This document shows, one piece after another, positions 1 to 64,000 of a DNA stretch of 64,000 nt (positions within the stretch are counted from its first letter, which is position 1; each line of letters starts with the position of its first letter). Location: IMG/VR virus record IMGVR_UViG_3300042484_002275, positions 62,001 to 126,000 of that record; one strand, written 5' to 3'. The notes beneath the pieces are model-generated. The model was not told the origin of the DNA. It searched no databases and was given only the letters and a program-made list of their open reading frames with translations. The stretch comes from a virus. The position numbers and the translations under genes were made by a program.

Positions 1-1
1 T

Positions 2-1510
2 AATCCAACATCAACAAAGGATGGTGTAACAGTAGCCAAAGAAGTAGAATTGGAAGATCCAATCGAAAATACTGGAGCACAAGCTGTAAAGCAAGTAGCA
101 ATCGAATCAGCTAGATTGGCTGGAGATGGAACTACTACAGCAACATTACTTGCAAGAGAAATTTATAGTCAGGGATTATCTGAACTAGAAAATTCAAATG
201 CAGTAGAAATCAAAAGAGGAATTGATATTGCTACTAAAGAAGTAATCAAATACCTTAGAGAGGATTACTCAAAAGAAGTAACCGACGAAGAGCAAATCAA
301 ACAAGTAGCAACAATCTCAGGTAACAATGATCCAGAGGTAGGAAATCTTATTGCAACAGCAATGGAGAAAGTTGGTAGAGATGGATTAGTAACCATTGAA
401 GAATCTAAAACAGGAGAGACTTATCTTGAAACTGTAGAGGGTATGCAATTCAATAGAGGATATAAATCTCCATACTTTGTTACAGATAACAATACTATGA
501 CTTCAGTATTGAACAATCCTTTAATCCTTATTACAGATAAAAGATTGATGAATATCAAAGAGATGCTTCCATTACTAGAATCAGTATCACAACAAAACAA
601 AGACTTACTTATCATTGCAGATGATATTGACGGAGAGGCTTTATCAACACTTGTTGTAAACAAAATGAGAGGTATTCTTAGAGTAGTAGCAGTTAAAGCT
701 CCTGAATTTGGAGATAAGAAGAAAGCTATGCTTGAAGACATTGCAGCTCTAACAGGAGGTACAGTTGTATCTGAGGAGAAAGGAATGAAGCTAGACAAAT
801 TCGATTTACAATGGTTTGGTAATTCAAGAAAAGTAACAGTAGGAAAAGATGATACTACCATTGTAGATGGTAAAGGAACTGAAGAAGCTATTACAAAAAG
901 AATCGAAGAGCTAAAAGAACAAATCGAAAATACAGTTTCACCTTATGAGATTGAAATCTTACAAGACAGATTAGCAAAACTTATTGGAGGAGTAGCTATG
1001 ATTCATGTTGGAGGTCATACAGAAGTTGAAATGAGAGAAAAGAAAGACAGAGTAGATGATGCTCTTCATGCAACTAAAGCAGCACTTCAAGAAGGTATTT
1101 TACCTGGAGGAGGAATTGCTTTACTAAATGCAGCAGCATACTTAGCAGGAATCTTAGAAGGAGAGATAACAAATCATCCAGATCAAGAAAAAGGTATCAA
1201 TATTGTAATGAGAGCAATCACTAAACCATTCGAACAGATCCTTTTAAATGCAGGAGAAACATTAGAAACTATTGAAGCAAGAAGAGTTGTATTATCTTTA
1301 GAGGATAATAACTGGCAAGGTTTCAATCCTAGAACAGGACAGTATGTAGATATGCTATCAGAAGGAATCATTGATCCAACTAAAGTAACAAGACTAGCTC
1401 TAGAGAATGCAGCATCAGTTGCAGGAACAATGCTAATCACAGAATGTGTAATCACAAATTTAAAACCAAAAGATAAACAAGAAGAGATAGATCCTTCTCA
1501 GTTTATGTAA
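2..1510 (+). CDS. groL: GroEL chaperonin (60 kDa), 5' end outside window
   Basis: ATP-driven folding chaperonin that acts in the cytoplasm; in phages it probably assists folding of virion or other phage proteins. The reading frame is open from base 2 and begins within the conserved segment [19 protein letters not shown], so about 46 N-terminal residues lie outside the window and the TTG at 50 is not the real start. The ATP-binding [11 protein letters not shown] motif and the RVDDALHAT segment with the hydrolysis aspartate are intact, as is the LPGGGIALL motif. The visible 502 residues plus the missing part give the usual length of about 548. The C-terminus ends EEIDPSQFM and lacks the Gly-Gly-Met tail of many bacterial GroELs. 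No groES is visible. Confidence 0.97.
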
Positions 1511-1533
1511 TATTAATTAAACAAATAAAAAAA

Positions 1534-1701
1534 ATGAACAAGCAAGAATTATTCGAACAAATCGATGAATTGTATCAAAGTTTTGTAGCAAGCCATAACG
1601 GAACTACTAAAAAATCACAAGCAGGAGCAAGAAAATCTATTGGAGAGGTTAAGAAATTAATCACGGACTATAGAAAAGCTTCAACAGCAGAGAGTAAATA
1701 A
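1534..1701 (+). CDS. Histone H1-like Hc1 family small DNA-binding protein
   Basis: A 55-residue basic protein. The segment AGARKSIGEVKKLITDYRKAS followed by AESK follows the pattern of the N-terminal domain of Chlamydia/Bacteroidetes Hc1 histone-like proteins (small residue, Arg, hydrophobic-Lys-Lys, YRK, AEK). Hc1 proteins bind and compact DNA. The match is by pattern recognition of a short sequence. The gene starts 23 bases after groL and is probably co-transcribed with it. A role in phage DNA packaging or in silencing host DNA is inference. Confidence 0.6.
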   Translation: MNKQELFEQIDELYQSFVASHNGTTKKSQAGARKSIGEVKKLITDYRKASTAESK

Positions 1702-1710
1702 GAAGGGACC

Positions 1711-1758
1711 GAGAGGGGAGGGGGCGTCAAAACCTCCTCACCGAAGGTGTCACGCGCA
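1711..1758 (+). ncRNA. Conserved leader RNA motif, copy 1 (possible cis-regulatory RNA)
   Basis: This stretch shares two blocks with 27287-27331: a 5' G-rich block (GGGGAGGGGGCG) and a 3' block (CTCACCGAAGGTGTCACGCG then CAA). The RNA can form GGGGAGG/CCTCCTC (7 bp with one G-U), the hairpin CACC-GAA-GGTG, and a GCGT/ACGC pairing from the first loop to the 3' end, which together make a pseudoknot. It sits between the Hc1 gene and the membrane protein gene at 1781, in that gene's leader. No known RNA family is assigned; function unknown. Confidence 0.55.
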
Positions 1759-1780
1759 AAATTAACCAATTAACAAACAT

Positions 1781-2152
1781 ATGACAATTTTAACATCATT
1801 TATTCTAGTAGTAGCTATCACAGCAATAGCTCTATTCATTGCATACAATGTGCAAAAAGGTACAAAAACCTTAAAAGAATTTAAAACAGACTTCGATAAC
1901 AACGAGGAAGCTCAAGAGTTAGTACAGTTATCTAAAGAATTGTATAACAAAGACCTACGTCCAGTTACAGCAAAGAAAGCACCTAAGAAAGAAAAGGTAG
2001 CAGAAATAACACCAGAGGTTGTAGAGAAAGTAGTAGAGATTGCCCAAGTAACACCAGACACTACAACAGTAAACGTTGAAGCAGTAGTGGAATCAACCAA
2101 GCCTAAGAAAAAAAGAAAGTATTATCCAAAAGCTCCTAAGGGGAAGGCATAA
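1781..2152 (+). CDS. Small membrane-anchored protein with Lys/Pro-rich tail
   Basis: I do not recognise this 123-residue protein. Residues 3-23 form one strongly hydrophobic helix (ILTSFILVVAITAIALFIAY). A charged, probably coiled region follows, then a Lys/Glu/Val/Thr/Pro-rich linker and a very basic end with KKKRKYYPKAPKGKA. This suggests an N-terminal anchor with a long flexible cytoplasmic tail. Its leader carries the conserved RNA motif at 1711-1758. It overlaps the next start by one base. Confidence 0.75.
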   Translation: MTILTSFILVVAITAIALFIAYNVQKGTKTLKEFKTDFDNNEEAQELVQLSKELYNKDLRPVTAKKAPKKEKVAEITPEVVEKVVEIAQVTPDTTTVNVEAVVESTKPKKKRKYYPKAPKGKA

Positions 2153-2406
2153 TGTCAGATTCAAGAGCCAAGTACGAGGAATTAAGAGAGAAGCCTACCT
2201 TTGTTGAAAATACAGAACAGCAAAGAAGCGTGGCCATTATTGTAGAAATTCTACAGGCAAGTGATCATACCTCTCTCACCAAGCACCTTTTATCAAAAGT
2301 GTTAGAAGTATCAAAGGAGGGTCCAAACCTTTCACCGGCCACTGTCTTTCAAATAGCAGCAGATGCTACAAAGGTAGATGAATTATGCAATGCAAAACAA
2401 AACTAA
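2152..2406 (+). CDS. Hypothetical protein, 84 aa
   Basis: Not recognised. A mostly helical, soluble, acidic-to-neutral protein without Cys clusters or membrane segments. Its ATG overlaps the stop of the preceding gene and its stop is followed after one base by the next start, so it is translated in one operon with its neighbours. Confidence 0.7.
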   Translation: MSDSRAKYEELREKPTFVENTEQQRSVAIIVEILQASDHTSLTKHLLSKVLEVSKEGPNLSPATVFQIAADATKVDELCNAKQN

Positions 2407-2407
2407 A

Positions 2408-2644
2408 ATGGAACAACAACCAAGAATGAATCTATCGATTGATCAAACACTTCCGGTAGAATGCGAAAAATGTGGACACACCTTCTTTGAAGAAGCACTT
2501 CATATTAGAAAAGCATCGGGAATACTTACAGGTACAGGTCAAACAACCTACATGCCTATTCCGGTATTTGCGTGCAAGGCCTGCGGCCATGTCAACACAG
2601 AATTTCTTCCAAAGGAATTAAAAGGGTTGAATTCTGAGGAATAA
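2408..2644 (+). CDS. Zinc-ribbon protein
   Basis: A 78-residue protein with two CxxC pairs (VECEKCGHT and FACKACGHVNTEFLPKE) separated by a variable loop containing TGTGQTTYMPIPV. Together they form a four-cysteine zinc ribbon. Proteins of this form occur widely in T4-like marine phages near structural genes, but no biochemical role is known to me. The start at 2408, just after the preceding stop, is preferred over an in-frame ATG at 2378 that would overlap the upstream gene. A strong terminator follows. Confidence 0.8.
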   Translation: MEQQPRMNLSIDQTLPVECEKCGHTFFEEALHIRKASGILTGTGQTTYMPIPVFACKACGHVNTEFLPKELKGLNSEE

Positions 2645-2665
2645 ACCAGACTTTACTTAAACTTC

Positions 2666-2691
2666 AAAGAGGCCTCGTGCCTCTTTTTTTT
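2666..2691 (+). terminator. Rho-independent terminator
   Basis: An 8-bp perfect stem (AAAGAGGC/GCCTCTTT) with loop CTCGT is followed by a run of T. It closes the groL to zinc-ribbon operon. Confidence 0.85.
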
Positions 2692-2694
2692 GTG

Positions 2695-2704
2695 CTATTT
2701 ATAT
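2695..2704 (+). promoter_or_regulatory. Candidate late promoter motif CTATTTATAT
   Basis: This motif recurs in short gaps before late-type genes (5994, 20629, 36394, 40703, 43230, 53612). Here it sits between a terminator and the lysis cassette, 22 bases before the first ATG. The link to the gp55-like sigma factor at 39993 is inference. Confidence 0.4.
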
Positions 2705-2716
2705 CAAAGAGTTACT

Positions 2717-3025
2717 ATGAAAATTTTGTTACTACCAATTAGTTACGTCCTAACTAACTTAAAAAAATATTTTATGGGATTTTTCAGTATCTTTAAAAAA
2801 TCAAATGATTACAATGAAAAGGTTGTAATTGGATTCATGTCATTCATGGTGATGGTAATTGCCATTGCAGTAGACCTTGTAACAGGTTACATGGGTAAAG
2901 CTTTAGAATTAAACGAGTACATCTTTGATGCATTCATGTACATCACATTAGGTTCATTCCTTCCAGATGTATTGGAGAAATTTGCAGCAATGAAAAACGG
3001 AGGTAAATCAAACAACGAAGAATAA
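2717..3025 (+). CDS. Putative holin / small two-helix membrane protein
   Basis: A 102-residue protein with two predicted membrane helices: VVIGFMSFMVMVIAIAVDLV and a second around YIFDAFMYITLGSFLP. It lies directly upstream of the endolysin, which suggests a holin or another lysis-timing membrane protein. The start is uncertain. ATG 2717 lies at the usual distance from the motif at 2695, but ATG 2774 (MGFFSIFKKS) looks like a natural N-terminus. If the latter is used, a 7-bp hairpin (2739-2757) would sit in the leader. Confidence 0.6.
   Translation: MKILLLPISYVLTNLKKYFMGFFSIFKKSNDYNEKVVIGFMSFMVMVIAIAVDLVTGYMGKALELNEYIFDAFMYITLGSFLPDVLEKFAAMKNGGKSNNEE
2739..2757 (+). promoter_or_regulatory. 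Perfect 7-bp hairpin near the holin start
   Basis: TTAGTTA and TAACTAA pair perfectly around the loop CGTCC. It lies 16 bases before the alternative start ATG at 2774 and inside the coding region if ATG 2717 is used. It could influence start choice. Confidence 0.35.
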
Positions 3026-3035
3026 AAATTAGATT

Positions 3036-3647
3036 ATGAGCTTAAAAAGTTTACAAGAAAAAGTAGGAGTAACAGCCGATGGTGCTTTTGGTCCAGGAAC
3101 AATGAAAAAAGCAATGGAGTTTTATAAATTAACTCCAGTAAGAGCAGCACATTTCTTTGCACAAACAGCACACGAAACAGGAGGGTTTAAAGCATTTGCA
3201 GAAAATCTAAACTACTCAGGAGATGGATTAAAAGGTATCTTTGGAAAATACTTTCCAGGTAACTTAAATGAACTATACGCTCGTAATCCTGAAAAGATTG
3301 CCAATAGAGTATACGGATCAAGAATGGGTAATGGAGCAGAAGCTTCAGGAGATGGATACAAGTTCAGAGGAAGAGGAGCTCTTCAATTGACAGGAAAAGA
3401 AAACTACAAAGCATTTTCAGATTATTTGAAAAAGCCAGAAATCATGACCAATCCAGATCTAGTAGCAACTACTTACTCTTTTGAATCAGCAATGTTCTTT
3501 TTTGATAAAAATAAATTATGGTCAATATGTGACCAAGGAGTGAACGATGCTTCAATCCTAGCTCTTACAAAAAGAATTAACGGCGGTACTCATGGTTTAG
3601 CAGATCGTTCTGAGAAAACTAAAAAATATTACGAATACGTTAAATAG
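3036..3647 (+). CDS. Endolysin, GH19 chitinase/lysozyme family
   Basis: A peptidoglycan hydrolase that degrades the cell wall at lysis. It has a short N-terminal region reminiscent of a peptidoglycan-binding repeat (VTADGAFGPGTMKKAMEFY), then the GH19 fold. Visible motifs are HFFAQTAHETGGF with the likely catalytic Glu47, FRGRGALQLTGKENY, and a C-terminal KRINGGTHGLADR. At 203 residues it is typical of phage GH19 enzymes. It has no signal peptide, so it should need the neighbouring holins to reach the wall. Confidence 0.93.
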   Translation: MSLKSLQEKVGVTADGAFGPGTMKKAMEFYKLTPVRAAHFFAQTAHETGGFKAFAENLNYSGDGLKGIFGKYFPGNLNELYARNPEKIANRVYGSRMGNGAEASGDGYKFRGRGALQLTGKENYKAFSDYLKKPEIMTNPDLVATTYSFESAMFFFDKNKLWSICDQGVNDASILALTKRINGGTHGLADRSEKTKKYYEYVK

Positions 3648-3658
3648 GTAAATATAAG

Positions 3659-4084
3659 ATGAAAACTTCACTATTAATCACATTATCATTGACAACAGCA
3701 TTAGCATTTATTGGTACATATTTTATGCACCTAACAGCAGATAACATCGAACAATACCTTTCAGTAGGGTTGGTTGTCTTTGCTGATGGCTTCTTTGGTA
3801 TATGGGCAGGAGTTAAGAGAGAAGGTTTTCAGACTTTTAAAGCATTAAGCGTATTAAAAACATTTGGCTTTTGGGTAGTAATGCTATCAGCTATCTTATC
3901 AATAGAAAAAGGATTTACTGGAACAGCTTGGTTAAGCGAGACTATTATGGCTCCCTTCTTAGTATTCCAGTTAATTTCTATTTTAAAAAATGCCTCAATG
4001 GTAGGTTTAGTAAAAAATGAATTAGCAGTTCAGATATTGGACAGACTAGATAAACACAAAGGAGAAAGAGATGTTACAGAATAA
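3659..4084 (+). CDS. Holin, phage_holin_4-like
   Basis: A 141-residue protein with three to four hydrophobic helices. Its pattern resembles the PF05105 phage holin family: a central D-G-x-W-A-G-x-K loop (FADGFFGIWAGVKREGFQ), then APFLVFQLISILKNASMVGL and an amphipathic charged C-terminus. Holins form inner-membrane lesions that release the endolysin. It follows the endolysin by 11 bases and overlaps the i-spanin-like gene by 14 bases. Confidence 0.75.
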   Translation: MKTSLLITLSLTTALAFIGTYFMHLTADNIEQYLSVGLVVFADGFFGIWAGVKREGFQTFKALSVLKTFGFWVVMLSAILSIEKGFTGTAWLSETIMAPFLVFQLISILKNASMVGLVKNELAVQILDRLDKHKGERDVTE

Positions 4085-4424
4085 ACAAAACTTATTACTG
4101 GTTATAGTAGTTGTATTAATTGGTTATAATATTTTCAATACAAATAGCATCAGAACAGATGTAAAAGGGTACAAAGCTGAAATAGAATTATTACAAACTA
4201 AAGTAGATTCAGCTAAGACAGTAAACAAACAAATCGATACTAAAATCGATTCAGTAAAAGAAAAGGTAGTTTCTATTTCAAAAGAAATACATCACATAGA
4301 CAATACAATAACAATCGTAAAAAATCAAACAAATGAAAAAGCTGCTAATGCTGGTAAGTTTTCTAATGTTGAGCTTGAGCAGTTTTTCGCAAGCAGATAC
4401 AACAAAAGTCTTACTCCCAACTAA
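4071..4424 (+). CDS. Inner-membrane spanin-like protein (candidate i-spanin)
   Basis: A 117-residue protein with an N-terminal membrane helix (LLLVIVVVLIGYNIF) followed by a long coiled coil rich in Lys, Asp and Val heptads (about residues 28-95). This is the architecture of Rz-type inner-membrane spanins, which bridge to the outer membrane in the last lysis step. Its 3' end overlaps the next gene by 92 bases in another frame, an arrangement common for spanin pairs. Assignment rests on topology and context only. Confidence 0.55.
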   Translation: MLQNKQNLLLVIVVVLIGYNIFNTNSIRTDVKGYKAEIELLQTKVDSAKTVNKQIDTKIDSVKEKVVSISKEIHHIDNTITIVKNQTNEKAANAGKFSNVELEQFFASRYNKSLTPN

Positions 4425-4728
4425 AATTGCTAGACAAGTTGCAAAAGACCTTATTAGGTATGATGGTTGCAAACAAGAACTAAAACTTACTCAAGAAAAA
4501 ATTATCAAGTTAGAAGAAAGAGAAGTACAAAAAGATACTATCATCAAGCTTCTAAACGATAAGGATGAGAACAATAAATACATCATTCATCAGAATGAAC
4601 TTCAAATTGGACAGTACGAACATATGACTGACGATTTACAAAAAGAGTTAAAGGCCTCTAGAACAAAAACCTTCCTCTATAAAGTAGGAACATTTGTCGG
4701 ATTGGCATTAGCACTCTACCTCTACTAA
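4333..4728 (+). CDS. Secreted coiled-coil protein with C-terminal membrane helix (spanin partner candidate)
   Basis: A 131-residue protein. Residues 1-21 form a Bacteroidetes-type signal peptide ending SSFSQA, a charged coiled coil covers about residues 45-110, and the last 15 residues (VGTFVGLALALYLY) are hydrophobic. There is no lipobox cysteine, so it is not a classical o-spanin. Its start lies inside the preceding i-spanin-like gene. It could be a unimolecular spanin variant or the partner of the upstream protein. Confidence 0.55.
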   Translation: MKKLLMLVSFLMLSLSSFSQADTTKVLLPTKIARQVAKDLIRYDGCKQELKLTQEKIIKLEEREVQKDTIIKLLNDKDENNKYIIHQNELQIGQYEHMTDDLQKELKASRTKTFLYKVGTFVGLALALYLY

Positions 4729-4740
4729 AATAATTAAATT

Positions 4741-4766
4741 AAGGCTTGCTTTTGCAGGCCTTTTTT
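4741..4766 (+). terminator. Rho-independent terminator overlapping a promoter
   Basis: A 9-bp stem (AAGGCTTGC/GCAGGCCTT, one G-U) with loop TTTT and a T run ends the lysis operon. The TTG of the next promoter lies inside the 5' arm. Confidence 0.85.
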
Positions 4767-4776
4767 CTTATATTAT
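4746..4776 (+). promoter_or_regulatory. Bacteroidetes-type promoter
   Basis: TTG at 4746 and TATATTAT at 4769 are 20 bases apart. It would drive the DUF3310 and nuclease genes. The spacer is occupied by the terminator hairpin. Confidence 0.55.
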
Positions 4777-4794
4777 AGTTATATAAAATACGTT

Positions 4795-5085
4795 ATGACA
4801 AAGAACAGTGATGTAAAACCTTTAGTAAAAGAGAAGGTTGTAAACAAAATGGTCGACCATCCTCAACACTACGGAGGTAAGGGAAACAAATACGAAGCCA
4901 TAAAAGTAATTGAAGCATGGGACTTAGGTTTCTGTTTAGGAAATACTGTGAAGTATATCTCCAGAGCAGGAAAGAAAGATAACATAGTTCAAGAATTAGA
5001 AAAAGCTCTTTGGTATTTAAAAAGAGAAATCAAAACACTAAAGAAAAATGGCCAAGAAAATACTCAAGCAGGTAAGTCTAATTAA
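4795..5085 (+). CDS. DUF3310 protein (SaV-like)
   Basis: A 96-residue protein with the DUF3310 signature: HPQHYGG, YEAIKVIEAWDLGFCLGN, VKYISRAGKK and LEKALWYLKREI. The family is very common in phages and has been annotated as nucleotide-kinase-like, but its activity is not established. It has its own promoter and overlaps the downstream nuclease gene by 38 bases. Confidence 0.9.
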   Translation: MTKNSDVKPLVKEKVVNKMVDHPQHYGGKGNKYEAIKVIEAWDLGFCLGNTVKYISRAGKKDNIVQELEKALWYLKREIKTLKKNGQENTQAGKSN

Positions 5086-5989
5086 GGACTTCTGCAATCC
5101 AGTTATAGATTATAACATCAGCAAATCAATATCGTATAGTCAAACTCTAGCATACAATACTTGTCCGCACCAATGGGCATTAAAATATGTTAAAGGACTG
5201 CAGGAGTATAAGCCCTCCATTCATACAGTCTTTGGAACAGCCTTACACGAAGTTGTACAGGAATGGCTAACAGAACTCTATGAAGGGACTGTAAAGAAAG
5301 CAACTGAGATGGATCTTGGAGCACTTCTACATGAAAAGCTCTTTAGTATTTATGCTCAAGAAAAAGATAAGTACGGAAAACATTTCTCTACCTCTGAGCA
5401 GTTATCTGAGTTTCATAATGATGGAGTTGAAATATTGAATTACGTACGTAAGAAACGCTCTATTTACTTCGGTACCAAGTATTATAAGTTGGTAGGAGTA
5501 GAGATTCCTTTGATACATCAAATAGCTGAGAATATTTTCTTCAAAGGATTTATTGATATTGTTCTCTATGATGAGCAGGATGACAGGTATATCATTTTAG
5601 ATATCAAAACATCAACCTCAGGATGGAATGATTATGCAAAGAAGGATGATAAAAAGCTAGCACAATTACTTCTCTATAAAGAATTCCTAGCAAGACAATT
5701 TGATATAGATGTTGATAAGGTAGATGTAAAGTACTTCATCGTAAAGAGAAAAGTACCTGCCGATCCAGAATATCCAGCCATGGGTAGAAGAGTTCAAGAG
5801 TTTGTACCACCTTCAGGAAAAATTAAAAGAGGACAAGCAACCACAGCTCTTACAAAATTTATTGACGATGCTTTCGATTCACATGGAAAGTATATTGATA
5901 AGGAATATGATAAGAAGCCATCCAAGTCCAATTGTATGTTCTGTGATTTTAAAGGTACAGAGCATTGCCATGCAGGTGTTTTGATATAA
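5048..5989 (+). CDS. PD-(D/E)XK nuclease, Cas4/RecB-like with Fe-S cysteines
   Basis: A 313-residue nuclease of the RecB/Cas4 superfamily. It shows the GTALHEVVQEWL helix, the core GFIDIVLYDEQDDRYIILDIKTS (D then D-x-K) and QLLLYKEFL. Cys39 in YNTCPHQWALKY and Cys296, Cys299 and Cys307 near the C-terminus match the four-cysteine [4Fe-4S] arrangement of Cas4 and AddB. Phage members probably process DNA ends in recombination or replication. No cas genes or CRISPR array are present. Confidence 0.85.
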   Translation: MAKKILKQVSLIKDFCNPVIDYNISKSISYSQTLAYNTCPHQWALKYVKGLQEYKPSIHTVFGTALHEVVQEWLTELYEGTVKKATEMDLGALLHEKLFSIYAQEKDKYGKHFSTSEQLSEFHNDGVEILNYVRKKRSIYFGTKYYKLVGVEIPLIHQIAENIFFKGFIDIVLYDEQDDRYIILDIKTSTSGWNDYAKKDDKKLAQLLLYKEFLARQFDIDVDKVDVKYFIVKRKVPADPEYPAMGRRVQEFVPPSGKIKRGQATTALTKFIDDAFDSHGKYIDKEYDKKPSKSNCMFCDFKGTEHCHAGVLI

Positions 5990-5993
5990 GGGT

Positions 5994-6003
5994 ATATTTA
6001 TAT
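5994..6003 (+). promoter_or_regulatory. Candidate late promoter motif ATATTTATAT
   Basis: It lies in the 35-base gap after the nuclease gene, 31 bases before the ribbon-helix-helix gene that opens the glycan cluster. It shares [A/C]TATTTAT with the sites at 2695, 40703 and 53612. Confidence 0.4.
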
Positions 6004-6024
6004 ATACATATAATTATATAAACA

Positions 6025-6207
6025 ATGAACACAAAAAAATTAACATCGGTTAAGGTAGAAGAGGATCTTCTACAAGAATTTAAAGAGCAATGCGTAAGAG
6101 ATAAATTTTCTTTACAGAAGCTTGTAGACAGAGCAATTTTTCTTTATATTACAGAAGAGAGCTTTAAACAAAAATTACGCACACAAACAGATATTAAATT
6201 AAAATAG
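6025..6207 (+). CDS. Ribbon-helix-helix (CopG/MetJ-like) protein
   Basis: A 60-residue protein. The N-terminal strand LTSVKVEEDLLQEFKEQCVRD followed by FSLQKLVDRAIFLYI fits the strand-helix-helix pattern of RHH DNA-binding repressors. It opens the 14-kb glycan gene cluster, so control of that operon is plausible but unproven. Confidence 0.7.
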   Translation: MNTKKLTSVKVEEDLLQEFKEQCVRDKFSLQKLVDRAIFLYITEESFKQKLRTQTDIKLK

Positions 6208-6211
6208 TTAC

Positions 6212-7654
6212 ATGAAAGAAAAATTTCGTTATGTTAAGAAAGAAGATCGTAAAAAGATACTTCTGTTATGCGATGATATTAGGATGCATTCCGGTATCGC
6301 AACGATGGCTAGAGAGATTGTTGTAGGAACATCTCATCACTTTAACTGGATCAATCTAGGAGCTGCAATTAACCACCCCGAAGCAGGAAAAGGATTTGAC
6401 ATCTCAGGAGAGGTTAATAGGTTAACAGGGCTAGAAGATTCAGATGTAAAGGTATTGCCTAACAATGGTTATGGAGATGCTATGCAAATTAGAGCTTTAA
6501 TTGCACAAGAAAAGCCAGATGCTATTTTTATCTTTACAGATCCAAGGTACTGGGTATGGTTATTTGAAATAGAAAGAGAGATTAGAAATGAAATTCCTTT
6601 GATGTACTTAAACATTTGGGATGACTATCCAGCTCCTCTTTATAACAAACCGTACTACGAGTCATGTGATTTGTTAATGGCAATCTCAAAACAAACTAAA
6701 AATATTAATGAAATAGTTTTAGGAGAAGCAGTTGAGAATAAGATTTTAAAATATGTTCCTCATGGAATAAATGAAGAGCACTTCTTTCCAATGACCTCAG
6801 TAGATCAACTTGAGACTTTAGGTCAATTTAAAAAAGACTTATTTCAAGGAAAGGATATCGAATTCGTAGCATTCTTCAATTCAAGAAACATCAGAAGAAA
6901 ATCTCCAGGAGATGTAATTCTATCTTATAGAATGTTCTGTGATTTAATCGGAGAAGAGAAAGCTAAGAAATGTGCTTTAGTAATGCACACACAGGCTGTA
7001 GATGAAAACGGTACAGACCTTTATGCAGTAAGAGAAGCAATTTGTGATGAGAGTTATGTAAATGTATTCTTCTCACAAGAGAGATTAGATACTCCACAAA
7101 TTAATTTACTTTATAACATAGCTGATGTAGGATTGCTTATCACTTCAAATGAAGGATGGGGATTATCTCTAACTGAGACTATGATGGCAGGTAAAATGAT
7201 CATAGCCAACGTAACAGGCGGTATGCAAGATCAAATGAGATTTACAGATGAGAATGGTGAGTGGATTAACTTCACTCCTGACTTCCCTTCTAACCATAGA
7301 GGTACTTATAAAGAGCATGGAGAGTGGGCAGTGCCTGTCTATCCTTCAAACATCTCAATGGTAGGTTCAGTTCCAACTCCATACATCTTCGATGATAGGT
7401 GTGCACCAGAAGACGTAGCTAAAGCTTTAGAAGAGGTTTACAACATGGGGAAAGAAGAGAGAGATAGAAGAGGATTATTAGCTAGAGAATGGGTAACATC
7501 AGATGAATCAGGAATGTCAGCACGTCAAATGTGTACAAACGTTATTGATGCAATGGATGAGACATTTGAAAAGTTTACTCCAAGATCTAGATTTGACCTA
7601 TATAAAGTAACAGACAGACCAAAAAAATATATCACACATAAATTAATATACTAG
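6212..7654 (+). CDS. Glycosyltransferase, GT-B fold (GT4-like)
   Basis: A 480-residue enzyme expected to transfer a sugar from a nucleotide donor. The N-terminal Rossmann half has KILLLCDDIRMHSGIATMAREI. The C-terminal donor-binding half has the GT4-type segment ADVGLLITSNEGWGLSLTETMMAGKMIIANVTGG with the E-x7-E-like acidic residues. The acceptor is unknown. It starts 4 bases after the RHH gene and 2 bases separate it from a second GT-B enzyme, so the two probably act in series. Confidence 0.85.
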   Translation: MKEKFRYVKKEDRKKILLLCDDIRMHSGIATMAREIVVGTSHHFNWINLGAAINHPEAGKGFDISGEVNRLTGLEDSDVKVLPNNGYGDAMQIRALIAQEKPDAIFIFTDPRYWVWLFEIEREIRNEIPLMYLNIWDDYPAPLYNKPYYESCDLLMAISKQTKNINEIVLGEAVENKILKYVPHGINEEHFFPMTSVDQLETLGQFKKDLFQGKDIEFVAFFNSRNIRRKSPGDVILSYRMFCDLIGEEKAKKCALVMHTQAVDENGTDLYAVREAICDESYVNVFFSQERLDTPQINLLYNIADVGLLITSNEGWGLSLTETMMAGKMIIANVTGGMQDQMRFTDENGEWINFTPDFPSNHRGTYKEHGEWAVPVYPSNISMVGSVPTPYIFDDRCAPEDVAKALEEVYNMGKEERDRRGLLAREWVTSDESGMSARQMCTNVIDAMDETFEKFTPRSRFDLYKVTDRPKKYITHKLIY

Positions 7655-7656
7655 TT

Positions 7657-8943
7657 ATGAGTAAACCTACATTAGTAGTAAGCTGTCCAGTAGACACTTA
7701 CTCAGGATATGGAGCAAGAGCAAGAGACTTTGTACAATCAATTATCGATACAGATAAGTACGAAGTAAAGATCCTATCACAAAGATGGGGAGGTACTAGA
7801 TTTGGATATCTTAAAGATCATAAGAATGAATCTTTAGCCTCTAGAATTATACCACAACTAACACAACAGCCAGACATCTGGATTCAAATTACAGTACCGA
7901 ATGAATTTCAAAAGGTTGGTAAATACAATATTGGACTAACAGCAGGAATTGAAACTACAATCTGTGATCCTTCCTGGATTGAAGGATGTAACAGAATGGA
8001 CTTAGTATTAGTATCAGCACAACATGCTAAGAAAGTATTTGAAGATAGTAAATTCAATATGCAAGATTCAAATACAGGACAAGTAACAGGACAGTTAGCA
8101 CTTAGTACAAAGGTAGAAGTTCTATTTGAAGGAGCTGATATAGAGAAGTATGCACCATTGTCATGGCCAGTCACATTAGATCTTTCAACTATACCGGAAA
8201 TGTTCTGCTTCCTAACAGTAGGTCACTGGCTTCAGGGGTCTCTTGGAGAGGATAGAAAGAATATTGGATACACTATTAAAGCATTCTTAGAAACATTTAA
8301 GAATAAAAAAGATCAACCGGCACTTATTTTAAAAGTACAAGCAGGAGCAGGAACCTCTATCATGGATAGGGAAGCAGTGTTGGATAAAATTGATGCAATC
8401 AGAAAGACAGTAAAGGGAAAGTTACCAAACATTTACGTACTACATGGAGAAATGTCTGATGCTGAAGTAAATGAACTATACAACCACGGTAAGGTAAAGG
8501 CGATGATCTCTTTAACAAAAGGAGAAGGATTTGGAAGACCTCTACTAGAATTTAGTTTAATAAACAAACCAATCATAGCTTCAGGATGGTCAGGGCATAT
8601 TGACTTCCTTGATAATCGATATACAAAACAAATAGGAGGAACTCTTACAAACGTACATCCATCAGCAGCTGTAGACAAAATGATCTTACAAGAAAGCCAG
8701 TGGTTTACACCAGACGATGCTCTTGTAGGAAAAGCTCTTAAGGATGTATTTGAGGATTATAAACCATATAAGGAATTAGCCAAAAGACAGGGGTATAAGA
8801 GTAGAACTGAGTTCTCGTATGATAAGATGAGAGAGACGCTAGATACTCTTCTAACACAGTACATTCCTGAATTCCCTAAGCAAGTACAGTTAAAGTTACC
8901 TCAACTTAAGAAAATAGAACTACCAAAATTAACTAAAATATAA
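7657..8943 (+). CDS. Glycosyltransferase, GT-B fold (GT4-like)
   Basis: A 428-residue enzyme. TLVVSCPVDTYSGYGARARDF at the N-terminus and KVKAMISLTKGEGFGRPLLEFSLINKPIIASGWSGHIDFL in the C-terminal half match the donor site of GT4 enzymes (E-G-F-G-x-P-x-x-E). The C-terminal 30 residues are rich in Lys, Leu and Pro. Donor and acceptor are unknown. Confidence 0.85.
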   Translation: MSKPTLVVSCPVDTYSGYGARARDFVQSIIDTDKYEVKILSQRWGGTRFGYLKDHKNESLASRIIPQLTQQPDIWIQITVPNEFQKVGKYNIGLTAGIETTICDPSWIEGCNRMDLVLVSAQHAKKVFEDSKFNMQDSNTGQVTGQLALSTKVEVLFEGADIEKYAPLSWPVTLDLSTIPEMFCFLTVGHWLQGSLGEDRKNIGYTIKAFLETFKNKKDQPALILKVQAGAGTSIMDREAVLDKIDAIRKTVKGKLPNIYVLHGEMSDAEVNELYNHGKVKAMISLTKGEGFGRPLLEFSLINKPIIASGWSGHIDFLDNRYTKQIGGTLTNVHPSAAVDKMILQESQWFTPDDALVGKALKDVFEDYKPYKELAKRQGYKSRTEFSYDKMRETLDTLLTQYIPEFPKQVQLKLPQLKKIELPKLTKI

Positions 8944-9401
8944 TGGAAGAAAAAATGTCAATCTGTCCACATTGTGGAGGAAATGCTTGCTATGAACAAG
9001 CAGTAACAGAAGAAGTAACAACAAGCTTTTGCTTTGGATGCGGGTATTCAACTTCAACTCTAATGGTTGAAGGAGGAGATTTAGTAAACAAAACACTAGA
9101 AGCATCACCAGAACTTTATAAAGATCTTATGTTTGTAAGTGAAGATAAGAAAGTATGGTTCCCTTCTACAGTTACTCTTCCAAATAAAGGAATGGTATTC
9201 TTAGACGGAACAGCAAAAGAGAATTGGAGATGGGCAGCAGTAACCTCAGTAGAGATTCTAGAAGAAGAGAAAGCTAAATTTCCAAAAGGTCAGACAACTA
9301 AAATGGATATGAAAAATATCAAACATTTTGAGAAAGAAGATTTTATGGAAGCATTAGATGCTATCAAATTCTTTGATGTAGAAGTTGCTGAATCAGAATA
9401 A
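8943..9401 (+). CDS. Zinc-ribbon phage protein, 152 aa
   Basis: The N-terminus has two Cys pairs, ICPHCGGNACYE and FCFGCGYS, forming a zinc ribbon. A mixed domain follows with WFPSTVTLPNKGMVFLDG and WRWAAVTSVEIL. I recognise the general type from large phages but not a function. Translation may start at 8943 or at ATG 8955. A promoter lies in its 3' end. Confidence 0.75.
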   Translation: MEEKMSICPHCGGNACYEQAVTEEVTTSFCFGCGYSTSTLMVEGGDLVNKTLEASPELYKDLMFVSEDKKVWFPSTVTLPNKGMVFLDGTAKENWRWAAVTSVEILEEEKAKFPKGQTTKMDMKNIKHFEKEDFMEALDAIKFFDVEVAESE

Positions 9402-9415
9402 ATTTCTTATCTTAA
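9385..9415 (+). promoter_or_regulatory. Bacteroidetes-type promoter inside a gene end
   Basis: TTG at 9385 and TATCTTAA at 9408 are exactly 20 bases apart. The next ATG is at 9420, 4 bases beyond the -7 box, so the transcript would start at or just after the start codon. Confidence 0.4.
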
Positions 9416-9419
9416 TAGG

Positions 9420-10037
9420 ATGAAAATAAGTTATGCAATAACAGTTTGTAATGAGTTGGAGGAGATTAAACGCTTAGTGACTTTCCTCCTTCTTACTAAA
9501 CGTAAAGAAGACGAAGTAGTTATTTTATTTGATGAGAAGAACGGAACAGATGAAGTATTTGATTACATAGAGTCTCAAGTTTATCACTGTGAAGTATTCT
9601 GTGAAAAGTTTGAAGGACACTTTGCTGATTGGAAAAATGAACTTACATCACACTGTACAGGAAAGTACATCTTTCAAATAGATGCAGACGAACTTCCAAC
9701 TGAAGACCTTATTGTAAACCTTCCGTACATCTTAGAAGTTAATCAAGATGTAGATGTATTTCTTGTACCAAGAATTAATACAGTAGAAGGACTAACACTT
9801 CAACATATTCAGAAATGGGGATGGAATGTAAATGATAAAGGTTGGGTAAACTTCCCAGACTACCAATGGAGAATTTATAGAAATGATCCTAGTATAAAAT
9901 GGAAGAACAGAGTACACGAAGTACTAGAAGGATTTAAAACATCCACACTACTTCCAGCAGAGGAGATGTATTGCCTATATCATCCAAAGACAATCGACAG
10001 ACAAGAGAAACAGAATAATTATTACGATACATTATAA
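9420..10037 (+). CDS. Glycosyltransferase, GT-A fold (GT2-like)
   Basis: A 205-residue enzyme that opens ISYAITVCNELEEIKRLV, as family 2 enzymes do, and has IFQIDADELPTEDLI with the metal-binding D-x-D. A later VNFPDYQWRIYRNDPSIKWKNRVHE segment is typical of the WaaE/KdtX-like group. Short, but the catalytic core is present. Its acceptor is unknown. Confidence 0.8.
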   Translation: MKISYAITVCNELEEIKRLVTFLLLTKRKEDEVVILFDEKNGTDEVFDYIESQVYHCEVFCEKFEGHFADWKNELTSHCTGKYIFQIDADELPTEDLIVNLPYILEVNQDVDVFLVPRINTVEGLTLQHIQKWGWNVNDKGWVNFPDYQWRIYRNDPSIKWKNRVHEVLEGFKTSTLLPAEEMYCLYHPKTIDRQEKQNNYYDTL

Positions 10038-10044
10038 ATTAGTT

Positions 10045-11355
10045 ATGGATAGTATTTTAAATTTAGTACAAGAGTACATTACAAAGAAGGATAGCGAGAA
10101 GAAATGGGTAGCAGGAGAAGACTTAGTTCAATATGCTGGACCTTACTTCGATGGTCAAGAAGCTCAAGCGGTTGTTAGGACTATGCTTGAAGGATGGTTA
10201 GTTCTAGGAAAAGAAGGAGCAATGTTTGAAAGACGTTTCCCTAAAAAATTAGGGCAGAAGACTGGAGTCATTGTTAATAGCGGTTCAAGTGCTAATTTAC
10301 TAATGATGTTAGCCTTAACATCTAAGAGAGGAATGAACTTACCAAAAGGTACAAAAGTAATTACTCCAATAGCAGGATTCCCTGCAACACTTAGTCCTAC
10401 TATTCAAGTAGGCTTTACACCAATCTTTGTTGATATTGAATTAGAATCTCTTAATCTAGACTTAGATCAAGTAGAGCAAGCATGCATTGATCATCCGGAT
10501 GCAAAGATAATTACATTTGCTCACGTATTAGGTAATCCACCTAACATGGATCGATTAATGGAAATTGTAAACAAATATAATTTAATTCTATTAGAAGACT
10601 GTTGTGATGCTTTAGGAACGACATACGATGGTAAGATGTTAGGATCATTTGGTAAAATGTCTTCATGCTCATTCTATCCAGCACATCACATTACAATGGG
10701 TGAAGGAGGATTTGTAGCTTGTGGAGATGCTCATACAGAAAAGATACTAAGAAGTTTTAGAGACTGGGGTAGAGGGTGTTTCTGTCAAGGTAAAGCAAAT
10801 GCTTTAGAATGTGGTTCATGTGGTATTAGATTTAGTAATTGGTTACCAAGTCTTCCTAATGAGATCTTTGATCACAAATATACTTATGAAGAGATTGGAT
10901 ACAATTTAAAACCTACAGAGTTACAAGCAGCAATGGGTAATGTTCAGTTAGGTAAGTTAGAAGAGATTGGAGTACTGAGAAGAAGAAATCATAAAGCAAT
11001 TGTTGACATCTTTAAGAAGTATGAAGATAAATTTATCCTTCCTAAAGCTACAGATAAATCAGATCCAGATTGGTTTGCAGTAGCATTAACATTAAGAGAC
11101 GGAGTAGGATTTACAAGATCTGAATTCTGTCAATACTTAGAAGCAAATAAGATTCAAACAAGACCTTACTTTGCAGGTAACATTATGTTACAGCCAGGCT
11201 ATTCACATTTAATTGATTCAAAAGAAGTTATTGAGAAATATCCAGTATCAAGAAAAGTAACAACAGATACTTTCTTCTTAGGATGCTCACCAATCATTAC
11301 ATTGGAACAAATAGAATACATTGGAACAATTGTAGATAAATTCTTCAGTAAATAG
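10045..11355 (+). CDS. rfbH: RfbH-like NDP-4-keto-6-deoxyhexose 3-dehydratase
   Basis: A 436-residue member of the DegT/DnrJ/EryC1/StrS aminotransferase fold. The segment SFYPAHHITMGEGG has His215 where aminotransferases have the PLP-binding lysine, which is the hallmark of RfbH (E1) and ColD 3-dehydratases. A Cys cluster (GRGCFCQGKANALECGSCG) fits the [2Fe-2S] site of E1. The enzyme removes the 3-hydroxyl of a 4-keto-6-deoxy sugar nucleotide, leading to 3,6-dideoxy sugars. The E3-type reductase partner is not in the window. Confidence 0.9.
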   Translation: MDSILNLVQEYITKKDSEKKWVAGEDLVQYAGPYFDGQEAQAVVRTMLEGWLVLGKEGAMFERRFPKKLGQKTGVIVNSGSSANLLMMLALTSKRGMNLPKGTKVITPIAGFPATLSPTIQVGFTPIFVDIELESLNLDLDQVEQACIDHPDAKIITFAHVLGNPPNMDRLMEIVNKYNLILLEDCCDALGTTYDGKMLGSFGKMSSCSFYPAHHITMGEGGFVACGDAHTEKILRSFRDWGRGCFCQGKANALECGSCGIRFSNWLPSLPNEIFDHKYTYEEIGYNLKPTELQAAMGNVQLGKLEEIGVLRRRNHKAIVDIFKKYEDKFILPKATDKSDPDWFAVALTLRDGVGFTRSEFCQYLEANKIQTRPYFAGNIMLQPGYSHLIDSKEVIEKYPVSRKVTTDTFFLGCSPIITLEQIEYIGTIVDKFFSK

Positions 11356-11356
11356 T

Positions 11357-12202
11357 ATGAAAAAATTTGTAATAAGTACACATGGGTTTGATATGGGAAT
11401 AGGAGGCTTAAAGGTTTTACATAAACTTTGTCACCTTCTAAATGAAAATGGATACGACGCATATCTAATACCAGTAAATTTTAATGAACCATTCGGCATG
11501 TATGAGGGGTATAATACCAAAATGATTACACAAGACATACTAGATAATCTGGAAGAGGCCATAGTAGTGTACCCTGAAAGCTGGAACGGTAACTACCTCA
11601 ATGCACCAAACGTAGTTAGGTGGATGATAGGACCTCCTACCAAGGATGTTGCTGCTACATGGTCTAGCAAGGACCTATGGTTTTGGTATATTCCTTTTTA
11701 TAAGTCTTCTGAGTTTACTAAGCATTTAGAAAATCAACTGTATATAGGAGAGCAGCATAGGGATATCTTTTTTAATAGAAACTTAGAAAGGACTATTACT
11801 AGTTGGACTTTAAGAAAAGCTCAAGGGTTAGTACAAGAAGTAAATTACAAACACCCTAAGGATAGTTTGTTTCTTCCGTATCATGCAGCAGGAGATTTAG
11901 CCTCTCTTTCTGATATATTTAATAGATCTAAAGCATTCTACTGCTACGATACATATACCTACTTAACAATACAGAGCCTACTATGCGGTACAGAGGCCAT
12001 AGTGCTTCCAAATAGTTGGACCGAGAAAGAACATTTTCTAAAAGGATTTGCACTAAGCAAGTATGTAGCCTATGGAATAGACGATCTACCCAGAGCCAGA
12101 AGTATCCGTAATGAATTTTTAGAAGAAGTAGAAGAGATTGAAACATTAACAATAAAACAGTTACATGAATTTACAGAAAAATGCTCTACCTACTTTAGCT
12201 GA
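11357..12202 (+). CDS. Glycosyltransferase-like protein (GT-B)
   Basis: A 281-residue protein. FVISTHGFDMGIGGLKVLHKLCHLL resembles the N-terminal half of GT-B transferases, and the C-terminal half has YDTYTYLTIQSLLCGTEAIVLPNSW, as in donor-binding domains. It is weaker than the first two GT-B genes and could be a divergent polysaccharide transferase. It overlaps the next gene by 38 bases. Confidence 0.6.
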   Translation: MKKFVISTHGFDMGIGGLKVLHKLCHLLNENGYDAYLIPVNFNEPFGMYEGYNTKMITQDILDNLEEAIVVYPESWNGNYLNAPNVVRWMIGPPTKDVAATWSSKDLWFWYIPFYKSSEFTKHLENQLYIGEQHRDIFFNRNLERTITSWTLRKAQGLVQEVNYKHPKDSLFLPYHAAGDLASLSDIFNRSKAFYCYDTYTYLTIQSLLCGTEAIVLPNSWTEKEHFLKGFALSKYVAYGIDDLPRARSIRNEFLEEVEEIETLTIKQLHEFTEKCSTYFS

Positions 12203-13193
12203 GTTTAGCTTCTTGATCGTAACTGCAGCAAGAGATGAGAATAGACTAAGAGAAGCCTACAGGTCAATAAGGCTACAATACCCGGAAAATGAAATAGTAG
12301 TAGTATATGATAACACTGGTGTTTTATTACTAAATAGAGAAGATATAAACCTACTGGAGATTCCAACTTCGGAAAGAGTGTATGTTAGTAGGGGATATAA
12401 TATAGCATTAAAAAACTGCTCTAAGCCATATTTTGTATTTCTACATGATGATACTTTTATTGCTCCTAACTTTCTAGAAAACATATTACCCCATATAAGC
12501 GAAAGTCAGTTTTGTAACTTCACTGCAATAGAGCCTCCAGTATTTGGCAACATCGATTCAGCAACAGCACCAATTAGGGATTTTGGTAGAAGCTTAGATA
12601 CGTTTGTAGTAGAGAACTTTAATAAATATACAGAAAAGTATGTACAGACCTTAGAACACAGAACAGTAGAATCTCCTTTTGGAGGATTTTTTATGGTGGG
12701 AAGTACTAAGAGTATATTAAGTATAGGAGGATTTGATGAAACCTTTCAACCCTATTTCTTTGAAGACAGTGACTTAATGGTACGGCTACACCTAGCAAAC
12801 TTTAGGTTTATACAGGTACTAGATAGTTTAGTATATCATATGGTAAGCCTAACCTCTAGAGGAACTCCGGAGAGTAGGGTAGCTGAGAGTATCACTCATA
12901 AGTTGTTTGTTAAGAAATGGAAGGTAGAATTCAATTACTTCAGACAGTATACAATGTCAGCAGGTATTCCATATAAGAAGATACCAGTCTTAATTAAACA
13001 CACAAACTGTAGTGAATCATTACAAGAGTACCTATCCTTAATAAGTGAACCTAGTACAGTAGAGCTAATAGTAGACGGACTGCAAATATCTCAAGAAGAT
13101 GTAGGATATATACAATCATTACCGTATATTATACAGGATACAATACTATCAGGTAGCTACCAACTGGGAAGTATGCAACTAAATTTTAACTAA
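12165..13193 (+). CDS. Glycosyltransferase, GT2 family
   Basis: A 342-residue GT-A enzyme. It has ENEIVVVYDNTG, PYFVFLHDDTFIAPNFLENIL with the D-D metal motif, FGGFFMVGSTKSILSIGGFDE and FFEDSDLMVRLHLANFRF with the E-D-x-D catalytic region. The last 80 residues form an extra domain of unknown role. The start inside the previous gene is the only ATG that keeps the first strand (FSFLIVTAARDENRL). Confidence 0.82.
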   Translation: MNLQKNALPTLAEFSFLIVTAARDENRLREAYRSIRLQYPENEIVVVYDNTGVLLLNREDINLLEIPTSERVYVSRGYNIALKNCSKPYFVFLHDDTFIAPNFLENILPHISESQFCNFTAIEPPVFGNIDSATAPIRDFGRSLDTFVVENFNKYTEKYVQTLEHRTVESPFGGFFMVGSTKSILSIGGFDETFQPYFFEDSDLMVRLHLANFRFIQVLDSLVYHMVSLTSRGTPESRVAESITHKLFVKKWKVEFNYFRQYTMSAGIPYKKIPVLIKHTNCSESLQEYLSLISEPSTVELIVDGLQISQEDVGYIQSLPYIIQDTILSGSYQLGSMQLNFN

Positions 13194-13220
13194 ATAACAT
13201 AAAAAGATAATTTTATAAAG

Positions 13221-14177
13221 ATGAAAAAAGTAGTTTACGTTACCGGTTGTTTAGGATTTATTGGATCCTACGTAACAAGGAAGTGTTTAGATAGAGGATG
13301 GTACGTTAAGGGAGTTGATAAGAAGACCTATGCAGCTAATAAAGACTTATTAAAAGAGTTTAAAGAGTATGAAAACTTTTCATTTGTAGATTGTGATATA
13401 AATGATTTGAAGTTCCTATATGACTGTGACTATATAATTAATACAGCAGCTGAGACTCATGTAGGAAACTCTATAATGGATTCGGATGTATTTGTACATT
13501 CAAATGTAAATGGAGTTCACAATCTACTAGAGTTAATAAAAAATCATAGAGGAGAGAATGCTACTAAGCCTACACTCCTTCACTTTAGTACAGACGAAGT
13601 TTATGGAGATATCGAAGAAGGAGAGCATATCGAGACTGACATACTTAAACCATCTAATCCATACTCAGCTACTAAAGCTGCAGCAGATATGCTAATAACA
13701 GCTTGGGCAAGAACTTACAAACTTCCTTATATTATAATAAGGCCAACAAACAATTACGGAATAGGGCAGTATGTAGAGAAGTTAATACCTAAAGCCTGTA
13801 AGTACTTACGACTTGGTAAAAAGATTCCTCTACACAATAACGGTACTCCAATTAGAAACTGGCTCCATGCCCAGGATACAGCTGAGGCTGTAATTAGAAT
13901 TATTGAATCAGGAGTGCAGAATGAAATCTATAATATTTGTGGAGGATTTGAGCAAACTAATTTGGATACTATTAAAAAAGTTCTTATATTGTACTATAAG
14001 GATTTAGGAGTAGACATAGAAGCTAACTTAGACCTAAAATGTAATAGACAAGGACAAGATGTTAGGTATGCCTTAAATGATGATAAATTAAGAGCATTAG
14101 GATGGAAACCTACAATTGACTTTGACTTGGAATTAAAAAATGTTGTAGAATATTATAGAGAAAAATTCATATGGTAA
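13221..14177 (+). CDS. rfbB: RmlB-like NDP-glucose 4,6-dehydratase
   Basis: A 318-residue extended short-chain dehydrogenase. It has the NAD motif TGCLGFIGSYV, the catalytic STDEVYGD and YSATKAAAD motifs, RPTNNYGIGQYVEKLIPK, HNNGTPIRNWLHAQD and a C-terminal GQDVRYALNDDKLRALGWKP, all matching dTDP-glucose 4,6-dehydratase. It would make the NDP-4-keto-6-deoxyhexose used by the RfbH-like enzyme encoded upstream. Whether the nucleotide is dTDP or CDP cannot be told from sequence. It overlaps the TPP enzyme gene by 7 bases. Confidence 0.87.
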   Translation: MKKVVYVTGCLGFIGSYVTRKCLDRGWYVKGVDKKTYAANKDLLKEFKEYENFSFVDCDINDLKFLYDCDYIINTAAETHVGNSIMDSDVFVHSNVNGVHNLLELIKNHRGENATKPTLLHFSTDEVYGDIEEGEHIETDILKPSNPYSATKAAADMLITAWARTYKLPYIIIRPTNNYGIGQYVEKLIPKACKYLRLGKKIPLHNNGTPIRNWLHAQDTAEAVIRIIESGVQNEIYNICGGFEQTNLDTIKKVLILYYKDLGVDIEANLDLKCNRQGQDVRYALNDDKLRALGWKPTIDFDLELKNVVEYYREKFIW

Positions 14178-15925
14178 AAGTAAGTGATGTAATCGTTCAA
14201 TACCTTAAAGCTAATAAGATAGAGATTGTATTTGGAATAATTGGCTCAGCTAATTCTCACATATTCAATTCGATATTAGAAGAAGGAAGTATCAAATTGG
14301 TATCGGTACATCATGAACAAGCCGCTGTAATGGCTATGGGAGCTTATTACCGTTCAACCGGAAAGATGGCTGTTGCATTAGTAACAGCAGGAGGAGGAGC
14401 ATCAAATGCTTCAACAGGAATTCTTTCCAACTGGGCTGACTCCATTCCAGGAATAACTATCTCAGGACAAGAACAATCCTACTACTTAGCTGAATATAAA
14501 GATATGAGAATGTTTGGAGTACAAGGTTATGATGCAACTAAAGCATATGAAAACTGTACTAAAATGTCTTATGTACTTACAGAAAATACCTTACATTCAA
14601 TAATGCCTTTTGCATTTGCTTTAACACAAGAAGGTAGACCAGGGCCAGTATTCCTGGAAGTACCTTTCGATGTTCAAAGTAAAATGATAGAAGAAGTAGA
14701 AATAAAAGTAACTCCAATTGTAGAAATATACCCTGAGACTTCTTCTGATACAGACTATATCCTCTCTGCACTTTCACAAGCAGAGCGACCAGTTATACTA
14801 GGAGGTCACGGCGTTAAGCTAGCTAAAGCAGAAGAATTATTTAAACAATTTGTAGGAGACTATAACATACCAACAGTATTAAGCTGGTCAGCAGTAGACT
14901 TACTTGATGATAATGATCCTAACTATTTCGGAAGACCAGGAGTACAGGGTCAGAGAGCAGCTAACTTTATAGTACAGAACTCTGATTTACTAATTGTATT
15001 AGGAAGCAGACTATCATTACTTCAGACAGGCTACAAAAGAGAAGACTTTGCTCCATATGCTAATATCATTCATGTTGATGTAGATGATACAGAAATTAAT
15101 AAGTTCAACGGAAAGAATATAAAAGCAGATGTAGGAGAATTACTTACAAGTTTAAATTCTAAATGGAAAGCTGAGATTGAAATAGAGGAATGGATACAAT
15201 ACTGTAATCAAATTAAAGAAAAGTATCCTTTAGTAATGCCTGAGCATTTAGCAGACCCTACCAATTCATATACATTTATTGATAAATTCTCACAAAAAGT
15301 ATCGGACAATTATACAATCGTTACTGATATGGGAACAGCTTTATTAAGTGGATTCTATGGATGGAGAATTAAACCTAACCAAAAGATGTTTACCTCTCTA
15401 GGATTAGGAGAGATGGGATATGGATTAGCAGCAGCAGTTGGAGCTGGATTTGGAGAAAGACCAGTGATGTGTTTAAATTGTGATGGAGGTATGATGATGA
15501 ACATACAAGAGTTACAAACAATTAAGACACATAACCTTCCAGTAAAGATTATCATATTCAACAATGACGGATACTTAATGATCAAACATACTCAGAATAT
15601 GTTATTTAAAGGAGCACGTACTTGTGTTGACAAAGAGACAGGAGTAACACTTCCTGATTATAAAAAAGTAGCACATGCATTTGATTTTGAATACTTCACA
15701 GAAGATAACGTAGATGACTTCTTAGCATTTGAAGGCCAGGCTATCATGGAAGTATTTATGGATCCAAATCAAGAATTTATTCCTAAGGTAAGAGGAATGA
15801 AGCTAGAAGATAGTACAATCCAAGCAGGACTATTAGAGGAGATGTCTCCACTTCTTCCGTTAGAAGAAATAGAACAAGCAATGGTTGCAGGAATTAACCA
15901 AAGAAGTAAAACAGTTGTAAGATGA
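14171..15925 (+). CDS. Acetolactate-synthase-like TPP enzyme (YerE-like candidate)
   Basis: A 584-residue thiamine-pyrophosphate enzyme with all three domains. VHHEQAAVMAMGAYYRSTG carries the catalytic Glu near residue 48, the central domain has the LLDDNDPNYFGRPGVQG segment, and NCDGGMMMNIQELQTI...FNNDGYLMIKH is the TPP-binding motif near residue 436. Acetolactate synthases decarboxylate pyruvate and transfer the two-carbon unit to a keto group. In yersiniose synthesis YerE does this on a CDP-3,6-dideoxy-4-keto sugar. Placement between RmlB-, RfbH-, MhpF- and MhpE-like genes suggests a sugar acceptor here; that is inference. Confidence 0.85.
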   Translation: MVKVSDVIVQYLKANKIEIVFGIIGSANSHIFNSILEEGSIKLVSVHHEQAAVMAMGAYYRSTGKMAVALVTAGGGASNASTGILSNWADSIPGITISGQEQSYYLAEYKDMRMFGVQGYDATKAYENCTKMSYVLTENTLHSIMPFAFALTQEGRPGPVFLEVPFDVQSKMIEEVEIKVTPIVEIYPETSSDTDYILSALSQAERPVILGGHGVKLAKAEELFKQFVGDYNIPTVLSWSAVDLLDDNDPNYFGRPGVQGQRAANFIVQNSDLLIVLGSRLSLLQTGYKREDFAPYANIIHVDVDDTEINKFNGKNIKADVGELLTSLNSKWKAEIEIEEWIQYCNQIKEKYPLVMPEHLADPTNSYTFIDKFSQKVSDNYTIVTDMGTALLSGFYGWRIKPNQKMFTSLGLGEMGYGLAAAVGAGFGERPVMCLNCDGGMMMNIQELQTIKTHNLPVKIIIFNNDGYLMIKHTQNMLFKGARTCVDKETGVTLPDYKKVAHAFDFEYFTEDNVDDFLAFEGQAIMEVFMDPNQEFIPKVRGMKLEDSTIQAGLLEEMSPLLPLEEIEQAMVAGINQRSKTVVR

Positions 15926-16779
15926 AAATAAAAGTAGCAATTATTGGTACAGGTAATATCGGAACAGATTTATTACTCAAAGCCTTAAAGACAGACTTCA
16001 TGGATGTAGTAGCATTCGTAGGTCGTAGATTAGATTCAGATGGAATGCTAACAGCTAAGAAATACAATGTACTGATATCAGATCAAGGTATTCAATACTT
16101 TATTGACAATCCAAAGTGTTGTGATGTAGTTTACGATTGTACCTCAGCAGCAGATGCTATTGAACATGCTAAGATATTTAAAGACCAGGAAATAAAAGTA
16201 ATTGACCTAACACCAGCCAAGGTAGGAGATATGTGCGTACCAGATGTTAACTCTGAGATTATATTGACAGATGATAATGTAAATATGATTACTTGCGGAG
16301 GACAAGCTTCAATGCCTATGCTTCATTTACTATCAAAAGAGTGCATAGGATTAGAATACATCGAAGTAGTATCACAGATTGCATCTAAGAGTGCAGGAAT
16401 GGCTACAAGAATAAACGTAGACAATTACATTCAAACAACTCAGAAAGCTATAACAAAGTTTACTGGTTGTTCAAATAACAAAGTAATACTAAACCTTAAC
16501 CCTGCTGAACCCTGTGTTGATATGCAGACAACTATCTTTATCAAAGCAAAGAAAGTTAATTTTGAAAATCTAACAGAGAAGGTCTTAGAAAAAATTGAAG
16601 AGTTAAGAACATACATTCCATATTACGAAATGGTGCTTCCTCCAACTATGAACGATAATGGTGTAGTTGTAATGAGTATTAAAGTAAGAGGTACAGGAGA
16701 CTATCTTCCAGCCTATGCTGGTAACCTGGATATTATTAACTGTGCAGCAATTAAAGTAACAGAAAGATTGGTAAAATGA
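15922..16779 (+). CDS. mhpF: Acetaldehyde dehydrogenase (acylating), MhpF-like
   Basis: A 285-residue NAD-dependent enzyme. It has the Rossmann motif IIGTGNIGTDLL, the segment VYDCTSAADA, the catalytic cysteine in ITCGGQASMPMLHLL and a C-terminal GNLDIINCAA. The family oxidises acetaldehyde to acetyl-CoA and works in a complex with the aldolase encoded immediately downstream, whose start overlaps this gene's stop. Finding this pair in a phage beside dideoxy-sugar genes is unusual. Confidence 0.9.
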   Translation: MKIKVAIIGTGNIGTDLLLKALKTDFMDVVAFVGRRLDSDGMLTAKKYNVLISDQGIQYFIDNPKCCDVVYDCTSAADAIEHAKIFKDQEIKVIDLTPAKVGDMCVPDVNSEIILTDDNVNMITCGGQASMPMLHLLSKECIGLEYIEVVSQIASKSAGMATRINVDNYIQTTQKAITKFTGCSNNKVILNLNPAEPCVDMQTTIFIKAKKVNFENLTEKVLEKIEELRTYIPYYEMVLPPTMNDNGVVVMSIKVRGTGDYLPAYAGNLDIINCAAIKVTERLVK

Positions 16780-17774
16780 GAAAAGTAATCATAACAGATT
16801 CAAGTCTTAGAGATGGAAATCATAGTGTTAAGCATACTATAAGTTTAGATAGTATAGCAAGGTATTGTCAATTTGCTGATAGAGCTGGCGTACCAATTGT
16901 AGAGGTAGGTCACGGAAATGGATTAGCAGCATCCTCTTTACTTGTAGGTAAGTCTGTTAATACAGATGAAGAGATGCTAACAACTGCTAGAAAGAATCTA
17001 AAGAATTCTAAACTAGGAATTCATATGATACCAGGACTAGCAACACTAGAACATACTAGGAGAGCAATTGATCTAGGAGTAGATGTAGTGAGAGTGGCAA
17101 CACATTGTACAGAAGCAACACTATCTAAATCTCATATTGAAGCACTAGCAAAAGCAAATGTAGAAGTGTTCGGAGTATTGATGATGAGTGCTTTAATTAC
17201 TCCTCTAGAATTATTAGAGCAAGCTAAAATAATGGAAGGGTATGGAGCTAAGGCTATTATTATAATGGACTCTACAGGAACATATCTACCATTTGATGTA
17301 CAGCAGAGAATTGCCCTACTGACAAGCAATCTAAATATTGCAGTAGGATTTCATGCTCATAACAACTTAGGATGTGCAGTAGCCAATTCCCTAACAGCAG
17401 TAGAATTTGGAGCAGACTATATTGACGGATGTATTAGAGGATTTGGAGCCGGAGCAGGAAATGCACCACTAGAAATACTTATACCAGTATTAGAGCAAAC
17501 AGGCTTTCAAGTAGGAATAAACTTCCAGGAGACGATCAAAGAAGCTGATAATGTAATGAACTACTTAGTTCCATCAGCTCCTATCACAACTCCAATTAAC
17601 ATACTAACCGGACTTAAGAAACTATTCTCAGGATTTGAAAAGCCTATCGTAAGTGCTTCTAAGTTGTATGGAATAGAATATTCATCTCTTATCTTTGAAT
17701 TAGGTAATAGAAAGTTGGTAGCCGGGCAAGAAGATCTTATCTTAGAGGTAGCACAGAAGCTAAAGAAGAGATAG
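16776..17774 (+). CDS. mhpE: 4-hydroxy-2-oxovalerate aldolase-like, MhpE/DmpG family
   Basis: A 332-residue HMG-like TIM barrel. SSLRDGNHSVKH near the N-terminus matches the LRDGMH motif, VPIVEVGHGNGLAASSLL matches the substrate region, and FHAHNNLGCAVANSL supplies the metal-binding His-x-His. It also has the ADYIDGCIRGFGAGAGNAPLE motif. The family splits 4-hydroxy-2-oxoacids into pyruvate and an aldehyde, or condenses them in reverse, and channels the aldehyde to its MhpF partner. Here its substrate is probably linked to sugar synthesis. Confidence 0.9.
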   Translation: MRKVIITDSSLRDGNHSVKHTISLDSIARYCQFADRAGVPIVEVGHGNGLAASSLLVGKSVNTDEEMLTTARKNLKNSKLGIHMIPGLATLEHTRRAIDLGVDVVRVATHCTEATLSKSHIEALAKANVEVFGVLMMSALITPLELLEQAKIMEGYGAKAIIIMDSTGTYLPFDVQQRIALLTSNLNIAVGFHAHNNLGCAVANSLTAVEFGADYIDGCIRGFGAGAGNAPLEILIPVLEQTGFQVGINFQETIKEADNVMNYLVPSAPITTPINILTGLKKLFSGFEKPIVSASKLYGIEYSSLIFELGNRKLVAGQEDLILEVAQKLKKR

Positions 17775-18686
17775 ATGAACATATTAATTACAGGAGGGAA
17801 TGGATTCTTAGGATCTAATATTGTTAGAAAGCTGTTAAAGGAAGGACATAGTGTCTACTTATTTTCAAACAATACAAATAACATAGAGGACATACTTCCT
17901 CAAGTTTTATTTGACTACAGTAGTACTAATTCACTACCTATGTTTAAGAAGAAAATAGAGACATTTTCACCAGACATAGTAATACATTGTGGATGGAGTG
18001 GAGGAAATAGTTACGCAGATACTAATAGTATGGATCAGTTTTATGAAAATGTAGATCCAAGTATCTCTCTACTACAACTACTAAGTAAGCTCAAGAAGAA
18101 GCCTAAGTTTGTAGGTTTTGGAAGTTTTGCAGAGTATGGAGAGATGTTCAATCCAGTAAGTGAAACAGTCCAAGAAGTTCCTACAAACCTATATGGACTA
18201 TCAAAGTATACTTTTAAGAAGTATAGTGAAATGATATGCAACCAACACAGTATAGAATGGGTATGGATAAGGCCCTGCTACGTTTACGGACCAGGAGATG
18301 TAAGCACAAGACTTCTTCCTAGTATAATTAAGAAGTTCTTAAGGAATGAAGCAGTAATACTTGATGAGTGTACTTCTACTGTAGATTATATTTATATAGA
18401 TGATTTTGTTAATTCAATTTATTTTCTTATATTAACAAAACATACAGGAGTGTACAACATATGCTCAGGAAAACAATACAAGATAAGAGATATAGTTGAG
18501 CAAGTTCATAAACAAATTGAGAGTAGTAGTACTATTGAATTTAGTGCTAATCTAAAAAGAACCTCTACATACTCTTATGTATGTGGGGACAGACGAAAGA
18601 TTGATGCTGTTGCAAATATTCCAACTCAGATATCTTTAAATGAAGGATTAGTTAAAACAATAACATATTATAAAGTAAGAAAATGA
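17775..18686 (+). CDS. NAD(P)-dependent epimerase/reductase (extended SDR)
   Basis: A 303-residue SDR with the nucleotide motif ITGGNGFLGSNIV, FVGFGSFAEYGE and the YGLSKYTFKK catalytic pair. It lacks the TDEVYGD dehydratase motif, so it is more likely a 4-keto reductase or epimerase acting late in the sugar pathway, the step carried out by YerF in yersiniose synthesis. Its start follows the aldolase stop directly. Confidence 0.82.
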   Translation: MNILITGGNGFLGSNIVRKLLKEGHSVYLFSNNTNNIEDILPQVLFDYSSTNSLPMFKKKIETFSPDIVIHCGWSGGNSYADTNSMDQFYENVDPSISLLQLLSKLKKKPKFVGFGSFAEYGEMFNPVSETVQEVPTNLYGLSKYTFKKYSEMICNQHSIEWVWIRPCYVYGPGDVSTRLLPSIIKKFLRNEAVILDECTSTVDYIYIDDFVNSIYFLILTKHTGVYNICSGKQYKIRDIVEQVHKQIESSSTIEFSANLKRTSTYSYVCGDRRKIDAVANIPTQISLNEGLVKTITYYKVRK

Positions 18687-19324
18687 AAAACGAAGTTGTA
18701 GTAAAAGAAGGAGGCTGGATTTGGCCTAAGAAGGATGAGAGAAGTTGGCAAGGTCAAATAAAACAAAAGGAACTAGCTCAATACATACTTCCCTATGTAG
18801 TGAAGAATGATGTAATGATACAAGCAGGTGGTAATTGTGGATTCATTCTAAGTACCTTTGTTCCCTACTTTAACAACATCTATACATTTGAACCAGATCC
18901 AATAAACTTTTATTGCTTGAATCAGAATGTTACAGCACCAAGTGTTATTAAGATGCAATGTTGCTTAGGAAAAGAAAGTACACCAGTAGCTGTACAACAT
19001 CTACAAAGAGGTATAGGAGAGGGAATAGACATAGGGGGAGTACATGTTAGTGGAGTAGGGTTTACTCCTACTATTGTTATCGACAAATTAAACCTACAGG
19101 CATGTGACTTAATTCAACTAGACATAGAAGGGTATGAACTCAATGCACTACTGGGTGCAGTAGAGACTATTAAGAAATATAAACCTGTACTATGTATAGA
19201 GTTCTGTGAAAACTGGTTAAATAGGTATGAAGCTACGTCAGATAGTGTTGAAACTCTTTTAGTTGAATTAGGATACAAACATGTAGAATCGTACCAAGCA
19301 GATAGAATTTACATAACACAATAG
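18683..19324 (+). CDS. FkbM-family methyltransferase
   Basis: A 213-residue SAM-dependent methyltransferase. It has MIQAGGNCGFILSTFVPYF (SAM loop), NIYTFEPDPINFYCLNQNV, and the FkbM signature IQLDIEGYELNALLGA followed by KPVLCIEF. Such enzymes usually O-methylate sugars. It overlaps the SDR by 4 bases and precedes a glycosyltransferase, so it probably modifies the cluster's glycan. Confidence 0.88.
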   Translation: MKNEVVVKEGGWIWPKKDERSWQGQIKQKELAQYILPYVVKNDVMIQAGGNCGFILSTFVPYFNNIYTFEPDPINFYCLNQNVTAPSVIKMQCCLGKESTPVAVQHLQRGIGEGIDIGGVHVSGVGFTPTIVIDKLNLQACDLIQLDIEGYELNALLGAVETIKKYKPVLCIEFCENWLNRYEATSDSVETLLVELGYKHVESYQADRIYITQ

Positions 19325-19342
19325 GTTACATATATACATACA

Positions 19343-20620
19343 ATGGAAAATTCAATTAGTTTTTGCATCAATACAGCAGTAGATGAACTACCTTATTTAA
19401 AACTACTAATGAAGTCGTTAAAAGAAAATCTTAAGTACGACCACCACGAGGTAATTGTGTTTGTTGATTCTGATAATCAAAAAACCTTCGAATGGCTGAC
19501 TACTCAAAAGTTAGAGTTTAAGAATCTAAAAATACTTAAAAACATACTCCCAGTATGTTATGGCCCTATTAGGAATATAAATGAAATGTTTAAATTTGCT
19601 TCTCATGAAATAGTTTCTTACCTACAGTCTGATATGGTTGTTTCTAGAAACTATGATGAGTATCTCTTAAAGCATATTAAACCTAATACGATACTATCTA
19701 GCACTAGAATTGAACCACCACTACATGGACCAGGTCCTGAGAAGCATACTGTGAACTTTGGACTAACTCCCTCTGAGTTTGATTATGAGGGGTTTTTAAA
19801 CTACTGTGACATATGTAGAGAAGATAAAACAACAAGTTACTATTTTGCACCATTTACTTTATATAGAGAGATTTGGAACACTATAGGAGGGCAAGACAAC
19901 ACCTTTAGACGGTCAAGAGATGACTCTGATATTTTAAATAGGTTTATACTTTCAGGAGTAGAGATTGTTCAAACATGGGAAGCACTGGTATACCATTTTA
20001 CTTGTACTTCTAGTAGAGGACCGGGCTGGCATGAGCCAAGTAATACAAAGGCACAGGAAAAGTTACAACTCCAAGCAAGAGCAGATAAGGTAGAACTTAC
20101 TAGAATATTTAGAAAGTGGGGAGAATTTAGCCATGGACATCCAACACCGTACTACTATAATATAGTCTCAGAAATTAATATAGATATAGATATAGGTAAC
20201 TTAGAGTTATTTAAAAACGTTGAGATGTTTTTTATAAAAAACTACATAACTTCTAAAAAACTATATAACGAGTTTATAAATGAGAATGAACATCTATATG
20301 CTAATATACTTTACAAGTACTCTCAAGAACAGTGGGAGGAGTACAAGTACATGTGCAACATAGAGAGATTAGAGGATAGAGTTTGTATAGGAGAACCAGA
20401 AGGAGATGTGGTAGTTTCATTTAACCTTAGTAGTATTAACCAAAATACATTTAATAATGTACTAAGTAAGTTACAACACATAATACACGAAGCAGAACCA
20501 GGTGATTATGAATTCGAAGGATTTACTTTCTCAATAAAGAACAAAGAGAATATTATAGAGACTAAACTTAAAGTAAACAATCCTGATATAAAACCAGAAC
20601 ATCTATATAAGGTATACTAG
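19343..20620 (+). CDS. Glycosyltransferase, GT2-like with C-terminal extension
   Basis: A 425-residue protein. The N-terminal GT-A domain shows ISFCINTAVDELPYLKLLMKSL, VIVFVDSDNQ, HEIVSYLQSDMVVSRNYDEYLLKHI with a D-x-x-V metal region, and FRRSRDDSDILNRFILSG. From about residue 300 there is an extra helical/mixed domain of unknown role. It ends the glycan cluster. Confidence 0.78.
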   Translation: MENSISFCINTAVDELPYLKLLMKSLKENLKYDHHEVIVFVDSDNQKTFEWLTTQKLEFKNLKILKNILPVCYGPIRNINEMFKFASHEIVSYLQSDMVVSRNYDEYLLKHIKPNTILSSTRIEPPLHGPGPEKHTVNFGLTPSEFDYEGFLNYCDICREDKTTSYYFAPFTLYREIWNTIGGQDNTFRRSRDDSDILNRFILSGVEIVQTWEALVYHFTCTSSRGPGWHEPSNTKAQEKLQLQARADKVELTRIFRKWGEFSHGHPTPYYYNIVSEINIDIDIGNLELFKNVEMFFIKNYITSKKLYNEFINENEHLYANILYKYSQEQWEEYKYMCNIERLEDRVCIGEPEGDVVVSFNLSSINQNTFNNVLSKLQHIIHEAEPGDYEFEGFTFSIKNKENIIETKLKVNNPDIKPEHLYKVY

Positions 20621-20628
20621 AAAATAAA

Positions 20629-20638
20629 CTATTTATAA
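20629..20638 (+). promoter_or_regulatory. Candidate late promoter motif CTATTTATAA
   Basis: It lies 19 bases before the ATG at 20648 in the gap after the glycan cluster, and matches the motif seen before the lysis and baseplate genes. Confidence 0.4.
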
Positions 20639-20647
20639 CAAAAACAT

Positions 20648-20998
20648 ATGAGCTTAATCAACGAAATAAAAGAGATGCTATCAGAAGTTACCAAAGTAAA
20701 CTTCAAAGGAAATAAATTTGTCCTTAAGATAGATGTAAATGAAGATCCAAATAAGAAAGGAATTAAAGTACAATTCCTTCCAACAACATTCTCAGGTATG
20801 TCTAAACAACAACAAGACGATATCGCTATGGACTTAGGAGCTAAATTAAATCAAGGATTAGCACCTCTAGGGTTAGCAGTAGAGAGAGACAGAGAGTTAA
20901 AGGATAAGACAATTGTAGGCTTCTTTATCTATATCGAATATCTAGATAAGATTATTATCAATGCTCTAAATCAAGCAGCACAAACAAGTAACGACTAA
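20648..20998 (+). CDS. Hypothetical protein, 116 aa
   Basis: Not recognised. A soluble alpha/beta protein with a charged N-terminal helix, a strand-rich middle (NKFVLKIDVNED, GIKVQFLPTTFSG) and a C-terminal helix (LDKIIINALNQAAQ). Preceded by a late-type motif. Confidence 0.7.
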   Translation: MSLINEIKEMLSEVTKVNFKGNKFVLKIDVNEDPNKKGIKVQFLPTTFSGMSKQQQDDIAMDLGAKLNQGLAPLGLAVERDRELKDKTIVGFFIYIEYLDKIIINALNQAAQTSND

Positions 20999-21009
20999 AT
21001 AAAAAAGAT

Positions 21010-21222
21010 ATGCCACAGTTTTGTTTTTATTCAAAGAATAACCCTACACAAGAACCAGTAGGAGTTCTACACGCAGCAAGTAGAGAAGAAGCAATAAAAT
21101 TCTTCTCATTGTCAAAACAATTATCAACAAATGATTTTCTAACAATTTTCGAAGTAAAAAACTATACGTATGGAGCTCAAGAAGGAATTAAGGAAAACGC
21201 TAAACAATTACTTAAAGGGTAA
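21010..21222 (+). CDS. Hypothetical protein, 70 aa
   Basis: Not recognised. The sequence has a compact strand-helix-strand pattern (PVGVLHAASREEAIKFFSLSK). It lies 11 bases after the previous gene. Confidence 0.65.
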   Translation: MPQFCFYSKNNPTQEPVGVLHAASREEAIKFFSLSKQLSTNDFLTIFEVKNYTYGAQEGIKENAKQLLKG

Positions 21223-21244
21223 TATTAGGATAAAAGAAAGAGAT

Positions 21245-21568
21245 ATGGCTAGAGATACAATGGAAAAGAAACTTTTTATCGAAAGCATAATCCTTTTAAG
21301 AGAGATAGAAGATAGAAGAGACTTTATGGAGGAAGAGATTGGAATGGATATGTCTATGTATGAAGAGAAGTTCTTACAGATTATAGAGAATCTATTTAAA
21401 GTTCATTTTACAAAAGAACAATTTGCTTTAATACAATACTACCTATATAAAGTTCCGGAGATTGAAGATTGGGATGGAAAGATTGATATTACAGACGGAA
21501 AGGAAATGATTACTGTTGACTTTGAAACTCCTGATCAAGTATGGAATGTTATATCCAGCTTAAAATAA
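21245..21568 (+). CDS. Hypothetical acidic protein, 107 aa
   Basis: Not recognised. Mostly helical, rich in Glu and Ile. ATG 21245 (MARDTMEKK) is preferred over an in-frame ATG at 21170 that would overlap the preceding gene by 53 bases. Confidence 0.65.
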   Translation: MARDTMEKKLFIESIILLREIEDRRDFMEEEIGMDMSMYEEKFLQIIENLFKVHFTKEQFALIQYYLYKVPEIEDWDGKIDITDGKEMITVDFETPDQVWNVISSLK

Positions 21569-21580
21569 ATAAGAAAATAG

Positions 21581-21611
21581 TTGCTAGATAAGACTATTGT
21601 TCGTATATTTA
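21581..21611 (+). promoter_or_regulatory. Bacteroidetes-type promoter
   Basis: TTG at 21581 and TATATTTA at 21604 are 20 bases apart. It would drive the zinc-finger and HNH genes from 21638. Confidence 0.75.
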
Positions 21612-21637
21612 GGTATAAATAATAAATTAAAACGGTT

Positions 21638-22045
21638 ATGAGCTTAGAACAAATTAAATGTACAAGGTGTAGGAATGATATGCCTAAACTTAGATTGGAC
21701 AATTACGGATACGATTTCTGTATAGAATGTTCAGATGTAAAGCCTAAGGTAGGACGTATTAGAGTAGTTGGGGAAGGAGACTATACAGTCACTGAACTTG
21801 ATATCTTAGACCAGGATACAGCTAGAAGACTTCAAGAGCTGGAGAATACCTCTAGAGGAGTTAGAAATGTTCCATTAGAGATCTTAAACTTTGATGAGGA
21901 TGAAATGTCTGACGACAGTAGAGCAATCTCAGAAGCTACAGACAAAGCATTAGAAGGTGAATTAGAAGTCTTAGATGATGAAGAAGACTTAGAAGACCTA
22001 GAAGATGTTGAAGATGTAGAGCTTGAAGACGAAGACGACGAATAG
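21638..22045 (+). CDS. Zinc-finger protein with acidic tail (DksA/TraR-like finger)
   Basis: A 135-residue protein. Two Cys pairs, CTRCRNDMPKLRLDNYGYDF then CIECSD, resemble the C-terminal zinc finger of DksA/TraR proteins. The last 35 residues are almost entirely Asp, Glu, Val and Leu. A finger plus acidic tail fits a protein that contacts RNA polymerase or mimics DNA, but this is inference. It is followed directly by the HNH gene. Confidence 0.7.
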   Translation: MSLEQIKCTRCRNDMPKLRLDNYGYDFCIECSDVKPKVGRIRVVGEGDYTVTELDILDQDTARRLQELENTSRGVRNVPLEILNFDEDEMSDDSRAISEATDKALEGELEVLDDEEDLEDLEDVEDVELEDEDDE

Positions 22046-22699
22046 ATGCCACCACCAAAATTCATATCGAAAGATGATTGCTTAAGAGCAATGCAAAATA
22101 CTAGAAGTAACCGAGGAGCAGCTCGGTTTCTTCGATGTAGCTTTGTACACTATAAGAAGTATGCTAGAACGTATGTTAATGATCAAGGAGTAACTCTATG
22201 GGAGGCTCATAAGAATCAATCAGGCATAGGTATTCCTAAATATCTTCCTAACAAAGGTAAGCAAGCACCTCTTAAAGAATTGATTGAAGGGAAGATATCA
22301 GTAGCTTCTTTTGAGCCGGCTAAGATCAAACAGAGATTAATCTTTGAAGGCTATTTAAAAGAGGAATGTAATCGATGTGGCTTTCATGAAGAGAGAGTAA
22401 CAGATCATAAGATACCTTTGATACTTCAATTTAGAGATAAGAACAAAGTCAACTACGAGCTTTCTAATATAGAGCTTATGTGTTACAATTGCTCTTTCCT
22501 ATACTCTGTATCACCTATCACCGATAGACAAGTAGCAGCAGCAGAGGATTCTGTAGACAGACAAGTAAGAGATTTTGATTGGGAGGTAGATGATGCAATG
22601 AAAGAGCATTTAGAATCATTAGGACTTTGGAATGAAGTACCAACAGATGGTTCACAATACATCTCAGAAAACTATAAAGGGAATGAAAAAGAAGACTAA
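22046..22699 (+). CDS. HNH endonuclease-like protein
   Basis: A 217-residue protein. The core ECNRCGFHEERVTDHKIPLIL and YELSNIELMCYNCSFL gives an HNH fold with CxxC...CxxC zinc ligands and the D-H-x-x-P catalytic region. The N-terminus looks like a helix-turn-helix (GAARFLRCSFVHYKKYA). It could be a homing-type or regulatory nuclease. It has no intron context and is translated in an operon with the preceding gene. Confidence 0.78.
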   Translation: MPPPKFISKDDCLRAMQNTRSNRGAARFLRCSFVHYKKYARTYVNDQGVTLWEAHKNQSGIGIPKYLPNKGKQAPLKELIEGKISVASFEPAKIKQRLIFEGYLKEECNRCGFHEERVTDHKIPLILQFRDKNKVNYELSNIELMCYNCSFLYSVSPITDRQVAAAEDSVDRQVRDFDWEVDDAMKEHLESLGLWNEVPTDGSQYISENYKGNEKED

Positions 22700-22811
22700 G
22701 CCCTCTAGGGAGAGAATTGTAGCTAACAAGCTTGTCAAACAATCTGAACAGAATGAAAAGCTGAGAGAGAAAACAATTAGTAATTCTTTTTGGAAATTAT
22801 TTAGGAAATAG
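22683..22811 (+). CDS. Small basic protein, 42 aa
   Basis: A Lys/Arg-rich peptide (MKKKTKPSRERIVANKLVKQ) ending SFWKLFRK. It overlaps the HNH gene end by 17 bases and its stop runs into the next promoter. Supported only by position and an uninterrupted frame. Confidence 0.45.
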   Translation: MKKKTKPSRERIVANKLVKQSEQNEKLREKTISNSFWKLFRK

Positions 22812-22842
22812 TTGCTAGAACAAACCTTTGTTCGTATATTTA
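22812..22842 (+). promoter_or_regulatory. Bacteroidetes-type promoter with start codon at +1
   Basis: TTG at 22812 and TATATTTA at 22835 are 20 bases apart. The next ATG is at 22846, 3 bases after the -7 box, suggesting a leaderless or nearly leaderless transcript. Confidence 0.75.
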
Positions 22843-22845
22843 GGT

Positions 22846-23172
22846 ATGGAAAAAACAGGTGCAACAGTAAAGAAGCTTCATGACTTTAATACCTCAGGAG
22901 TATTAGAAGTATGTATAAAAGGTAACTGGTATAGGACTACTTGTAATGATTTTAGATCATTCGATGGTAAGAGAAGAATAACTGAGCCAATCAAACAGCC
23001 AGGTATAGGGGATAGTTTTAATGATATAGAATTTAAGACCTATGACTATAACGGTCCAGTATATGTTCTTCAAACAAACTTAGAAGTAATCAGAATGGAT
23101 ACAGAGACAATTGTAACTAATCCATATATTGAATCAACACAAAAATCTTTACCTAACAGCAATCGTATATGA
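22846..23172 (+). CDS. Hypothetical protein, 108 aa
   Basis: Not recognised. Strand-rich with CIKGNWYRTTCNDFRSFDGK and KTYDYNGPVYVLQTNLEVI. Upstream in-frame codons lie inside the promoter, so ATG 22846 (MEKTGATV) is the only sensible start and the message may be leaderless. Overlaps the next gene by 4 bases. Confidence 0.7.
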   Translation: MEKTGATVKKLHDFNTSGVLEVCIKGNWYRTTCNDFRSFDGKRRITEPIKQPGIGDSFNDIEFKTYDYNGPVYVLQTNLEVIRMDTETIVTNPYIESTQKSLPNSNRI

Positions 23173-23465
23173 AAAAATTAGTATTCAGATCCACAGATGA
23201 ATTCTCAGAATTCTTTAAAGGAAAGAGCCCAGAGCTTACAAATGCAATAGTACATTCTATAAGAGAGGCTTTCATGTTTCATAAGAAGACAGCCAATCTA
23301 TTTGAGATTACTTTTGATGAGAGTGATTCCGTATTTGAAATATCGCTATCGCATAAGGAATGGATAATAGCATTAGAGAATTGTCTTTCTCACTATGAGG
23401 AGTGGGAGATGGGAGACGACGCAATAGATACATTTTTATTAATTAAAGAAATAAAAACATGGTAA
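23169..23465 (+). CDS. Hypothetical acidic protein, 98 aa
   Basis: Not recognised. Predicted alpha/beta and acidic toward the C-terminus (EEWEMGDDAIDTFLL). Overlaps both neighbours by a few bases, in a three-gene operon. Confidence 0.68.
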   Translation: MKKLVFRSTDEFSEFFKGKSPELTNAIVHSIREAFMFHKKTANLFEITFDESDSVFEISLSHKEWIIALENCLSHYEEWEMGDDAIDTFLLIKEIKTW

Positions 23466-23713
23466 AGCCTTATACTAAAACATTTACATGTGATATCACA
23501 GGAATTATAACGACCTACACTTACAACGGTGCTAGCATTGTAAATGGTATCATAAAAGCAGAGTTCGAATATCCTAAAGAATACTTAGATGAATTCAATA
23601 AAAAGGAAAAAAGACAGAGTAATCTTCCGAAAACAAAACAAATGTTCTTAAATCCTGCAACAGGAAAAGAAGTGGGATATTACAGAGCTAAGAATTTAGG
23701 CCTTGTAAAATAA
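23459..23713 (+). CDS. Hypothetical protein, 84 aa
   Basis: Not recognised. An N-terminal strand pair with TFTCDITGIITTYTYNG precedes a basic C-terminal half (KKEKRQSNLPKTKQM). Last gene of the operon starting at 22846. Confidence 0.65.
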   Translation: MVKPYTKTFTCDITGIITTYTYNGASIVNGIIKAEFEYPKEYLDEFNKKEKRQSNLPKTKQMFLNPATGKEVGYYRAKNLGLVK

Positions 23714-23736
23714 ATTAAAAAAAGTTTGTATATTAG

Positions 23737-23767
23737 TTGCTAGAACGAATCTTTGTTCGTATATTTA
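23737..23767 (+). promoter_or_regulatory. Bacteroidetes-type promoter
   Basis: TTG at 23737 and TATATTTA at 23760 are 20 bases apart, ahead of the DUF932 gene. Confidence 0.75.
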
Positions 23768-23797
23768 GGTATAGAAATCAATTAAAAACAATAAGTT

Positions 23798-24622
23798 ATG
23801 TTAGCAAAATTCAACACAGGTTTAGATTCTTACCTTTCAAAAGATCAAGTAAAAGCTTTAGCACCAGTAGCATTCGCTACAGCACCAACAAGTGATAAAG
23901 TTAGTAAGGATTACTTACTAGTAAATACTGAGACTATCATCGATGACTTAGAAAAGTTAGGATGGCTTCCAGTTACAGCCTCTCAAAGAAAGGCTAGAAA
24001 GTCTGAAAAGGCTACAATCTTCTCCAAGCACATGGTATCCTTTCAGAATCCAGATCTTATGATCAAGGGTAAGAATGGTGATGATGCTTTTCCAAGAATC
24101 ATTTTAACGAACTCCCATGATGGATTTAATTCTTTTCAGTTTAGAATTGGAATCTACAGATTGGTATGTTCAAATGGATTGGTAGTAGCTGACGAGGAAT
24201 TCTCAGCATTCAGAATACGTCACACAGGATATACCTTCGAAGAATTAAGAGGAGTAGTAGCACAAGCAGTAGCTGATCTTCCTAATAAGGTAATGATTTT
24301 AAATCAAATGCAGTTGAGAGAATTGTCTCCAGTAGAGCAAAGACAGTTAGCTATCGATGCAATGCAATTGAGAACAAATAGAATCGATGCTGTATGGGAT
24401 GAAGAAACTATTCAAGACGTTTTAACTCCTATAAGAGATGCTGATAAAGGAAATGATCTTTGGACAGTCTTTAATGTAATTCAAGAGAAGATTACTCAAG
24501 GAGGATATTCAGCAGCATTGAATGGTGCTAAGGTTAGAAAGGTTAGAAAGATCAAATCATTCGAGAAAGATCTTAAAGTGAATCAAGATTTATTCAAGCT
24601 AGCAGTAGCATTAGTAAACTAA
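23798..24622 (+). CDS. DUF932 phage/plasmid-like protein
   Basis: A 274-residue protein with the DUF932 pattern: FSKHMVSFQNP, PRIILTNSHDGFNSFQFRIGIYRLVCSNGLVV, and a helical region SPVEQRQLAIDAMQLR. The family is widespread on plasmids and phages and is sometimes linked to anti-restriction, but without proven function. It is the first gene of an operon running to about 25963. Confidence 0.87.
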   Translation: MLAKFNTGLDSYLSKDQVKALAPVAFATAPTSDKVSKDYLLVNTETIIDDLEKLGWLPVTASQRKARKSEKATIFSKHMVSFQNPDLMIKGKNGDDAFPRIILTNSHDGFNSFQFRIGIYRLVCSNGLVVADEEFSAFRIRHTGYTFEELRGVVAQAVADLPNKVMILNQMQLRELSPVEQRQLAIDAMQLRTNRIDAVWDEETIQDVLTPIRDADKGNDLWTVFNVIQEKITQGGYSAALNGAKVRKVRKIKSFEKDLKVNQDLFKLAVALVN

Positions 24623-24861
24623 TGGATAGAGCAAAGTATATACAGATGAGAAAATCAGGCCAGTATGATCTGGCTTGGTTTTACCAATACTTCCTGGAGA
24701 ATAAGGATAAGAATAGAGTAACACCTCCCTTTGAAATATTTCAACAAGCCTTCAATATGTACTTCCAAATGAATGGAGCATTTATTCTAGAGCATATGGA
24801 CAAGAAGATGGATGTATCAAAGATAGAAGATCAACAAGGAAATTTAATATACATAAACTAA
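24622..24861 (+). CDS. Hypothetical protein, 79 aa
   Basis: Not recognised. A helical, aromatic-rich protein (YDLAWFYQYFLENK, FQQAFNMYFQMNG). Its start overlaps the stop of the DUF932 gene. Confidence 0.68.
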   Translation: MDRAKYIQMRKSGQYDLAWFYQYFLENKDKNRVTPPFEIFQQAFNMYFQMNGAFILEHMDKKMDVSKIEDQQGNLIYIN

Positions 24862-24863
24862 AC

Positions 24864-25103
24864 ATGGAAGGAAAAGTAAAAACACCGAAGGAATTAATGG
24901 CAGACTTAAAAGGAAATTACATTCAAGTAATTAAAAAGAATGGAAAGACTCACGATAAGCTTTATAAAGATCCTCAGAGAGCAATCAGAGGAGTAGGAGG
25001 AGTAGAATATGTAAAGTACTTAAGAGAAGTTCTTAAAGAGCAAGTCAATTCAAGATACACAGAAGTAGATTCATTAACAGGAACACCAGAAAACGAATTA
25101 TAA
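24864..25103 (+). CDS. Hypothetical basic protein, 79 aa
   Basis: Not recognised. Lys-rich N-terminal half (KTPKELMADLKGNYIQVIKKNG), then GVGGVEYVKYLREVL. In operon with overlapping neighbours. Confidence 0.66.
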   Translation: MEGKVKTPKELMADLKGNYIQVIKKNGKTHDKLYKDPQRAIRGVGGVEYVKYLREVLKEQVNSRYTEVDSLTGTPENEL

Positions 25104-25309
25104 TGGTAGAAAAAGTAGGATTAGCAGTAATGGCAGCTTTAGGAGTTGCAGTACTAACAGCAGTATTATTGGCTTGGCCAACACAGTGGCTTTGGAATAA
25201 CGCTCTAGTAGGAGCAGTGGATGGAATCAATCCAATAGGATTTTGGCAAGCATTAGGACTTACATTCCTTTGCAATATATTATTCAAATCAACATCAAAT
25301 AGTAAATAA
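25103..25309 (+). CDS. Small membrane protein, 68 aa
   Basis: One clear membrane helix (VGLAVMAALGVAVLTAVLLAW) and a second hydrophobic stretch around FWQALGLTFLCNILF. No family recognised. The first of three adjacent membrane protein genes. Confidence 0.7.
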   Translation: MVEKVGLAVMAALGVAVLTAVLLAWPTQWLWNNALVGAVDGINPIGFWQALGLTFLCNILFKSTSNSK

Positions 25310-25310
25310 G

Positions 25311-25598
25311 ATGAAGACAAAAACAATTTTAAAAGCAATTGGATTTTTTATAGGATGGTTGTTATCATTCCAATTAATAGGTGTGGGAACATATCTAATG
25401 AATCAACCAAGCAATCTTTCATTTACATTTGGAGTATTAGCAGCACTATCAACAATTGGAGCCATAGGGTACTTTGCATGGAACTTAGGAGGGTACATGG
25501 GTAAGTTATCAAAGGAGTATCTAGAGAGTAAAGAAGTTAAGCAAGAAGAGCCTGAGCAAGAAGTAGAAGAAGAAGTTAAACAAGTTAAACAAGAATAG
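25311..25598 (+). CDS. Two-helix membrane protein with acidic tail, 95 aa
   Basis: Two membrane helices (ILKAIGFFIGWLLSFQLIGV and LAALSTIGAIGYFAWNLGGY) are followed by a Glu/Lys/Val-rich cytoplasmic tail with repeats of KQ, EE and VE. Not recognised. Confidence 0.7.
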   Translation: MKTKTILKAIGFFIGWLLSFQLIGVGTYLMNQPSNLSFTFGVLAALSTIGAIGYFAWNLGGYMGKLSKEYLESKEVKQEEPEQEVEEEVKQVKQE

Positions 25599-25600
25599 TT

Positions 25601-25963
25601 ATGGTATTTTTAATAGTAGTTTTAGTAGTACTGCTGCTTATATTCACAATAGTACTGGGAATATTTTTAGCAGAGAATGACGGTATATTAGATGACCAAA
25701 CCGTAAAAGATTATCTAGATAAATTAGGAGATAGCTTTAACGTATACATCTCAGAATACACTCACAGAATAGATCCAACATATTCAGCAAATGTAAAGAA
25801 GAGTATTGAACAATCTCCTGCAGTAATTCGATTAGTTTTCCCATATCACATAGAGTATGTAGGAGCAATTCCAGCATGGAGTAAATCAAAGCCTAGAATT
25901 GATGCAATGTTTGGACAAGGAACAAAAAGCAATTGGAAGAGAAAAAAATTAGGATTAGAGTAG
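25601..25963 (+). CDS. Membrane-anchored protein, 120 aa
   Basis: An N-terminal membrane helix (VFLIVVLVVLLLIFTIVLGIF) is followed by a soluble domain containing DQTVKDYLDKLGDSFNVYIS and a basic C-terminus. Not recognised. Confidence 0.7.
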   Translation: MVFLIVVLVVLLLIFTIVLGIFLAENDGILDDQTVKDYLDKLGDSFNVYISEYTHRIDPTYSANVKKSIEQSPAVIRLVFPYHIEYVGAIPAWSKSKPRIDAMFGQGTKSNWKRKKLGLE

Positions 25964-25991
25964 ATTTATCGAAGTAAGTTTCGTATCTTTA
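25961..25991 (+). promoter_or_regulatory. Weak Bacteroidetes-type promoter
   Basis: TATCTTTA at 25984 matches the -7 box of neighbouring promoters, but the expected TTG position reads TAG. It would drive the SPFH gene. Confidence 0.45.
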
Positions 25992-26044
25992 AGTATTATT
26001 AAAAACAAATAAAAGTAAACAATTAAATTTAAACAAAAGTAGTT

Positions 26045-26902
26045 ATGAACAGAATTTTAGTAGTAGTAGCGTTGATCTTAGTAACATTAGGATTAGCAGG
26101 GTCATGTAAGATTGCCGATTCGGCAGAAGTAGCATTAGTGGTAGATCAAATTGGAACCAATAAAGGAGTTCCCAACATTGAAATGGCAAGTGGATTTATT
26201 TTCTATTTCCCGCCAACACAAGATGTATTTATGTATCCAACATCAGTTCAACACAAGGTATGGACAGCATCAGTAGATGAAGACTCTCCAACAGATGAGC
26301 ATATTGATGTAACGTCAGCAGATGGAGCGACATTTGGATTAGATGTATCTATTAACTTACAATTGCAGAGAGCAAGAGCAGCTGAATTATTTATCAAGTA
26401 TAGAGTTGATATGGAAGATCTAATTAATTCAAGAGTAAGAACTATAGTTAGAAAAGAGTTACTAGACAATGCAGTTAACTTCGCTTCAGATAGTTTATTA
26501 CAGCATAGAAATATCTATGAAGGTAATGTAACAAGATCTTTAACAGCTTCTTTAGAGAAGGAAGGATTCACATTAAATAACATTGCAATTCTTAAAATGC
26601 AATTGCCTAAATCATATAAAGCAGCTATTGAAAGAAAGATTGCAGTATTACAAGAGACAGCAACTATTATCTCTCAGACAAAGCAAGCAGAGCAGACAGC
26701 ATTAAAGAAAGTAGCATTAGCAAAAGGTAACTATGAAGCAGCACAATATGATGCTAAAACAAAAGAAATCTTATCTCAACCTAAGTTATTAGAATTGTAC
26801 AAAGCAGAGACAGCTAGAATAAGAGCTACCAATGGTACATCAGAGTATGGATCTAATAACGTCTTTGGATCTACATCAGGAATACTCTTGAATAGAAACT
26901 AA
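26045..26902 (+). CDS. SPFH/band 7 (prohibitin-like) membrane protein
   Basis: A 285-residue protein. The N-terminal 20 residues are a membrane or lipoprotein signal (ILVVVALILVTLGLAGSCK; lipobox-like AGSC). Then comes an SPFH domain with the prohibitin-like strands SADGATFGLDVSINLQLQ, the helix INSRVRTIVRKELLDN, and a long C-terminal coiled coil with ERKIAVLQETATIISQTKQA. Such proteins form large membrane-associated rings that organise membrane domains and modulate proteases. In a phage, protection of the envelope or control of a host protease is possible but inferred. Confidence 0.85.
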   Translation: MNRILVVVALILVTLGLAGSCKIADSAEVALVVDQIGTNKGVPNIEMASGFIFYFPPTQDVFMYPTSVQHKVWTASVDEDSPTDEHIDVTSADGATFGLDVSINLQLQRARAAELFIKYRVDMEDLINSRVRTIVRKELLDNAVNFASDSLLQHRNIYEGNVTRSLTASLEKEGFTLNNIAILKMQLPKSYKAAIERKIAVLQETATIISQTKQAEQTALKKVALAKGNYEAAQYDAKTKEILSQPKLLELYKAETARIRATNGTSEYGSNNVFGSTSGILLNRN

Positions 26903-26925
26903 AATATATTAAAAATAAATGTAAA

Positions 26926-26952
26926 AAGGCTTGCTTATGTGAGCCTTTTTTC
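26926..26952 (+). terminator. Terminator overlapping a promoter
   Basis: AAGGCTTGC pairs with GTGAGCCTT (two G-U), followed by T residues. It ends the 23.8-26.9 kb operon. The TTG of the next promoter lies in the stem. Confidence 0.75.
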
Positions 26953-26961
26953 TTATCTTTA
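26931..26961 (+). promoter_or_regulatory. Bacteroidetes-type promoter
   Basis: TTG at 26931 and TATCTTTA at 26954 are 20 bases apart, with the terminator hairpin in the spacer. It would drive the small genes from 26989. Confidence 0.65.
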
Positions 26962-26988
26962 AGTATTAGAAACAAACAAATAAAGGTT

Positions 26989-27165
26989 ATGAAAGTACAA
27001 GATTTAAAAGCAGGTGATAAGTTTAAGATGAATGGACTATCAGTAAGCGGTAAGCAGACTAAGGTTAAATGCGAGATGATTAGATACAATGGAATGGATA
27101 AGTACATTGTAGTATGCCAGGGTATTAGTATATTGGTAGATGGTACTGATGAAGTCTCTGTATAA
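26989..27165 (+). CDS. Hypothetical protein, 58 aa
   Basis: Not recognised. Lys-rich, strand-forming (VQDLKAGDKFKMNGLSVSGK then YIVVCQGISILVDG), perhaps a small beta-barrel. Supported by a promoter 35 bases upstream and a clean frame. Confidence 0.6.
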   Translation: MKVQDLKAGDKFKMNGLSVSGKQTKVKCEMIRYNGMDKYIVVCQGISILVDGTDEVSV

Positions 27166-27181
27166 CTAAAGGATAAGAGCT

Positions 27182-27280
27182 ATGACAGAAGAAGAGTTAC
27201 AGGCATTACTTGATGAGGAAGAGAAATACATCAATGAATGGAGAGATAGTTTAACACAGGAGCAGATTGATTCGATTTAA
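27182..27280 (+). CDS. Small acidic protein, 32 aa
   Basis: A Glu-rich helical peptide, MTEEELQALLDEEEKYINEW, ending QEQIDSI. Preceded by GATAAGAGCT. Only its position supports it as a gene. Confidence 0.4.
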   Translation: MTEEELQALLDEEEKYINEWRDSLTQEQIDSI

Positions 27281-27286
27281 AAACTT

Positions 27287-27331
27287 AGGGGAGGGGGCGC
27301 AAGACTACTCACCGAAGGTGTCACGCGCAAT
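27287..27331 (+). ncRNA. Conserved leader RNA motif, copy 2 (possible cis-regulatory RNA)
   Basis: Shares GGGGAGGGGGCG and the 3' block from CTCACC through GCGCAA with copy 1 at 1711-1758, while the linker between them differs. CACC-GAA-GGTG hairpin conserved. The loop/3'-end pairing changes from GCGT/ACGC to GCGC/GCGC, a change compatible with base pairing. A second hairpin (CAACCT/AGGTTG at 27338-27352) follows before the ATG at 27381. Probably a regulatory leader of that gene. Confidence 0.55.
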
Positions 27332-27380
27332 TTCTCCCAACCTTCCAGGTTGTTGGAGGTAAAATCTAAATAAAAACTAT

Positions 27381-27635
27381 ATGAAAACAATTTACAAGTA
27401 CGAATTAAGATCACAAGATGCTAGTATAAAGCTTCCTCTAGGGGCAGAGATACTTACAGTACAGATTCAAGACGGTAGGCCAATGATATGGGCTTTAGTA
27501 GATCCAGAGAATGTATTAGTGGATAGATTTATATCCATTGTAGGTACAGGATGGCAAGTAGAGGACAATACGAAATATATTTGTACATTCATGGAAGGAT
27601 ATTTTGTGTGGCATGTATTTGAAATGATACAATAG
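27381..27635 (+). CDS. Small phage protein, 84 aa (DUF7352-like)
   Basis: The pattern YKYELRSQDASIKLPLGAEI, QDGRPMIWALVDPEN and GTGWQV then YFVWHVFE matches a conserved small protein common in phages and plasmids, which I believe is DUF7352. Function unknown. Its leader holds copy 2 of the conserved RNA motif. Confidence 0.75.
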   Translation: MKTIYKYELRSQDASIKLPLGAEILTVQIQDGRPMIWALVDPENVLVDRFISIVGTGWQVEDNTKYICTFMEGYFVWHVFEMIQ

Positions 27636-27636
27636 T

Positions 27637-27804
27637 ATGAAAGTAATCTATATGGAAAGAACTATTGCTCTTATGTTACATGAAAGAGCCAAAGAGACAG
27701 AGATATTAATAGCCTCAGGAGAGGTTAAGAAGTCAGAACAAGGAGTTAATTATTTACTAACAATTGAAGAGGATGGTGATAGTATTGTATCAGAAGAAGT
27801 ATAA
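27637..27804 (+). CDS. Hypothetical protein, 55 aa
   Basis: Not recognised; a small alpha/beta protein with LMLHERAKETEILIASGEVK and an acidic end. Starts one base after the preceding stop. Confidence 0.55.
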   Translation: MKVIYMERTIALMLHERAKETEILIASGEVKKSEQGVNYLLTIEEDGDSIVSEEV

Positions 27805-27808
27805 GGGG

Positions 27809-27958
27809 ATGAAGGTCATGTTCAATTCTAGAAAAGGAAGCGGGATGATAATAGAGGGGATAGCCGTACAAGAGGTACCGGAACTAGATGTAGTAATTCT
27901 CAGAGATAGAGAAAACTTCTCACATGCAGTAAGTAAGAATTCAATAACAGAGATATGA
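27809..27958 (+). CDS. Hypothetical protein, 49 aa
   Basis: ATG 27809 after the upstream stop is chosen over an in-frame ATG at 27764. The sequence alternates strands and turns (KGSGMIIEGIAVQEVPELDV), like a small SH3-type barrel. Not assigned to a family. Confidence 0.55.
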   Translation: MKVMFNSRKGSGMIIEGIAVQEVPELDVVILRDRENFSHAVSKNSITEI

Positions 27959-28161
27959 AAAAGTTACTTTGGATATTGTATTGGAGACTTACAGGAATGA
28001 TAGGGTATACAATCGTCCTTAGCGATTGGTATGATCCGGAAACATTTACATTAAAGAGAAAGAACAGTCACATGACCTTTCTCAAGATTCTAAGTAAGGA
28101 GGATGCAAACGGACATAGAAAAATAAAGGAAGTATTTAAAATACAAATAAGAAAGATATGA
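27955..28161 (+). CDS. Hypothetical protein, 68 aa
   Basis: Not recognised. Hydrophobic N-terminus (KKLLWILYWRLTGMIGYTIVL) and basic C-terminal half. May be membrane-associated. Overlaps the previous gene by 4 bases. Confidence 0.6.
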   Translation: MKKLLWILYWRLTGMIGYTIVLSDWYDPETFTLKRKNSHMTFLKILSKEDANGHRKIKEVFKIQIRKI

Positions 28162-28307
28162 AAGAAATAACAATCAAAGATGTTTTTAATAAGGAGAAAG
28201 CCCAGGAAATAAAAACAACCTTAGATGAGATAAAAAGGCTTAGAAATGAAAATAAAATACTCAGAGAGGAATTAGAATACGAAAAAAGAAAGAACATTAT
28301 AAAATAA
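28158..28307 (+). CDS. Small coiled-coil protein, 49 aa
   Basis: Heptad-rich, highly charged (LDEIKRLRNENKILREELEY). Predicted to form a leucine-zipper-like coiled coil. Overlaps its upstream neighbour by 4 bases. Confidence 0.55.
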   Translation: MKEITIKDVFNKEKAQEIKTTLDEIKRLRNENKILREELEYEKRKNIIK

Positions 28308-28312
28308 TAGAG

Positions 28313-28510
28313 ATGATAAAGACTAGAATGGTTATAATGAAAGGAGGTCATACAGAATATGATTTCGAAACAGAGATTATAAAGCCTAGAATAGGGGAGT
28401 TAATCTCCATAGGAGGTAATCATTATGAAGTAAAATTCATACAATACCTCTTTGATGATGAAAAACAATTCAAACATATACTTGTAACAGCAATAAATGG
28501 AGGAAGATGA
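28313..28510 (+). CDS. Hypothetical protein, 65 aa
   Basis: Not recognised. Strand-rich with PRIGELISIGGNHYEVKFIQY, perhaps a small beta-barrel. Overlaps the next gene by 4 bases. Confidence 0.6.
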   Translation: MIKTRMVIMKGGHTEYDFETEIIKPRIGELISIGGNHYEVKFIQYLFDDEKQFKHILVTAINGGR

Positions 28511-28767
28511 CAGTTAAAGAACTAATTGAAAGTCTAAGTAAGATAGAAGACAAGGACATAAGAGTAATAGTAAGTGGATATGAAGGAGGCGTAGATGATA
28601 TAGTAATAGGAAACGGTATAGATAATAGTACTATAGTAATTCCAGCAATCATACATGTAGCCTTAGATGTAAATAAAGAATGGTATTACGGTAAACATAA
28701 AAGAGTAGATGATATGTATGGAGCGACTAATAGTGAATACCATATAGTAAAGGCAATTATACTATAG
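28507..28767 (+). CDS. Hypothetical protein, 86 aa
   Basis: Begins MTVKELIESLSKIEDKDIRV followed by VSGYEGGVDD. This start and the ADDxV-type turn resemble small phage proteins with a KELI...L...D..V pattern. No function is known. Last gene before the repeat-rich control region. Confidence 0.65.
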   Translation: MTVKELIESLSKIEDKDIRVIVSGYEGGVDDIVIGNGIDNSTIVIPAIIHVALDVNKEWYYGKHKRVDDMYGATNSEYHIVKAIIL

Positions 28768-28771
28768 AGAT

Positions 28772-28861
28772 ACCCATTCATAGACCCGTTTACATACCCG
28801 TTTACATACCCAATTCGTTACCCATTTGTAACCCGTTTCTGTCCCCGTTTCATACCCATAC
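28772..28861. repeat. Phased ACCCGTTT-like repeat block A (8 units)
   Basis: ACCC or CCCC begins at 28772, 28784, 28796, 28808, 28820, 28831, 28843 and 28854, so intervals are 11 or 12 bases. The best-conserved unit is ACCCGTTTACAT. This spacing of about one helical turn would place sites on one face of the DNA, as in iteron arrays. Confidence 0.8.
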
Positions 28862-29078
28862 ATACATGCATGTCACGTACGGAAGATACCTGGAGAGACA
28901 TAGAGAGAACTACTGAGATACAATAAGAAAAGGTAAGACTTTGATTAAACATAAAGAGTAGTAAAACCCTTTGAAGAGTATAAAGACATATAGTACTAGG
29001 TATGAAAAGGTACTGTAAAGGATATACGATGTGTAAGAAAAGAATAAAGGCACGGTAAAATAAAGTAAGGAAAAATGT

Positions 29079-29108
29079 GGGGACTGTGTCTCCTTATTAC
29101 TTTTTTTT
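29079..29108 (+). terminator. Probable terminator
   Basis: GGGGAC pairs with GTCTCC (one G-U) around TGT, followed by TTATTAC and eight T residues. It could end transcripts from the 27-28.8 kb genes. Confidence 0.55.
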
Positions 29109-29147
29109 CTATATAGAGATAATCTATTGTCTATAGTGTAAGGAGAT

Positions 29148-29327
29148 ACCCGATTTCGATACCCATTTGGTACCCGTTCCTATAGGCGACAGGGAGAGAG
29201 TGTAAGGAAAAACCCGTTCTAGCTACCCGTTTGTAACCCGTCCTGTTACCCGACCTAGTAACCCGTTTGGAAACCCCTCTAGTGACCCGGTTGAGACCCG
29301 TTTCTTTCCCCGTTTTCTACCCCCTTC
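29148..29327. repeat. Phased ACCCGTTT-like repeat block B (13 units)
   Basis: Units start at 29148, 29161 and 29172. After a 40-base gap they resume at 29212, 29225, 29236, 29248, 29261, 29273, 29285, 29296, 29308 and 29319. Intervals are 11-13 bases. The consensus ACCCGTTTG matches block A. The last unit merges with a CCCCC-TTC-GGGGG hairpin (29320-29332). Confidence 0.8.
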
Positions 29328-29350
29328 GGGGGAAATAACTTAAAATAAAG

Positions 29351-29381
29351 TTGCCTAACATAACTATTGTTCGTATCTTTA
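29351..29381 (+). promoter_or_regulatory. Bacteroidetes-type promoter
   Basis: TTG at 29351 and TATCTTTA at 29374 are 20 bases apart, just beyond the repeat array and ahead of the gene at 29408. Confidence 0.72.
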
Positions 29382-29407
29382 GGTATAAAGATAAAAAAAC
29401 AGACACT

Positions 29408-29620
29408 ATGAGAACAATGAGAACAGAGAAGGTAGCAGAATGGTTAGGAAATCAAGGAATGGTTGAGGCTAAGGCTAACTTACTCAGCACCTTTGGTCAT
29501 ATGGAGAATATTGACTACGGAGGAATAGAAGGTTTCTTGTATATCTATTATAAAGACTTTGCTGGGGATGTTTTCCTCTCTATGCAGTGTCAGGTTTCTA
29601 CAACTCTAACCTTTGATTAA
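29408..29620 (+). CDS. Hypothetical protein, 70 aa
   Basis: ATG 29408 lies 27 bases after the -7 box. A longer frame beginning at TTG 29351 would start inside the promoter and is rejected. The protein (TEKVAEWLGNQGMVEAKANL then GFLYIYYKDFAGDVFL) is not recognised. Confidence 0.65.
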   Translation: MRTMRTEKVAEWLGNQGMVEAKANLLSTFGHMENIDYGGIEGFLYIYYKDFAGDVFLSMQCQVSTTLTFD

Positions 29621-29625
29621 ACACT

Positions 29626-29769
29626 ATGAAGACAATTCAATTTACCATGCAAGAGAGATGGGCTGCCTCACGGCATACCGTACAGAAGTCTAAGAAGACC
29701 TACAACAGGAAGGAGAAGCACTCCTCAAAGAAACAGGGGCCTCAAAAGGGTCCCTTTTATTATACCTAA
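29626..29769 (+). CDS. Small basic protein, 47 aa
   Basis: Rich in Lys, Arg, Gln and Ser (SRHTVQKSKKTYNRKEKHSS), probably disordered or nucleic-acid-binding. It lies 5 bases after the previous stop, and a terminator hairpin falls in its last codons. Confidence 0.5.
   Translation: MKTIQFTMQERWAASRHTVQKSKKTYNRKEKHSSKKQGPQKGPFYYT
29736..29758 (+). terminator. Probable terminator
   Basis: GGGGCCT pairs with GGGTCCC (two G-U) around CAAAA, followed by TTTTAT. It overlaps the end of the gene at 29626. Confidence 0.55.
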
Positions 29770-29795
29770 AGCTTTGCTTTAAGTGCCAGGACCAG

Positions 29796-29831
29796 TTAAA
29801 GCATCACTTTAAGTTAAAGCATCACTTTAAG
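29796..29831. repeat. Tandem 18-bp direct repeat
   Basis: TTAAAGCATCACTTTAAG occurs twice in succession. Each unit is itself an inverted repeat (TTAAAG...CTTTAA), and a related CTTTGCTTTAAG lies just upstream. It may be a regulator binding site or an RNA hairpin pair. Confidence 0.75.
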
Positions 29832-29939
29832 TGGGTATGAAACAGTAGTGTGTATTACCTACTACAGAATATAAGGTACCGGCCCGTCTACTCTTCCGAC
29901 TCTCTTTCAAGATCAGGCCCCTTATCCTTCTAACATACC

Positions 29940-29970
29940 TAAAGATACGAACATAACTCCTCTCTAGCAA
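29940..29970 (-). promoter_or_regulatory. Minus-strand Bacteroidetes-type promoter
   Basis: On the minus strand TTGCTAG (TTG at 29970-29968) precedes TATCTTTAGGTAT (-7 box at 29947-29940) with 20-base spacing, as good as the plus-strand sites. No minus-strand ORF follows, so it would make a non-coding RNA running toward the repeat array. Confidence 0.65.
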
Positions 29971-30023
29971 CTATTTTTACATTTATTTTGTTATTAATAA
30001 TGAATATAAATAACGTACAGGAG

Positions 30024-30054
30024 TTGCCTCCTATGTACTTATTCCTTATCTTTA
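30024..30054 (+). promoter_or_regulatory. Bacteroidetes-type promoter
   Basis: TTG at 30024 and TATCTTTA at 30047 are 20 bases apart. The TTG sits in an AGGAG-TTGC-CTCCT hairpin. Drives the gene at 30083. Confidence 0.7.
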
Positions 30055-30082
30055 GGTATCAATAATTAAAACAATAAAGGTC

Positions 30083-30337
30083 ATGACTAAATCAGAAACA
30101 TTCAAATTACATTTTCCAGAGTTTAAAGGAGTGGTACATTTCTTCACCTCAGATTGTGAGCAATTAAACTTTATAGATGTACCTAATGATACAGTTGAAT
30201 TCACTACTTCTTTTACATTGAGTTGTGGATGTTGTTCTGACTTTGATCAGAGAGAGGGATCTCTAAGTCATATCATGGATCTTATGAGTGGAGGTGAATT
30301 TGTAGAACTTTTATCAATAGTAAATAATTTAAAATAA
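30083..30337 (+). CDS. Hypothetical protein, 84 aa
   Basis: Not recognised. Contains a CGCC-type cysteine run (LSCGCCSDFDQREG) that could bind metal, and an acidic C-terminal helix. First of a series of tiny genes each with its own promoter. Confidence 0.65.
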   Translation: MTKSETFKLHFPEFKGVVHFFTSDCEQLNFIDVPNDTVEFTTSFTLSCGCCSDFDQREGSLSHIMDLMSGGEFVELLSIVNNLK

Positions 30338-30339
30338 AG

Positions 30340-30370
30340 TTGCTTAATTAAATTATAGTTCATATATTTA
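30340..30370 (+). promoter_or_regulatory. Bacteroidetes-type promoter
   Basis: TTG at 30340 and TATATTTA at 30363, 20-base spacing, then the shared leader ATCAATAATTAAAAC before the gene at 30399. Confidence 0.75.
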
Positions 30371-30398
30371 GGTATCAATAATTAAAACGACATATATT

Positions 30399-30614
30399 AT
30401 GAATGCAATTTACAAATGTGAGGATTTTAAAATCGAAAATGGAGTATTAACAATATGGGGAGCTGAGCTAATAGGAATGGCTGCATCTGTTAATGATTTC
30501 AATAAGGTATATGAAATATTTTGTAAGGGTAAAGGAATCCTTCCTAATGGATTAATATGTCCAGCATTATATTGTGAACAAAGGGAAATTAATATTGTGG
30601 TATTTGAAAAATAA
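30399..30614 (+). CDS. Hypothetical protein, 71 aa
   Basis: Not recognised. Pattern of strand, helix, strand with GVLTIWGAELIGMAASVNDF and EREINIVVFEK-like ending (QREINIVVFEK). Single-gene transcription unit. Confidence 0.63.
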   Translation: MNAIYKCEDFKIENGVLTIWGAELIGMAASVNDFNKVYEIFCKGKGILPNGLICPALYCEQREINIVVFEK

Positions 30615-30616
30615 AG

Positions 30617-30647
30617 TTGCTCGTTTAAATTAAAGTTCATATATTTA
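30617..30647 (+). promoter_or_regulatory. Bacteroidetes-type promoter
   Basis: TTG at 30617 and TATATTTA at 30640, 20-base spacing, for the gene at 30676. Confidence 0.75.
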
Positions 30648-30675
30648 GGTATCAATAATTAAAACGACATATATC

Positions 30676-31071
30676 ATGGTAAACAAAATTAAAGGATTAA
30701 CAGTAGTAGACTTCATCGGAGGTAGAAAAGGTATCTTCCAGGCCATTACAAAAGTACCAGCAGGCTTTATGATAGCCTATGAGATAGGTACAGAATTACC
30801 TTCTCTTGATAGATGGAAGAAAGGAGCTCTTCAGACTATCCAATTTAAAGCTGAAGGAACTAGCCATTGGACAACAGTATTTGCTAAGAAAGGCACAAAG
30901 GTAATCTTATTGGATCAGTCTTTGGCTGAGACTATAGAGGTAGGAACAATCAATTCTTTATTCTACAATACAAATCTAATGGATCACAATCAGTATCAAG
31001 CTGTAAAGGCTAAGACATGGGCAGATAAAGTATTTGTAGTGAATGAAAATAATTTAGAAAAAGTTGTATAA
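30676..31071 (+). CDS. Hypothetical protein, 131 aa
   Basis: Not recognised. A soluble alpha/beta protein with LTVVDFIGGRKGIFQAITKV and IQFKAEGTSHWTTVFAKKG. It has no membrane segment or Cys cluster. Own promoter and leader. Confidence 0.68.
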   Translation: MVNKIKGLTVVDFIGGRKGIFQAITKVPAGFMIAYEIGTELPSLDRWKKGALQTIQFKAEGTSHWTTVFAKKGTKVILLDQSLAETIEVGTINSLFYNTNLMDHNQYQAVKAKTWADKVFVVNENNLEKVV

Positions 31072-31075
31072 ATAG

Positions 31076-31106
31076 TTGCTCGTTTAAATTATAGTTCATA
31101 TATTTA
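31076..31106 (+). promoter_or_regulatory. Bacteroidetes-type promoter
   Basis: TTG at 31076 and TATATTTA at 31099, 20-base spacing, for the gene at 31134. Confidence 0.75.
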
Positions 31107-31133
31107 GGTATCAATAATTAAAACAATATAGAA

Positions 31134-31370
31134 ATGGAAAATCAAGAAATTAAAGATTATGTTTTAGATTTTATTTTTGATGATATGGATGTATTTGAAG
31201 ATTGTACTTCAAAGAAATCTTTCATTGAACTTGCTATTACTATTTTAGATGCAAATCTTTTAGCTGAGTTTGATTTCAAGGGGGAAGATTTAAGCCAAGA
31301 TCTCCAATATGAATTCTTAGAAGGGGTAAAAGTTGAATGGAAAATATTTAAAAAATTAAATGGATTATAG
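31134..31370 (+). CDS. Hypothetical acidic protein, 78 aa
   Basis: Not recognised. Strongly acidic and helical (DYVLDFIFDDMDVFEDC), which could suit a DNA-mimic or protein-binding role; that is speculation. Confidence 0.63.
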   Translation: MENQEIKDYVLDFIFDDMDVFEDCTSKKSFIELAITILDANLLAEFDFKGEDLSQDLQYEFLEGVKVEWKIFKKLNGL

Positions 31371-31401
31371 TTGTTTAATTGAATCTTAGTTCGTATATTT
31401 A
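31371..31401 (+). promoter_or_regulatory. Bacteroidetes-type promoter
   Basis: TTG at 31371, directly after the previous stop codon, and TATATTTA at 31394 with 20-base spacing, for the gene at 31430. Confidence 0.74.
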
Positions 31402-31429
31402 GGTATCAATAATTAAAACAATATAAACT

Positions 31430-31711
31430 ATGGGTTATTCTTCAATGTTATTAGGGAAAGGTTTTGACCAGCCTTATCGTTCAGTTAAAGAAATTGTTAG
31501 TTTTCTTCAAACTTCAAATTACCAAACAGAATCTCAAATACAAGAAAAAGTATTTGGTTACTTCAGAAATTCAACTTGGGAATCAAATAAGAAATATGCC
31601 GACATGTTGAGAAGAGGTTTGGAAAAAGGACTGTATAAGAGAATCCTATGGAAAAAGAAATCTGATAGTAGAAATCTATACTACTATTATGTTGTAAATA
31701 AATCAAAATAA
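31430..31711 (+). CDS. Small basic protein, possible winged helix, 93 aa
   Basis: Three helices (SVKEIVSFLQTS, ESQIQEKVFGYF, YADMLRRGLEKGLYKRI) followed by a strand pair (RNLYYYYVVNKS) fit a winged helix-turn-helix. That would make it a possible DNA-binding early regulator. No family assigned. Confidence 0.62.
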   Translation: MGYSSMLLGKGFDQPYRSVKEIVSFLQTSNYQTESQIQEKVFGYFRNSTWESNKKYADMLRRGLEKGLYKRILWKKKSDSRNLYYYYVVNKSK

Positions 31712-31713
31712 AG

Positions 31714-31744
31714 TTGCTCGTTTAAATTTTTATTCATATATTTA
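31714..31744 (+). promoter_or_regulatory. Bacteroidetes-type promoter
   Basis: TTG at 31714 and TATATTTA at 31737, 20-base spacing, for the gene at 31773. Confidence 0.75.
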
Positions 31745-31772
31745 GGTATCAATAATTAAAACATATAAAAAC

Positions 31773-32045
31773 ATGGGAAATTTATTATCGACTGCAAAAC
31801 AAGTATTAATTGACGGGGCTATTGAATTGTATGAAATGAGAAGATCAGATTTAGATTTTGATGTTCTTTCATATGAAAATCATTATCGAAATCTTGGAAG
31901 TTTAATTTTTCAAATCGATTCTTATAATTCATTAGGAGATATCTTAAATGATATGGAAAATGATAATCTTCAGGAATTGGGATATTTCGGAGCTGATGAG
32001 TTTTTAATTGAAGAATTTTTAAAAGCTGTTAGAGAAAGTATTTAA
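31773..32045 (+). CDS. Hypothetical acidic protein, 90 aa
   Basis: Not recognised. Helical and acidic (LLSTAKQVLIDGAIELYEMR, GDILNDMENDNLQELGYFG). Single-gene unit. Confidence 0.63.
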   Translation: MGNLLSTAKQVLIDGAIELYEMRRSDLDFDVLSYENHYRNLGSLIFQIDSYNSLGDILNDMENDNLQELGYFGADEFLIEEFLKAVRESI

Positions 32046-32053
32046 AAAAATAG

Positions 32054-32084
32054 TTGCCTCTTCGGAGGCAATTTACTATCTTTA
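32054..32084 (+). promoter_or_regulatory. Promoter with a hairpin in its spacer
   Basis: TTG at 32054 and TATCTTTA at 32077, 20-base spacing. The spacer holds a TGCCTC-TTCG-GAGGCA hairpin (32055-32070) that may also act as terminator for the upstream gene. Confidence 0.65.
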
Positions 32085-32112
32085 GGTATCATTAATTAAA
32101 ACAATATAAGTT

Positions 32113-32220
32113 ATGGAAGATGCAAATAAATTTTACGAGTGGATGTTAAAGATTAAAAGTATTCATTTGGCTGACAATAATAAGATGGCTAAGGCTTTCG
32201 AAAAGTTTTCTGAGAAATAA
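32113..32220 (+). CDS. Small protein, 35 aa
   Basis: MEDANKFYEWMLKIKSIHLA then a Lys-rich end. Supported by its own promoter and the shared leader. Sits just before the tRNA-like elements. Confidence 0.5.
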   Translation: MEDANKFYEWMLKIKSIHLADNNKMAKAFEKFSEK

Positions 32221-32228
32221 ATAATATT

Positions 32229-32331
32229 TGTTGTGTGGCGAAATTGGTATACGCTAAATCACCTCAAGTAGAATAGCCGGTAGACGTGGGTGACGTGCAA
32301 AGGCGTGAGGGTTCGAGTCCCTTCACAACAT
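32229..32331 (+). tRNA. tRNA-like element 1 (Leu-like, non-canonical anticodon arm)
   Basis: The acceptor arms TGTTGTG and CACAACA pair over 7 bp. D arm GCG/CGC with AAATTGGTATA loop resembles tRNA-Leu, and the T arm is GAGGG-TTCGAGT-CCCTT. A variable-arm-like region follows (ACG/CGT). However, no 5-7-5 anticodon arm exists. Instead TCACC pairs with GGTGA around a 25-base loop starting TCAAG, which would carry a CAA anticodon if part of the loop were removed. At 103 nt it is about 18-20 nt too long. CCA is not encoded. Confidence 0.55.
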
Positions 32332-32333
32332 CA

Positions 32334-32364
32334 AAATAATTAGCTTAGTCTGCATTAATTATTT
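32334..32364 (+). repeat. 9-bp perfect inverted repeat between tRNA-like elements
   Basis: AAATAATTA and TAATTATTT pair perfectly around a 13-base loop. A second hairpin (GGATC-TGCA-GGTCC, 32365-32378) follows immediately, then the second tRNA-like element. Confidence 0.6.
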
Positions 32365-32379
32365 GGATCTGCAGGTCCA

Positions 32380-32438
32380 GGAGAGGTCTGGTTAAAGTGG
32401 GCAGTGCCAACACAGGAAGTTCGAATCTTCCCTCTCCA
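32380..32438 (+). tRNA. tRNA-like element 2 (lacks anticodon arm)
   Basis: GGAGAG pairs with CTCTCC as an acceptor, CTG-GTTAAAGTGGG-CAG resembles a D arm with the GGTTAAAG motif of Ser/Tyr tRNAs, and GGAAG-TTCGAAT-CTTCC is a perfect T arm. Only 10 bases separate the D-like and T arms, so there is no anticodon arm. It may be a truncated tRNA, a tRNA mimic, or a part of a larger RNA that includes the two hairpins upstream. Confidence 0.45.
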
Positions 32439-32469
32439 CAAAATAAATTAAAAATAAATAATAAAATAG

Positions 32470-32500
32470 TTGTTAGATTAAATTAATGTTCGTATATTTA
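32470..32500 (+). promoter_or_regulatory. Bacteroidetes-type promoter
   Basis: TTG at 32470 and TATATTTA at 32493, 20-base spacing, for the gene at 32529. Confidence 0.75.
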
Positions 32501-32528
32501 GGTATCAATAATTAAAACATATAACATT

Positions 32529-33305
32529 ATGACAAGAATTCAAATTTTAGAAGATCAAAAAGCAATCTTCGTAGCACAGAAAGAAGTATTAGAAAACAAA
32601 AGAGGAGACATTTATGTTAGAGAGCAACAAGCAATCTCAGATGCTTTGCTTCCTTTTTTTTATGAATTTTCGGAAGAAGTAGAAATTGAAGTAACTAGAG
32701 GATCTGTTTATTTTAAAATGGCTCATCCAGAAGTAACTTACAAGAAAGAATTATTTAATCTTTATTTAAGAGAGAATTGGGACGATAGTTTAGCTAAATC
32801 TTTTAAAGGAGTTGATCTTTCTTATTATACTACTCAAACAAAAGGGGAGTCAAAATGGGAATTAAAGAGATTGCAATTGTTAGGAAAGTTAGCTGAGATT
32901 GTAGATGAGTTTCAACAAAAAATGGTTTATGTTGTAAACGAAGCTGTATTTCCTTTTAAAGAAGAATTCAAAGCAGTTTTTGCTCAAATGGAATTAGTAG
33001 GGAAAGCTATTAGAGAATTAGACGTTAAGATTGCATCCTTTGAAAAGGAAGTGATTGAATGGGAATTGAGATATGCAAAGATTGAATTTGCAAAAGCAAG
33101 AGAGGTTCAAATGAAGTTTAATTATTCTCCAAGAATTGTATCTTTGAAATTATTTGAGTTCTCTAAATCCGGAAAGAAAGCTACTGCAATCTTTGAATGG
33201 GAAAAAGGAAGAGAATCTAGAGAAGAAAATGTAAGCGTTAGTTCCATAGTTGATCAAGTATTTGGACTACGTAAAGATATTGTTCAGCACACTTTAGCTG
33301 AATAG
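32529..33305 (+). CDS. Hypothetical coiled-coil protein, 258 aa
   Basis: Not recognised. The N-terminus (LEDQKAIFVAQKEVLENKRG) and the region LVGKAIRELDVKIASFEKEVI look like coiled coils. In between is a mixed domain with VEIEVTRGSVYFKM. The largest early protein in this region; soluble. Followed by a terminator. Confidence 0.7.
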   Translation: MTRIQILEDQKAIFVAQKEVLENKRGDIYVREQQAISDALLPFFYEFSEEVEIEVTRGSVYFKMAHPEVTYKKELFNLYLRENWDDSLAKSFKGVDLSYYTTQTKGESKWELKRLQLLGKLAEIVDEFQQKMVYVVNEAVFPFKEEFKAVFAQMELVGKAIRELDVKIASFEKEVIEWELRYAKIEFAKAREVQMKFNYSPRIVSLKLFEFSKSGKKATAIFEWEKGRESREENVSVSSIVDQVFGLRKDIVQHTLAE

Positions 33306-33325
33306 TTTTTAATTATTGATCGAAG

Positions 33326-33351
33326 AAAGGGCTCCTATTAGGGGCCTTTTT
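33326..33351 (+). terminator. Rho-independent terminator
   Basis: GGGCTCCT pairs with AGGGGCCT (G-U tolerated) around ATT, followed by a T run. Ends the unit at 32529-33305. Confidence 0.75.
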
Positions 33352-33375
33352 GGGTTAAAATAGTTTGTGAAATAG

Positions 33376-33406
33376 TTGCTAGTTACAATCTTTGTTCGTA
33401 TATTTA
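33376..33406 (+). promoter_or_regulatory. Bacteroidetes-type promoter
   Basis: TTG at 33376 and TATATTTA at 33399, 20-base spacing, for the genes at 33433 and 33642. Confidence 0.75.
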
Positions 33407-33432
33407 GGTATCAATAATTAAATAGATATATT

Positions 33433-33615
33433 ATGAAAGAAGTTAGAGAGTACTTTGATTTGAATTATGGTTATGTTGATCTAGGAGGAATAGATGATCA
33501 TGTATTAGAGAGTTTTTTATCTCGATCTTATTTGATTGACTTAAGTTTTATAAGAAAGATGGATTGTTTATACGATTATATTCTTTCTCAGGATTTATGT
33601 AATGTTCAAGAATAA
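33433..33615 (+). CDS. Hypothetical protein, 60 aa
   Basis: Not recognised. Acidic, aromatic-rich (VREYFDLNYGYVDLGGIDDH). Own promoter. Confidence 0.6.
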   Translation: MKEVREYFDLNYGYVDLGGIDDHVLESFLSRSYLIDLSFIRKMDCLYDYILSQDLCNVQE

Positions 33616-33641
33616 TTAATAATAATTTAAAAAATAAGACT

Positions 33642-33995
33642 ATGACTAAATTATTCAGAGATGTAAACTACTACATCGTACAAGCTTCTAATAGCACACA
33701 GAGAGAATTTGAATTGGACTTCGCAGATGTCATAGAGGTCTATGATACAAATTCCATAACTTTAACTACTGAAGATAAAAGAGAGGTAGTTATTAGTTGG
33801 GATGAAAAAGGTTATTTTAAATCTTACTTCATACAGGAAGAAACAATACTAATGAGATCACATCCGGGAATGGTAGAAGAAGTAATCTCTATGTTAAGAC
33901 ATATGGAGATAGATGGAGAAACAATGGAGTACATTCTAGATAAAGTAGGAATGACAGATCAAATGTTAAAACAACTCTCAGGGAAATACTTATAA
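33642..33995 (+). CDS. Hypothetical protein, 117 aa
   Basis: Not recognised. Strand-rich N-terminal half (DFADVIEVYDTNSITLTTED) and helical C-terminal half (MVEEVISMLRHMEIDGETME). Shares the promoter at 33376. Confidence 0.66.
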   Translation: MTKLFRDVNYYIVQASNSTQREFELDFADVIEVYDTNSITLTTEDKREVVISWDEKGYFKSYFIQEETILMRSHPGMVEEVISMLRHMEIDGETMEYILDKVGMTDQMLKQLSGKYL

Positions 33996-34001
33996 AAAAA
34001 G

Positions 34002-34032
34002 TTGCTAGTTACAAAGTTAGTTCATATATTTA
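34002..34032 (+). promoter_or_regulatory. Bacteroidetes-type promoter
   Basis: TTG at 34002 and TATATTTA at 34025, 20-base spacing. Its sequence is almost identical to the promoter at 34300. Confidence 0.75.
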
Positions 34033-34060
34033 GGTATCAATAATTAAAACAATATAAATC

Positions 34061-34297
34061 ATGGCTACATTAATCAAAGATCAAAAAGAAGTTACATTTG
34101 CACAAGGAGAGAGAGTTCAATTCAGAATGTTAGATTCTAAAGCTCCTGGAGATAATTACTCTCCACCACAAAAGACAGTTTATGGAACAGTTGGAAATAT
34201 AAACAAAGTTTCAATGATTGTTCAAGGAGTGGATGGAAATCTATATAGAGTAATGAAGAATGAAGTTAAAAAATATGTTGATCCTTTTGCAAAATAA
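34061..34297 (+). CDS. Hypothetical protein, 78 aa (possible small beta-barrel)
   Basis: Alternating strands and turns (KEVTFAQGERVQFRMLDSKA, TVYGTVGNINKVSMIVQGVD) suggest an SH3-like barrel. Basic C-terminus. No family assigned. Confidence 0.65.
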   Translation: MATLIKDQKEVTFAQGERVQFRMLDSKAPGDNYSPPQKTVYGTVGNINKVSMIVQGVDGNLYRVMKNEVKKYVDPFAK

Positions 34298-34299
34298 AG

Positions 34300-34330
34300 T
34301 TGCTAGTTACAAAGTTAGTTCATATATTTA
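34300..34330 (+). promoter_or_regulatory. Bacteroidetes-type promoter
   Basis: TTG at 34300 and TATATTTA at 34323, 20-base spacing, for the gene at 34356. Confidence 0.75.
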
Positions 34331-34355
34331 GGTATCAATAATTAAAACAAACAAT

Positions 34356-34535
34356 ATGAAAAATTCAATTAGATTACAAAGTTCAATTTACATTTACGAT
34401 GTAGAGTTTGATGAAGTTCAATATGAAGTTCAAGTAACAGATGGAGTAATAAGTGCTATGTATAGATCAGATGGCTTCAATATTTCAGGGGTAGAGGGAG
34501 AAGACCTTAGGGATTTTATCTACAATAATAAGTAA
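34356..34535 (+). CDS. Hypothetical protein, 59 aa
   Basis: Not recognised. Strand-rich, acidic (SSIYIYDVEFDEVQYEVQVT). Supported by a promoter on each side and a clean frame of 59 codons. Confidence 0.6.
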   Translation: MKNSIRLQSSIYIYDVEFDEVQYEVQVTDGVISAMYRSDGFNISGVEGEDLRDFIYNNK

Positions 34536-34543
34536 AAATAAAG

Positions 34544-34574
34544 TTGCTAGTTACAATTAAAGTTCATATATTTA
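34544..34574 (+). promoter_or_regulatory. Bacteroidetes-type promoter
   Basis: TTG at 34544 and TATATTTA at 34567, 20-base spacing, for the gene at 34616. Confidence 0.75.
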
Positions 34575-34615
34575 GGTATCAAAATTAATCAATCAATAAT
34601 TAAAAACAAAACATT

Positions 34616-34954
34616 ATGAAAAAAGTAAATGTATTAGAGTCAGTTCAAAATTCAGTTAGTTCAATCTTTAGTAAAGAAGATGTAATCAATCTTATCAATT
34701 CAATTGAAGGAGAAGGAGGAAGAGTTATTACAGTTACAGAAATTGGAGCAGCTATTGATAGATTAGTTGATAGCTTGGAAAATAATGAAGATGAAATAGT
34801 TGATACAGATTCAGTAGAGTTCAGTATTGCTTATGATAATCGAATTGAAGTTGATAGGGTAAGAGTAAACTTTGATTACATCAGAGAAGCTCTTGAAAAT
34901 ACTTTTATGGACTTTGGTGAAGCTGAAGAAGAAGTTACAGAAAATGAATTGTAA
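34616..34954 (+). CDS. Hypothetical acidic protein, 112 aa
   Basis: Not recognised. Very acidic (SLENNEDEIVDTDSVEFSIA, MDFGEAEEEVTENEL) with helix-rich ends. The charge suggests a binding partner that is basic or nucleic-acid-binding; inference only. Confidence 0.66.
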   Translation: MKKVNVLESVQNSVSSIFSKEDVINLINSIEGEGGRVITVTEIGAAIDRLVDSLENNEDEIVDTDSVEFSIAYDNRIEVDRVRVNFDYIREALENTFMDFGEAEEEVTENEL

Positions 34955-34960
34955 ATAAAG

Positions 34961-34991
34961 TTGCCTCTTCGGAGGCTTCTTCTTATCTTTA
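34961..34991 (+). promoter_or_regulatory. Promoter with a hairpin in its spacer
   Basis: TTG at 34961 and TATCTTTA at 34984, 20-base spacing. GCCTC-TTCG-GAGGC (34963-34976) lies in the spacer, the same design as at 32054. Confidence 0.68.
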
Positions 34992-35019
34992 GGTATCATT
35001 AATTAAAACATATAACATC

Positions 35020-35217
35020 ATGAAAGAATTTTTCGAAGCACAGTTTAAAATGTTGGACAGAGGAATAGTTGCAACTCCTAAAACAAGAGAAGATCTTGAA
35101 TACTTTGCAAAGGCTAATCAAGGGTCGATGGATATCTTATTAATGCAAATGGCTATGAACTTTGGTTATAAAATGGCATTAGAGAATGTTCAAGAAGAAC
35201 TAGAGAAAGTGGCATAG
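35020..35217 (+). CDS. Hypothetical helical protein, 65 aa
   Basis: Not recognised. Helical (EDLEYFAKANQGSMDILLMQ). Directly followed by the next start. Confidence 0.62.
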   Translation: MKEFFEAQFKMLDRGIVATPKTREDLEYFAKANQGSMDILLMQMAMNFGYKMALENVQEELEKVA

Positions 35218-35445
35218 ATGTCTGAGTTGTATAAGAGCTGGAAAGGAAAAGGAAAGAAGGTCGCTAAGGTCTTCTCTCCGATGGTAGGGATGGTATATCA
35301 AGGACAAGATAAGTTCTTTGGAAAGATAGTAATAGGAATGTTAGTCGAGATGTTTGATCAGAACGATGAAGCAGTACTAAGAACAAAAGACAATAAATTA
35401 ATCTCAGTAGATATTAAATCTTTAAAAGCAATCATATGTCATTAA
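35218..35445 (+). CDS. Hypothetical protein, 75 aa
   Basis: Not recognised. Basic N-terminus (KSWKGKGKKVAKVFSPMVGM), then strands (VIGMLVEMFDQNDEAVLRTK). Overlaps the next gene by 10 bases. Confidence 0.62.
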   Translation: MSELYKSWKGKGKKVAKVFSPMVGMVYQGQDKFFGKIVIGMLVEMFDQNDEAVLRTKDNKLISVDIKSLKAIICH

Positions 35446-35633
35446 ATGTAGATCAAAGATTATCTTTCACATCCTCTGAAGGAGTAGAGGTAACAGTAAG
35501 CCAATATGGAGGCAGTAAGATGGTTCAGTTAACATTGAAAGATGTAGATGAGGATGGAAAGGCAGTAGCTCTTATCTCTTTCTTAAACAAAGATGAAGTA
35601 GTAGCCCTTATAAGTATGCTGGAAGAGATTTAA
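35436..35633 (+). CDS. Hypothetical protein, 65 aa
   Basis: Not recognised. Predicted beta-rich (VEVTVSQYGGSKMVQLTLKD) with a C-terminal helix. Third gene of the operon from 35020. Confidence 0.62.
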   Translation: MSLNVDQRLSFTSSEGVEVTVSQYGGSKMVQLTLKDVDEDGKAVALISFLNKDEVVALISMLEEI

Positions 35634-35640
35634 TAAAGAG

Positions 35641-35671
35641 TTGCTATTCTGTAAAAGAGTTCTTATATTTA
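35641..35671 (+). promoter_or_regulatory. Bacteroidetes-type promoter
   Basis: TTG at 35641 and TATATTTA at 35664, 20-base spacing, for the gene at 35700. Confidence 0.75.
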
Positions 35672-35699
35672 GGTATCAATAATTAAAAAGAGATACATT

Positions 35700-35948
35700 A
35701 TGACAAGAGAAGATTTTATTGCAGGGGTAGAGTTCGAGATTAAAGGCAATTACTTTAAGCTGGATAGGGATCAAAGATCTATTACAAAGGTCTTTAGAAC
35801 ATCTGATAGGAGTAGAGTAGTAATGGAGGACTATCATATGAATGTAGAAATGATAGGCAGGGTAAGGTTTGAATGCTACAGCTACATGATGGGTAGGAAA
35901 GTAGAAAGAAGAATTAGGTTTGAGGACCTAGAAGTTTTTAAAGGTTAG
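35700..35948 (+). CDS. Hypothetical basic protein, 82 aa
   Basis: Not recognised. Rich in Arg, Glu and Phe/Tyr (AGVEFEIKGNYFKLDRDQRS), beta-rich. Its stop codon lies inside the stem of the following terminator. Confidence 0.64.
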   Translation: MTREDFIAGVEFEIKGNYFKLDRDQRSITKVFRTSDRSRVVMEDYHMNVEMIGRVRFECYSYMMGRKVERRIRFEDLEVFKG

Positions 35949-35970
35949 TCTTCGGACTAACTTTTTTTTT
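35944..35970 (+). terminator. Strong Rho-independent terminator
   Basis: GTTAGTC-TTCG-GACTAAC, a perfect 7-bp stem with a stable TTCG tetraloop, followed by nine T residues. Confidence 0.92.
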
Positions 35971-35978
35971 GACCGGTG

Positions 35979-36010
35979 GTCAAGGTGACGTCAAGGTGAG
36001 GTCAAGTTGA
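35979..36010. repeat. Three 11-bp spaced GTCAAGGTGA repeats
   Basis: GTCAAGGTGA starts at 35979 and 35990, and GTCAAGTTGA at 36001, exactly 11 bases apart. A GACC-GGT-GGTC inverted repeat lies just upstream (35971-35981). Likely binding sites for a multimeric DNA-binding protein. Confidence 0.7.
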
Positions 36011-36110
36011 GAGAAGTTTGATAGTTAAGTTCCCTCAACGGGTAGCCACTCGGGTATTTGGGCCCACATAGAGTTGTATATTTCTGATGAAAATTGAGGT
36101 ATGGGGGTAT

Positions 36111-36120
36111 ATATTTATAT
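36111..36120 (+). promoter_or_regulatory. ATATTTATAT motif in gene-free region
   Basis: Same motif as the late-promoter candidates, but no gene starts within 250 bases, so it may be a chance AT-rich match. Confidence 0.2.
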
Positions 36121-36393
36121 ATACTATGTAGCTTTAAGAAAGATGTTGTTATGAGCCCAACCTACCTAACCTAGTCCCTCCGAAGAAGAATTACTGCTCA
36201 AGGTGTCCTCCTTCTTTAAGTTTGGTCTATATAGCTGCTAAACCCTAGCACGGTTACCACCTATACCCCTAACCTACCTCTTATGTTGTATTACTATGTG
36301 TTTGTTTCTTATATTTAATATAGAACATTTCCAGCAATTCTCCAACTACCCAAGGGATTTTTTCCGGACAATTTTTCGTTATACAAACATTAT

Positions 36394-36403
36394 ATATTTA
36401 TAT
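36394..36403 (+). promoter_or_regulatory. Candidate late promoter motif ATATTTATAT
   Basis: It lies 13 bases before the ATG at 36407. Confidence 0.35.
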
Positions 36404-36406
36404 AAG

Positions 36407-36820
36407 ATGAAGAAGCTTAATAGTAACGACCTTTTTGATATATTCTCCCAGGGGGATGAAGCTGTCTATAGAGAAAACCATGTAGAGGAGGTATTGGACA
36501 ATTCCTTTGTATTATTCGGTATGGTGATAAGAGGGGTAGAGAATTATTTCATCATAGATAAGATCTATTCAAATAGATACGGAAAAGACTATGCCTCTAT
36601 GTCCGATTCTATAAAACTAAAGTACTTTAACGGCCTTATTGGATACCTTGAGAGAATCAATCTATCACAGTCAGACACGGTTTTAGAACTTGTTGATGAA
36701 TTCGGACCTCAAGCTATCAAATACGCCTTGGAAGAATTATTAGAATTCTATGAAGAGAGAGAGTATTACGAGAAATGTGCAATTATTTTTAAGTTTTACG
36801 ACCTTTTCTTTAAGAAATAG
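36407..36820 (+). CDS. Hypothetical acidic helical protein, 137 aa
   Basis: Not recognised. Helical and acidic with NDLFDIFSQGDEAVYRENHV and IKYALEELLEFYEEREYYEK. ATG 36407 is preferred; a longer frame from 36296 runs through the AT-rich leader. Its stop overlaps the start of the next promoter. Confidence 0.66.
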   Translation: MKKLNSNDLFDIFSQGDEAVYRENHVEEVLDNSFVLFGMVIRGVENYFIIDKIYSNRYGKDYASMSDSIKLKYFNGLIGYLERINLSQSDTVLELVDEFGPQAIKYALEELLEFYEEREYYEKCAIIFKFYDLFFKK

Positions 36821-36851
36821 TTGCTAGAAGTGACCTTTATTCGTATATTTA
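36821..36851 (+). promoter_or_regulatory. Bacteroidetes-type promoter
   Basis: TTG at 36821 and TATATTTA at 36844, 20-base spacing, for the membrane protein pair and GIY-YIG gene. Confidence 0.75.
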
Positions 36852-36880
36852 GGTATAGAAATCAATTAAACAAATAGGTT

Positions 36881-37075
36881 ATGGAAAATTTAATTTTAAA
36901 CATCGCAATTGGTTATTTCATTACAGGGGGGATTCTTTCAGTTATTACCGACATCTCTATAAGATTGATCAAGGTAAGCCCTCCATTCACATTCAAGGAT
37001 GTAATCATTGTTGCCCTCATCTGGCCGACGGTTATATCTGTATTGGTAACGGATTACTTAAACGGAGATTTTTAA
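36881..37075 (+). CDS. Small membrane protein, tandem paralogue A, 64 aa
   Basis: Two hydrophobic helices around a conserved loop: FITGGILSVITDISIR, then PPFTFKDVIIVALIWPTVIS and LNGDF. It shares SDISIR/TDISIR, PFTF and NGD(F/Y) with the next gene, showing a tandem duplication. Its stop overlaps the next start. Function unknown. Confidence 0.7.
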   Translation: MENLILNIAIGYFITGGILSVITDISIRLIKVSPPFTFKDVIIVALIWPTVISVLVTDYLNGDF

Positions 37076-37260
37076 TGATAGTAGATTACATGTTAACATA
37101 CCTCGGTATAGGTGTTTTTATATACATTCTATCGGATATCTCCATTCGGGAGATGAAAACAAGTGAACCTTTTACTTTTATAGAGATAATATCATGTGTG
37201 TTATTCTGGCCTTTTGTAGTGTTTGCTTTTATAAGAGAATTTTTTAATGGAGATTATTAA
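37075..37260 (+). CDS. Small membrane protein, tandem paralogue B, 61 aa
   Basis: Same layout as paralogue A: LGIGVFIYILSDISIREMK, EPFTFIEIISCVLFWPFVVF and FFNGDY. The two may form a heteromeric membrane complex. Confidence 0.7.
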   Translation: MIVDYMLTYLGIGVFIYILSDISIREMKTSEPFTFIEIISCVLFWPFVVFAFIREFFNGDY

Positions 37261-37275
37261 TTAAACAAATAAGTT

Positions 37276-37908
37276 ATGTATAAAGACAAAATAAGTATGG
37301 GAGAGGCCATGTCTCTTGAATTATTAGGAGAGATTACAATTGTTGATGCTTCGCCAGAGTCTGCCACCCCTTTTGGAGAAAACGGAAAACAGTGGAAAGA
37401 AGCATTTATAAAACTACAATCCAAACACAGGCATATATCCCCAGATAAACTCCTTAACTTCCTTTCGGCAAAATACCTTATAGAGGTATCTGAAGGCATA
37501 GTGGATACAGATAGTAATACTTATTCCTGGAGATATTTCCATGGTATAGAGAATAGACAAATAAAAGAGAAATCTAAAGATAATATCGAGTATGTCTATA
37601 TTCTGGTTAATCCGGGTTATCCTTCCTTGGTTAAGATAGGAATGACCATTAAGGAAGTTCATAGCAGAGTCACGTCAATTAACGCTACTGCGACAGTTGA
37701 GGAGTGGGTTCCAAAATTTGCTCTTCCGGTAGAGAAAGGTACTGCCTTTTATGTAGAACAGGCTGTTCACACTTTCTTTGCCCCTGTAAGGGTTTCTTCC
37801 GATCTTGGTTCTTCAAGAGAGTTTTTTACCCTAGATCCATTAACGGCTTTTGATAAGGTTCGTGAGGTAGGGGCAGTGTTTGCTATAGGAAATCCTATTA
37901 CTTATTAA
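37276..37908 (+). CDS. T5orf172-type GIY-YIG nuclease-like protein
   Basis: A 210-residue protein whose C-terminal half has the T5orf172/MUG113 pattern: EYVYILVNPGYPSLVKIGMT (the YVY...KIG form of GIY-YIG), a conserved Arg in HSRVTSINAT and Glu in YVEQAVHTFF, then SREFFTL. The N-terminal 90 residues are of unknown type. Roles of phage members are unclear; DNA cleavage or partner recognition are possible. Confidence 0.82.
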   Translation: MYKDKISMGEAMSLELLGEITIVDASPESATPFGENGKQWKEAFIKLQSKHRHISPDKLLNFLSAKYLIEVSEGIVDTDSNTYSWRYFHGIENRQIKEKSKDNIEYVYILVNPGYPSLVKIGMTIKEVHSRVTSINATATVEEWVPKFALPVEKGTAFYVEQAVHTFFAPVRVSSDLGSSREFFTLDPLTAFDKVREVGAVFAIGNPITY

Positions 37909-37991
37909 GGATTAACAGGAAATTAACAGAGGTTAGGCAAGGATATATAAAATCTTGCGCGGCGATTCTTCGAAAATAAATTAAAAAATAG

Positions 37992-38022
37992 TTGCCTCCT
38001 TTAGTTTTTCTTCTTATATTTA
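37992..38022 (+). promoter_or_regulatory. Bacteroidetes-type promoter
   Basis: TTG at 37992 and TATATTTA at 38015, 20-base spacing, for the lipoprotein gene at 38045. Confidence 0.73.
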
Positions 38023-38044
38023 GGTGTAATCAAAAAGATATATT

Positions 38045-38698
38045 ATGAAACAGTTTAAATTTTTATTTTTAGCATTAGTATCGTTATTTATTTTTAGCTG
38101 TACTCCTGATGAGATTCAACAAGATGTTTGTTTAAATGGGGATTGCGGTGTAGAATTCTGGATTGATACTCTAGGTCATCCTGGGACCTACCAAGACCCA
38201 CAAGGGGTATGGCATATAAAACATGCTGATCTAGACTATTTTACTGTAAAAGGTCGTATAAATGAGTTGGATCCTCACTATGTTATAAATGGAGTTCCTT
38301 TAGTAGAAACAGGATTTGATTCTAATTTCTTCTATACTCTTGGAAATGTTATTTGGACTTACCCTACTTATTCTTTTCTAGGACTTTGGTCAAGTAGTCA
38401 GATGAACACACCAATTCCTTACGGAACTGCTTCTTATACATTTCCGCAACTAATAGGACAGACTACTATAATCAACCTAGCAGGGTATGAGATTCAACGT
38501 AATCCTCATGTTAATACAAATCACCCGGCTTACCAAGGATATTTCGCAACTTACAGCAAATACACGTATACTCCTCAGCAGAGCATGGTTTTCTTTGACG
38601 ATTTTGAAGGGATGACAGCAACAATATATTTAGAGGTGACTTTAGGAGAAAATAAAAAAACTATTAACAAAGAGATAAAGATATCTTTTGAACCTTAA
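38045..38698 (+). CDS. Phage-encoded lipoprotein, 217 aa
   Basis: The N-terminus FKFLFLALVSLFIFSCTPDE is a signal peptide with lipobox IFSC, so Cys19 should be lipidated and the protein exported. The mature part is beta-rich and acidic, with two further Cys (VCLNGDCG). It has its own early-type promoter. Phage lipoproteins made early often block superinfection; that role is inference. Confidence 0.75.
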   Translation: MKQFKFLFLALVSLFIFSCTPDEIQQDVCLNGDCGVEFWIDTLGHPGTYQDPQGVWHIKHADLDYFTVKGRINELDPHYVINGVPLVETGFDSNFFYTLGNVIWTYPTYSFLGLWSSSQMNTPIPYGTASYTFPQLIGQTTIINLAGYEIQRNPHVNTNHPAYQGYFATYSKYTYTPQQSMVFFDDFEGMTATIYLEVTLGENKKTINKEIKISFEP

Positions 38699-38701
38699 TA
38701 G

Positions 38702-38732
38702 TTGTTTCCCAAAAAAAAAGTTCATACCTTAC
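38702..38732 (+). promoter_or_regulatory. Weak Bacteroidetes-type promoter
   Basis: TTG at 38702 and TACCTTAC at 38725, 20-base spacing, ahead of the operon starting at 38807. Confidence 0.45.
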
Positions 38733-38806
38733 CTCTATAAGAAATTATCCCGGACTAAAAAAGGAATAAAAACTTAAAAAAATAGTAATTAATAAAAATA
38801 AACAAA

Positions 38807-38980
38807 ATGAGAAACAAAGATTTATTCGAACAAAAGTTAGAAAGATTTGAAGCAGAAGTAAAAAATATGGGGTATAATATTCATAAAAATGAATTAGATG
38901 TTGCATATGGTTTGGTAGAGGTATTATTAGAGAAGATAGGTGATCTTAGAACTCTATTGAATACCGAACACCAAGACTAA
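38807..38980 (+). CDS. Hypothetical small protein, 57 aa
   Basis: Helical and charged (FEQKLERFEAEVKNMGYNIH). Its stop overlaps the HD gene start, indicating coupled translation. Confidence 0.62.
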   Translation: MRNKDLFEQKLERFEAEVKNMGYNIHKNELDVAYGLVEVLLEKIGDLRTLLNTEHQD

Positions 38981-39717
38981 TGAATCTTTCGGCAGAACAA
39001 ATAGAACGTAATTGGGATAAACATCTTAAAATCGTTGATACTTTTATAACAGGTGATCGTAAAGAGAAGTTAAAAGCTCTTTACCTTGACCTTGCCGATG
39101 AAATGGTTATGGCTCCTGCCTCCGGAAAGACTTTTTACCATAATGCTTTCCCGGGAGGGTATATTGACCATGTTAATCGTGTTGTTCATTGTGCTTTAAA
39201 AACTAAAGCATTATGGGAAGAGATGGGTACCTCTATAGATTTTACAGATGAAGAGTTAGTTTTTGCAGCTCTTAATCATGATTTAGGTAAAATAGGTTCT
39301 AAAGGAAAACCTAACTATATTCAACAAACAGATAAGTGGAGACAGGATAAATTAAATGAAATGTATACTCCTAATAAGGATTTAACTTTTATGCTTATTC
39401 AAGACCGTTCTCTTTTTACTCTACAGCAATATGGTATAGCTTTAACAGAAAGAGAATTCTTAGCTATTAAATTACATGATGGATTATATGATGATGTAAA
39501 TAAGCCTTACTATATGTCTTTTAGTCCTGATGCTAAATTTAAAACTAATTTAGTCTATATTCTTCATAATGCAGACTTCCTAGCTTCTAAAATAGAATAC
39601 GATAACTGGAAGTCCTTAGGAGGTTCTACGGAGAATAAGGCAGAGAAAACCAAAGCAAGTACAGGTAGAACAGTTAATGCTTCAGAGGGATTAATGAATT
39701 TAGTAAAAAATATTTAA
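38980..39717 (+). CDS. HD-domain phosphohydrolase
   Basis: A 245-residue protein with an HD metal site: GGYIDHVNRVVHCAL, FAALNHDLGKIGSKGKP (H-D), LAIKLHDGLYDD and HNADFLASKIEYD. The family hydrolyses nucleotides or phosphodiesters. In phages the substrate may be a nucleotide or signalling nucleotide such as (p)ppGpp or cyclic oligonucleotides, none of which is shown here. Confidence 0.87.
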   Translation: MNLSAEQIERNWDKHLKIVDTFITGDRKEKLKALYLDLADEMVMAPASGKTFYHNAFPGGYIDHVNRVVHCALKTKALWEEMGTSIDFTDEELVFAALNHDLGKIGSKGKPNYIQQTDKWRQDKLNEMYTPNKDLTFMLIQDRSLFTLQQYGIALTEREFLAIKLHDGLYDDVNKPYYMSFSPDAKFKTNLVYILHNADFLASKIEYDNWKSLGGSTENKAEKTKASTGRTVNASEGLMNLVKNI

Positions 39718-39718
39718 A

Positions 39719-40012
39719 ATGGAAATCTTATTAATAATATCAGCAATAGTAATTTTAGCACTAGCTTATATAACTTTCAACTTAAACCGTAAGGTAATTA
39801 AGCAAGAAGAGATCTTAGAATACCAAGTAGGTTACCTTAGAAATGTTTCGTACCTTATACAAGAATCAAAAATTTATGTTGAACAATTAGATGAGAAAGG
39901 TGCATTTAGAGCAGATGATGAAGTTGGAGTTTTCTTCAATTTTATGAAAGAAATACAGGAAACTATAAATGCTTACCGTCTCCCAGAAGACTATGGCAAA
40001 GCCACCAAATAA
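39719..40012 (+). CDS. Small membrane-anchored protein, 97 aa
   Basis: N-terminal membrane helix (ILLIISAIVILALAYITFNL) and a coiled, charged cytoplasmic part. Not recognised. Overlaps the sigma gene by 20 bases. Confidence 0.68.
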   Translation: MEILLIISAIVILALAYITFNLNRKVIKQEEILEYQVGYLRNVSYLIQESKIYVEQLDEKGAFRADDEVGVFFNFMKEIQETINAYRLPEDYGKATK

Positions 40013-40691
40013 AGATAATTACTATTTTACACAAGAGACAGAGGATGCAATCGTAAGATATAACGCATCCTCTGACCCTATTTTCCGAGACACGGTATTT
40101 AAGAAAGAAATATACCACCCACTTTATAAGCTAGCAGAAAATATTATACATACTTTTAAGTTTTATTACTTAGATGTAGATAGTATTGAAGATTTAAAGC
40201 TAGATGTAGTGAGTATGCTTGTTGAAGAGAAACTCTATAGGTTTGATGCAACCAACGGCGCTAAGGCGTTTTCCTATTTTCAAACAATAGTGAAGAGGTG
40301 GCTTATCAACTATAATAACCGTAACTATAAAAAACTAAAACAAGTAGGATCTTTCGAAGAAATGGAAGATTCTTACGAAGTAGAAGGTTTACCTGATTCT
40401 GAAAGAAGAATAACTCTAGCAGTAGTGGTGAATCTTTTTGTTGAAAGTAGTTATGAAAATATAGAAGAGCTATTTCCTAGAGAACAAGACCAAAAGGTAG
40501 CAGACGCCATACTCACACTCTTTAGAACACGTCACGACTTAGAAATTTTTAGAAAGAAAGCTCTATACATATACATAAGAGAGATGACCGATTGTGAAAC
40601 CCCTACACTTACTAAGGTAATCTCTAAACTTAAAGAAGAATTTTATAGAATATATAAAACCTACCAAGAAGCAGGATTTACTATTCAATAA
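39993..40691 (+). CDS. Late sigma factor, T4 gp55-like
   Basis: A 232-residue protein resembling a minimal sigma factor. YFTQETEDAIVRYNASSDPI and EIYHPLYKLAENIIHTFKFYY correspond to sigma region 2 helices, and FDATNGAKAFSYFQTIVKRWLINY matches the region 2.3-2.4 motif of gp55-type late sigmas. The C-terminal helices could act as region 4 or a clamp-binding tail. It would direct RNA polymerase to late promoters. It is placed just before the virion genes. Confidence 0.8.
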   Translation: MAKPPNKDNYYFTQETEDAIVRYNASSDPIFRDTVFKKEIYHPLYKLAENIIHTFKFYYLDVDSIEDLKLDVVSMLVEEKLYRFDATNGAKAFSYFQTIVKRWLINYNNRNYKKLKQVGSFEEMEDSYEVEGLPDSERRITLAVVVNLFVESSYENIEELFPREQDQKVADAILTLFRTRHDLEIFRKKALYIYIREMTDCETPTLTKVISKLKEEFYRIYKTYQEAGFTIQ

Positions 40692-40702
40692 CATATCTTT
40701 CG

Positions 40703-40712
40703 ATATTTATAT
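40703..40712 (+). promoter_or_regulatory. Candidate late promoter motif ATATTTATAT
   Basis: It lies 22 bases before the first virion-region ATG (40725), the best placed copy of the motif. Confidence 0.45.
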
Positions 40713-40724
40713 AATAAATAGACT

Positions 40725-41072
40725 ATGGGATTAGAGACAACAATATTCGGAAAAAAGACTGTTTCTGATGTTTTGAAAGAAATTTACGACAATTCTCGAA
40801 ATAAGGACAAACAAATCAATGCTCTTATTGGAGAACTAAAACCTCTTGTTGAGAACATAGGTGATGCAACTTTAGTTGTTCCTATGATAAAAGAGTATTT
40901 AGAGGTAGGAGTAAAGAATGATGAACATCTTATTAAAATGGTAGCACTTGTTCAAAGACTAGAAGGAGGAGCAAAAGGATCTGAAGCAGACTTTTTCAAC
41001 CCTGAAGAGCTTGCAAAGCTAATGGAACAGAGTGAAGAGCTTGGAAAGCAATTAGATAAAAAAGACGAGTAA
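40725..41072 (+). CDS. Hypothetical protein upstream of the baseplate genes, 115 aa
   Basis: Not recognised. Helical and charged with MGLETTIFGKKTVSDVLKEI. Similar small helical proteins precede gp5 genes in T4-like marine phages. Its stop overlaps the gp5-like start, so it is probably a structural or assembly factor. Confidence 0.7.
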   Translation: MGLETTIFGKKTVSDVLKEIYDNSRNKDKQINALIGELKPLVENIGDATLVVPMIKEYLEVGVKNDEHLIKMVALVQRLEGGAKGSEADFFNPEELAKLMEQSEELGKQLDKKDE

Positions 41073-42223
41073 TGGCAGCAGGTAATTATTTCTTAGGAAG
41101 TAAGATAGGGGGCATAGTACAGTCTCAAAATGGAGGAGGATCTCAACAAGCTTCCCCTGTTTTCGGAAGAGTTATGAAGATTGCTCTAGATGAAAGTACA
41201 GAAATCCTAGATGCACAAGGAAATTCTTTACCTATCGGAACTATCCTGTACAGGGATATTACAGCTGAGAAAGAAACAACAGCAACTGAATATCCAGCAC
41301 TACCCCTACAAAGTAACTTCAAGCAATTTCCATTACTAAACGAAGTAGTACTGTTAATACAAGGACCTACCTCAGATATTCAAACAAACGTAAGTACAAA
41401 AGATGTATACTACTCAACAGTAGTAAATCTCTGGGGGAGTAGTCATCACAATGCCCTACCTGAACCCAACACAGATATTAGTACAATTTTAGGTAAAGAT
41501 GTAAAAGAGCTTTCTGACGTAAACCCTATGTACCCATACCCAGGAGACGTACTAATAGAAGGAAGACAGGGTCAGTCTATAAGAATAGGAGGAAATATGT
41601 CTCCTAAAAATACATTAGTAGACTCTATTAATAATGCAAAGCCTTTTATTTTAATAAGTAACGGGCAAATTAAGACAGATAACGGGATAGATCATATTGT
41701 AGAAGATATAAACAAAGATCCTAACTCGTTATACTTTTTATCTGATCATAAATCTGATTTAGTAGCTGCTAATACAAAGAGAGATTCTTATGACCTAGTT
41801 CCTCTAAACTCAGATCAATATATAGGAAATCAAGTAATTATAAACGGAGGAAGACTTTTTTTTAATGCAAAAGAAGATTCAATCTTACTATCTGCTAAAG
41901 AATCAGTAGGATTAAATGCAAGAACTTTAAATTTAGATGCAACAGAGTACTTCTGCGCCGATTCAAAAAAGATATACCTAGGTAAAGCAGCTAGAACCTC
42001 AGGAGGTAAAGAGCCGGTAATACTCGGAGCACAGTTAGAGAACTGGTTAACCACCTTATTAGATACTTTGAATAACCTAGCAATCGCTATGACTACTGCA
42101 ACATCGGTAATAGGCGGCCCAGTAGTACAGCTAAATGCTGCAGGTCCAGAACTACAAGCAGTTGTTAACTCTTTGAAGACTCAAATTAAGTTATTTCAAT
42201 CTAAAAAGGTATTTACAGAATAA
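41072..42223 (+). CDS. Baseplate hub/spike protein, gp5-like
   Basis: A 383-residue protein with an N-terminal OB-fold-like domain (SPVFGRVMKIALD, EVVLLIQGPTSD), a middle region containing YPYPGDVLIEGRQGQSIRIGG (the turn typical of gp5/VgrG spikes), and a C-terminal region with repeats (FFNAKEDSILLSAKESVGLN) that suit a beta-helical spike. No lysozyme domain is visible. It would form the membrane-piercing needle of the contractile tail. Confidence 0.82.
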   Translation: MAAGNYFLGSKIGGIVQSQNGGGSQQASPVFGRVMKIALDESTEILDAQGNSLPIGTILYRDITAEKETTATEYPALPLQSNFKQFPLLNEVVLLIQGPTSDIQTNVSTKDVYYSTVVNLWGSSHHNALPEPNTDISTILGKDVKELSDVNPMYPYPGDVLIEGRQGQSIRIGGNMSPKNTLVDSINNAKPFILISNGQIKTDNGIDHIVEDINKDPNSLYFLSDHKSDLVAANTKRDSYDLVPLNSDQYIGNQVIINGGRLFFNAKEDSILLSAKESVGLNARTLNLDATEYFCADSKKIYLGKAARTSGGKEPVILGAQLENWLTTLLDTLNNLAIAMTTATSVIGGPVVQLNAAGPELQAVVNSLKTQIKLFQSKKVFTE

Positions 42224-43224
42224 TGGCAGAGCAGATACAAAATCAAGAAGATTCTATAGCAAAAGCTAGAGAAGCTCAAAAGAAATACGAAGAGGCTAAA
42301 AGTAAAGCAGAGGCATCTAGTAAAAAAGCAGCTGACGCTACCAAAAGAGCAAAAGAGCTTCAAAAGAGAATAAAAGAAACACAGGCTATAAGTAAGGTGG
42401 CTGGAAAAGTAACTGGAGGAATAGCAGCAGTAGTAGCTATACAAGTAGGTGGGTTACGTGGGAAGATAGTAGCTCAAGTACAAGCTCAAGTACTTACATT
42501 ATTGAATAAGTTCTCAAATAAATGCCCAGATCCAGCAGAACTACAGGAGATTATTAAAATAAGAAACACCCTTATAAACCATTTATCTAGTTTTGAAAAA
42601 AGGGTATCTAAATTCTCTACAATAGCAACTCAGATATTAGCAATTGTCGCTATAGTTAAGATTGCTATTAAGATAATAACCTCCATCCCAATACCAACAG
42701 CAATTATACCCCCAATGTCAGGGGGAATAGGTATTCCAATTAGTATACTAACAAAGTATAGTAAAGCCTTAGTAGCACTAGATAAGACATTAGATAAGTT
42801 ATTAGGAGAAGCAGCAGCTATAACAGTAACAATTGCATCTATAACTCCTATAATACAGAACTTAAAGAATAGATTAACCTCTATAGATCAAGCAATAGAG
42901 CAATGTAGCTTAGGTAACCCTGCTGATTTGAATGAAATAATAGCAACTGCACAACCACCAGAGAATACAGGTTCAGAAGGAACTCCGACAGATACCCAGG
43001 GTAATATTGATCCAAATTATATTCATACAAGTGCTACAACAGGAAAGGTATACACATTAGCTATCAATCAAGATCCAGATTCTCCTAAAATAGCTCCAAA
43101 AAGATACGCAACTGCAATAGACAATAGGGGAATAGTAGTACTAAAAGGACCTTCCTCATTTAGTTCATCAACACAGGTACTATTGGATGAGGTAAAATTT
43201 AGAATAGATAATCAATTATTATAA
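42223..43224 (+). CDS. Baseplate-region protein with coiled coil and hydrophobic helices, 333 aa
   Basis: The N-terminus (about 60 residues) is an Ala/Lys/Glu coiled coil (EAQKKYEEAKSKAEASSKKA). Two hydrophobic segments follow: VAGKVTGGIAAVVAIQVGGL and around ILAIVAIVKIAIKIITSIPI. The C-terminal 100 residues are soluble. It lies between gp5 and gp25 genes. A hydrophobic virion protein here could help genome delivery across the membrane; that is inference. Confidence 0.72.
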   Translation: MAEQIQNQEDSIAKAREAQKKYEEAKSKAEASSKKAADATKRAKELQKRIKETQAISKVAGKVTGGIAAVVAIQVGGLRGKIVAQVQAQVLTLLNKFSNKCPDPAELQEIIKIRNTLINHLSSFEKRVSKFSTIATQILAIVAIVKIAIKIITSIPIPTAIIPPMSGGIGIPISILTKYSKALVALDKTLDKLLGEAAAITVTIASITPIIQNLKNRLTSIDQAIEQCSLGNPADLNEIIATAQPPENTGSEGTPTDTQGNIDPNYIHTSATTGKVYTLAINQDPDSPKIAPKRYATAIDNRGIVVLKGPSSFSSSTQVLLDEVKFRIDNQLL

Positions 43225-43229
43225 CATAA

Positions 43230-43239
43230 CTATTTATTA
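43230..43239 (+). promoter_or_regulatory. Candidate late promoter motif CTATTTATTA
   Basis: It lies 12 bases before the ATG at 43242, in one of the few gaps in the baseplate operon. Confidence 0.35.
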
Positions 43240-43241
43240 AT

Positions 43242-43655
43242 ATGAAGTTAGACTTATTAAAAAAATTAATCAAAGAAGCTGTAAGTGAAGCAGTTCGAGA
43301 GGAATTAGGTAAAATTCTTTCTGAAGATGTGAAACCTGTTCAAACACAAGTACAGCAAGTAACGAAGTATGCAGAACATAAACCAGTTATTGCAAAACCG
43401 GTTGCTACAGGTAATCCACTTATGGATTTAATGAACGAGACAAAGTATTCAATGACTCAAGGAGAGTATCAAAACCTAGTAAGTGCAACATCAGACATGG
43501 TATCAGCACCAGGAATGGGAATGCAAACAGGTTTAGAGCAGTTTAGACCAGGTGTAGAACCGGGATTAGATATTTCTCAATTTGACTTCATGATGAGAGC
43601 AGGAGACGTATATAAAGCATCAGTACAGAAAGATAAAGAAAGATTCGGAGCATAA
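43242..43655 (+). CDS. Hypothetical baseplate-region protein, 137 aa
   Basis: N-terminal amphipathic helix (LLKKLIKEAVSEAVREELGK) followed by a Pro/Gln-rich linker and a Met/Gly-rich C-terminal part. Similar short proteins with this start occur in T4-like marine phages. No function known. Overlaps the gp25 gene by one base. Confidence 0.7.
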   Translation: MKLDLLKKLIKEAVSEAVREELGKILSEDVKPVQTQVQQVTKYAEHKPVIAKPVATGNPLMDLMNETKYSMTQGEYQNLVSATSDMVSAPGMGMQTGLEQFRPGVEPGLDISQFDFMMRAGDVYKASVQKDKERFGA

Positions 43656-44065
43656 TGGCGTTTAATGTACAAAAAATAAATCCACTAGATCTACAACCTA
43701 GGAAAGCAGTTGGAGTTAGCTTACCCTTCTCCTCTACCTCTGTGTTTAACTCTACATACTCCACTCAAGACGCTTTAAAATCTAATTTAGTTAATCACTT
43801 TCTTACAGAAAAAGGAGAGAGATTCCTAAACCCTAACCTAGGTGCAGGATTAAGGAGATTGTTATTTGATCAGATAACAGTGGATAAACAGGATGAGATA
43901 GAGGGAGTAGTTAGGACAGAAATATCAACCTGGTTTCCAAATCTACAGGTGAACGATATAAAGGTAGCAACCTCACCAGATACAAATACAGTAACAGTCT
44001 ATATAAAATATAGCGTCACTCAAACAAATATACAAGACGAATTGTTAATTAACTTCGAACAATAA
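43655..44065 (+). CDS. Baseplate wedge protein, gp25/GpW-like
   Basis: A 136-residue member of the gp25 lysozyme-like family: LKSNLVNHFLTEKGERFLNPNLGAGLRRLLF carries the family signature G-E-R-x-x-N-P-x-x-G. Strands follow (VTVYIKYSVTQTNIQDELLI). It is a core wedge component of contractile tails and is followed, as usual, by the gp6-like gene. Confidence 0.9.
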   Translation: MAFNVQKINPLDLQPRKAVGVSLPFSSTSVFNSTYSTQDALKSNLVNHFLTEKGERFLNPNLGAGLRRLLFDQITVDKQDEIEGVVRTEISTWFPNLQVNDIKVATSPDTNTVTVYIKYSVTQTNIQDELLINFEQ

Positions 44066-45885
44066 TGGCTCAGGATAGAGATATAAAATATGTAAATAAA
44101 GACTTTGGAGACTTTAGAAGTCAACTAACAGAGTACGCTAAAAACTACTTCCCAGACACTTACAACGACTTCTCACCTTCATCACCAGGTATGATGTTTA
44201 TTGAGATGGCTGCATATGTAGGAGATGTTTTATCATTCTACCAAGATACACAGCTACAAGAAACATACCTCCAACATGCAAAAAATCCTGCTAACTTATA
44301 CAATCTAGCATACATGATGGGATATAGACCTAAGATAACATCTCCCTCAGAAGTTGATTTAGAAATTTCTCAAATAGTAGGAGCAGTAGGCGGGGAGCCT
44401 AACTGGGGTCAAGCACTATACATACCAGCCTATACAAGATTAAAGTCAACAGTAGCAGATCAAGTTAACTTTTTTATAGATAAGCATATAGACTTCACTT
44501 TCTCAAGCTCTTACGACAATACTGAAGTAACAGTAGAAACCCTATCAGGAGCTAACCCTAGTCAGTTCAGGTTAACAAAAACAGCAAAAGCAATATCAGG
44601 AGAAGTAAAGACTATAACAGAGACTATTACATCTGTAGAGAAGTTTAAGACACTTATAATAGATGATGTAAATATTATCGGTATTCAATCAATAGTAGAT
44701 AGTAATAGTAATATTTGGTATGAAGTTCCTTTCTTAGGACAAGATACTATCTTTGTAGATAATACAAATAATACACCGGACAAGCAGGTTGTTCCTTACA
44801 GTTTGGCTCTTCAAAAAGTACCAAGAAGGTTTGTAACAAGATTTACAGCAACCGGACAATTACAAGTACAATTTGGAGCAGGAATTAATGGACAAGACGA
44901 TTCAATAATAACACCTGACCCAACTAATGTAGGGTTCGGATCAAATCAAGGAATTTCAAGAATTGATTATGCATTCGATCCTTCTAACTTTTTATCAACA
45001 AAGTCTTACGGACTCGCACCCTCAAATACAACACTTACAATAAAGTACCTAGTAGGAGGAGGAGTAGCAGCAAATGCCCCTGCAAATACGATTAACACGT
45101 TAGTAGGTTATAGCGGTACACCGACAGCAGTAGATACTTCACAATTATCAACAGTTACATTTAACAATATACTCCCAGCAGCTGGAGGAAGAGATGGAGA
45201 TACAGTTGATGAGTTAAGAGAAAATTCAATGAGAGCTTTTAACGAACAAGGAAGAGCGGTAACACTACAAGATTACACTGTAAGAGCATTATCAATGGAT
45301 TCTAAATACGGTTCTATTGCAAAAGTTTATGTTACACAAGATCAATTAACAAATCCAAATAGCTCTACAGATAGTATAGTAGATAGTAATCCACTATCAT
45401 TATCGATATATACACTAGCTTACGATAACAATAAGAATCTAACACCTGCAACAACTACACTAAAGAATAACTTAAAGACATATCTTGCAGAGTATATGAT
45501 GTTAACAGACGCTCTTAATATAAAAGATGCTTTTGTAGTAAATATTGGTATTAACTTTGACATAATAGTAAAACCTAACTTCTCAGGAAGAGATGTATTA
45601 CTTGCTTGTACAAACAGAATAAAAGATTATTTTAATATTACAAAATGGAATATTAACCAACCAATTAACCTATCGAGTATATACACACTCTTAGATCAAG
45701 AAAAAGGGGTTCAAACAGTACAAAAAGTAGAAGCAATTAACAATGCAGGAGGAATATACTCTCAGTATGCATATGATATAGTAGGAGCAACAAGGAGTAA
45801 TATAGTATACCCATCTTACGATCCATGCATATTTGAAGTAAAATACCCGGATACAGATATTAAAGGAAGAATAACAACACTATAA
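44065..45885 (+). CDS. Baseplate wedge protein, gp6/J-like
   Basis: A 606-residue protein. It begins with FRSQLTEYAKNYFPDTYNDF and GMMFIEMAAYVGDVLSFYQD, the conserved N-terminus of gp6-type wedge proteins, and has the J-family segment GGRDGDTVDELRENSMRAFN then VTLQDYTVRALSMDSKYGSI. It forms the ring that links baseplate wedges. Confidence 0.9.
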   Translation: MAQDRDIKYVNKDFGDFRSQLTEYAKNYFPDTYNDFSPSSPGMMFIEMAAYVGDVLSFYQDTQLQETYLQHAKNPANLYNLAYMMGYRPKITSPSEVDLEISQIVGAVGGEPNWGQALYIPAYTRLKSTVADQVNFFIDKHIDFTFSSSYDNTEVTVETLSGANPSQFRLTKTAKAISGEVKTITETITSVEKFKTLIIDDVNIIGIQSIVDSNSNIWYEVPFLGQDTIFVDNTNNTPDKQVVPYSLALQKVPRRFVTRFTATGQLQVQFGAGINGQDDSIITPDPTNVGFGSNQGISRIDYAFDPSNFLSTKSYGLAPSNTTLTIKYLVGGGVAANAPANTINTLVGYSGTPTAVDTSQLSTVTFNNILPAAGGRDGDTVDELRENSMRAFNEQGRAVTLQDYTVRALSMDSKYGSIAKVYVTQDQLTNPNSSTDSIVDSNPLSLSIYTLAYDNNKNLTPATTTLKNNLKTYLAEYMMLTDALNIKDAFVVNIGINFDIIVKPNFSGRDVLLACTNRIKDYFNITKWNINQPINLSSIYTLLDQEKGVQTVQKVEAINNAGGIYSQYAYDIVGATRSNIVYPSYDPCIFEVKYPDTDIKGRITTL

Positions 45886-45886
45886 C

Positions 45887-46999
45887 ATGGCAGTATACAG
45901 AATATTTCCCGAAAAAGATACATTTATATCAACAGAAGTTCCTACAGGTAATGCTGGAAAGGATGAAATAATTGAAATAGGAGGGTATGTAGATATATCA
46001 GATACAGGAGAAACTAACCGTATATTAATACAGTATAGTACTTCCGAAATTCAAGATGTAATAGCTAATAAAATAGGAGCAGCAACTTATAGTGCTAGTT
46101 TAAACCTATACCTAGCAGATGCTTATGAAATACCAGTTAACTACAGTCTCTATGCCTATCCGGTATACGGAGCATGGGATAACGGGGTAGGAAAGTTTGG
46201 AGATATTCCAACAAATACAACAGGAGTTTCCTGGCAGTATAAAAAAGCAGGAGGAACAGATGCATGGACAGTAACAGGATTTGTAGCAAATACAACCGGT
46301 TCATACTTATCTGGATCAATAGCAGGAGGAGGAAACTGGTATACAACCGTAGGGGGTATTAGTCAGGAATTTACACAGTCACATGCTTTCAATTCTAGTA
46401 ACGATGTTAACATAAATGTTACAAAAGCTATTCAACTCTTTAATATAGGTACAATTGATAATAACGGGTTTATAATAAAACTGCCTAATAATTTAGAATA
46501 TAATACTACATCCTCTATCCGACTTAAATACTATGGTGCAGATACAAATACTATCTACCCACCATTCTTAGAGTTTAAATGGGATGACAGTGTATACAGT
46601 ACAGGATCTTTATCAGTTCTTTCAAATAGTATTTCAATTGTTAACCTAACAAATAATAAAGGGAAGTATGCCGATGTAGGAAAGCAAAGATTTAGAGTAT
46701 CTGCAAGACCTAAATACCCGGTTAGATCATTCACAACCTCTTCAGCATATTTAACAAACCACGCCCTACCCTCAGGTTCATACTGGGGATTAAGAGATGA
46801 GAACACAGAAGAGATGGTTGTTGATTTTGATACTAAGTTTACTAAGATAAGTTGTGATTCAAATGGATCATTCTTCGATGTGTATATGGATGGCTTGCAA
46901 CCGGAGAGATATTATCGTATATTAGTAAAAACGACTTTAGATGGAAGCACTACAGTAGTAGATAACCAAAATATATTTAAAGTAGTAAGAAATGGCTAA
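45887..46999 (+). CDS. Virion protein with DNRLRE-like domain, 370 aa
   Basis: The N-terminal 220 residues (FPEKDTFIST, GGYVDISDTGETNRILIQYS, YSASLNLYLADAYEIP) have the beta-sandwich pattern of DNRLRE domains, common in phage tail and surface proteins. The rest is beta-rich. It follows gp6, so it is likely a baseplate or tail-tip component. Confidence 0.75.
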   Translation: MAVYRIFPEKDTFISTEVPTGNAGKDEIIEIGGYVDISDTGETNRILIQYSTSEIQDVIANKIGAATYSASLNLYLADAYEIPVNYSLYAYPVYGAWDNGVGKFGDIPTNTTGVSWQYKKAGGTDAWTVTGFVANTTGSYLSGSIAGGGNWYTTVGGISQEFTQSHAFNSSNDVNINVTKAIQLFNIGTIDNNGFIIKLPNNLEYNTTSSIRLKYYGADTNTIYPPFLEFKWDDSVYSTGSLSVLSNSISIVNLTNNKGKYADVGKQRFRVSARPKYPVRSFTTSSAYLTNHALPSGSYWGLRDENTEEMVVDFDTKFTKISCDSNGSFFDVYMDGLQPERYYRILVKTTLDGSTTVVDNQNIFKVVRNG

Positions 47000-47330
47000 T
47001 GATATTAACATACAGAAAACTGTATTTAGCTCCACAGAGTTTAATAAAGTTATTGATAATAATTTTAAAACCTTCACTCAACCAGTACCAGAGGAAGATA
47101 CAGATACTCCGGAAGAGTTATTTAGGTTATACGAAAAGCTTTACTATGTTATAGATGTAACTGGAGATACAGATTCACATGAATACCTAGTAAAAAAGAG
47201 CTCTGAATTACTAACTTTTGATAGAGTAACAGAAGATATTCAACCTTTACTGGATGAAATAGCACAATTAAGACAAGAAAACCTAGCACTAAGTCAGGAA
47301 GTACTTACATTAGAAACAAAGACAGCATAG
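46992..47330 (+). CDS. Small baseplate-region protein with C-terminal coiled coil, 112 aa
   Basis: Acidic protein with a C-terminal coiled coil (LLDEIAQLRQENLALSQEVL). Overlaps the upstream gene by 8 bases and abuts the large baseplate gene. Probably a trimeric or assembly protein. Confidence 0.68.
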   Translation: MANDINIQKTVFSSTEFNKVIDNNFKTFTQPVPEEDTDTPEELFRLYEKLYYVIDVTGDTDSHEYLVKKSSELLTFDRVTEDIQPLLDEIAQLRQENLALSQEVLTLETKTA

Positions 47331-50300
47331 ATGGCAGATATAGTTTATACAGCTTACCAAGACTCACCAGAAGCTATAACAGGCTTTGAACAATTCTCTC
47401 AGGAAGATCAAGCCCTAGTAAGCTCATTTGAGATCAACAGCGTATTTGACCCAGCCAAGCATTACTCGGAAATACATATACTATCTCTAGCAGATGAATT
47501 ACTAGAAAGTAGTTACAATTACACCTCGTATAAGTTACTAGGAAATGCCCAATCTGCCGGACAGTCAGGAGCATCGGTACTAACTCTAGACCCTATACAG
47601 GATAGTAAGGCTTATGGATACGAAAATGGAGGAGTAAAACTACTTTACCATTTTCTAGATGATCTGTACACCGAAGATAATAATACCCTAGAGTTCTTTA
47701 TACAAGATATCTCAGCTGATAGAACAGAATTATCACTATCTACTTTAAATCTAATACCAGAGACTATTACTGCAATAACCTCTAAAATTAAAACTAACCT
47801 ACAAAGCCAATCTTACTTTACCGGGTTTAGGTTAAATTTTAAAGATAACGATTTATTCATTGCAACAAACATAGATACTTTAGATACAAGCGCTGGAACG
47901 GTAGTTGTAGTTAAGTTATACGAACCGCTACCTACTCTTTATGATATAAAAAGTAAACTAAATATAGTAGATGTAGTATCAAACTCAGTAGCTTATGAGG
48001 TAGATGCAGAAACAGTTATACCCCCTACAGTAGCTCCAACCTTAAGATCTCCTAATTTTAACATTGATATAACAGATCAAAGCATAATACCTACAGGGTA
48101 TTATAATTACGACGAATTATTTAGCTACCCAGTTAATAACGCTAACAGCCAAATATTTTCAACCGTTAGTGAAAAGGGAATAGACATAAGTGTTGATTAT
48201 ACTACATTTAATGACTTTGTACATTTCTCATCAGCACAAGAACGACTTTTAAACTTTAAGTATAAAGTAGACTTATTAGAGACTTACTCTGGAAGCATAG
48301 CCTCAATTGCAAACGCAACCCTAGGCTCTACAGGGATATCTGGAAGTAGAACATACTACGAAGGATTAATGGCAGGAGTTGTAGATAATTTTGATCATTA
48401 CGAAAGATTCTTATACTACGAATCAGGAAGTAGTTCTTGGCCAAAGAGTAATACTACAAAACCATACGTAAACAAACTTAGCACAGATCCAGAATCGGTA
48501 ACTTGGTATACAAGTCAAATTGCAACTGCAGTCGAGTATGATTTAGTAAATTATAACTCGCTGGTATATAGTATTCCAACCTACCTAAGAGATGATGCAA
48601 ACAATGAAAACTATTTGACATTTGTTTACATGGTAGGGCAGCACTTTGATAACTTGTGGTTATACGCAAAAGCAGTAACAGATAAGTATGATGCTGATAA
48701 TAGAATAGATTTTGGTATATCAAAAGACTTAGTTGCAGAGGCGTTAAGAAACTTTGGAGTAAAGTTATATACCTCTAATAAATCAGTAGAAGATCTTTTT
48801 AGTACATTTATAGGACAATCATACCAGTCAGGAAGCGAGGTAATTAACCACTACATAACAGGTTCTTTAACAGGATCAAATACCCCTATTCAACCTACCT
48901 CATATAATGATTACCAAAAAGAAGTACAAAAACGTGTTTACCACAACTTACCTTTACTTTTAAAATCTAAAGGAACTGAAAGAGGATTAAGAGCATTAAT
49001 AAACTGTTACGGCATACCAGGAGATATTTTAGACATAAAACTATCAGGCGGTAGAGATACGAATAATCTTCCATTTTTTGGGGACTACAGAGCATCTACT
49101 TCATCTATAGATAAAGTACGTTTAGATAATACCGGTAGCATAGTAACGGGAAGTACCTTATCAAACTTTACTTCTATAGTAAAGCGAGATTCAAAATACA
49201 CAGACGATTTACACCTTATCGAGGTAGGGTTCTCCCCTACAGATAATGTTGATGAATATATCTTATCAAACTCAATATCCACCTTTACCATTGACAGGTA
49301 TTTAGGGGATCCAAGCAACCTAACATCTGACAACTATTCAGGACTAGGAGCATTAGCAGAAGGAATCTTAGGTAACCTACAGCAGTATAACCTGCAAGAT
49401 TATGTAAGATTAATCAAATTTTTTGATAATACAATCTTTAAAACAATTAAAGATTTTATACCAGCTAAAGCAACTGCCGACACAGGTATAGTTATTAAAC
49501 CAAACTTACTTAATAGGTCTAAAGCAAAATCAGTAACTGTTACCGGAACACAACCAGAGTATACAGGATCAATCGATACTGCTTTTATAACAGGATCAGA
49601 TGGTGGAGCATTTACAACCTCTACAAGACACTCAGATCCTTCTTGGACAGAGGTATTACAAACCCCTCAAGGTTTAGCAAATAGCTACATTAATCAAGGT
49701 ACAGATCAACCACTCTATACAGGAGAGTTAGGAGGAACAGAAATAAGAGTATCAAATGGAGAATTAAACGAAGCAAATCCGCACAAATACATAGATACAT
49801 ATAGTACAATACCTAAGAATGTAATATTAATAAAGGACTTCCCAGCAGATATCTGTGCAATAGAATCAGCATATCCTTCAGTGAATATTTCACTCCCTCA
49901 AAACGTAGATGTAAGAACTGCATTTAATATACCGGGAGACAACTACGTCACATATTACTCAGGATCAACAGATATAACAACTACCGCTAGTGCTTTCCCA
50001 ATGACTACTAACTACACCACTTTCGCTATTACTGCATCAAAGACAGGTATAGCAGGGTGTACAGGGTCAAAAGTATATACAACAAGTTTTTGTTCAATAT
50101 CATTAACATCATCAGGATCAACAACACTTGTACAGCAAAACACTTCATACGATCTTACAACATGGTTTACATCTTCATACAATACAAACTTAACATACAC
50201 CCTGTATACTAACAATGGAACCGTTTCTTCTAATATTAGCAATTCAGGAAGTTATATATTTACAGTTGATACTGGAAGTTACATTTATGTAGAAGTAAGT

Positions 50301-50969
50301 GATCCAATTACCATAGATTCATGTACTCAAAAAACAAGGGACATACTGGTACAACCACAGGTAACAGTAACAATGGATACATCAGGAAGTAATTATTTAT
50401 ACGATGGGCTGCCATTAGGACCAAGTACAAGTACACTACTTAATAGATTCTACCCAGATACACCAGGTGCAAGAACGTATTACTATTACGGAAGTCCATT
50501 TACAGGCTCAACATATACAACACAATCAAACCAGCCAACAGCTAGTGGAAATTACGAAGTATACGTAAGAGTTCCATCAGATATATACTACCCAGAAATA
50601 ACATCTTCACGTTTACCATTTACTATCTATAAAAACATATTAACAATAGAAGCAAACGATAGATTAATACCTACAGAAGGAACAGCTTCAGAATACGTTA
50701 CAAGTTCTACAAACAATACTTATACAGTATTTAATCTACAGAATAACGAAACAACAAGTAGTGTAATTTCAGGAACAGTAACGTATACATCAAACTATAC
50801 AGAATCAACACCAGGAGGAACAACAGGTATTTATATCCGTCCAATAGTAACAGAACTATCAGCAATTAACTACACATTTATAAGTAGTGACGGAGTGGTA
50901 ACAATAGGAGGTACAACGTACAATCCTTCCGACTACTCAGCAGATGATTACATAACAGGTTCAGTATAA
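47331..50969 (+). CDS. Large baseplate/tail protein with C-terminal Ig-/MBG-like domains, 1212 aa
   Basis: The N-terminal 800 residues are mixed, with helical segments such as VTWYTSQIATAVEYDLVNYN and VYHNLPLLLKSKGTERGLRA, seen in large wedge-type proteins of T4-like marine phages. From about residue 880 the sequence is Ser/Thr-rich and strand-rich, as in Ig-like domains. Near residue 1100 KNILTIEANDRLIPTEGTAS resembles an MBG-type domain. Likely a gp7/gp10-class wedge component carrying surface domains. Confidence 0.75.
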   Translation: MADIVYTAYQDSPEAITGFEQFSQEDQALVSSFEINSVFDPAKHYSEIHILSLADELLESSYNYTSYKLLGNAQSAGQSGASVLTLDPIQDSKAYGYENGGVKLLYHFLDDLYTEDNNTLEFFIQDISADRTELSLSTLNLIPETITAITSKIKTNLQSQSYFTGFRLNFKDNDLFIATNIDTLDTSAGTVVVVKLYEPLPTLYDIKSKLNIVDVVSNSVAYEVDAETVIPPTVAPTLRSPNFNIDITDQSIIPTGYYNYDELFSYPVNNANSQIFSTVSEKGIDISVDYTTFNDFVHFSSAQERLLNFKYKVDLLETYSGSIASIANATLGSTGISGSRTYYEGLMAGVVDNFDHYERFLYYESGSSSWPKSNTTKPYVNKLSTDPESVTWYTSQIATAVEYDLVNYNSLVYSIPTYLRDDANNENYLTFVYMVGQHFDNLWLYAKAVTDKYDADNRIDFGISKDLVAEALRNFGVKLYTSNKSVEDLFSTFIGQSYQSGSEVINHYITGSLTGSNTPIQPTSYNDYQKEVQKRVYHNLPLLLKSKGTERGLRALINCYGIPGDILDIKLSGGRDTNNLPFFGDYRASTSSIDKVRLDNTGSIVTGSTLSNFTSIVKRDSKYTDDLHLIEVGFSPTDNVDEYILSNSISTFTIDRYLGDPSNLTSDNYSGLGALAEGILGNLQQYNLQDYVRLIKFFDNTIFKTIKDFIPAKATADTGIVIKPNLLNRSKAKSVTVTGTQPEYTGSIDTAFITGSDGGAFTTSTRHSDPSWTEVLQTPQGLANSYINQGTDQPLYTGELGGTEIRVSNGELNEANPHKYIDTYSTIPKNVILIKDFPADICAIESAYPSVNISLPQNVDVRTAFNIPGDNYVTYYSGSTDITTTASAFPMTTNYTTFAITASKTGIAGCTGSKVYTTSFCSISLTSSGSTTLVQQNTSYDLTTWFTSSYNTNLTYTLYTNNGTVSSNISNSGSYIFTVDTGSYIYVEVSDPITIDSCTQKTRDILVQPQVTVTMDTSGSNYLYDGLPLGPSTSTLLNRFYPDTPGARTYYYYGSPFTGSTYTTQSNQPTASGNYEVYVRVPSDIYYPEITSSRLPFTIYKNILTIEANDRLIPTEGTASEYVTSSTNNTYTVFNLQNNETTSSVISGTVTYTSNYTESTPGGTTGIYIRPIVTELSAINYTFISSDGVVTIGGTTYNPSDYSADDYITGSV

Positions 50970-50987
50970 CAGAATAAATTAAAAATT

Positions 50988-51386
50988 ATGGCAACACCAA
51001 AAACAAAGACAGAACTAACCGCACTAATTAACAGTTATATAGCGGATACAGCTCCAAATATAAAAAAAGAAGAACATAAAGAGATTGAATTAGCAATACT
51101 TGATCGTGTAGATGCTAGAGTGCTTACTACAGGTACGTTTACCCATGGAAATATCACCAATTTTGAATCTAAAACTATTACCTTCACAAAAACAATATAC
51201 ACAACAAATTACTTAGTAAACATAACACCATTCGATCCACCACCCTATACCCTTTACTCCTATAGAACCTCTTGGGCAATAACAAACAAAACAACAACAG
51301 GATTCACAGCACAGTTAAAGAGAAACGGCTCACAAGGTTCAGGAAGGTTTTTTTATGTAGTTATTAATTTAAGTAATACAATATAA
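50988..51386 (+). CDS. Tail tip/fibre-like protein, paralogue 1 of 3, 132 aa
   Basis: N-terminal helix with KTELTALINSYIADTAPNIK, then EEHKEIELAILDRVDARVLTTGT, then a beta-rich C-terminal domain ending FFYVVINLSNTI. The N-terminal module is shared with the next two genes while the C-terminal part differs. This suggests interchangeable receptor-binding tips. Function inferred. Confidence 0.7.
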   Translation: MATPKTKTELTALINSYIADTAPNIKKEEHKEIELAILDRVDARVLTTGTFTHGNITNFESKTITFTKTIYTTNYLVNITPFDPPPYTLYSYRTSWAITNKTTTGFTAQLKRNGSQGSGRFFYVVINLSNTI

Positions 51387-51426
51387 AGCAGGTAATTATA
51401 TTAATATCTTTCAAATAAAGTAAATA

Positions 51427-51837
51427 ATGGCAAAGACAAGGGCAAAAATGAACGAGTTGATAATTGCAAACCTAAGTTCATCACCTGCAGATAAGATAAC
51501 TGCACTAGAGCATAATGAGGTTGCAAGAGAATCTGTAGAGTATATTACAGGACAGGTTGTAGCAGGAGGTAGTGTACCTATAGGAAATATACTCGGAGGA
51601 GATAATAACTTTGGACCAATATCACTAGGGGTAACCCTACCAGACACAAACTACGGAATAGTAGGGCACTTGACATCCCTAATTGCAGGAGGAGGAAATC
51701 AGTGGGATTATGATAATGATGGAGTTTGGCAGTTGGCTGCAAAGACAACAACATCTTTTACAATAAGACTAGGAGAATGGGCAGGACATGGTCAAAATTT
51801 AAACTTTGACTGGTTAGCAATAATAGATCAAGTATAG
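51427..51837 (+). CDS. Tail tip/fibre-like protein, paralogue 2 of 3, 136 aa
   Basis: Shares the N-terminal module (LIIANLSSSPADKITALEHN followed by EVARESVEYITGQ) with its neighbours. C-terminal domain is Gly/Trp-rich (GGGNQWDYDNDGVWQLAAKT), typical of carbohydrate-contacting tips. Confidence 0.7.
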   Translation: MAKTRAKMNELIIANLSSSPADKITALEHNEVARESVEYITGQVVAGGSVPIGNILGGDNNFGPISLGVTLPDTNYGIVGHLTSLIAGGGNQWDYDNDGVWQLAAKTTTSFTIRLGEWAGHGQNLNFDWLAIIDQV

Positions 51838-51877
51838 TAGTATACACTGTAGTAATTAACATAAGTACGTATATAAA

Positions 51878-52273
51878 ATGGCAACACAAAAGGCAACAAC
51901 ACTAGCTCTAATTAATACAAATATAGTAAATAAACCAGCTAAAATATCTCCTGCAGATCATAGAGAGGTATCACAGGCAATGGTAGGATGTATAGATAAT
52001 AGGTTCCTAATAGCAGGAACCCAAGCATTAGTGAGAATAGACACACCCGATCAAAAATTTACAATAGTATTCAATGCAATAGACACAATAAATTATACTG
52101 TAGTATATTCAATTAGCTCAGCAACAGTTTTTGCAAACAACGCTGCAAATTTTATTACAATAAAAGACAAAGGAACAACTCAATTTGATGTTTTAATGAG
52201 ATCTGTTAATCAAACTCCAACAGCAAACATAACTTTTGAGTATGCATTATTTAGAACATCTGAACCTTCGTAA
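51878..52273 (+). CDS. Tail tip/fibre-like protein, paralogue 3 of 3, 131 aa
   Basis: Shares TLALINTNIVNKPAKISPAD and HREVSQAMVGCIDNRFL with paralogues 1 and 2. The C-terminal domain is a different beta-sandwich (FTIVFNAIDTINYTVVYSIS). Confidence 0.7.
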   Translation: MATQKATTLALINTNIVNKPAKISPADHREVSQAMVGCIDNRFLIAGTQALVRIDTPDQKFTIVFNAIDTINYTVVYSISSATVFANNAANFITIKDKGTTQFDVLMRSVNQTPTANITFEYALFRTSEPS

Positions 52274-52285
52274 AAATAACAACTA

Positions 52286-53596
52286 ATGACTTTAGCAGAA
52301 TTCAAATACTTAGCAGCAAATACTACTCAAGGTTTAATTACCTACGGGAACTATGTAGCACAGTTATACTGGCCCTCAGGATATGTTGCCCCCAGTTATG
52401 GCACATACGGAAACGAAGTAATAATATTATTTAATATCTACCCAGGTAACGTAATAAGAGTAGATGCAATAGGCTTGCAGATATCCAATTTTCCACTAGA
52501 AGTACTAGAACAAGTTATAGCAATAGATGTAAATATACCAGGAGTAGGTCCTATGCAAAACGTACAAACTATGGATTCTGATGTACCTTATAGACGGGTA
52601 GAAAAAACTGTAAACGGGCCGTATTTTATATATGCATTTTCACCAGAAGATCAACGAATAGCCATAAACTCTCCTACAACCGGTTCAGAAGGTTACGAAG
52701 AATATAGCTCATTTACAGCGCTAGAATATCCTAGTATATCTTTTTTCCGTAGAGCAGTAGACTACGATTTAGAATTAATAATTAATAAACCTAGAGAATC
52801 TAGCTATATCTATAAATGTGATAGAGTAAACCCAACACTTACCTCAAAAACAAATCCTGTAAACCTACCTAATATCTTAGCCAATGCCGCACCATCTGCT
52901 ACAGTACAAGACAGTAACTATACGAGTACACCATGGGTGAATGCAAGATATCAAGGAAGTAAACTAGATACAGCCACAAACACAGGTACAGATCCATTTA
53001 TACAAGGAGCGTTTTTTAAAGGAGCATTTTTTACAAAAGACGTAACAGATAGTTACATAGAAAACTTAGTATCTACAAGTAACATAACATATATAGATTA
53101 TTTCGCAGTAAGTAAATTATCAACACCTGCATATACAGTAGAAAGCTTAAACTTAAAACTCTCAACAAATATCAATACCAGCTCAATACTACAAACAGTA
53201 ACAGATCTACTGCCAGCTTCAAATACAGACATAGCAATTGGAGATCTTCTACAAATAAGTAATAAGACTTCAGGAGACTTTACAGGAGAGGTATTAAGAG
53301 TAAATATACCGACTCCACCGGGACTGTACACTCCTTATGAATTTCTAACAAGAAATGTAATATCAGGAGAAACCTCAGCAATTAACACAGTAAGGAGTTA
53401 TTCAAATACTCCCCGTACAGATTATTTAGCTCAAGATACTGTATACAGGATAGTACCTGTTCAGATATTACAGATAGGTAAGGCAAAGACCACTGCTGTA
53501 CAGGAGGGTAAGTTAAAGATAGAGGGTACTGAGGGGATTCTAACCCTTAGTATAGATGGATACGTAATAAGTGGAAGCACTAGAGCATTTATATAG
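52286..53596 (+). CDS. Virion structural protein, 436 aa
   Basis: Not assigned to a family. Beta-rich throughout, with aromatic N-terminus (YGNYVAQLYWPSGYVAPSYG), a possible glycan-binding middle and a C-terminal segment (GKLKIEGTEGILTLSIDGYV). Position among fibre genes suggests a tail or fibre component. Confidence 0.7.
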   Translation: MTLAEFKYLAANTTQGLITYGNYVAQLYWPSGYVAPSYGTYGNEVIILFNIYPGNVIRVDAIGLQISNFPLEVLEQVIAIDVNIPGVGPMQNVQTMDSDVPYRRVEKTVNGPYFIYAFSPEDQRIAINSPTTGSEGYEEYSSFTALEYPSISFFRRAVDYDLELIINKPRESSYIYKCDRVNPTLTSKTNPVNLPNILANAAPSATVQDSNYTSTPWVNARYQGSKLDTATNTGTDPFIQGAFFKGAFFTKDVTDSYIENLVSTSNITYIDYFAVSKLSTPAYTVESLNLKLSTNINTSSILQTVTDLLPASNTDIAIGDLLQISNKTSGDFTGEVLRVNIPTPPGLYTPYEFLTRNVISGETSAINTVRSYSNTPRTDYLAQDTVYRIVPVQILQIGKAKTTAVQEGKLKIEGTEGILTLSIDGYVISGSTRAFI

Positions 53597-53611
53597 AAAC
53601 AATAACACGAT

Positions 53612-53621
53612 ATATTTATTA
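53612..53621 (+). promoter_or_regulatory. Candidate late promoter motif ATATTTATTA
   Basis: It lies 26 bases before the ATG at 53638, in a 41-base gap between structural genes. Confidence 0.38.
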
Positions 53622-53637
53622 ATAAAAACAAAGTAAA

Positions 53638-54294
53638 ATGGGATACTTAAGTAATACAGTAGTAACTGTAGATGCAATTTTAACAAAAAAAGGAAGAGAA
53701 TTACTTGCAAGAGGAGATGGTTCTTTTAAAATAACACAATTTGCCTTAGCAGATGATGAAATAGACTATACTCTTTACAATCCAGCTCATATATCCGGAT
53801 CAGCTTACTACGGAGAAGCTATTGAAGCAATGCCGTTATTAGAAGCATTTCCTGATGAGTCACAAATTATGAAGTACAAACTGACAACTCTTCCAAGAGG
53901 TACAGCCAAGCTACCAGTAATCGACCTAGGATTCTCAGCAATAGTATTAAAACAAGGAGCATCACTTGCAATCACACCTCAAACACTAAACTACCTTAGT
54001 AGTACAAATACTTTTGAAGCAGGAGGATATGTAGCAACTATAGCAGATGCTAGAGTATTAAACACATTTAACGGAGTAGGAATTAATACAACAGAAGCAG
54101 TAGCATTAAATTCAACAACTACACTAGGTACTAATGTATCTAAAACAGTAATTGGAACTTCTATCAATTTAACTGCTACAACAGTTAATACTCTATTTGG
54201 AACAAATACATCACTACAAACAACCATTACAGTAGTAGGTAGAGATTCAGGAGCTAGATTAACAATTCCAGTAACAATCACAAAAGTAAACTAA
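53638..54294 (+). CDS. Virion structural protein, 218 aa
   Basis: The N-terminus LSNTVVTVDAILTKKGRELL and GDGSFKITQFALADDEIDY is a pattern I recognise from tail or baseplate proteins of T4-like marine phages. The C-terminal half is Thr/Asn-rich and beta-rich with an Ig-like feel (LNSTTTLGTNVSKTVIGTSI). Followed by two related structural proteins. Confidence 0.75.
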   Translation: MGYLSNTVVTVDAILTKKGRELLARGDGSFKITQFALADDEIDYTLYNPAHISGSAYYGEAIEAMPLLEAFPDESQIMKYKLTTLPRGTAKLPVIDLGFSAIVLKQGASLAITPQTLNYLSSTNTFEAGGYVATIADARVLNTFNGVGINTTEAVALNSTTTLGTNVSKTVIGTSINLTATTVNTLFGTNTSLQTTITVVGRDSGARLTIPVTITKVN

Positions 54295-54300
54295 TAAGAT

Positions 54301-55293
54301 ATGTCATTTAAAAGATTCGATACAGAAGATATAGCATTAAGTGCAGATTCAGTAGTAGCACCAGCTTGGTCAAATCAGATAACTAAGCTAACTTCTATGG
54401 CTCTTGGTACACAAGCAAACCTATCATCAGGAAAGTACTACTATAATGTTTATACCCCAACTGTGACAGATACTCAATTCTCTACAGCATACGGAAATAG
54501 AAACGGAAGTGGTTCTACATTAATTACTTCTACAGAGGTGGGTAAGTCTCCTTCATCTGTGATATACGGACAGTATAGGACTTTAATTAATGGAGATGAG
54601 AATACAGATTTTAACTTCGGAGGACCTACACCAGACTCAGTACATGTAATAACAGTTAATAGAGCTAGATTTAAAGAAAAATTACTACCAGGTAGTTTTG
54701 AACTAACACTAACAAGCGGTAGCAACACAATTACACTTGTAGATAACAGTAGTACTATAAGTACACTTTCTTATGTAGATGCAGGAAGAGTATACGACAT
54801 AGTTAGTGGTTCAATTACAAATGGAGTTTATAGCGCTAATAGTACCTTTACAGCAGCATCAGGATCTTTTGGTAAATTTTTACCAGATGTAGGTATCTTT
54901 ATATTTAACGCTAACGCACTTAAAGACTCCACTTATGGAATTAATTTACTTGTATCTGAAAGTTATAATGCAGAAGGAAATAATAAGCAAGCGTTTACTA
55001 ATGCAATTATCTCTGGATCAAACTTCAGTGTAAGATCAGAAGAAACAATCACATCAAACTATGTATTTGTTAGGGTTAGAAATACAGAGTTTAACTACTC
55101 AACAAATCCATCTAACATTTCAGGTTCAGGTGATTTAAGACATAGTATAATGATAAACAGTCCACAAGCTTACATGACTACAGTTGGACTGTATAACGAT
55201 AACAATGACTTACTAGGAGTGGCAAAACTATCAAAGCCATTAATTAAAGACTTTACAAAAGAAGCATTAATACGAATTAAACTTGACTTTTAA
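54301..55293 (+). CDS. Virion structural protein, paralogue A, 330 aa
   Basis: Beta-rich. The C-terminus with NSPQAYMTTVGLYNDNNDLL and VAKLSKPLIKDFTKE matches the next gene's C-terminus, and both have FNYS/YNYTYNPS-type segments near residue 260 or 190. The two are diverged copies, probably forming neighbouring parts of the same baseplate or tail structure. Confidence 0.75.
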   Translation: MSFKRFDTEDIALSADSVVAPAWSNQITKLTSMALGTQANLSSGKYYYNVYTPTVTDTQFSTAYGNRNGSGSTLITSTEVGKSPSSVIYGQYRTLINGDENTDFNFGGPTPDSVHVITVNRARFKEKLLPGSFELTLTSGSNTITLVDNSSTISTLSYVDAGRVYDIVSGSITNGVYSANSTFTAASGSFGKFLPDVGIFIFNANALKDSTYGINLLVSESYNAEGNNKQAFTNAIISGSNFSVRSEETITSNYVFVRVRNTEFNYSTNPSNISGSGDLRHSIMINSPQAYMTTVGLYNDNNDLLGVAKLSKPLIKDFTKEALIRIKLDF

Positions 55294-55296
55294 TGA

Positions 55297-56118
55297 ATGG
55301 GTGCTTACAAAAAATTAAACAAACAGGATGCCTACATAACAACCTACGTTGCTCATAAGCAGTGGTCAATACCTCTCGCTCAGTATCCCACTTACGAGAT
55401 ATCCACAACATTAGCAGACGAAAGTTATAAAAGTAGCTTATCGCAACTATACTACCCTAGTAAATCTCTAGGGAACATAGTTTCACATTCATTCGACTAC
55501 TACCCGCAAACTACTCTATACAACTCAGAATCTAGAAACCTTACTGGAGACGCTTTAGTTGTATCAATTCCGAGAACATTATACGGAACAAGTATAAAAC
55601 CGGGAGTTATACTAGGTTTTTACGGAGCAATCAACTCACAGTTTGTAAATAGAATTATTCTTGATGATTTAGAAGGTAGTCTCTACATATCAGGGAGCTC
55701 CCCTAGACTGTATGTAGGAGATATTATATACACCCATGGAATAGCAGTAATTACTCAAGGAGAATATGTATATGGTAGTATTAGTAGCGTAGCTTTTAAA
55801 TCAAGCCAACCTATTTATACATATAATTATCACTGTAAGATAAGAGAGTCGGAGTATAACTATACCTATAACCCATCAGTATTGAGTGGATCTATAAAAA
55901 CGATCTACGATAGTACCGGAAATGTTTATTCAACAACCGGAAGTGTTAATGATGGAGCATTAAAAAATAATGTAACAGGAAGTTCTTTTCAACCGTATAT
56001 AACAACAGTAGGATTATATAATGATGCAAACGAATTAATTGCAGTGGGAAAAATGTCACAACCAGTACCTAAACCTGCTAATACAGAAATGACAATTGTA
56101 GTAAAAATAGATATTTAA
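55297..56118 (+). CDS. Virion structural protein, paralogue B, 273 aa
   Basis: Shares EYNYTYNPSVLSGSIK and SFQPYITTVGLYNDANELIA with paralogue A but is shorter in the middle. The first residues (MGAYKKLNKQDAYITTYVAH) are conserved in T4-like marine phages. Confidence 0.75.
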   Translation: MGAYKKLNKQDAYITTYVAHKQWSIPLAQYPTYEISTTLADESYKSSLSQLYYPSKSLGNIVSHSFDYYPQTTLYNSESRNLTGDALVVSIPRTLYGTSIKPGVILGFYGAINSQFVNRIILDDLEGSLYISGSSPRLYVGDIIYTHGIAVITQGEYVYGSISSVAFKSSQPIYTYNYHCKIRESEYNYTYNPSVLSGSIKTIYDSTGNVYSTTGSVNDGALKNNVTGSSFQPYITTVGLYNDANELIAVGKMSQPVPKPANTEMTIVVKIDI

Positions 56119-56128
56119 AAAATAAAAC

Positions 56129-59100
56129 ATGGGAATAACATTAAGAATAGTAACAGGATCAACACTTACTTATGGACAGGTAGATACTAACTTTTCATCA
56201 CTATACTACTCAGCATCTCAATCAGGAAATAACTTAGTACTGCATACAACGGGAAGTTTTGTACAAGCAGCAACAACAACTACTTTTAACTTAGGGTTAG
56301 GATATAATACAATAGCAACAGGTATATATTCACATGCAGAAGGAGATCAGACAATAGCATCAGGACAAGGTTCGCATGCTGAAGGACTCTTTACATTCGC
56401 GAGTGGATCTTATTCACATGCAGAAGGTATGAACACAACCGCATCAGGAGCTAACTCACATGCAGAAGGTCAGAACACCCTAGCAAGTGATACCGCAGCA
56501 CATGCAGAAGGTAACTATACAACCGCATCAGGACCTTATTCACATGCTGAAGGATATCAAACAAATGCTGCATTTTGGGGATCACACACAGAAGGAACCG
56601 GTACAAGAACTACAAACTACTATGCACATGCTGAAGGACTTTCTACATTAGCATCAGGAGGATCTTCACATGCAGAAGGACATAGTGTAACTGCATCAGG
56701 AGACTACTCACATGCAGAAGGGCTTACTAATAAGTCATTAGGACCTTGGTCACATGCTGAAGGGCAGTCTACTATAGCATCTGGAACAGGTTCACATGCT
56801 GAAGGCTTTTATACAACAGCATTAGGAGATTTCCAACACGTACAGGGTCAATATAATATATCTTCACCATTCCAATCAGCTTTCATTTTAGGAAACGGAA
56901 CATCAGATGGTTCTAGATCAAATTTAATCTATGCATCAGGATCAGAAGTTCAAATATCAGGTTCATTAACAGTAGGATCAGGATCATCTACTGTAGCTCC
57001 AACTTACGGGTTTACGCCTAATCTAGCTATAGGTATGCCTACTGGCTCTACAGGAGCAGTATTAGATTTAAGCAATACAAGGGGAATTATAGTTGGAGGA
57101 GATACCTTAGGAATCTTACAATTCTCAGGACTAGCCTCAGGTACAAGCTATGCTTCTTCTCAAATTAGAGCAACTGTAAATTCCTCAGCAGGTTCAGGAG
57201 ATCCTGGAGGAGGTATTTTATCATTCTGGACTGGTAATGATTATGGAGGTGCATCCCCAGAAGAACGTATGCGTATCACCCACCAAGGTAAAGTAGGTAT
57301 CGGAACAACAGGTCCTAGTCATCCGTTAGATGTAAATGGTGTAGCTGTTTTTAGAAGTGATTTATACATGACAGCGGGAGGAGGTTCAGCTGTACCTGAT
57401 TGGTATTTTGCAATAAATGGTGCTGGGGATTTAGTTATAGATGACGCAGTAGGTTCAAAAAATTTTATATTTAGTAATAGTGGTAGAGTAGGTATAGGAA
57501 CAACAACACCAAATGCAAAACTAGATGTAAATGGTAGTACTATAATAACAGGTTCACTAACTGTAACAAATGGTATAACAGGTTCATTCAAAGGAGATGG
57601 TTCTCAAATAACTGGTGTAACAGCTGAATGGGATGGTTCTCATAATGGTAATGCTTCAATAACAGGTTCATTGACTGTGACTGGAGATATAACGGGTTCT
57701 GGAAATCTATTGCTATCTAAAACAGGAACTAGGGTATTAACAATGGAAGCTCAAGTTGCTGGAGGTACAGAACTGAGACTACTTCCAAATAATGCAGGAG
57801 GTCATGCTAGGATAAACGTAGGTAATACTAATGCTCCATTAGACTTTCAAATGAACAGTGTTGATGTAATGAGAATTACACAAGCAGGTAACATCCTTAT
57901 AGGGACAACTGCAGATACTGGAGATATACTAAGGGTGCAAGGAAACACTAGTATTAGCGGTATTGCAAAAGTAACAGGTTCACTAATAGTAACGGATAAG
58001 TTATCAAACGGAAATGCAGTAAGTGCATTAGGAGGCTATTCACATGCTGAAGGAGGATATACAAAAGCTACAAACTATTACGCACATGCTGAAGGCTATT
58101 CTACAAAAGCAGGTACAGACAAAGCATATCTTGCTACTTCTTTTAATGAAGGAATTATTGAATTATCTTCAATTTATGGAAATGTAACAAGTTCATTCCC
58201 TAGTGGTGATTTGTTTTTTTATGATGATAATCCCTATGACGGTGATTTAGGTGAAATCAATGAGTTTATATCAGATAGTCAATACAGTGGTGGAGTAACC
58301 ACTATAGAATTAGCTGGTGATTGGACTTCTTACTATGGTAATAATGGTATTGTAGGAAACCTTAGTAAACCTCTAAGAACTTGGAATGGTAATATGAACT
58401 ATAGAGGTGAGTGGAGTCATGCTGAAGGATATAGTAGTATATCATATGGCGTTGGCTCCCATGCTGAAGGATATTCTACAGAAGCACAAGGATATCATTC
58501 ACATGCAGAAGGATACTATACACAGGCAATAGGACCTTTTTCACATGCTGAAGGACAGAATACAAAAACCGCAGGAGACTATCAACACGTTCAAGGTAAA
58601 TACAATATAACATCATCGATATCAGCAGCCTTCATTCTTGGAAATGGAACATCAGATATTTCTAGATCAAATCTTATTTTTGCAGCAGGAAATACAGTTC
58701 AAATAACAGGTTCACTAACTGTAACAAATGGTATAACAGGTTCATTCAAAGGAGATGGTTCTCAAATAACCGGTGTAACAGCTGAATGGGATGGTTCTCA
58801 TAATGGTAATGCTTCAATAACAGGTTCTCTAATAACTTCAGGAACCCTACTAGTAGGAGGTACAATAGTACCCGGTACACCAACATTTGGATCTACTCCC
58901 GATGTAGTAGTAGGTGAATCAACAGGAGGAGTTTTAGATATTAGAAATACAACCACTACAGGAATAGCACCAGGAGACACTTTAGGTATTATACAGTTTT
59001 CTGCGAAAAGCGATACAACAGTTGGGTACGCTTCTTCTCAAATTAGAGCAACAGTATCACAGTCTCCAGGTGTGGGGTGGGCAGGAGGAGGTATTTTATC

Positions 59101-60310
59101 ATTTTGGACCGGACAAGCCAGTCTTGGAGCATCTCCAGTAGAACGTATGCGTATCAACCAATCAGGTAACGTAGGTATAGGTACAACAGACCCAGGTTCA
59201 TACAAACTAAATGTAAATGGTAATACTACAATAATAGGTAGTTTCTCAAACGGAAATGCAGTAAATGCATCTGGGTCATACTCTCATGCAGAAGGATCTG
59301 GTACCATCGCATCAGGATCTTTCTCACATGCAGAAGGGACAGGATCTATAGCAACAGGAGAGTATTCACATGCTGAAGGATACTTCACTAACGCAGCATT
59401 CTACGGATCACATGCTGAAGGAGCAGTTACAAGAACTACAAACTACTATGCACATGCTGAAGGACTTAATACATTAGCATCAGGTAATTCATCACATGCA
59501 GAAGGTAATAGCACAACCGCATCAGGAGATTATTCACATGCAGAAGGAGGAGGATCAGAAGCATTAGGACTTTGGTCACATGCTGAAGGAGCCTATGGAA
59601 AAACGGTAGGACCTTATTCACATGCTGAAGGAGAAAGAACAGTAGCATTCGGAACAAGTTCACATGCAGAAGGTATACATACATCAGCATCAGGGAACTA
59701 TTCACATGCTGAAGGGACAGGATCTATAGCATCAGGAGAGTATTCACATGCTGAAGGGTATAAAACACATGCAGCATTCTACGGATCACATACTGAAGGA
59801 GTAGATACAAGAACTACAAACTACTATGCACATGCTGAAGGATTTAATACTTTAGCATCAGGAGGATCTGCACATGCAGAAGGGCACAGTGTTACAGCAT
59901 CAGGAGACTTTGCACATGCAGAAGGGATTACCACCAAAGCAATAGGACCTTTTTCACATGCTGAAGGACATTCTACTATATCATCGGGAACAGGTTCACA
60001 TGCTGAGGGCTATTATACAGTAGCATCAGGCTCATACCAGCACGTACAGGGCCAGTTTAATATATCGTCATCAGTACAATCTGCCTTTATTCACGGAAAC
60101 GGAACATCAGATAGTTCTAGATCAAATCTAATATATGCAGCAGGAAATACAGTTGAAATAACAGGTTCTCTAATGCTAAATGATATACTAGTACTTGCAC
60201 CAAGAACAACAACACCAACACCTTCAGCAGGAATGGTAATAGTATCAGGTTCAGGAGTAGATCAGCACATATACTGTTACTTAAACAGTACTTGGAAACA
60301 ATTAGACTAA
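56129..60310 (+). CDS. Giant tail fibre with YadA-like SHAEG head repeats, 1393 aa
   Basis: Three blocks of 14-16-residue repeats (consensus YSHAEGxxTxASGxx; about 38 copies at residues 65-240, 635-820 and 1050-1305) match the left-handed beta-roll of trimeric autotransporter heads such as YadA. Each block ends with QHVQGxxNISS and SAFILGNGTSDxSRSNLIYA. Between blocks lie modules with GGGILSFWTG, ERMRI and VGIGTTxPxxxLDVNG. The protein is probably a trimeric adhesion fibre for host binding. No chaperone-like C-terminal peptidase is visible. Confidence 0.88.
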   Translation: MGITLRIVTGSTLTYGQVDTNFSSLYYSASQSGNNLVLHTTGSFVQAATTTTFNLGLGYNTIATGIYSHAEGDQTIASGQGSHAEGLFTFASGSYSHAEGMNTTASGANSHAEGQNTLASDTAAHAEGNYTTASGPYSHAEGYQTNAAFWGSHTEGTGTRTTNYYAHAEGLSTLASGGSSHAEGHSVTASGDYSHAEGLTNKSLGPWSHAEGQSTIASGTGSHAEGFYTTALGDFQHVQGQYNISSPFQSAFILGNGTSDGSRSNLIYASGSEVQISGSLTVGSGSSTVAPTYGFTPNLAIGMPTGSTGAVLDLSNTRGIIVGGDTLGILQFSGLASGTSYASSQIRATVNSSAGSGDPGGGILSFWTGNDYGGASPEERMRITHQGKVGIGTTGPSHPLDVNGVAVFRSDLYMTAGGGSAVPDWYFAINGAGDLVIDDAVGSKNFIFSNSGRVGIGTTTPNAKLDVNGSTIITGSLTVTNGITGSFKGDGSQITGVTAEWDGSHNGNASITGSLTVTGDITGSGNLLLSKTGTRVLTMEAQVAGGTELRLLPNNAGGHARINVGNTNAPLDFQMNSVDVMRITQAGNILIGTTADTGDILRVQGNTSISGIAKVTGSLIVTDKLSNGNAVSALGGYSHAEGGYTKATNYYAHAEGYSTKAGTDKAYLATSFNEGIIELSSIYGNVTSSFPSGDLFFYDDNPYDGDLGEINEFISDSQYSGGVTTIELAGDWTSYYGNNGIVGNLSKPLRTWNGNMNYRGEWSHAEGYSSISYGVGSHAEGYSTEAQGYHSHAEGYYTQAIGPFSHAEGQNTKTAGDYQHVQGKYNITSSISAAFILGNGTSDISRSNLIFAAGNTVQITGSLTVTNGITGSFKGDGSQITGVTAEWDGSHNGNASITGSLITSGTLLVGGTIVPGTPTFGSTPDVVVGESTGGVLDIRNTTTTGIAPGDTLGIIQFSAKSDTTVGYASSQIRATVSQSPGVGWAGGGILSFWTGQASLGASPVERMRINQSGNVGIGTTDPGSYKLNVNGNTTIIGSFSNGNAVNASGSYSHAEGSGTIASGSFSHAEGTGSIATGEYSHAEGYFTNAAFYGSHAEGAVTRTTNYYAHAEGLNTLASGNSSHAEGNSTTASGDYSHAEGGGSEALGLWSHAEGAYGKTVGPYSHAEGERTVAFGTSSHAEGIHTSASGNYSHAEGTGSIASGEYSHAEGYKTHAAFYGSHTEGVDTRTTNYYAHAEGFNTLASGGSAHAEGHSVTASGDFAHAEGITTKAIGPFSHAEGHSTISSGTGSHAEGYYTVASGSYQHVQGQFNISSSVQSAFIHGNGTSDSSRSNLIYAAGNTVEITGSLMLNDILVLAPRTTTPTPSAGMVIVSGSGVDQHIYCYLNSTWKQLD
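57551..57669. repeat. 119-bp near-identical internal repeat, copy 1
   Basis: Nearly the same bases recur at 58709-58827; both encode TNGITGSFKGDGSQITGVTA and a following WDGSHNGNASI segment. A site for recombination between fibre modules. Confidence 0.85.
58709..58827. repeat. 119-bp near-identical internal repeat, copy 2
   Basis: Partner of 57551-57669 in the same reading frame; only isolated differences are visible, such as ACTGGT versus ACCGGT. Confidence 0.85.
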
Positions 60311-60323
60311 AACAAAATAAAAA

Positions 60324-60773
60324 ATGTGGTTATATCAAAATAAAGAAATAAAAGAACTTACAGATATGCCCGAAGGAAGCTTTGGGTTTATCTATGAAGT
60401 AACACATCTTCCAAGTGGTAGAAAATATCTAGGAAGAAAACAATTAATTTCTGTTACAAAAAAAGTATTAGGAAAAAAAGAATTAGCTTTAATTACCGAT
60501 AAAAGAGCTTCTAAAAAGAAGACTGTAATAAAGGAAACGGATTGGAAAACCTATCACGGTTCTCATCCAGAAATTAAACAGTTAATAAAAGAAAAGAAAC
60601 AGTCGGAATTCACAAGAGAAATTCTTATCTTTGTACCGACTAAGAAACAGCTGACCTACTATGAGGATAAGTATCTTTATATGAAAGGGGTCATAGAGCC
60701 AGGTTCTATTTATTTTAACGATAACATATCAGGACGCTTTTTTAAGAAAGATTTTTATGATAAAACTACTTAA
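60324..60773 (+). CDS. SegE-like GIY-YIG endonuclease-like protein
   Basis: A 149-residue protein. GFIYEVTHLPSGRKYLGRKQ is the GIY-YIG strand-loop-strand core in its SegE form. ETDWKTYHGSHPEIKQLIKE and FTREILIFVPTKKQLTYYED supply the Tyr/His and Glu segments. SegE-type proteins in T4-like phages are homing-type nucleases, though many act on unknown targets. It overlaps the next gene by 17 bases. Confidence 0.85.
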   Translation: MWLYQNKEIKELTDMPEGSFGFIYEVTHLPSGRKYLGRKQLISVTKKVLGKKELALITDKRASKKKTVIKETDWKTYHGSHPEIKQLIKEKKQSEFTREILIFVPTKKQLTYYEDKYLYMKGVIEPGSIYFNDNISGRFFKKDFYDKTT

Positions 60774-61695
60774 CCTATTAGTTGATACAACACCAGGCTT
60801 AAATTACCATTTAAAGCATGGATTACCCTTATCTGAGAATATCTACCGTTATTCTTCCAATGCCTTTATACAATTGTTTACTGAAGCAAGAACACTTCAC
60901 AGAGACGGTTATTTAGACTTATGTGAAGAGGATAGATTACTTCTAGAAGAGACAAATATAGGTGAATATGGAGAGTATGAAGGACAAAAAGTACCTTTAG
61001 ACTTACCAATGGTAGAAGAAGGAGAAGAGATTGCTTGTAAGAAATGTGACCACCACTGGGAGGTAACACCTGAAGATACTCATTCAGCATTATGCCACAA
61101 TTGCGGATATGATAATGAAAAAGGAGTATATGATATGAAGGCTCTTGAGAATTGGAAAAAACTTACAGAGCAGCTTAACCCAGCACTTCCTAGAGCAGGA
61201 GAATACGGAGGAAATATTAAAAGGAATATGACTGTTATTGACAAAGACAATAATAAGCTAAGAGTAATAGATATTACAGATAATAAAGTAGTACTAAAAC
61301 CAGCTTCTTATTCAGGACAGACATTAGTATTTCCGGACAACTATGATCAGTTTGCTAGAATATTTGACTTTTGGGATTATTTTAATCTTGAAAAGATAGT
61401 AGAAGCAGAATACCACGGGAAAGATGTACAATTAGGAAAACCTAAAAGAGGAGGTTCTAAGAAGTTTGTAGTATATGTTAAAGATCCGAAAACTAAAAAA
61501 GTTAAAAAAGTACAGTTCGGAGGAACAACAGGATTAAATGTAAAGATAGATGAACCAGGTGCAAGAAGTTCTTTTGCCGCTCGTCATCAATGTGATAAGA
61601 AAAAAGATAGAACAAAACCGGGGTACTGGGCTTGTAATATCGGAAGGTATTGGAAATCATTAGGAGGTAGTAGAAACTTTAGCGGATACTGGTAA
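60757..61695 (+). CDS. Zinc-ribbon protein with conserved basic C-terminal domain, 312 aa
   Basis: The middle has a zinc ribbon (IACKKCDHHWEV and ALCHNCGYDN). The C-terminal 85 residues, starting GKPKRGGSKKFVVYVKDPKT and including ARSSFAARHQCDKKKDRTKP and YWACNIGRYW, are a basic domain recurring in T4-like marine phage proteins. I do not know its function. Probably a nucleic-acid- or virion-associated protein. Confidence 0.72.
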   Translation: MIKLLNLLVDTTPGLNYHLKHGLPLSENIYRYSSNAFIQLFTEARTLHRDGYLDLCEEDRLLLEETNIGEYGEYEGQKVPLDLPMVEEGEEIACKKCDHHWEVTPEDTHSALCHNCGYDNEKGVYDMKALENWKKLTEQLNPALPRAGEYGGNIKRNMTVIDKDNNKLRVIDITDNKVVLKPASYSGQTLVFPDNYDQFARIFDFWDYFNLEKIVEAEYHGKDVQLGKPKRGGSKKFVVYVKDPKTKKVKKVQFGGTTGLNVKIDEPGARSSFAARHQCDKKKDRTKPGYWACNIGRYWKSLGGSRNFSGYW

Positions 61696-61696
61696 A

Positions 61697-61957
61697 ATGG
61701 ATAGACCTTACTATGAGTTAAAGACATTTGACTTCATCTATAGAAAGTTTACACAGGATGTAGAGGAAGAGGAATTAGTTTGGCATAGAGATAGAAACGA
61801 TAGACAAGTGGAAGTAGTAGGTACTACAGATTGGCAATTCCAATTTGAAGATTCAATACCGCAACAGCTTCAGGATACAGTCTTTATTCCAAAAGACACT
61901 TACCATAGATTAATAAAAGGAACAGGAAATTTAGACATCAGAATATTAGAATTATAA
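61697..61957 (+). CDS. Small cupin-like protein, 86 aa
   Basis: VWHRDRNDRQVEVVGTTDWQ, PQQLQDTVFIPKDTYHRLIK and a terminal LDIRILEL fit a single small cupin barrel with two conserved His. Similar single-domain cupins occur in T4-like marine phages. Substrate unknown. Confidence 0.72.
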   Translation: MDRPYYELKTFDFIYRKFTQDVEEEELVWHRDRNDRQVEVVGTTDWQFQFEDSIPQQLQDTVFIPKDTYHRLIKGTGNLDIRILEL

Positions 61958-62046
61958 TGGACGGAGGACCAATAGGCTATTACCTAATAACGCTAATATT
62001 TATATTTAGTATAATACTATTTTCAATAGAACTTAAGAAAAAATAA
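61957..62046 (+). CDS. Single-helix membrane peptide, 29 aa
   Basis: MDGGPIGYYLITLIFIFSII then LFSIELKKK: one membrane helix with a basic C-terminus. Its ATG overlaps the cupin stop and its stop is 3 bases before the next ATG, so it is probably translated. Confidence 0.55.
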   Translation: MDGGPIGYYLITLIFIFSIILFSIELKKK

Positions 62047-62049
62047 ATA

Positions 62050-62445
62050 ATGAAAAGATCAGAATTAAGAGAAATAGTCCTTGAAGCAATGAAAGGATAT
62101 TCTCCACAGGTAGGACAAACTAAGGGAGGAACTACAGATGACTTCAGAAACATTCTTACAGCAATAGCAAAAGGACGTCCTGAAGGAGATCCAGTAAGAG
62201 GTAATGCAATCTTAGACAAAGCAAACCCAGATAACGTAGCTAGAATTTCTAGAGGTGAAAAACCTGTTTACGAAGGAGAAGGTGAAGAAAAGACTTATAG
62301 AGTAGAGTACTACACAATGGATAGACGTGGTGATGATATAGATTGGGACGAAACAGTACAAGCTACTTCAGAAGAAGATGCTATAGCTAAAGTTAAAGCT
62401 AATGCCCCTAGACTTGCCAGAGCATTCTCTGCTAAATTAAAATAA
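62050..62445 (+). CDS. Hypothetical protein, 131 aa
   Basis: Starts KRSELREIVLEAMKGYSPQV, a start common to several unrelated virion-region proteins of T4-like phages, perhaps a short targeting or scaffolding peptide. The rest has YRVEYYTMDRRGDDIDWDET and a C-terminal SEEDAIAKVKANAP. Function unknown. Confidence 0.7.
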   Translation: MKRSELREIVLEAMKGYSPQVGQTKGGTTDDFRNILTAIAKGRPEGDPVRGNAILDKANPDNVARISRGEKPVYEGEGEEKTYRVEYYTMDRRGDDIDWDETVQATSEEDAIAKVKANAPRLARAFSAKLK

Positions 62446-62882
62446 TGAAACTGTTTTCCTTATTAAAAGAGATCTTAGATCCAACTCAAGAATACCAAGA
62501 ACTTGTAAATGATATCATTGACCAAGGAGGAGAGTATTTAGGAGAAGGTGATTACGGAGTAGTCTTTATGGTAGGAGATAAAGTAAAAAAAGTTACTACT
62601 GATTCAGAGGAACTAGAAGATGCACAGCAAATAAAAGGACAAAGAACCAAATATTTTGTATACATTTACGATGTAGAGGTTAGAAATCCAAAACTAGGAA
62701 TCATTACAATGGAAGATCTACAGCCTTTTACAGGAAATGAAAAGGATGTTCCAATTGACGATATAATGGAAGAAGCAGACCTACTAGGAATATATCCAGA
62801 CTTAGAGGGACCAGGTGGTTCAATTAAAATGGATAACCTAATGCAAGATAAAAGAGGTAGAATTAAAGTAATAGACGTATAA
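62445..62882 (+). CDS. Mini protein-kinase-like protein, 145 aa
   Basis: GGEYLGEGDYGVVFMVGDKVKKV resembles a protein-kinase glycine-rich loop (G-E-G-x-Y-G-x-V) with the following V-K lysine. The end KMDNLMQDKRGRIKVIDV resembles the catalytic-loop N and the DFG-like D-V. Most of the C-lobe is missing, so it is either a truncated pseudokinase or a minimal phage version. First 20 residues (KLFSLLKEILDPTQEYQELV) resemble starts of neighbours. Activity is uncertain. Confidence 0.62.
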   Translation: MKLFSLLKEILDPTQEYQELVNDIIDQGGEYLGEGDYGVVFMVGDKVKKVTTDSEELEDAQQIKGQRTKYFVYIYDVEVRNPKLGIITMEDLQPFTGNEKDVPIDDIMEEADLLGIYPDLEGPGGSIKMDNLMQDKRGRIKVIDV

Positions 62883-63007
62883 TGGCAAAAGTATCACACA
62901 GCTCTCCTCAAAAGACAAGGACCAATAAGAGCAGAAAATCAGTATTAAAAACATTTAACTTAATAAAGCAAAATGAATTAATACTTAAAAAATTACAGAA
63001 TGGATAA
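62882..63007 (+). CDS. Small basic protein, 41 aa
   Basis: Lys/Arg/Ser-rich start (AKVSHSSPQKTRTNKSRKSV) followed by a helical KQNELILKKLQNG. Its ATG overlaps the previous stop and its end overlaps the next start by 8 bases, which supports translation. Confidence 0.52.
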   Translation: MAKVSHSSPQKTRTNKSRKSVLKTFNLIKQNELILKKLQNG

Positions 63008-63584
63008 TTTTGATTTAAAGAAATTCTTAGTAGAGAATAAACTAACTGCAAACTCTAGGTTAGAAGAAGTAGATAGCGAAGAAGCAGCTTTTGATGCTGA
63101 ATTTGCACAAGCAGCTAATGCTATTGCAGCAGCAATTGGAACAGAGCTAAAAAGTAAAGATCCAAAACAGTTAGATGAAGCAATAGTAACTGCTACAGTA
63201 GCTGCTATATTAACCGCAAACACAGTAGTAGGTTTTATATCAAAATACTCAGCAAAACTATTTAAACTTCTAAACTATAAAAAAGGAGAAGATATTGCAG
63301 AAAAGATACACCACTGGGCTCACGATAATGAAAAGAACTTTCAAGCACCTATTAGAAGAGTTTTAAGCTTCTTTGTAAAAGATCCAAAAACACTAGACCT
63401 GTTAACAAAGAGTGTATATGCAATTGTAGTAGGAAGTATGGCAGCCGGGTACGGTGTAGCAGCAGTTGATAAGCTATCACATGCAGAATGGTTCCAAGGA
63501 GCATTATCATCCCTTAAGACAGTAGCAAAATCAGAGGAAGCAATAGTAAACGCATATCCTGCTCTCAGAAGTTTACTAGTATAG
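63000..63584 (+). CDS. Membrane-associated protein with Ala-rich helices, 194 aa
   Basis: Starts MDNFDLKKFLVENKLTANSR, a start shared by several T4-like phage proteins. Two hydrophobic stretches (AIVTATVAAILTANTVVGFI and VYAIVVGSMAAGYGVAAVD) suggest membrane insertion. Function unknown. Followed by a terminator. Confidence 0.7.
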   Translation: MDNFDLKKFLVENKLTANSRLEEVDSEEAAFDAEFAQAANAIAAAIGTELKSKDPKQLDEAIVTATVAAILTANTVVGFISKYSAKLFKLLNYKKGEDIAEKIHHWAHDNEKNFQAPIRRVLSFFVKDPKTLDLLTKSVYAIVVGSMAAGYGVAAVDKLSHAEWFQGALSSLKTVAKSEEAIVNAYPALRSLLV

Positions 63585-63605
63585 GGAATACTAAAATAAT
63601 AAAAG

Positions 63606-63632
63606 AAAGGCTTGTTTATTCAAGTCTTTTTT
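63606..63632 (+). terminator. Rho-independent terminator overlapping a promoter
   Basis: AAAGGCTTG pairs with CAAGTCTTT (one G-U) around TTTATT, followed by T residues. Ends the structural operon. The TTG of the next promoter lies inside the stem. Confidence 0.85.
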
Positions 63633-63642
63633 CGTATCTTAA
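63612..63642 (+). promoter_or_regulatory. Bacteroidetes-type promoter
   Basis: TTG at 63612 and TATCTTAA at 63635, 20-base spacing, for the primase gene at 63667. Confidence 0.6.
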
Positions 63643-63666
63643 GATGTCAATCAGTTATGTACAGGT

Positions 63667-64000
63667 ATGAGTAGTAGTATATTATTAGGTTTTATAGAGA
63701 ATGTCTTAGGTAAATCTCACAAGAGAGCACGGGAGAACTATGCTTTTACCTGCCCTAAATGCAATCATCATAAGCCAAAACTAGAGGTAAACCTTCATAC
63801 CAATGAAAAAGGTGAGAATCCTTTCGAATGTTGGGTATGTGGCTTTAAAGGACGTACAATCAAGTCTTTACTCAAACAGCTACAGATACCGGCCGAACAA
63901 GCATACGAAATACTTAAATACGTAAGAAAAGGTGATGAAATAGGTTATGCCCCTGCTTCTGTAGTAGAATTACCTAAAGAGTTTCAAGCTCTTTATACAG
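63667..64000 (+). CDS. DNA primase, N-terminal zinc-binding part (3' end outside window)
   Basis: The frame is open to the window edge (111 residues). YAFTCPKCNHHKPKLEVNLH and PFECWVCGFKGRTIKSLLKQ form the CxxC...CxxC zinc ribbon of DnaG/T4 gp61-type primases, which recognises the priming site. The catalytic Toprim part must lie downstream, outside the window. It has its own early-type promoter, consistent with a replication gene. Confidence 0.83.
   Translation, partial: MSSSILLGFIENVLGKSHKRARENYAFTCPKCNHHKPKLEVNLHTNEKGENPFECWVCGFKGRTIKSLLKQLQIPAEQAYEILKYVRKGDEIGYAPASVVELPKEFQALYT

Follow-up and report, generated by a model that had tools for sequence, protein, structure and literature searches.

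Erwiniose, caryophyllose and similar branched higher sugars belong, as far as the accessible literature shows, to bacterial envelopes. In yersiniose A biosynthesis, the ThDP enzyme YerE performs a carboligation on a 3,6-dideoxy-4-keto sugar, introducing a two-carbon branch from pyruvate without an aldolase pair, after which the SDR YerF reduces the product. The YerE-like enzyme ErwE of Pectobacterium atrosepticum decarboxylates 4-hydroxy-2-oxo acids and couples them to CDP-4-keto-3,6-dideoxyglucose, yielding erwiniose; it also uses C4 and C6 hydroxy-oxo acids and refuses pyruvate (PMC12247030). JanthE accepts 4-hydroxy-2-oxovalerate, and pyruvate as well (PMC12188165), and the name of caryophyllose (3,6,10-trideoxy-4-C-...) is consistent with an aldol-derived donor. 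A 2025 review on such ThDP enzymes mentions viruses only as unexplored, and the literature on viruses yielded a single, unplaced 4-hydroxy-2-oxovalerate aldolase from groundwater viromes (PMC13303688).

A compact gene set in a T4-like phage and its relatives

A compact gene set shared by a T4-like phage and dozens of viral contigs related to it very probably directs the synthesis of a rare deoxy sugar whose side branch has four carbons, resembling the erwiniose of plant-rotting bacteria. The window analysed here comprises 64,000 nt (positions 62,001 to 126,000) of the 150.7-kb IMG/VR record IMGVR_UViG_3300042484_002275. Gene calls and family profiles bore out all six enzymes that a sequence-only reading of this window had proposed, each at its position and all on the + strand (Table 1). 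The same reading had placed them side by side in one operon, which holds for the core from RmlB to the SDR, where genes overlap by 4-7 bases or abut, but not for RfbH, which does not adjoin the core because two glycosyltransferase-like ORFs intervene (the first of which gave no match in Pfam and PHROG searches). The operon extends in both directions into glycosyltransferase and FkbM genes.

Table 1. Features of the locus, with positions in the window
Feature	Position	Strand	Basis	Remark
GT1 glycosyltransferase	6212..7654	+	PF00534; phrog_2170	
GT1-like glycosyltransferase	7657..8943	+	Pfam	Upstream
Small zinc-finger-like ORF	8943..9401	+	Pfam	Upstream, amid glycosyltransferases
GT2 glycosyltransferase	9420..10037	+	Pfam	Upstream
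RfbH-type (E1) NDP-4-keto-6-deoxyglucose 3-dehydratase	10045..11355	+	NF011936	
Glycosyltransferase-like ORF	11357..12202	+	By eye	Between RfbH and core; homologues in several viral loci
GT2 glycosyltransferase	12165..13193	+	PF00535	Between RfbH and core
RmlB-type NDP-glucose 4,6-dehydratase	13221..14177	+	STDEVYG / YSATK motifs	Conserved core starts here
YerE-like (JanthE-type) putative ThDP carboligase	14171..15925	+	Best match JanthE 8rph; tree	CDG motif
MhpF/DmpF acylating acetaldehyde dehydrogenase	15922..16779	+	TIGR03215	
MhpE/DmpG 4-hydroxy-2-oxovalerate aldolase	16776..17774	+	TIGR03217; PF07836	PF07836 is the DmpG communication domain
SDR	17775..18686	+	Nearest solved relative 2pk3	Putative ketoreductase of the new branch carbonyl
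FkbM methyltransferase	18683..19324	+	PF05050	Co-transcribed neighbour; overlaps SDR end
GT2 glycosyltransferase	19343..20620	+	PF00535	Candidate user of the sugar

Among 42 viral loci from IMG/VR, the RmlB gene was located directly 5′ of the ThDP gene in 40 (gap ≤13 bp) and the run ThDP-MhpF-MhpE was present in 35, with the SDR gene following MhpE in 33 of the latter and the other two ending at a contig edge; these frequencies exclude grouping by chance. A relative of RfbH was observed in 31 of 35 viral records, the gene being absent or represented by a paralogue in some loci. In three viral loci, an HpcH/HpaI-family aldolase cassette occupies the position of MhpF-MhpE. Furthermore, the viral block is under strong purifying selection (dN/dS of 0.01-0.16, reference L002). 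A portal search aimed at showing a single viral lineage returned matches in only four long records. A tblastn search of phage record collections revealed no cultured phage with the module; its matches, of about 33% identity or less, were rejected as carriers, as they look like bacterial AHAS from mixed records.

Phylogenetic placement of the ThDP enzyme

Generic profile models label the ThDP enzyme as acetolactate synthase-like. In comparison with solved enzymes, it scored 504 bits against JanthE (8rph), 255 bits against 5ahk, which we take to be a Pseudomonas YerE-type enzyme, and 230 bits against E. coli AHAS I, and the best AHAS model reached 335 bits versus a cut-off of 738. In the phylogenetic tree, 32 viral ThDP enzymes formed one clade of their own (SH-aLRT 100), which joined a bacterial, MhpF-MhpE-linked clade that includes JanthE (99), apart from AHAS and from 5ahk, the latter sharing a separate branch with protein L057:8202. 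Profile scores and tree thus rule out a housekeeping AHAS (IlvB/AlsS), the grouping that the sequence-only reading had itself named as refuting its proposal, and the enzyme is classified as a YerE-like (JanthE-type) putative carboligase. The JanthE grouping supports the central idea of that reading, namely a YerE-like phage enzyme that extends a 3,6-dideoxy-4-keto sugar. The catalytic Glu49 is invariant; the CDG ThDP-binding motif is present in the enzyme of the window, in most viral copies and in JanthE, and was not found in the ThDP enzymes of the HpaI-type loci L027, L028 and L032.

These data also bear on a possible role in central metabolism, whereby an acetolactate synthase and an acetaldehyde/pyruvate shunt would redirect host carbon flow. 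The generic annotation and the usual home of MhpE-MhpF in aromatic degradation are compatible with such a role, yet the AHAS scores and the tree, the surrounding sugar-nucleotide and glycosyltransferase genes, and an aldolase pocket without the catabolic Leu/Tyr pair (see below) render it highly improbable.

Outside viruses, the closest ThDP enzymes (38-45% identity) are encoded by JanthE-type clusters of Duganella, Rugamonas, Mucilaginibacter, Flavobacterium and Pseudomonas, which share with the phage locus a linked MhpF-MhpE pair with a His/Phe aldolase pocket, RfbH and SDRs. As to bacterial O-antigen loci, where the earlier reading had proposed to look for the gene set, these sister bacteria carry the ThDP and MhpF-MhpE genes alongside RfbF/RfbG/RfbH, RfbI-like and SDR genes in O-antigen-like clusters; in the tree set, the pair was present at the loci of 22 bacterial ThDP enzymes. 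Conversely, the RfbF, RfbG, RfbI-like reductase and flippase-like genes of the bacterial clusters (identified by models in L064 and by eye in L057) have no counterpart in the phage, where an RmlB-type dehydratase replaces RfbF/RfbG. Pectobacterium was absent among the 80 matches listed in a scan of genome contigs, which returned JanthE-type clusters. The ErwE pathway, which the phage route resembles in its predicted chemistry, differs in being bacterial and CDP-based.

The aldolase-dehydrogenase pair as proposed donor source

Both MhpF and MhpE exceeded the curated NCBIfam cut-offs, for acetaldehyde dehydrogenase (TIGR03215, 322 versus 282 bits) and 4-hydroxy-2-oxovalerate aldolase (TIGR03217, 342 versus 286 bits), respectively. 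MhpE retains the catalytic Arg-Asp-His, the metal His and the communication domain, and the pair resembles DmpG-DmpF and BphI-BphJ in family, catalytic residues and domain content. However, when residues were mapped on DmpG (1nvm), the Leu87 and Tyr290 of the catabolic enzymes (BphI numbering) were shown to correspond to His83 and Phe284 in the phage aldolase, which putatively operates in the synthetic direction. His/Phe was observed at these positions in all 64 ThDP-linked aldolases, as opposed to Leu/Ile plus Tyr in 28 unlinked ones. The aldolase tree indicates a single origin of this signature, so that its association with ThDP enzymes counts as one evolutionary event.

Wild-type BphI yields (4S) products, the Y290F variant loses stereocontrol and L87N/Y290F produces only (4R), His not being among the residues tested at position 87 (PMC3962088). 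The Leu87His/Tyr290Phe combination is close to this engineered pair, suggesting that the phage product is probably (4R). It makes the stereochemistry of the sugar directly testable and may serve in annotation as a marker separating biosynthetic from catabolic MhpE-like aldolases; for biocatalysis, the loci offer aldolases that are candidates for (4R) selectivity, together with new ThDP enzymes predicted to accept ketones.

The sequence-only reading had seen no obvious place for MhpE-MhpF and had proposed a two-carbon unit from pyruvate, and both views are superseded here. Since JanthE accepts 4-hydroxy-2-oxovalerate and sister bacterial ThDP genes adjoin MhpF-MhpE in O-antigen-like clusters, the pair is placed as putative donor makers, in line with what the ErwE/erwiniose pathway would call for (PMC12247030), and the branch most likely comprises four carbons, being a 3-hydroxybutanoyl group from 4-hydroxy-2-oxovalerate. 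A yersiniose-like route, with pyruvate giving the ThDP enzyme an acetyl unit of two carbons to add and with MhpE-MhpF acting only to supply or recycle pyruvate and acetaldehyde, would suit the acceptance of pyruvate by JanthE (PMC12188165) and an SDR acting as YerF-like ketoreductase. We regard it as quite unlikely, as the aldolase would be superfluous with pyruvate as donor, the pair is locked beside the ThDP gene in 35 viral loci and present at the loci of 22 bacterial enzymes, a second pyruvate-aldolase family substitutes for it in three loci, and the YerE-type 5ahk sits on another branch of the tree.

Channelled acetaldehyde is the simplest precursor of the four-carbon donor, because MhpF passes its equivalog cut-off and MhpE keeps the communication domain. 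The same two features argue against a longer or hydroxylated aldehyde, which would give a chain resembling that of caryophyllose or some other higher sugar; so does the Ile at the BphI Leu89 position, where no smaller residue such as Ala is found. Such an aldehyde thus seems unlikely, although the aldehyde pocket differs from that of catabolic aldolases, the HpcH/HpaI variants point to other donors, and ErwE also takes C4 and C6 acids (PMC12247030).

Dehydratases, sugar carrier and proposed route

RfbH scored 452 bits with NF011936 (curated NCBIfam cut-off 423), and its His214, the catalytic His that replaces the aminotransferase Lys, aligned with His220 of E1 (3bcx). Its four [2Fe-2S] cysteines, presumably those that ligate the cluster, are present; His and Cys are kept in viral orthologues, with the catalytic His, not Lys, in all copies inspected at the active site. 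A search for an electron donor (NAD_binding_1) gave no match in the 150.7-kb, possibly incomplete record. The RmlB-like protein scored 299 bits with TIGR01181, below the dTDP-glucose 4,6-dehydratase cut-off of 365, and only 71 with the CDP-glucose model TIGR02622; all ten of its best solved relatives are dTDP-glucose dehydratases, and the TDE-Y-K catalytic motifs are present. No RfbF-like nucleotidyltransferase (NTP_transferase unmatched), RfbG-type dehydratase or RfbI was found in the same possibly incomplete record. Given the RmlB-type dehydratase and the absence of detected RfbF-like and RfbG-type enzymes, dTDP appears more likely as the sugar carrier than CDP, the carrier in the yersiniose route to which the earlier reading had pointed. 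The nearest solved relative of the SDR is the GDP-6-deoxy-4-hexulose reductase 2pk3; Tyr140 and Lys144 are invariant and the dehydratase Asp is absent.

We assign a probability of roughly 0.74 to a phage-borne pathway whose end product would be an erwiniose-type deoxy sugar, nucleotide-linked and 4-C-branched. From the observed gene content, order and conservation, family placement and active-site residues, we infer its individual reactions, carrier, stereochemistry and target as follows. RmlB would convert host-made NDP-glucose, probably dTDP-glucose, into the 4-keto-6-deoxy sugar, from which RfbH, its Fe-S cluster fed by host reductant, would remove the 3-OH. MhpF would reduce acetyl-CoA to acetaldehyde and hand it to MhpE for condensation with pyruvate to 4-hydroxy-2-oxovalerate, probably (4R). 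The ThDP enzyme may then decarboxylate this acid and join the 3-hydroxybutanoyl group to the keto sugar at C4; reduction of the new ketone by the SDR would give a ten-carbon sugar. Phage glycosyltransferases would use this sugar in the cytosol, with a virion component as the most likely target.

If this is true, sugars that rank among the most elaborate known are made by phages, perhaps to glycosylate their virions. Most of the pathway can be accounted for by bacterial enzymes already described, and the novelty would reside in an old, conserved viral module. More tentatively, and with less than even confidence, this module may be monophyletic in T4-like phages, producing dTDP-based ten-carbon C4-branched sugars on their own virions, with the branch varied by swaps between MhpF-MhpE and HpcH/HpaI and the RmlB-ThDP core fixed. 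DNA hypermodification through a dCMP hydroxymethylase was rejected: the PF00303 protein keeps PFNIA, which identifies it as a true thymidylate synthase and therefore gives no pointer to hydroxymethyl-cytosine.

Gene content of the phage locus

The locus is, with high confidence as to pathway type, a phage-borne variant of the branched-sugar pathway represented by ErwE (the erwiniose ThDP enzyme) and JanthE (a YerE-like ThDP enzyme); a C4 branch, a (4R) donor and a dTDP carrier are each assigned with moderate confidence. The motif and chemistry arguments used here are no substitute for product analysis. All six enzymes named in the sequence-only reading were confirmed. Their proposed adjacency holds for the five genes from RmlB to SDR, which overlap successively by 7, 4 and 4 bases before MhpE directly abuts SDR, but not for RfbH, from which they are separated by two ORFs, one encoding a GT2 glycosyltransferase. 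An FkbM gene overlaps the 3' end of the SDR gene.

Coordinates of the pathway genes in the window
Gene	Position	Location
RfbH (3-dehydratase)	10045-11355	1.9 kb upstream of tight block
RmlB-type dehydratase	13221-14177	first gene of tight block
ThDP enzyme	14171-15925	tight block
MhpF (acetaldehyde dehydrogenase)	15922-16779	tight block
MhpE (4-hydroxy-2-oxovalerate aldolase)	16776-17774	tight block
SDR	17775-18686	tight block

The 150.7 kb source record encodes a T4-type major capsid protein (Gp23), tail sheath, portal, baseplate wedge and ribonucleotide reductase, and therefore represents a T4-like tailed phage. A phage-encoded GroEL chaperonin was also observed (window 50-1510).

The ThDP enzyme and its proposed donor

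Among solved structures, the ThDP enzyme matched JanthE (8rph) best, with 504 bits, compared with 255 for 5ahk, which we take to be a Pseudomonas YerE-type enzyme, and 230 for E. coli acetohydroxyacid synthase (AHAS) I; it shares the unusual CDG motif with JanthE. In a tree of 91 proteins, built by a quick method with SH-aLRT as the sole support measure, the viral enzymes formed a single clade (100), grouping with a bacterial clade (99) of JanthE and every bacterial MhpF-MhpE-linked enzyme in the set, while AHAS and 5ahk fell outside. The proposal of a YerE-like rather than housekeeping IlvB/AlsS enzyme is thus borne out by both scores and tree.

MhpE and MhpF, previously left without an obvious place in the route, acquire one through their family chemistry: MhpF can convert acetyl-CoA to acetaldehyde, and MhpE forms a 4-hydroxy-2-oxo acid from pyruvate and an aldehyde, exactly the kind of donor taken by ErwE. 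P. atrosepticum ErwE produces erwiniose from CDP-4-keto-3,6-dideoxyglucose and hydroxy-functionalised α-keto acids, e.g. 4-hydroxy-2-oxopentanoate, and does not use pyruvate (PMC12247030); JanthE, as solved in 8rph, accepts 4-hydroxy-2-oxovalerate (PMC12188165). MhpF would accordingly supply acetaldehyde, from which MhpE, with pyruvate, would generate the hydroxy keto acid donor for the ThDP enzyme.

In bacterial clusters, the ThDP, MhpF and MhpE genes adjoin RfbH, and a Mucilaginibacter cluster (L064) adds RfbF (420 bits versus 300), RfbG (475 versus 278), an RfbI-like reductase and an apparent flippase. A Pseudomonas cluster (L057:8202-11815) carries two adjacent ThDP carboligases, one 71% identical to 5ahk and the other JanthE-like, together with MhpF-MhpE, and may make two branched sugars. 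Two small genomes (about 1.5 Mb; L152 and L153) from a Gammaproteobacteria sample carry ThDP-MhpF-MhpE with a His/Phe aldolase.

Aldolase residue signature

Alignment of the window MhpE with the catabolic aldolase DmpG (1nvm) revealed that the catalytic Arg, Asp and His and the metal-binding His are all retained, with His83 and Phe284 at the positions of DmpG Leu88 and Tyr291. These correspond to Leu87 and Tyr290 of BphI, whose numbering we take to be that of DmpG minus one, in agreement with the aligned residues. Wild-type BphI is (4S)-specific, Y290F loses this control and L87N/Y290F is exclusively (4R) (PMC3962088). The His/Phe pair was present in 64/64 ThDP-linked aldolases (34 viral and 30 bacterial, some bacterial genes having entered twice via re-fetched loci), and in five further genes from clusters whose ThDP gene lies beyond the short fetched locus. 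Aldolases without a ThDP neighbour (n=28, including further copies from the same Rugamonas and Pseudomonas genomes) carried Leu/Tyr in 27 cases and Ile/Tyr in one. The aldolase tree splits neither the unlinked nor the viral set, each falling wholly to one side of a branch, so the His/Phe change happened once; the pair marks a clade and has a known functional meaning, but its 64 occurrences do not count as independent events. Our own derivation from the D-gulo name of erwiniose makes its C7 R, requiring a (4R) donor.

Conservation, exchange and possible use of the sugar

Scanning IMG/VR for relatives of the ThDP enzyme yielded 45 loci (33 clusters at 95% nucleotide identity); two of these loci, L001 and L014, match the window there with 100% identity. 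RmlB lies ≤13 bp before the ThDP gene in 40 of 42 viral loci, and MhpF and MhpE follow it in 35, with SDR next in 33 and the contig ending in the other two. The dN/dS values against viral locus L002 were 0.01-0.16 (RfbH, block and FkbM). An RfbH-related PLP enzyme occurs in 31/35 viral records, and in all copies with an inspected active site the residue is His, not Lys, with Fe-S cysteines present (RfbH type) or absent (more distant type); 3-deoxygenation is thus usual in viral loci, although the responsible gene varies. In some phages (L019, L022, L025, L041 and L133-L135), RfbH is replaced by a second family of His-type PLP dehydratases (SFYASHVITAGG) that lacks the Fe-S cysteines.

In three viral loci (L027:11779-15475, L028:11764-14745 and L032:11655-14636), the slot after RmlB-ThDP lacks MhpF-MhpE and is occupied by a pair of HpcH/HpaI-family proteins, a double [4Fe-4S] protein and a small apparent HAD-like ORF, plus a flavin reductase in L027 (families were assigned on L028 and, for the reductase, L027). 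Their ThDP enzymes form one sister clade without CDG. The takeover of this slot by a different family of pyruvate aldolases suggests a shared type of donor, an aldol-derived keto acid. Recombination inside the module is suggested by L021 and L038, whose MhpF and MhpE are 78-84% identical to those of the window (MhpE 84%), but whose ThDP enzyme is only 49% identical.

The window dehydratase scored 299 bits with the dTDP model and 71 with the CDP model; its best ten solved relatives are all dTDP-glucose dehydratases, and the phage enzyme carries STDEVYG, compared with TTDKVY or TTDKCY in bacterial RfbG. The 150.7 kb record, which is possibly incomplete, yielded neither a nucleotidyltransferase nor an RfbI-like reductase; NDP-glucose and electrons would come from the host. 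Membrane segments are lacking in the operon proteins, except for one hydrophobic stretch in the aldolase (a soluble family), and several glycosyltransferases flank the operon, which would favour use of the sugar in the cytosol, on a part of the virion, rather than its export into a host envelope. A virion component as the sugar's target is proposed with low confidence.

Separately, a 426 aa thymidylate synthase (L129:7799-9079; G000:C1:47799-49079) has its family match split by in-frame insertions, with catalytic motifs intact; a similar long form occurs in genome G022.
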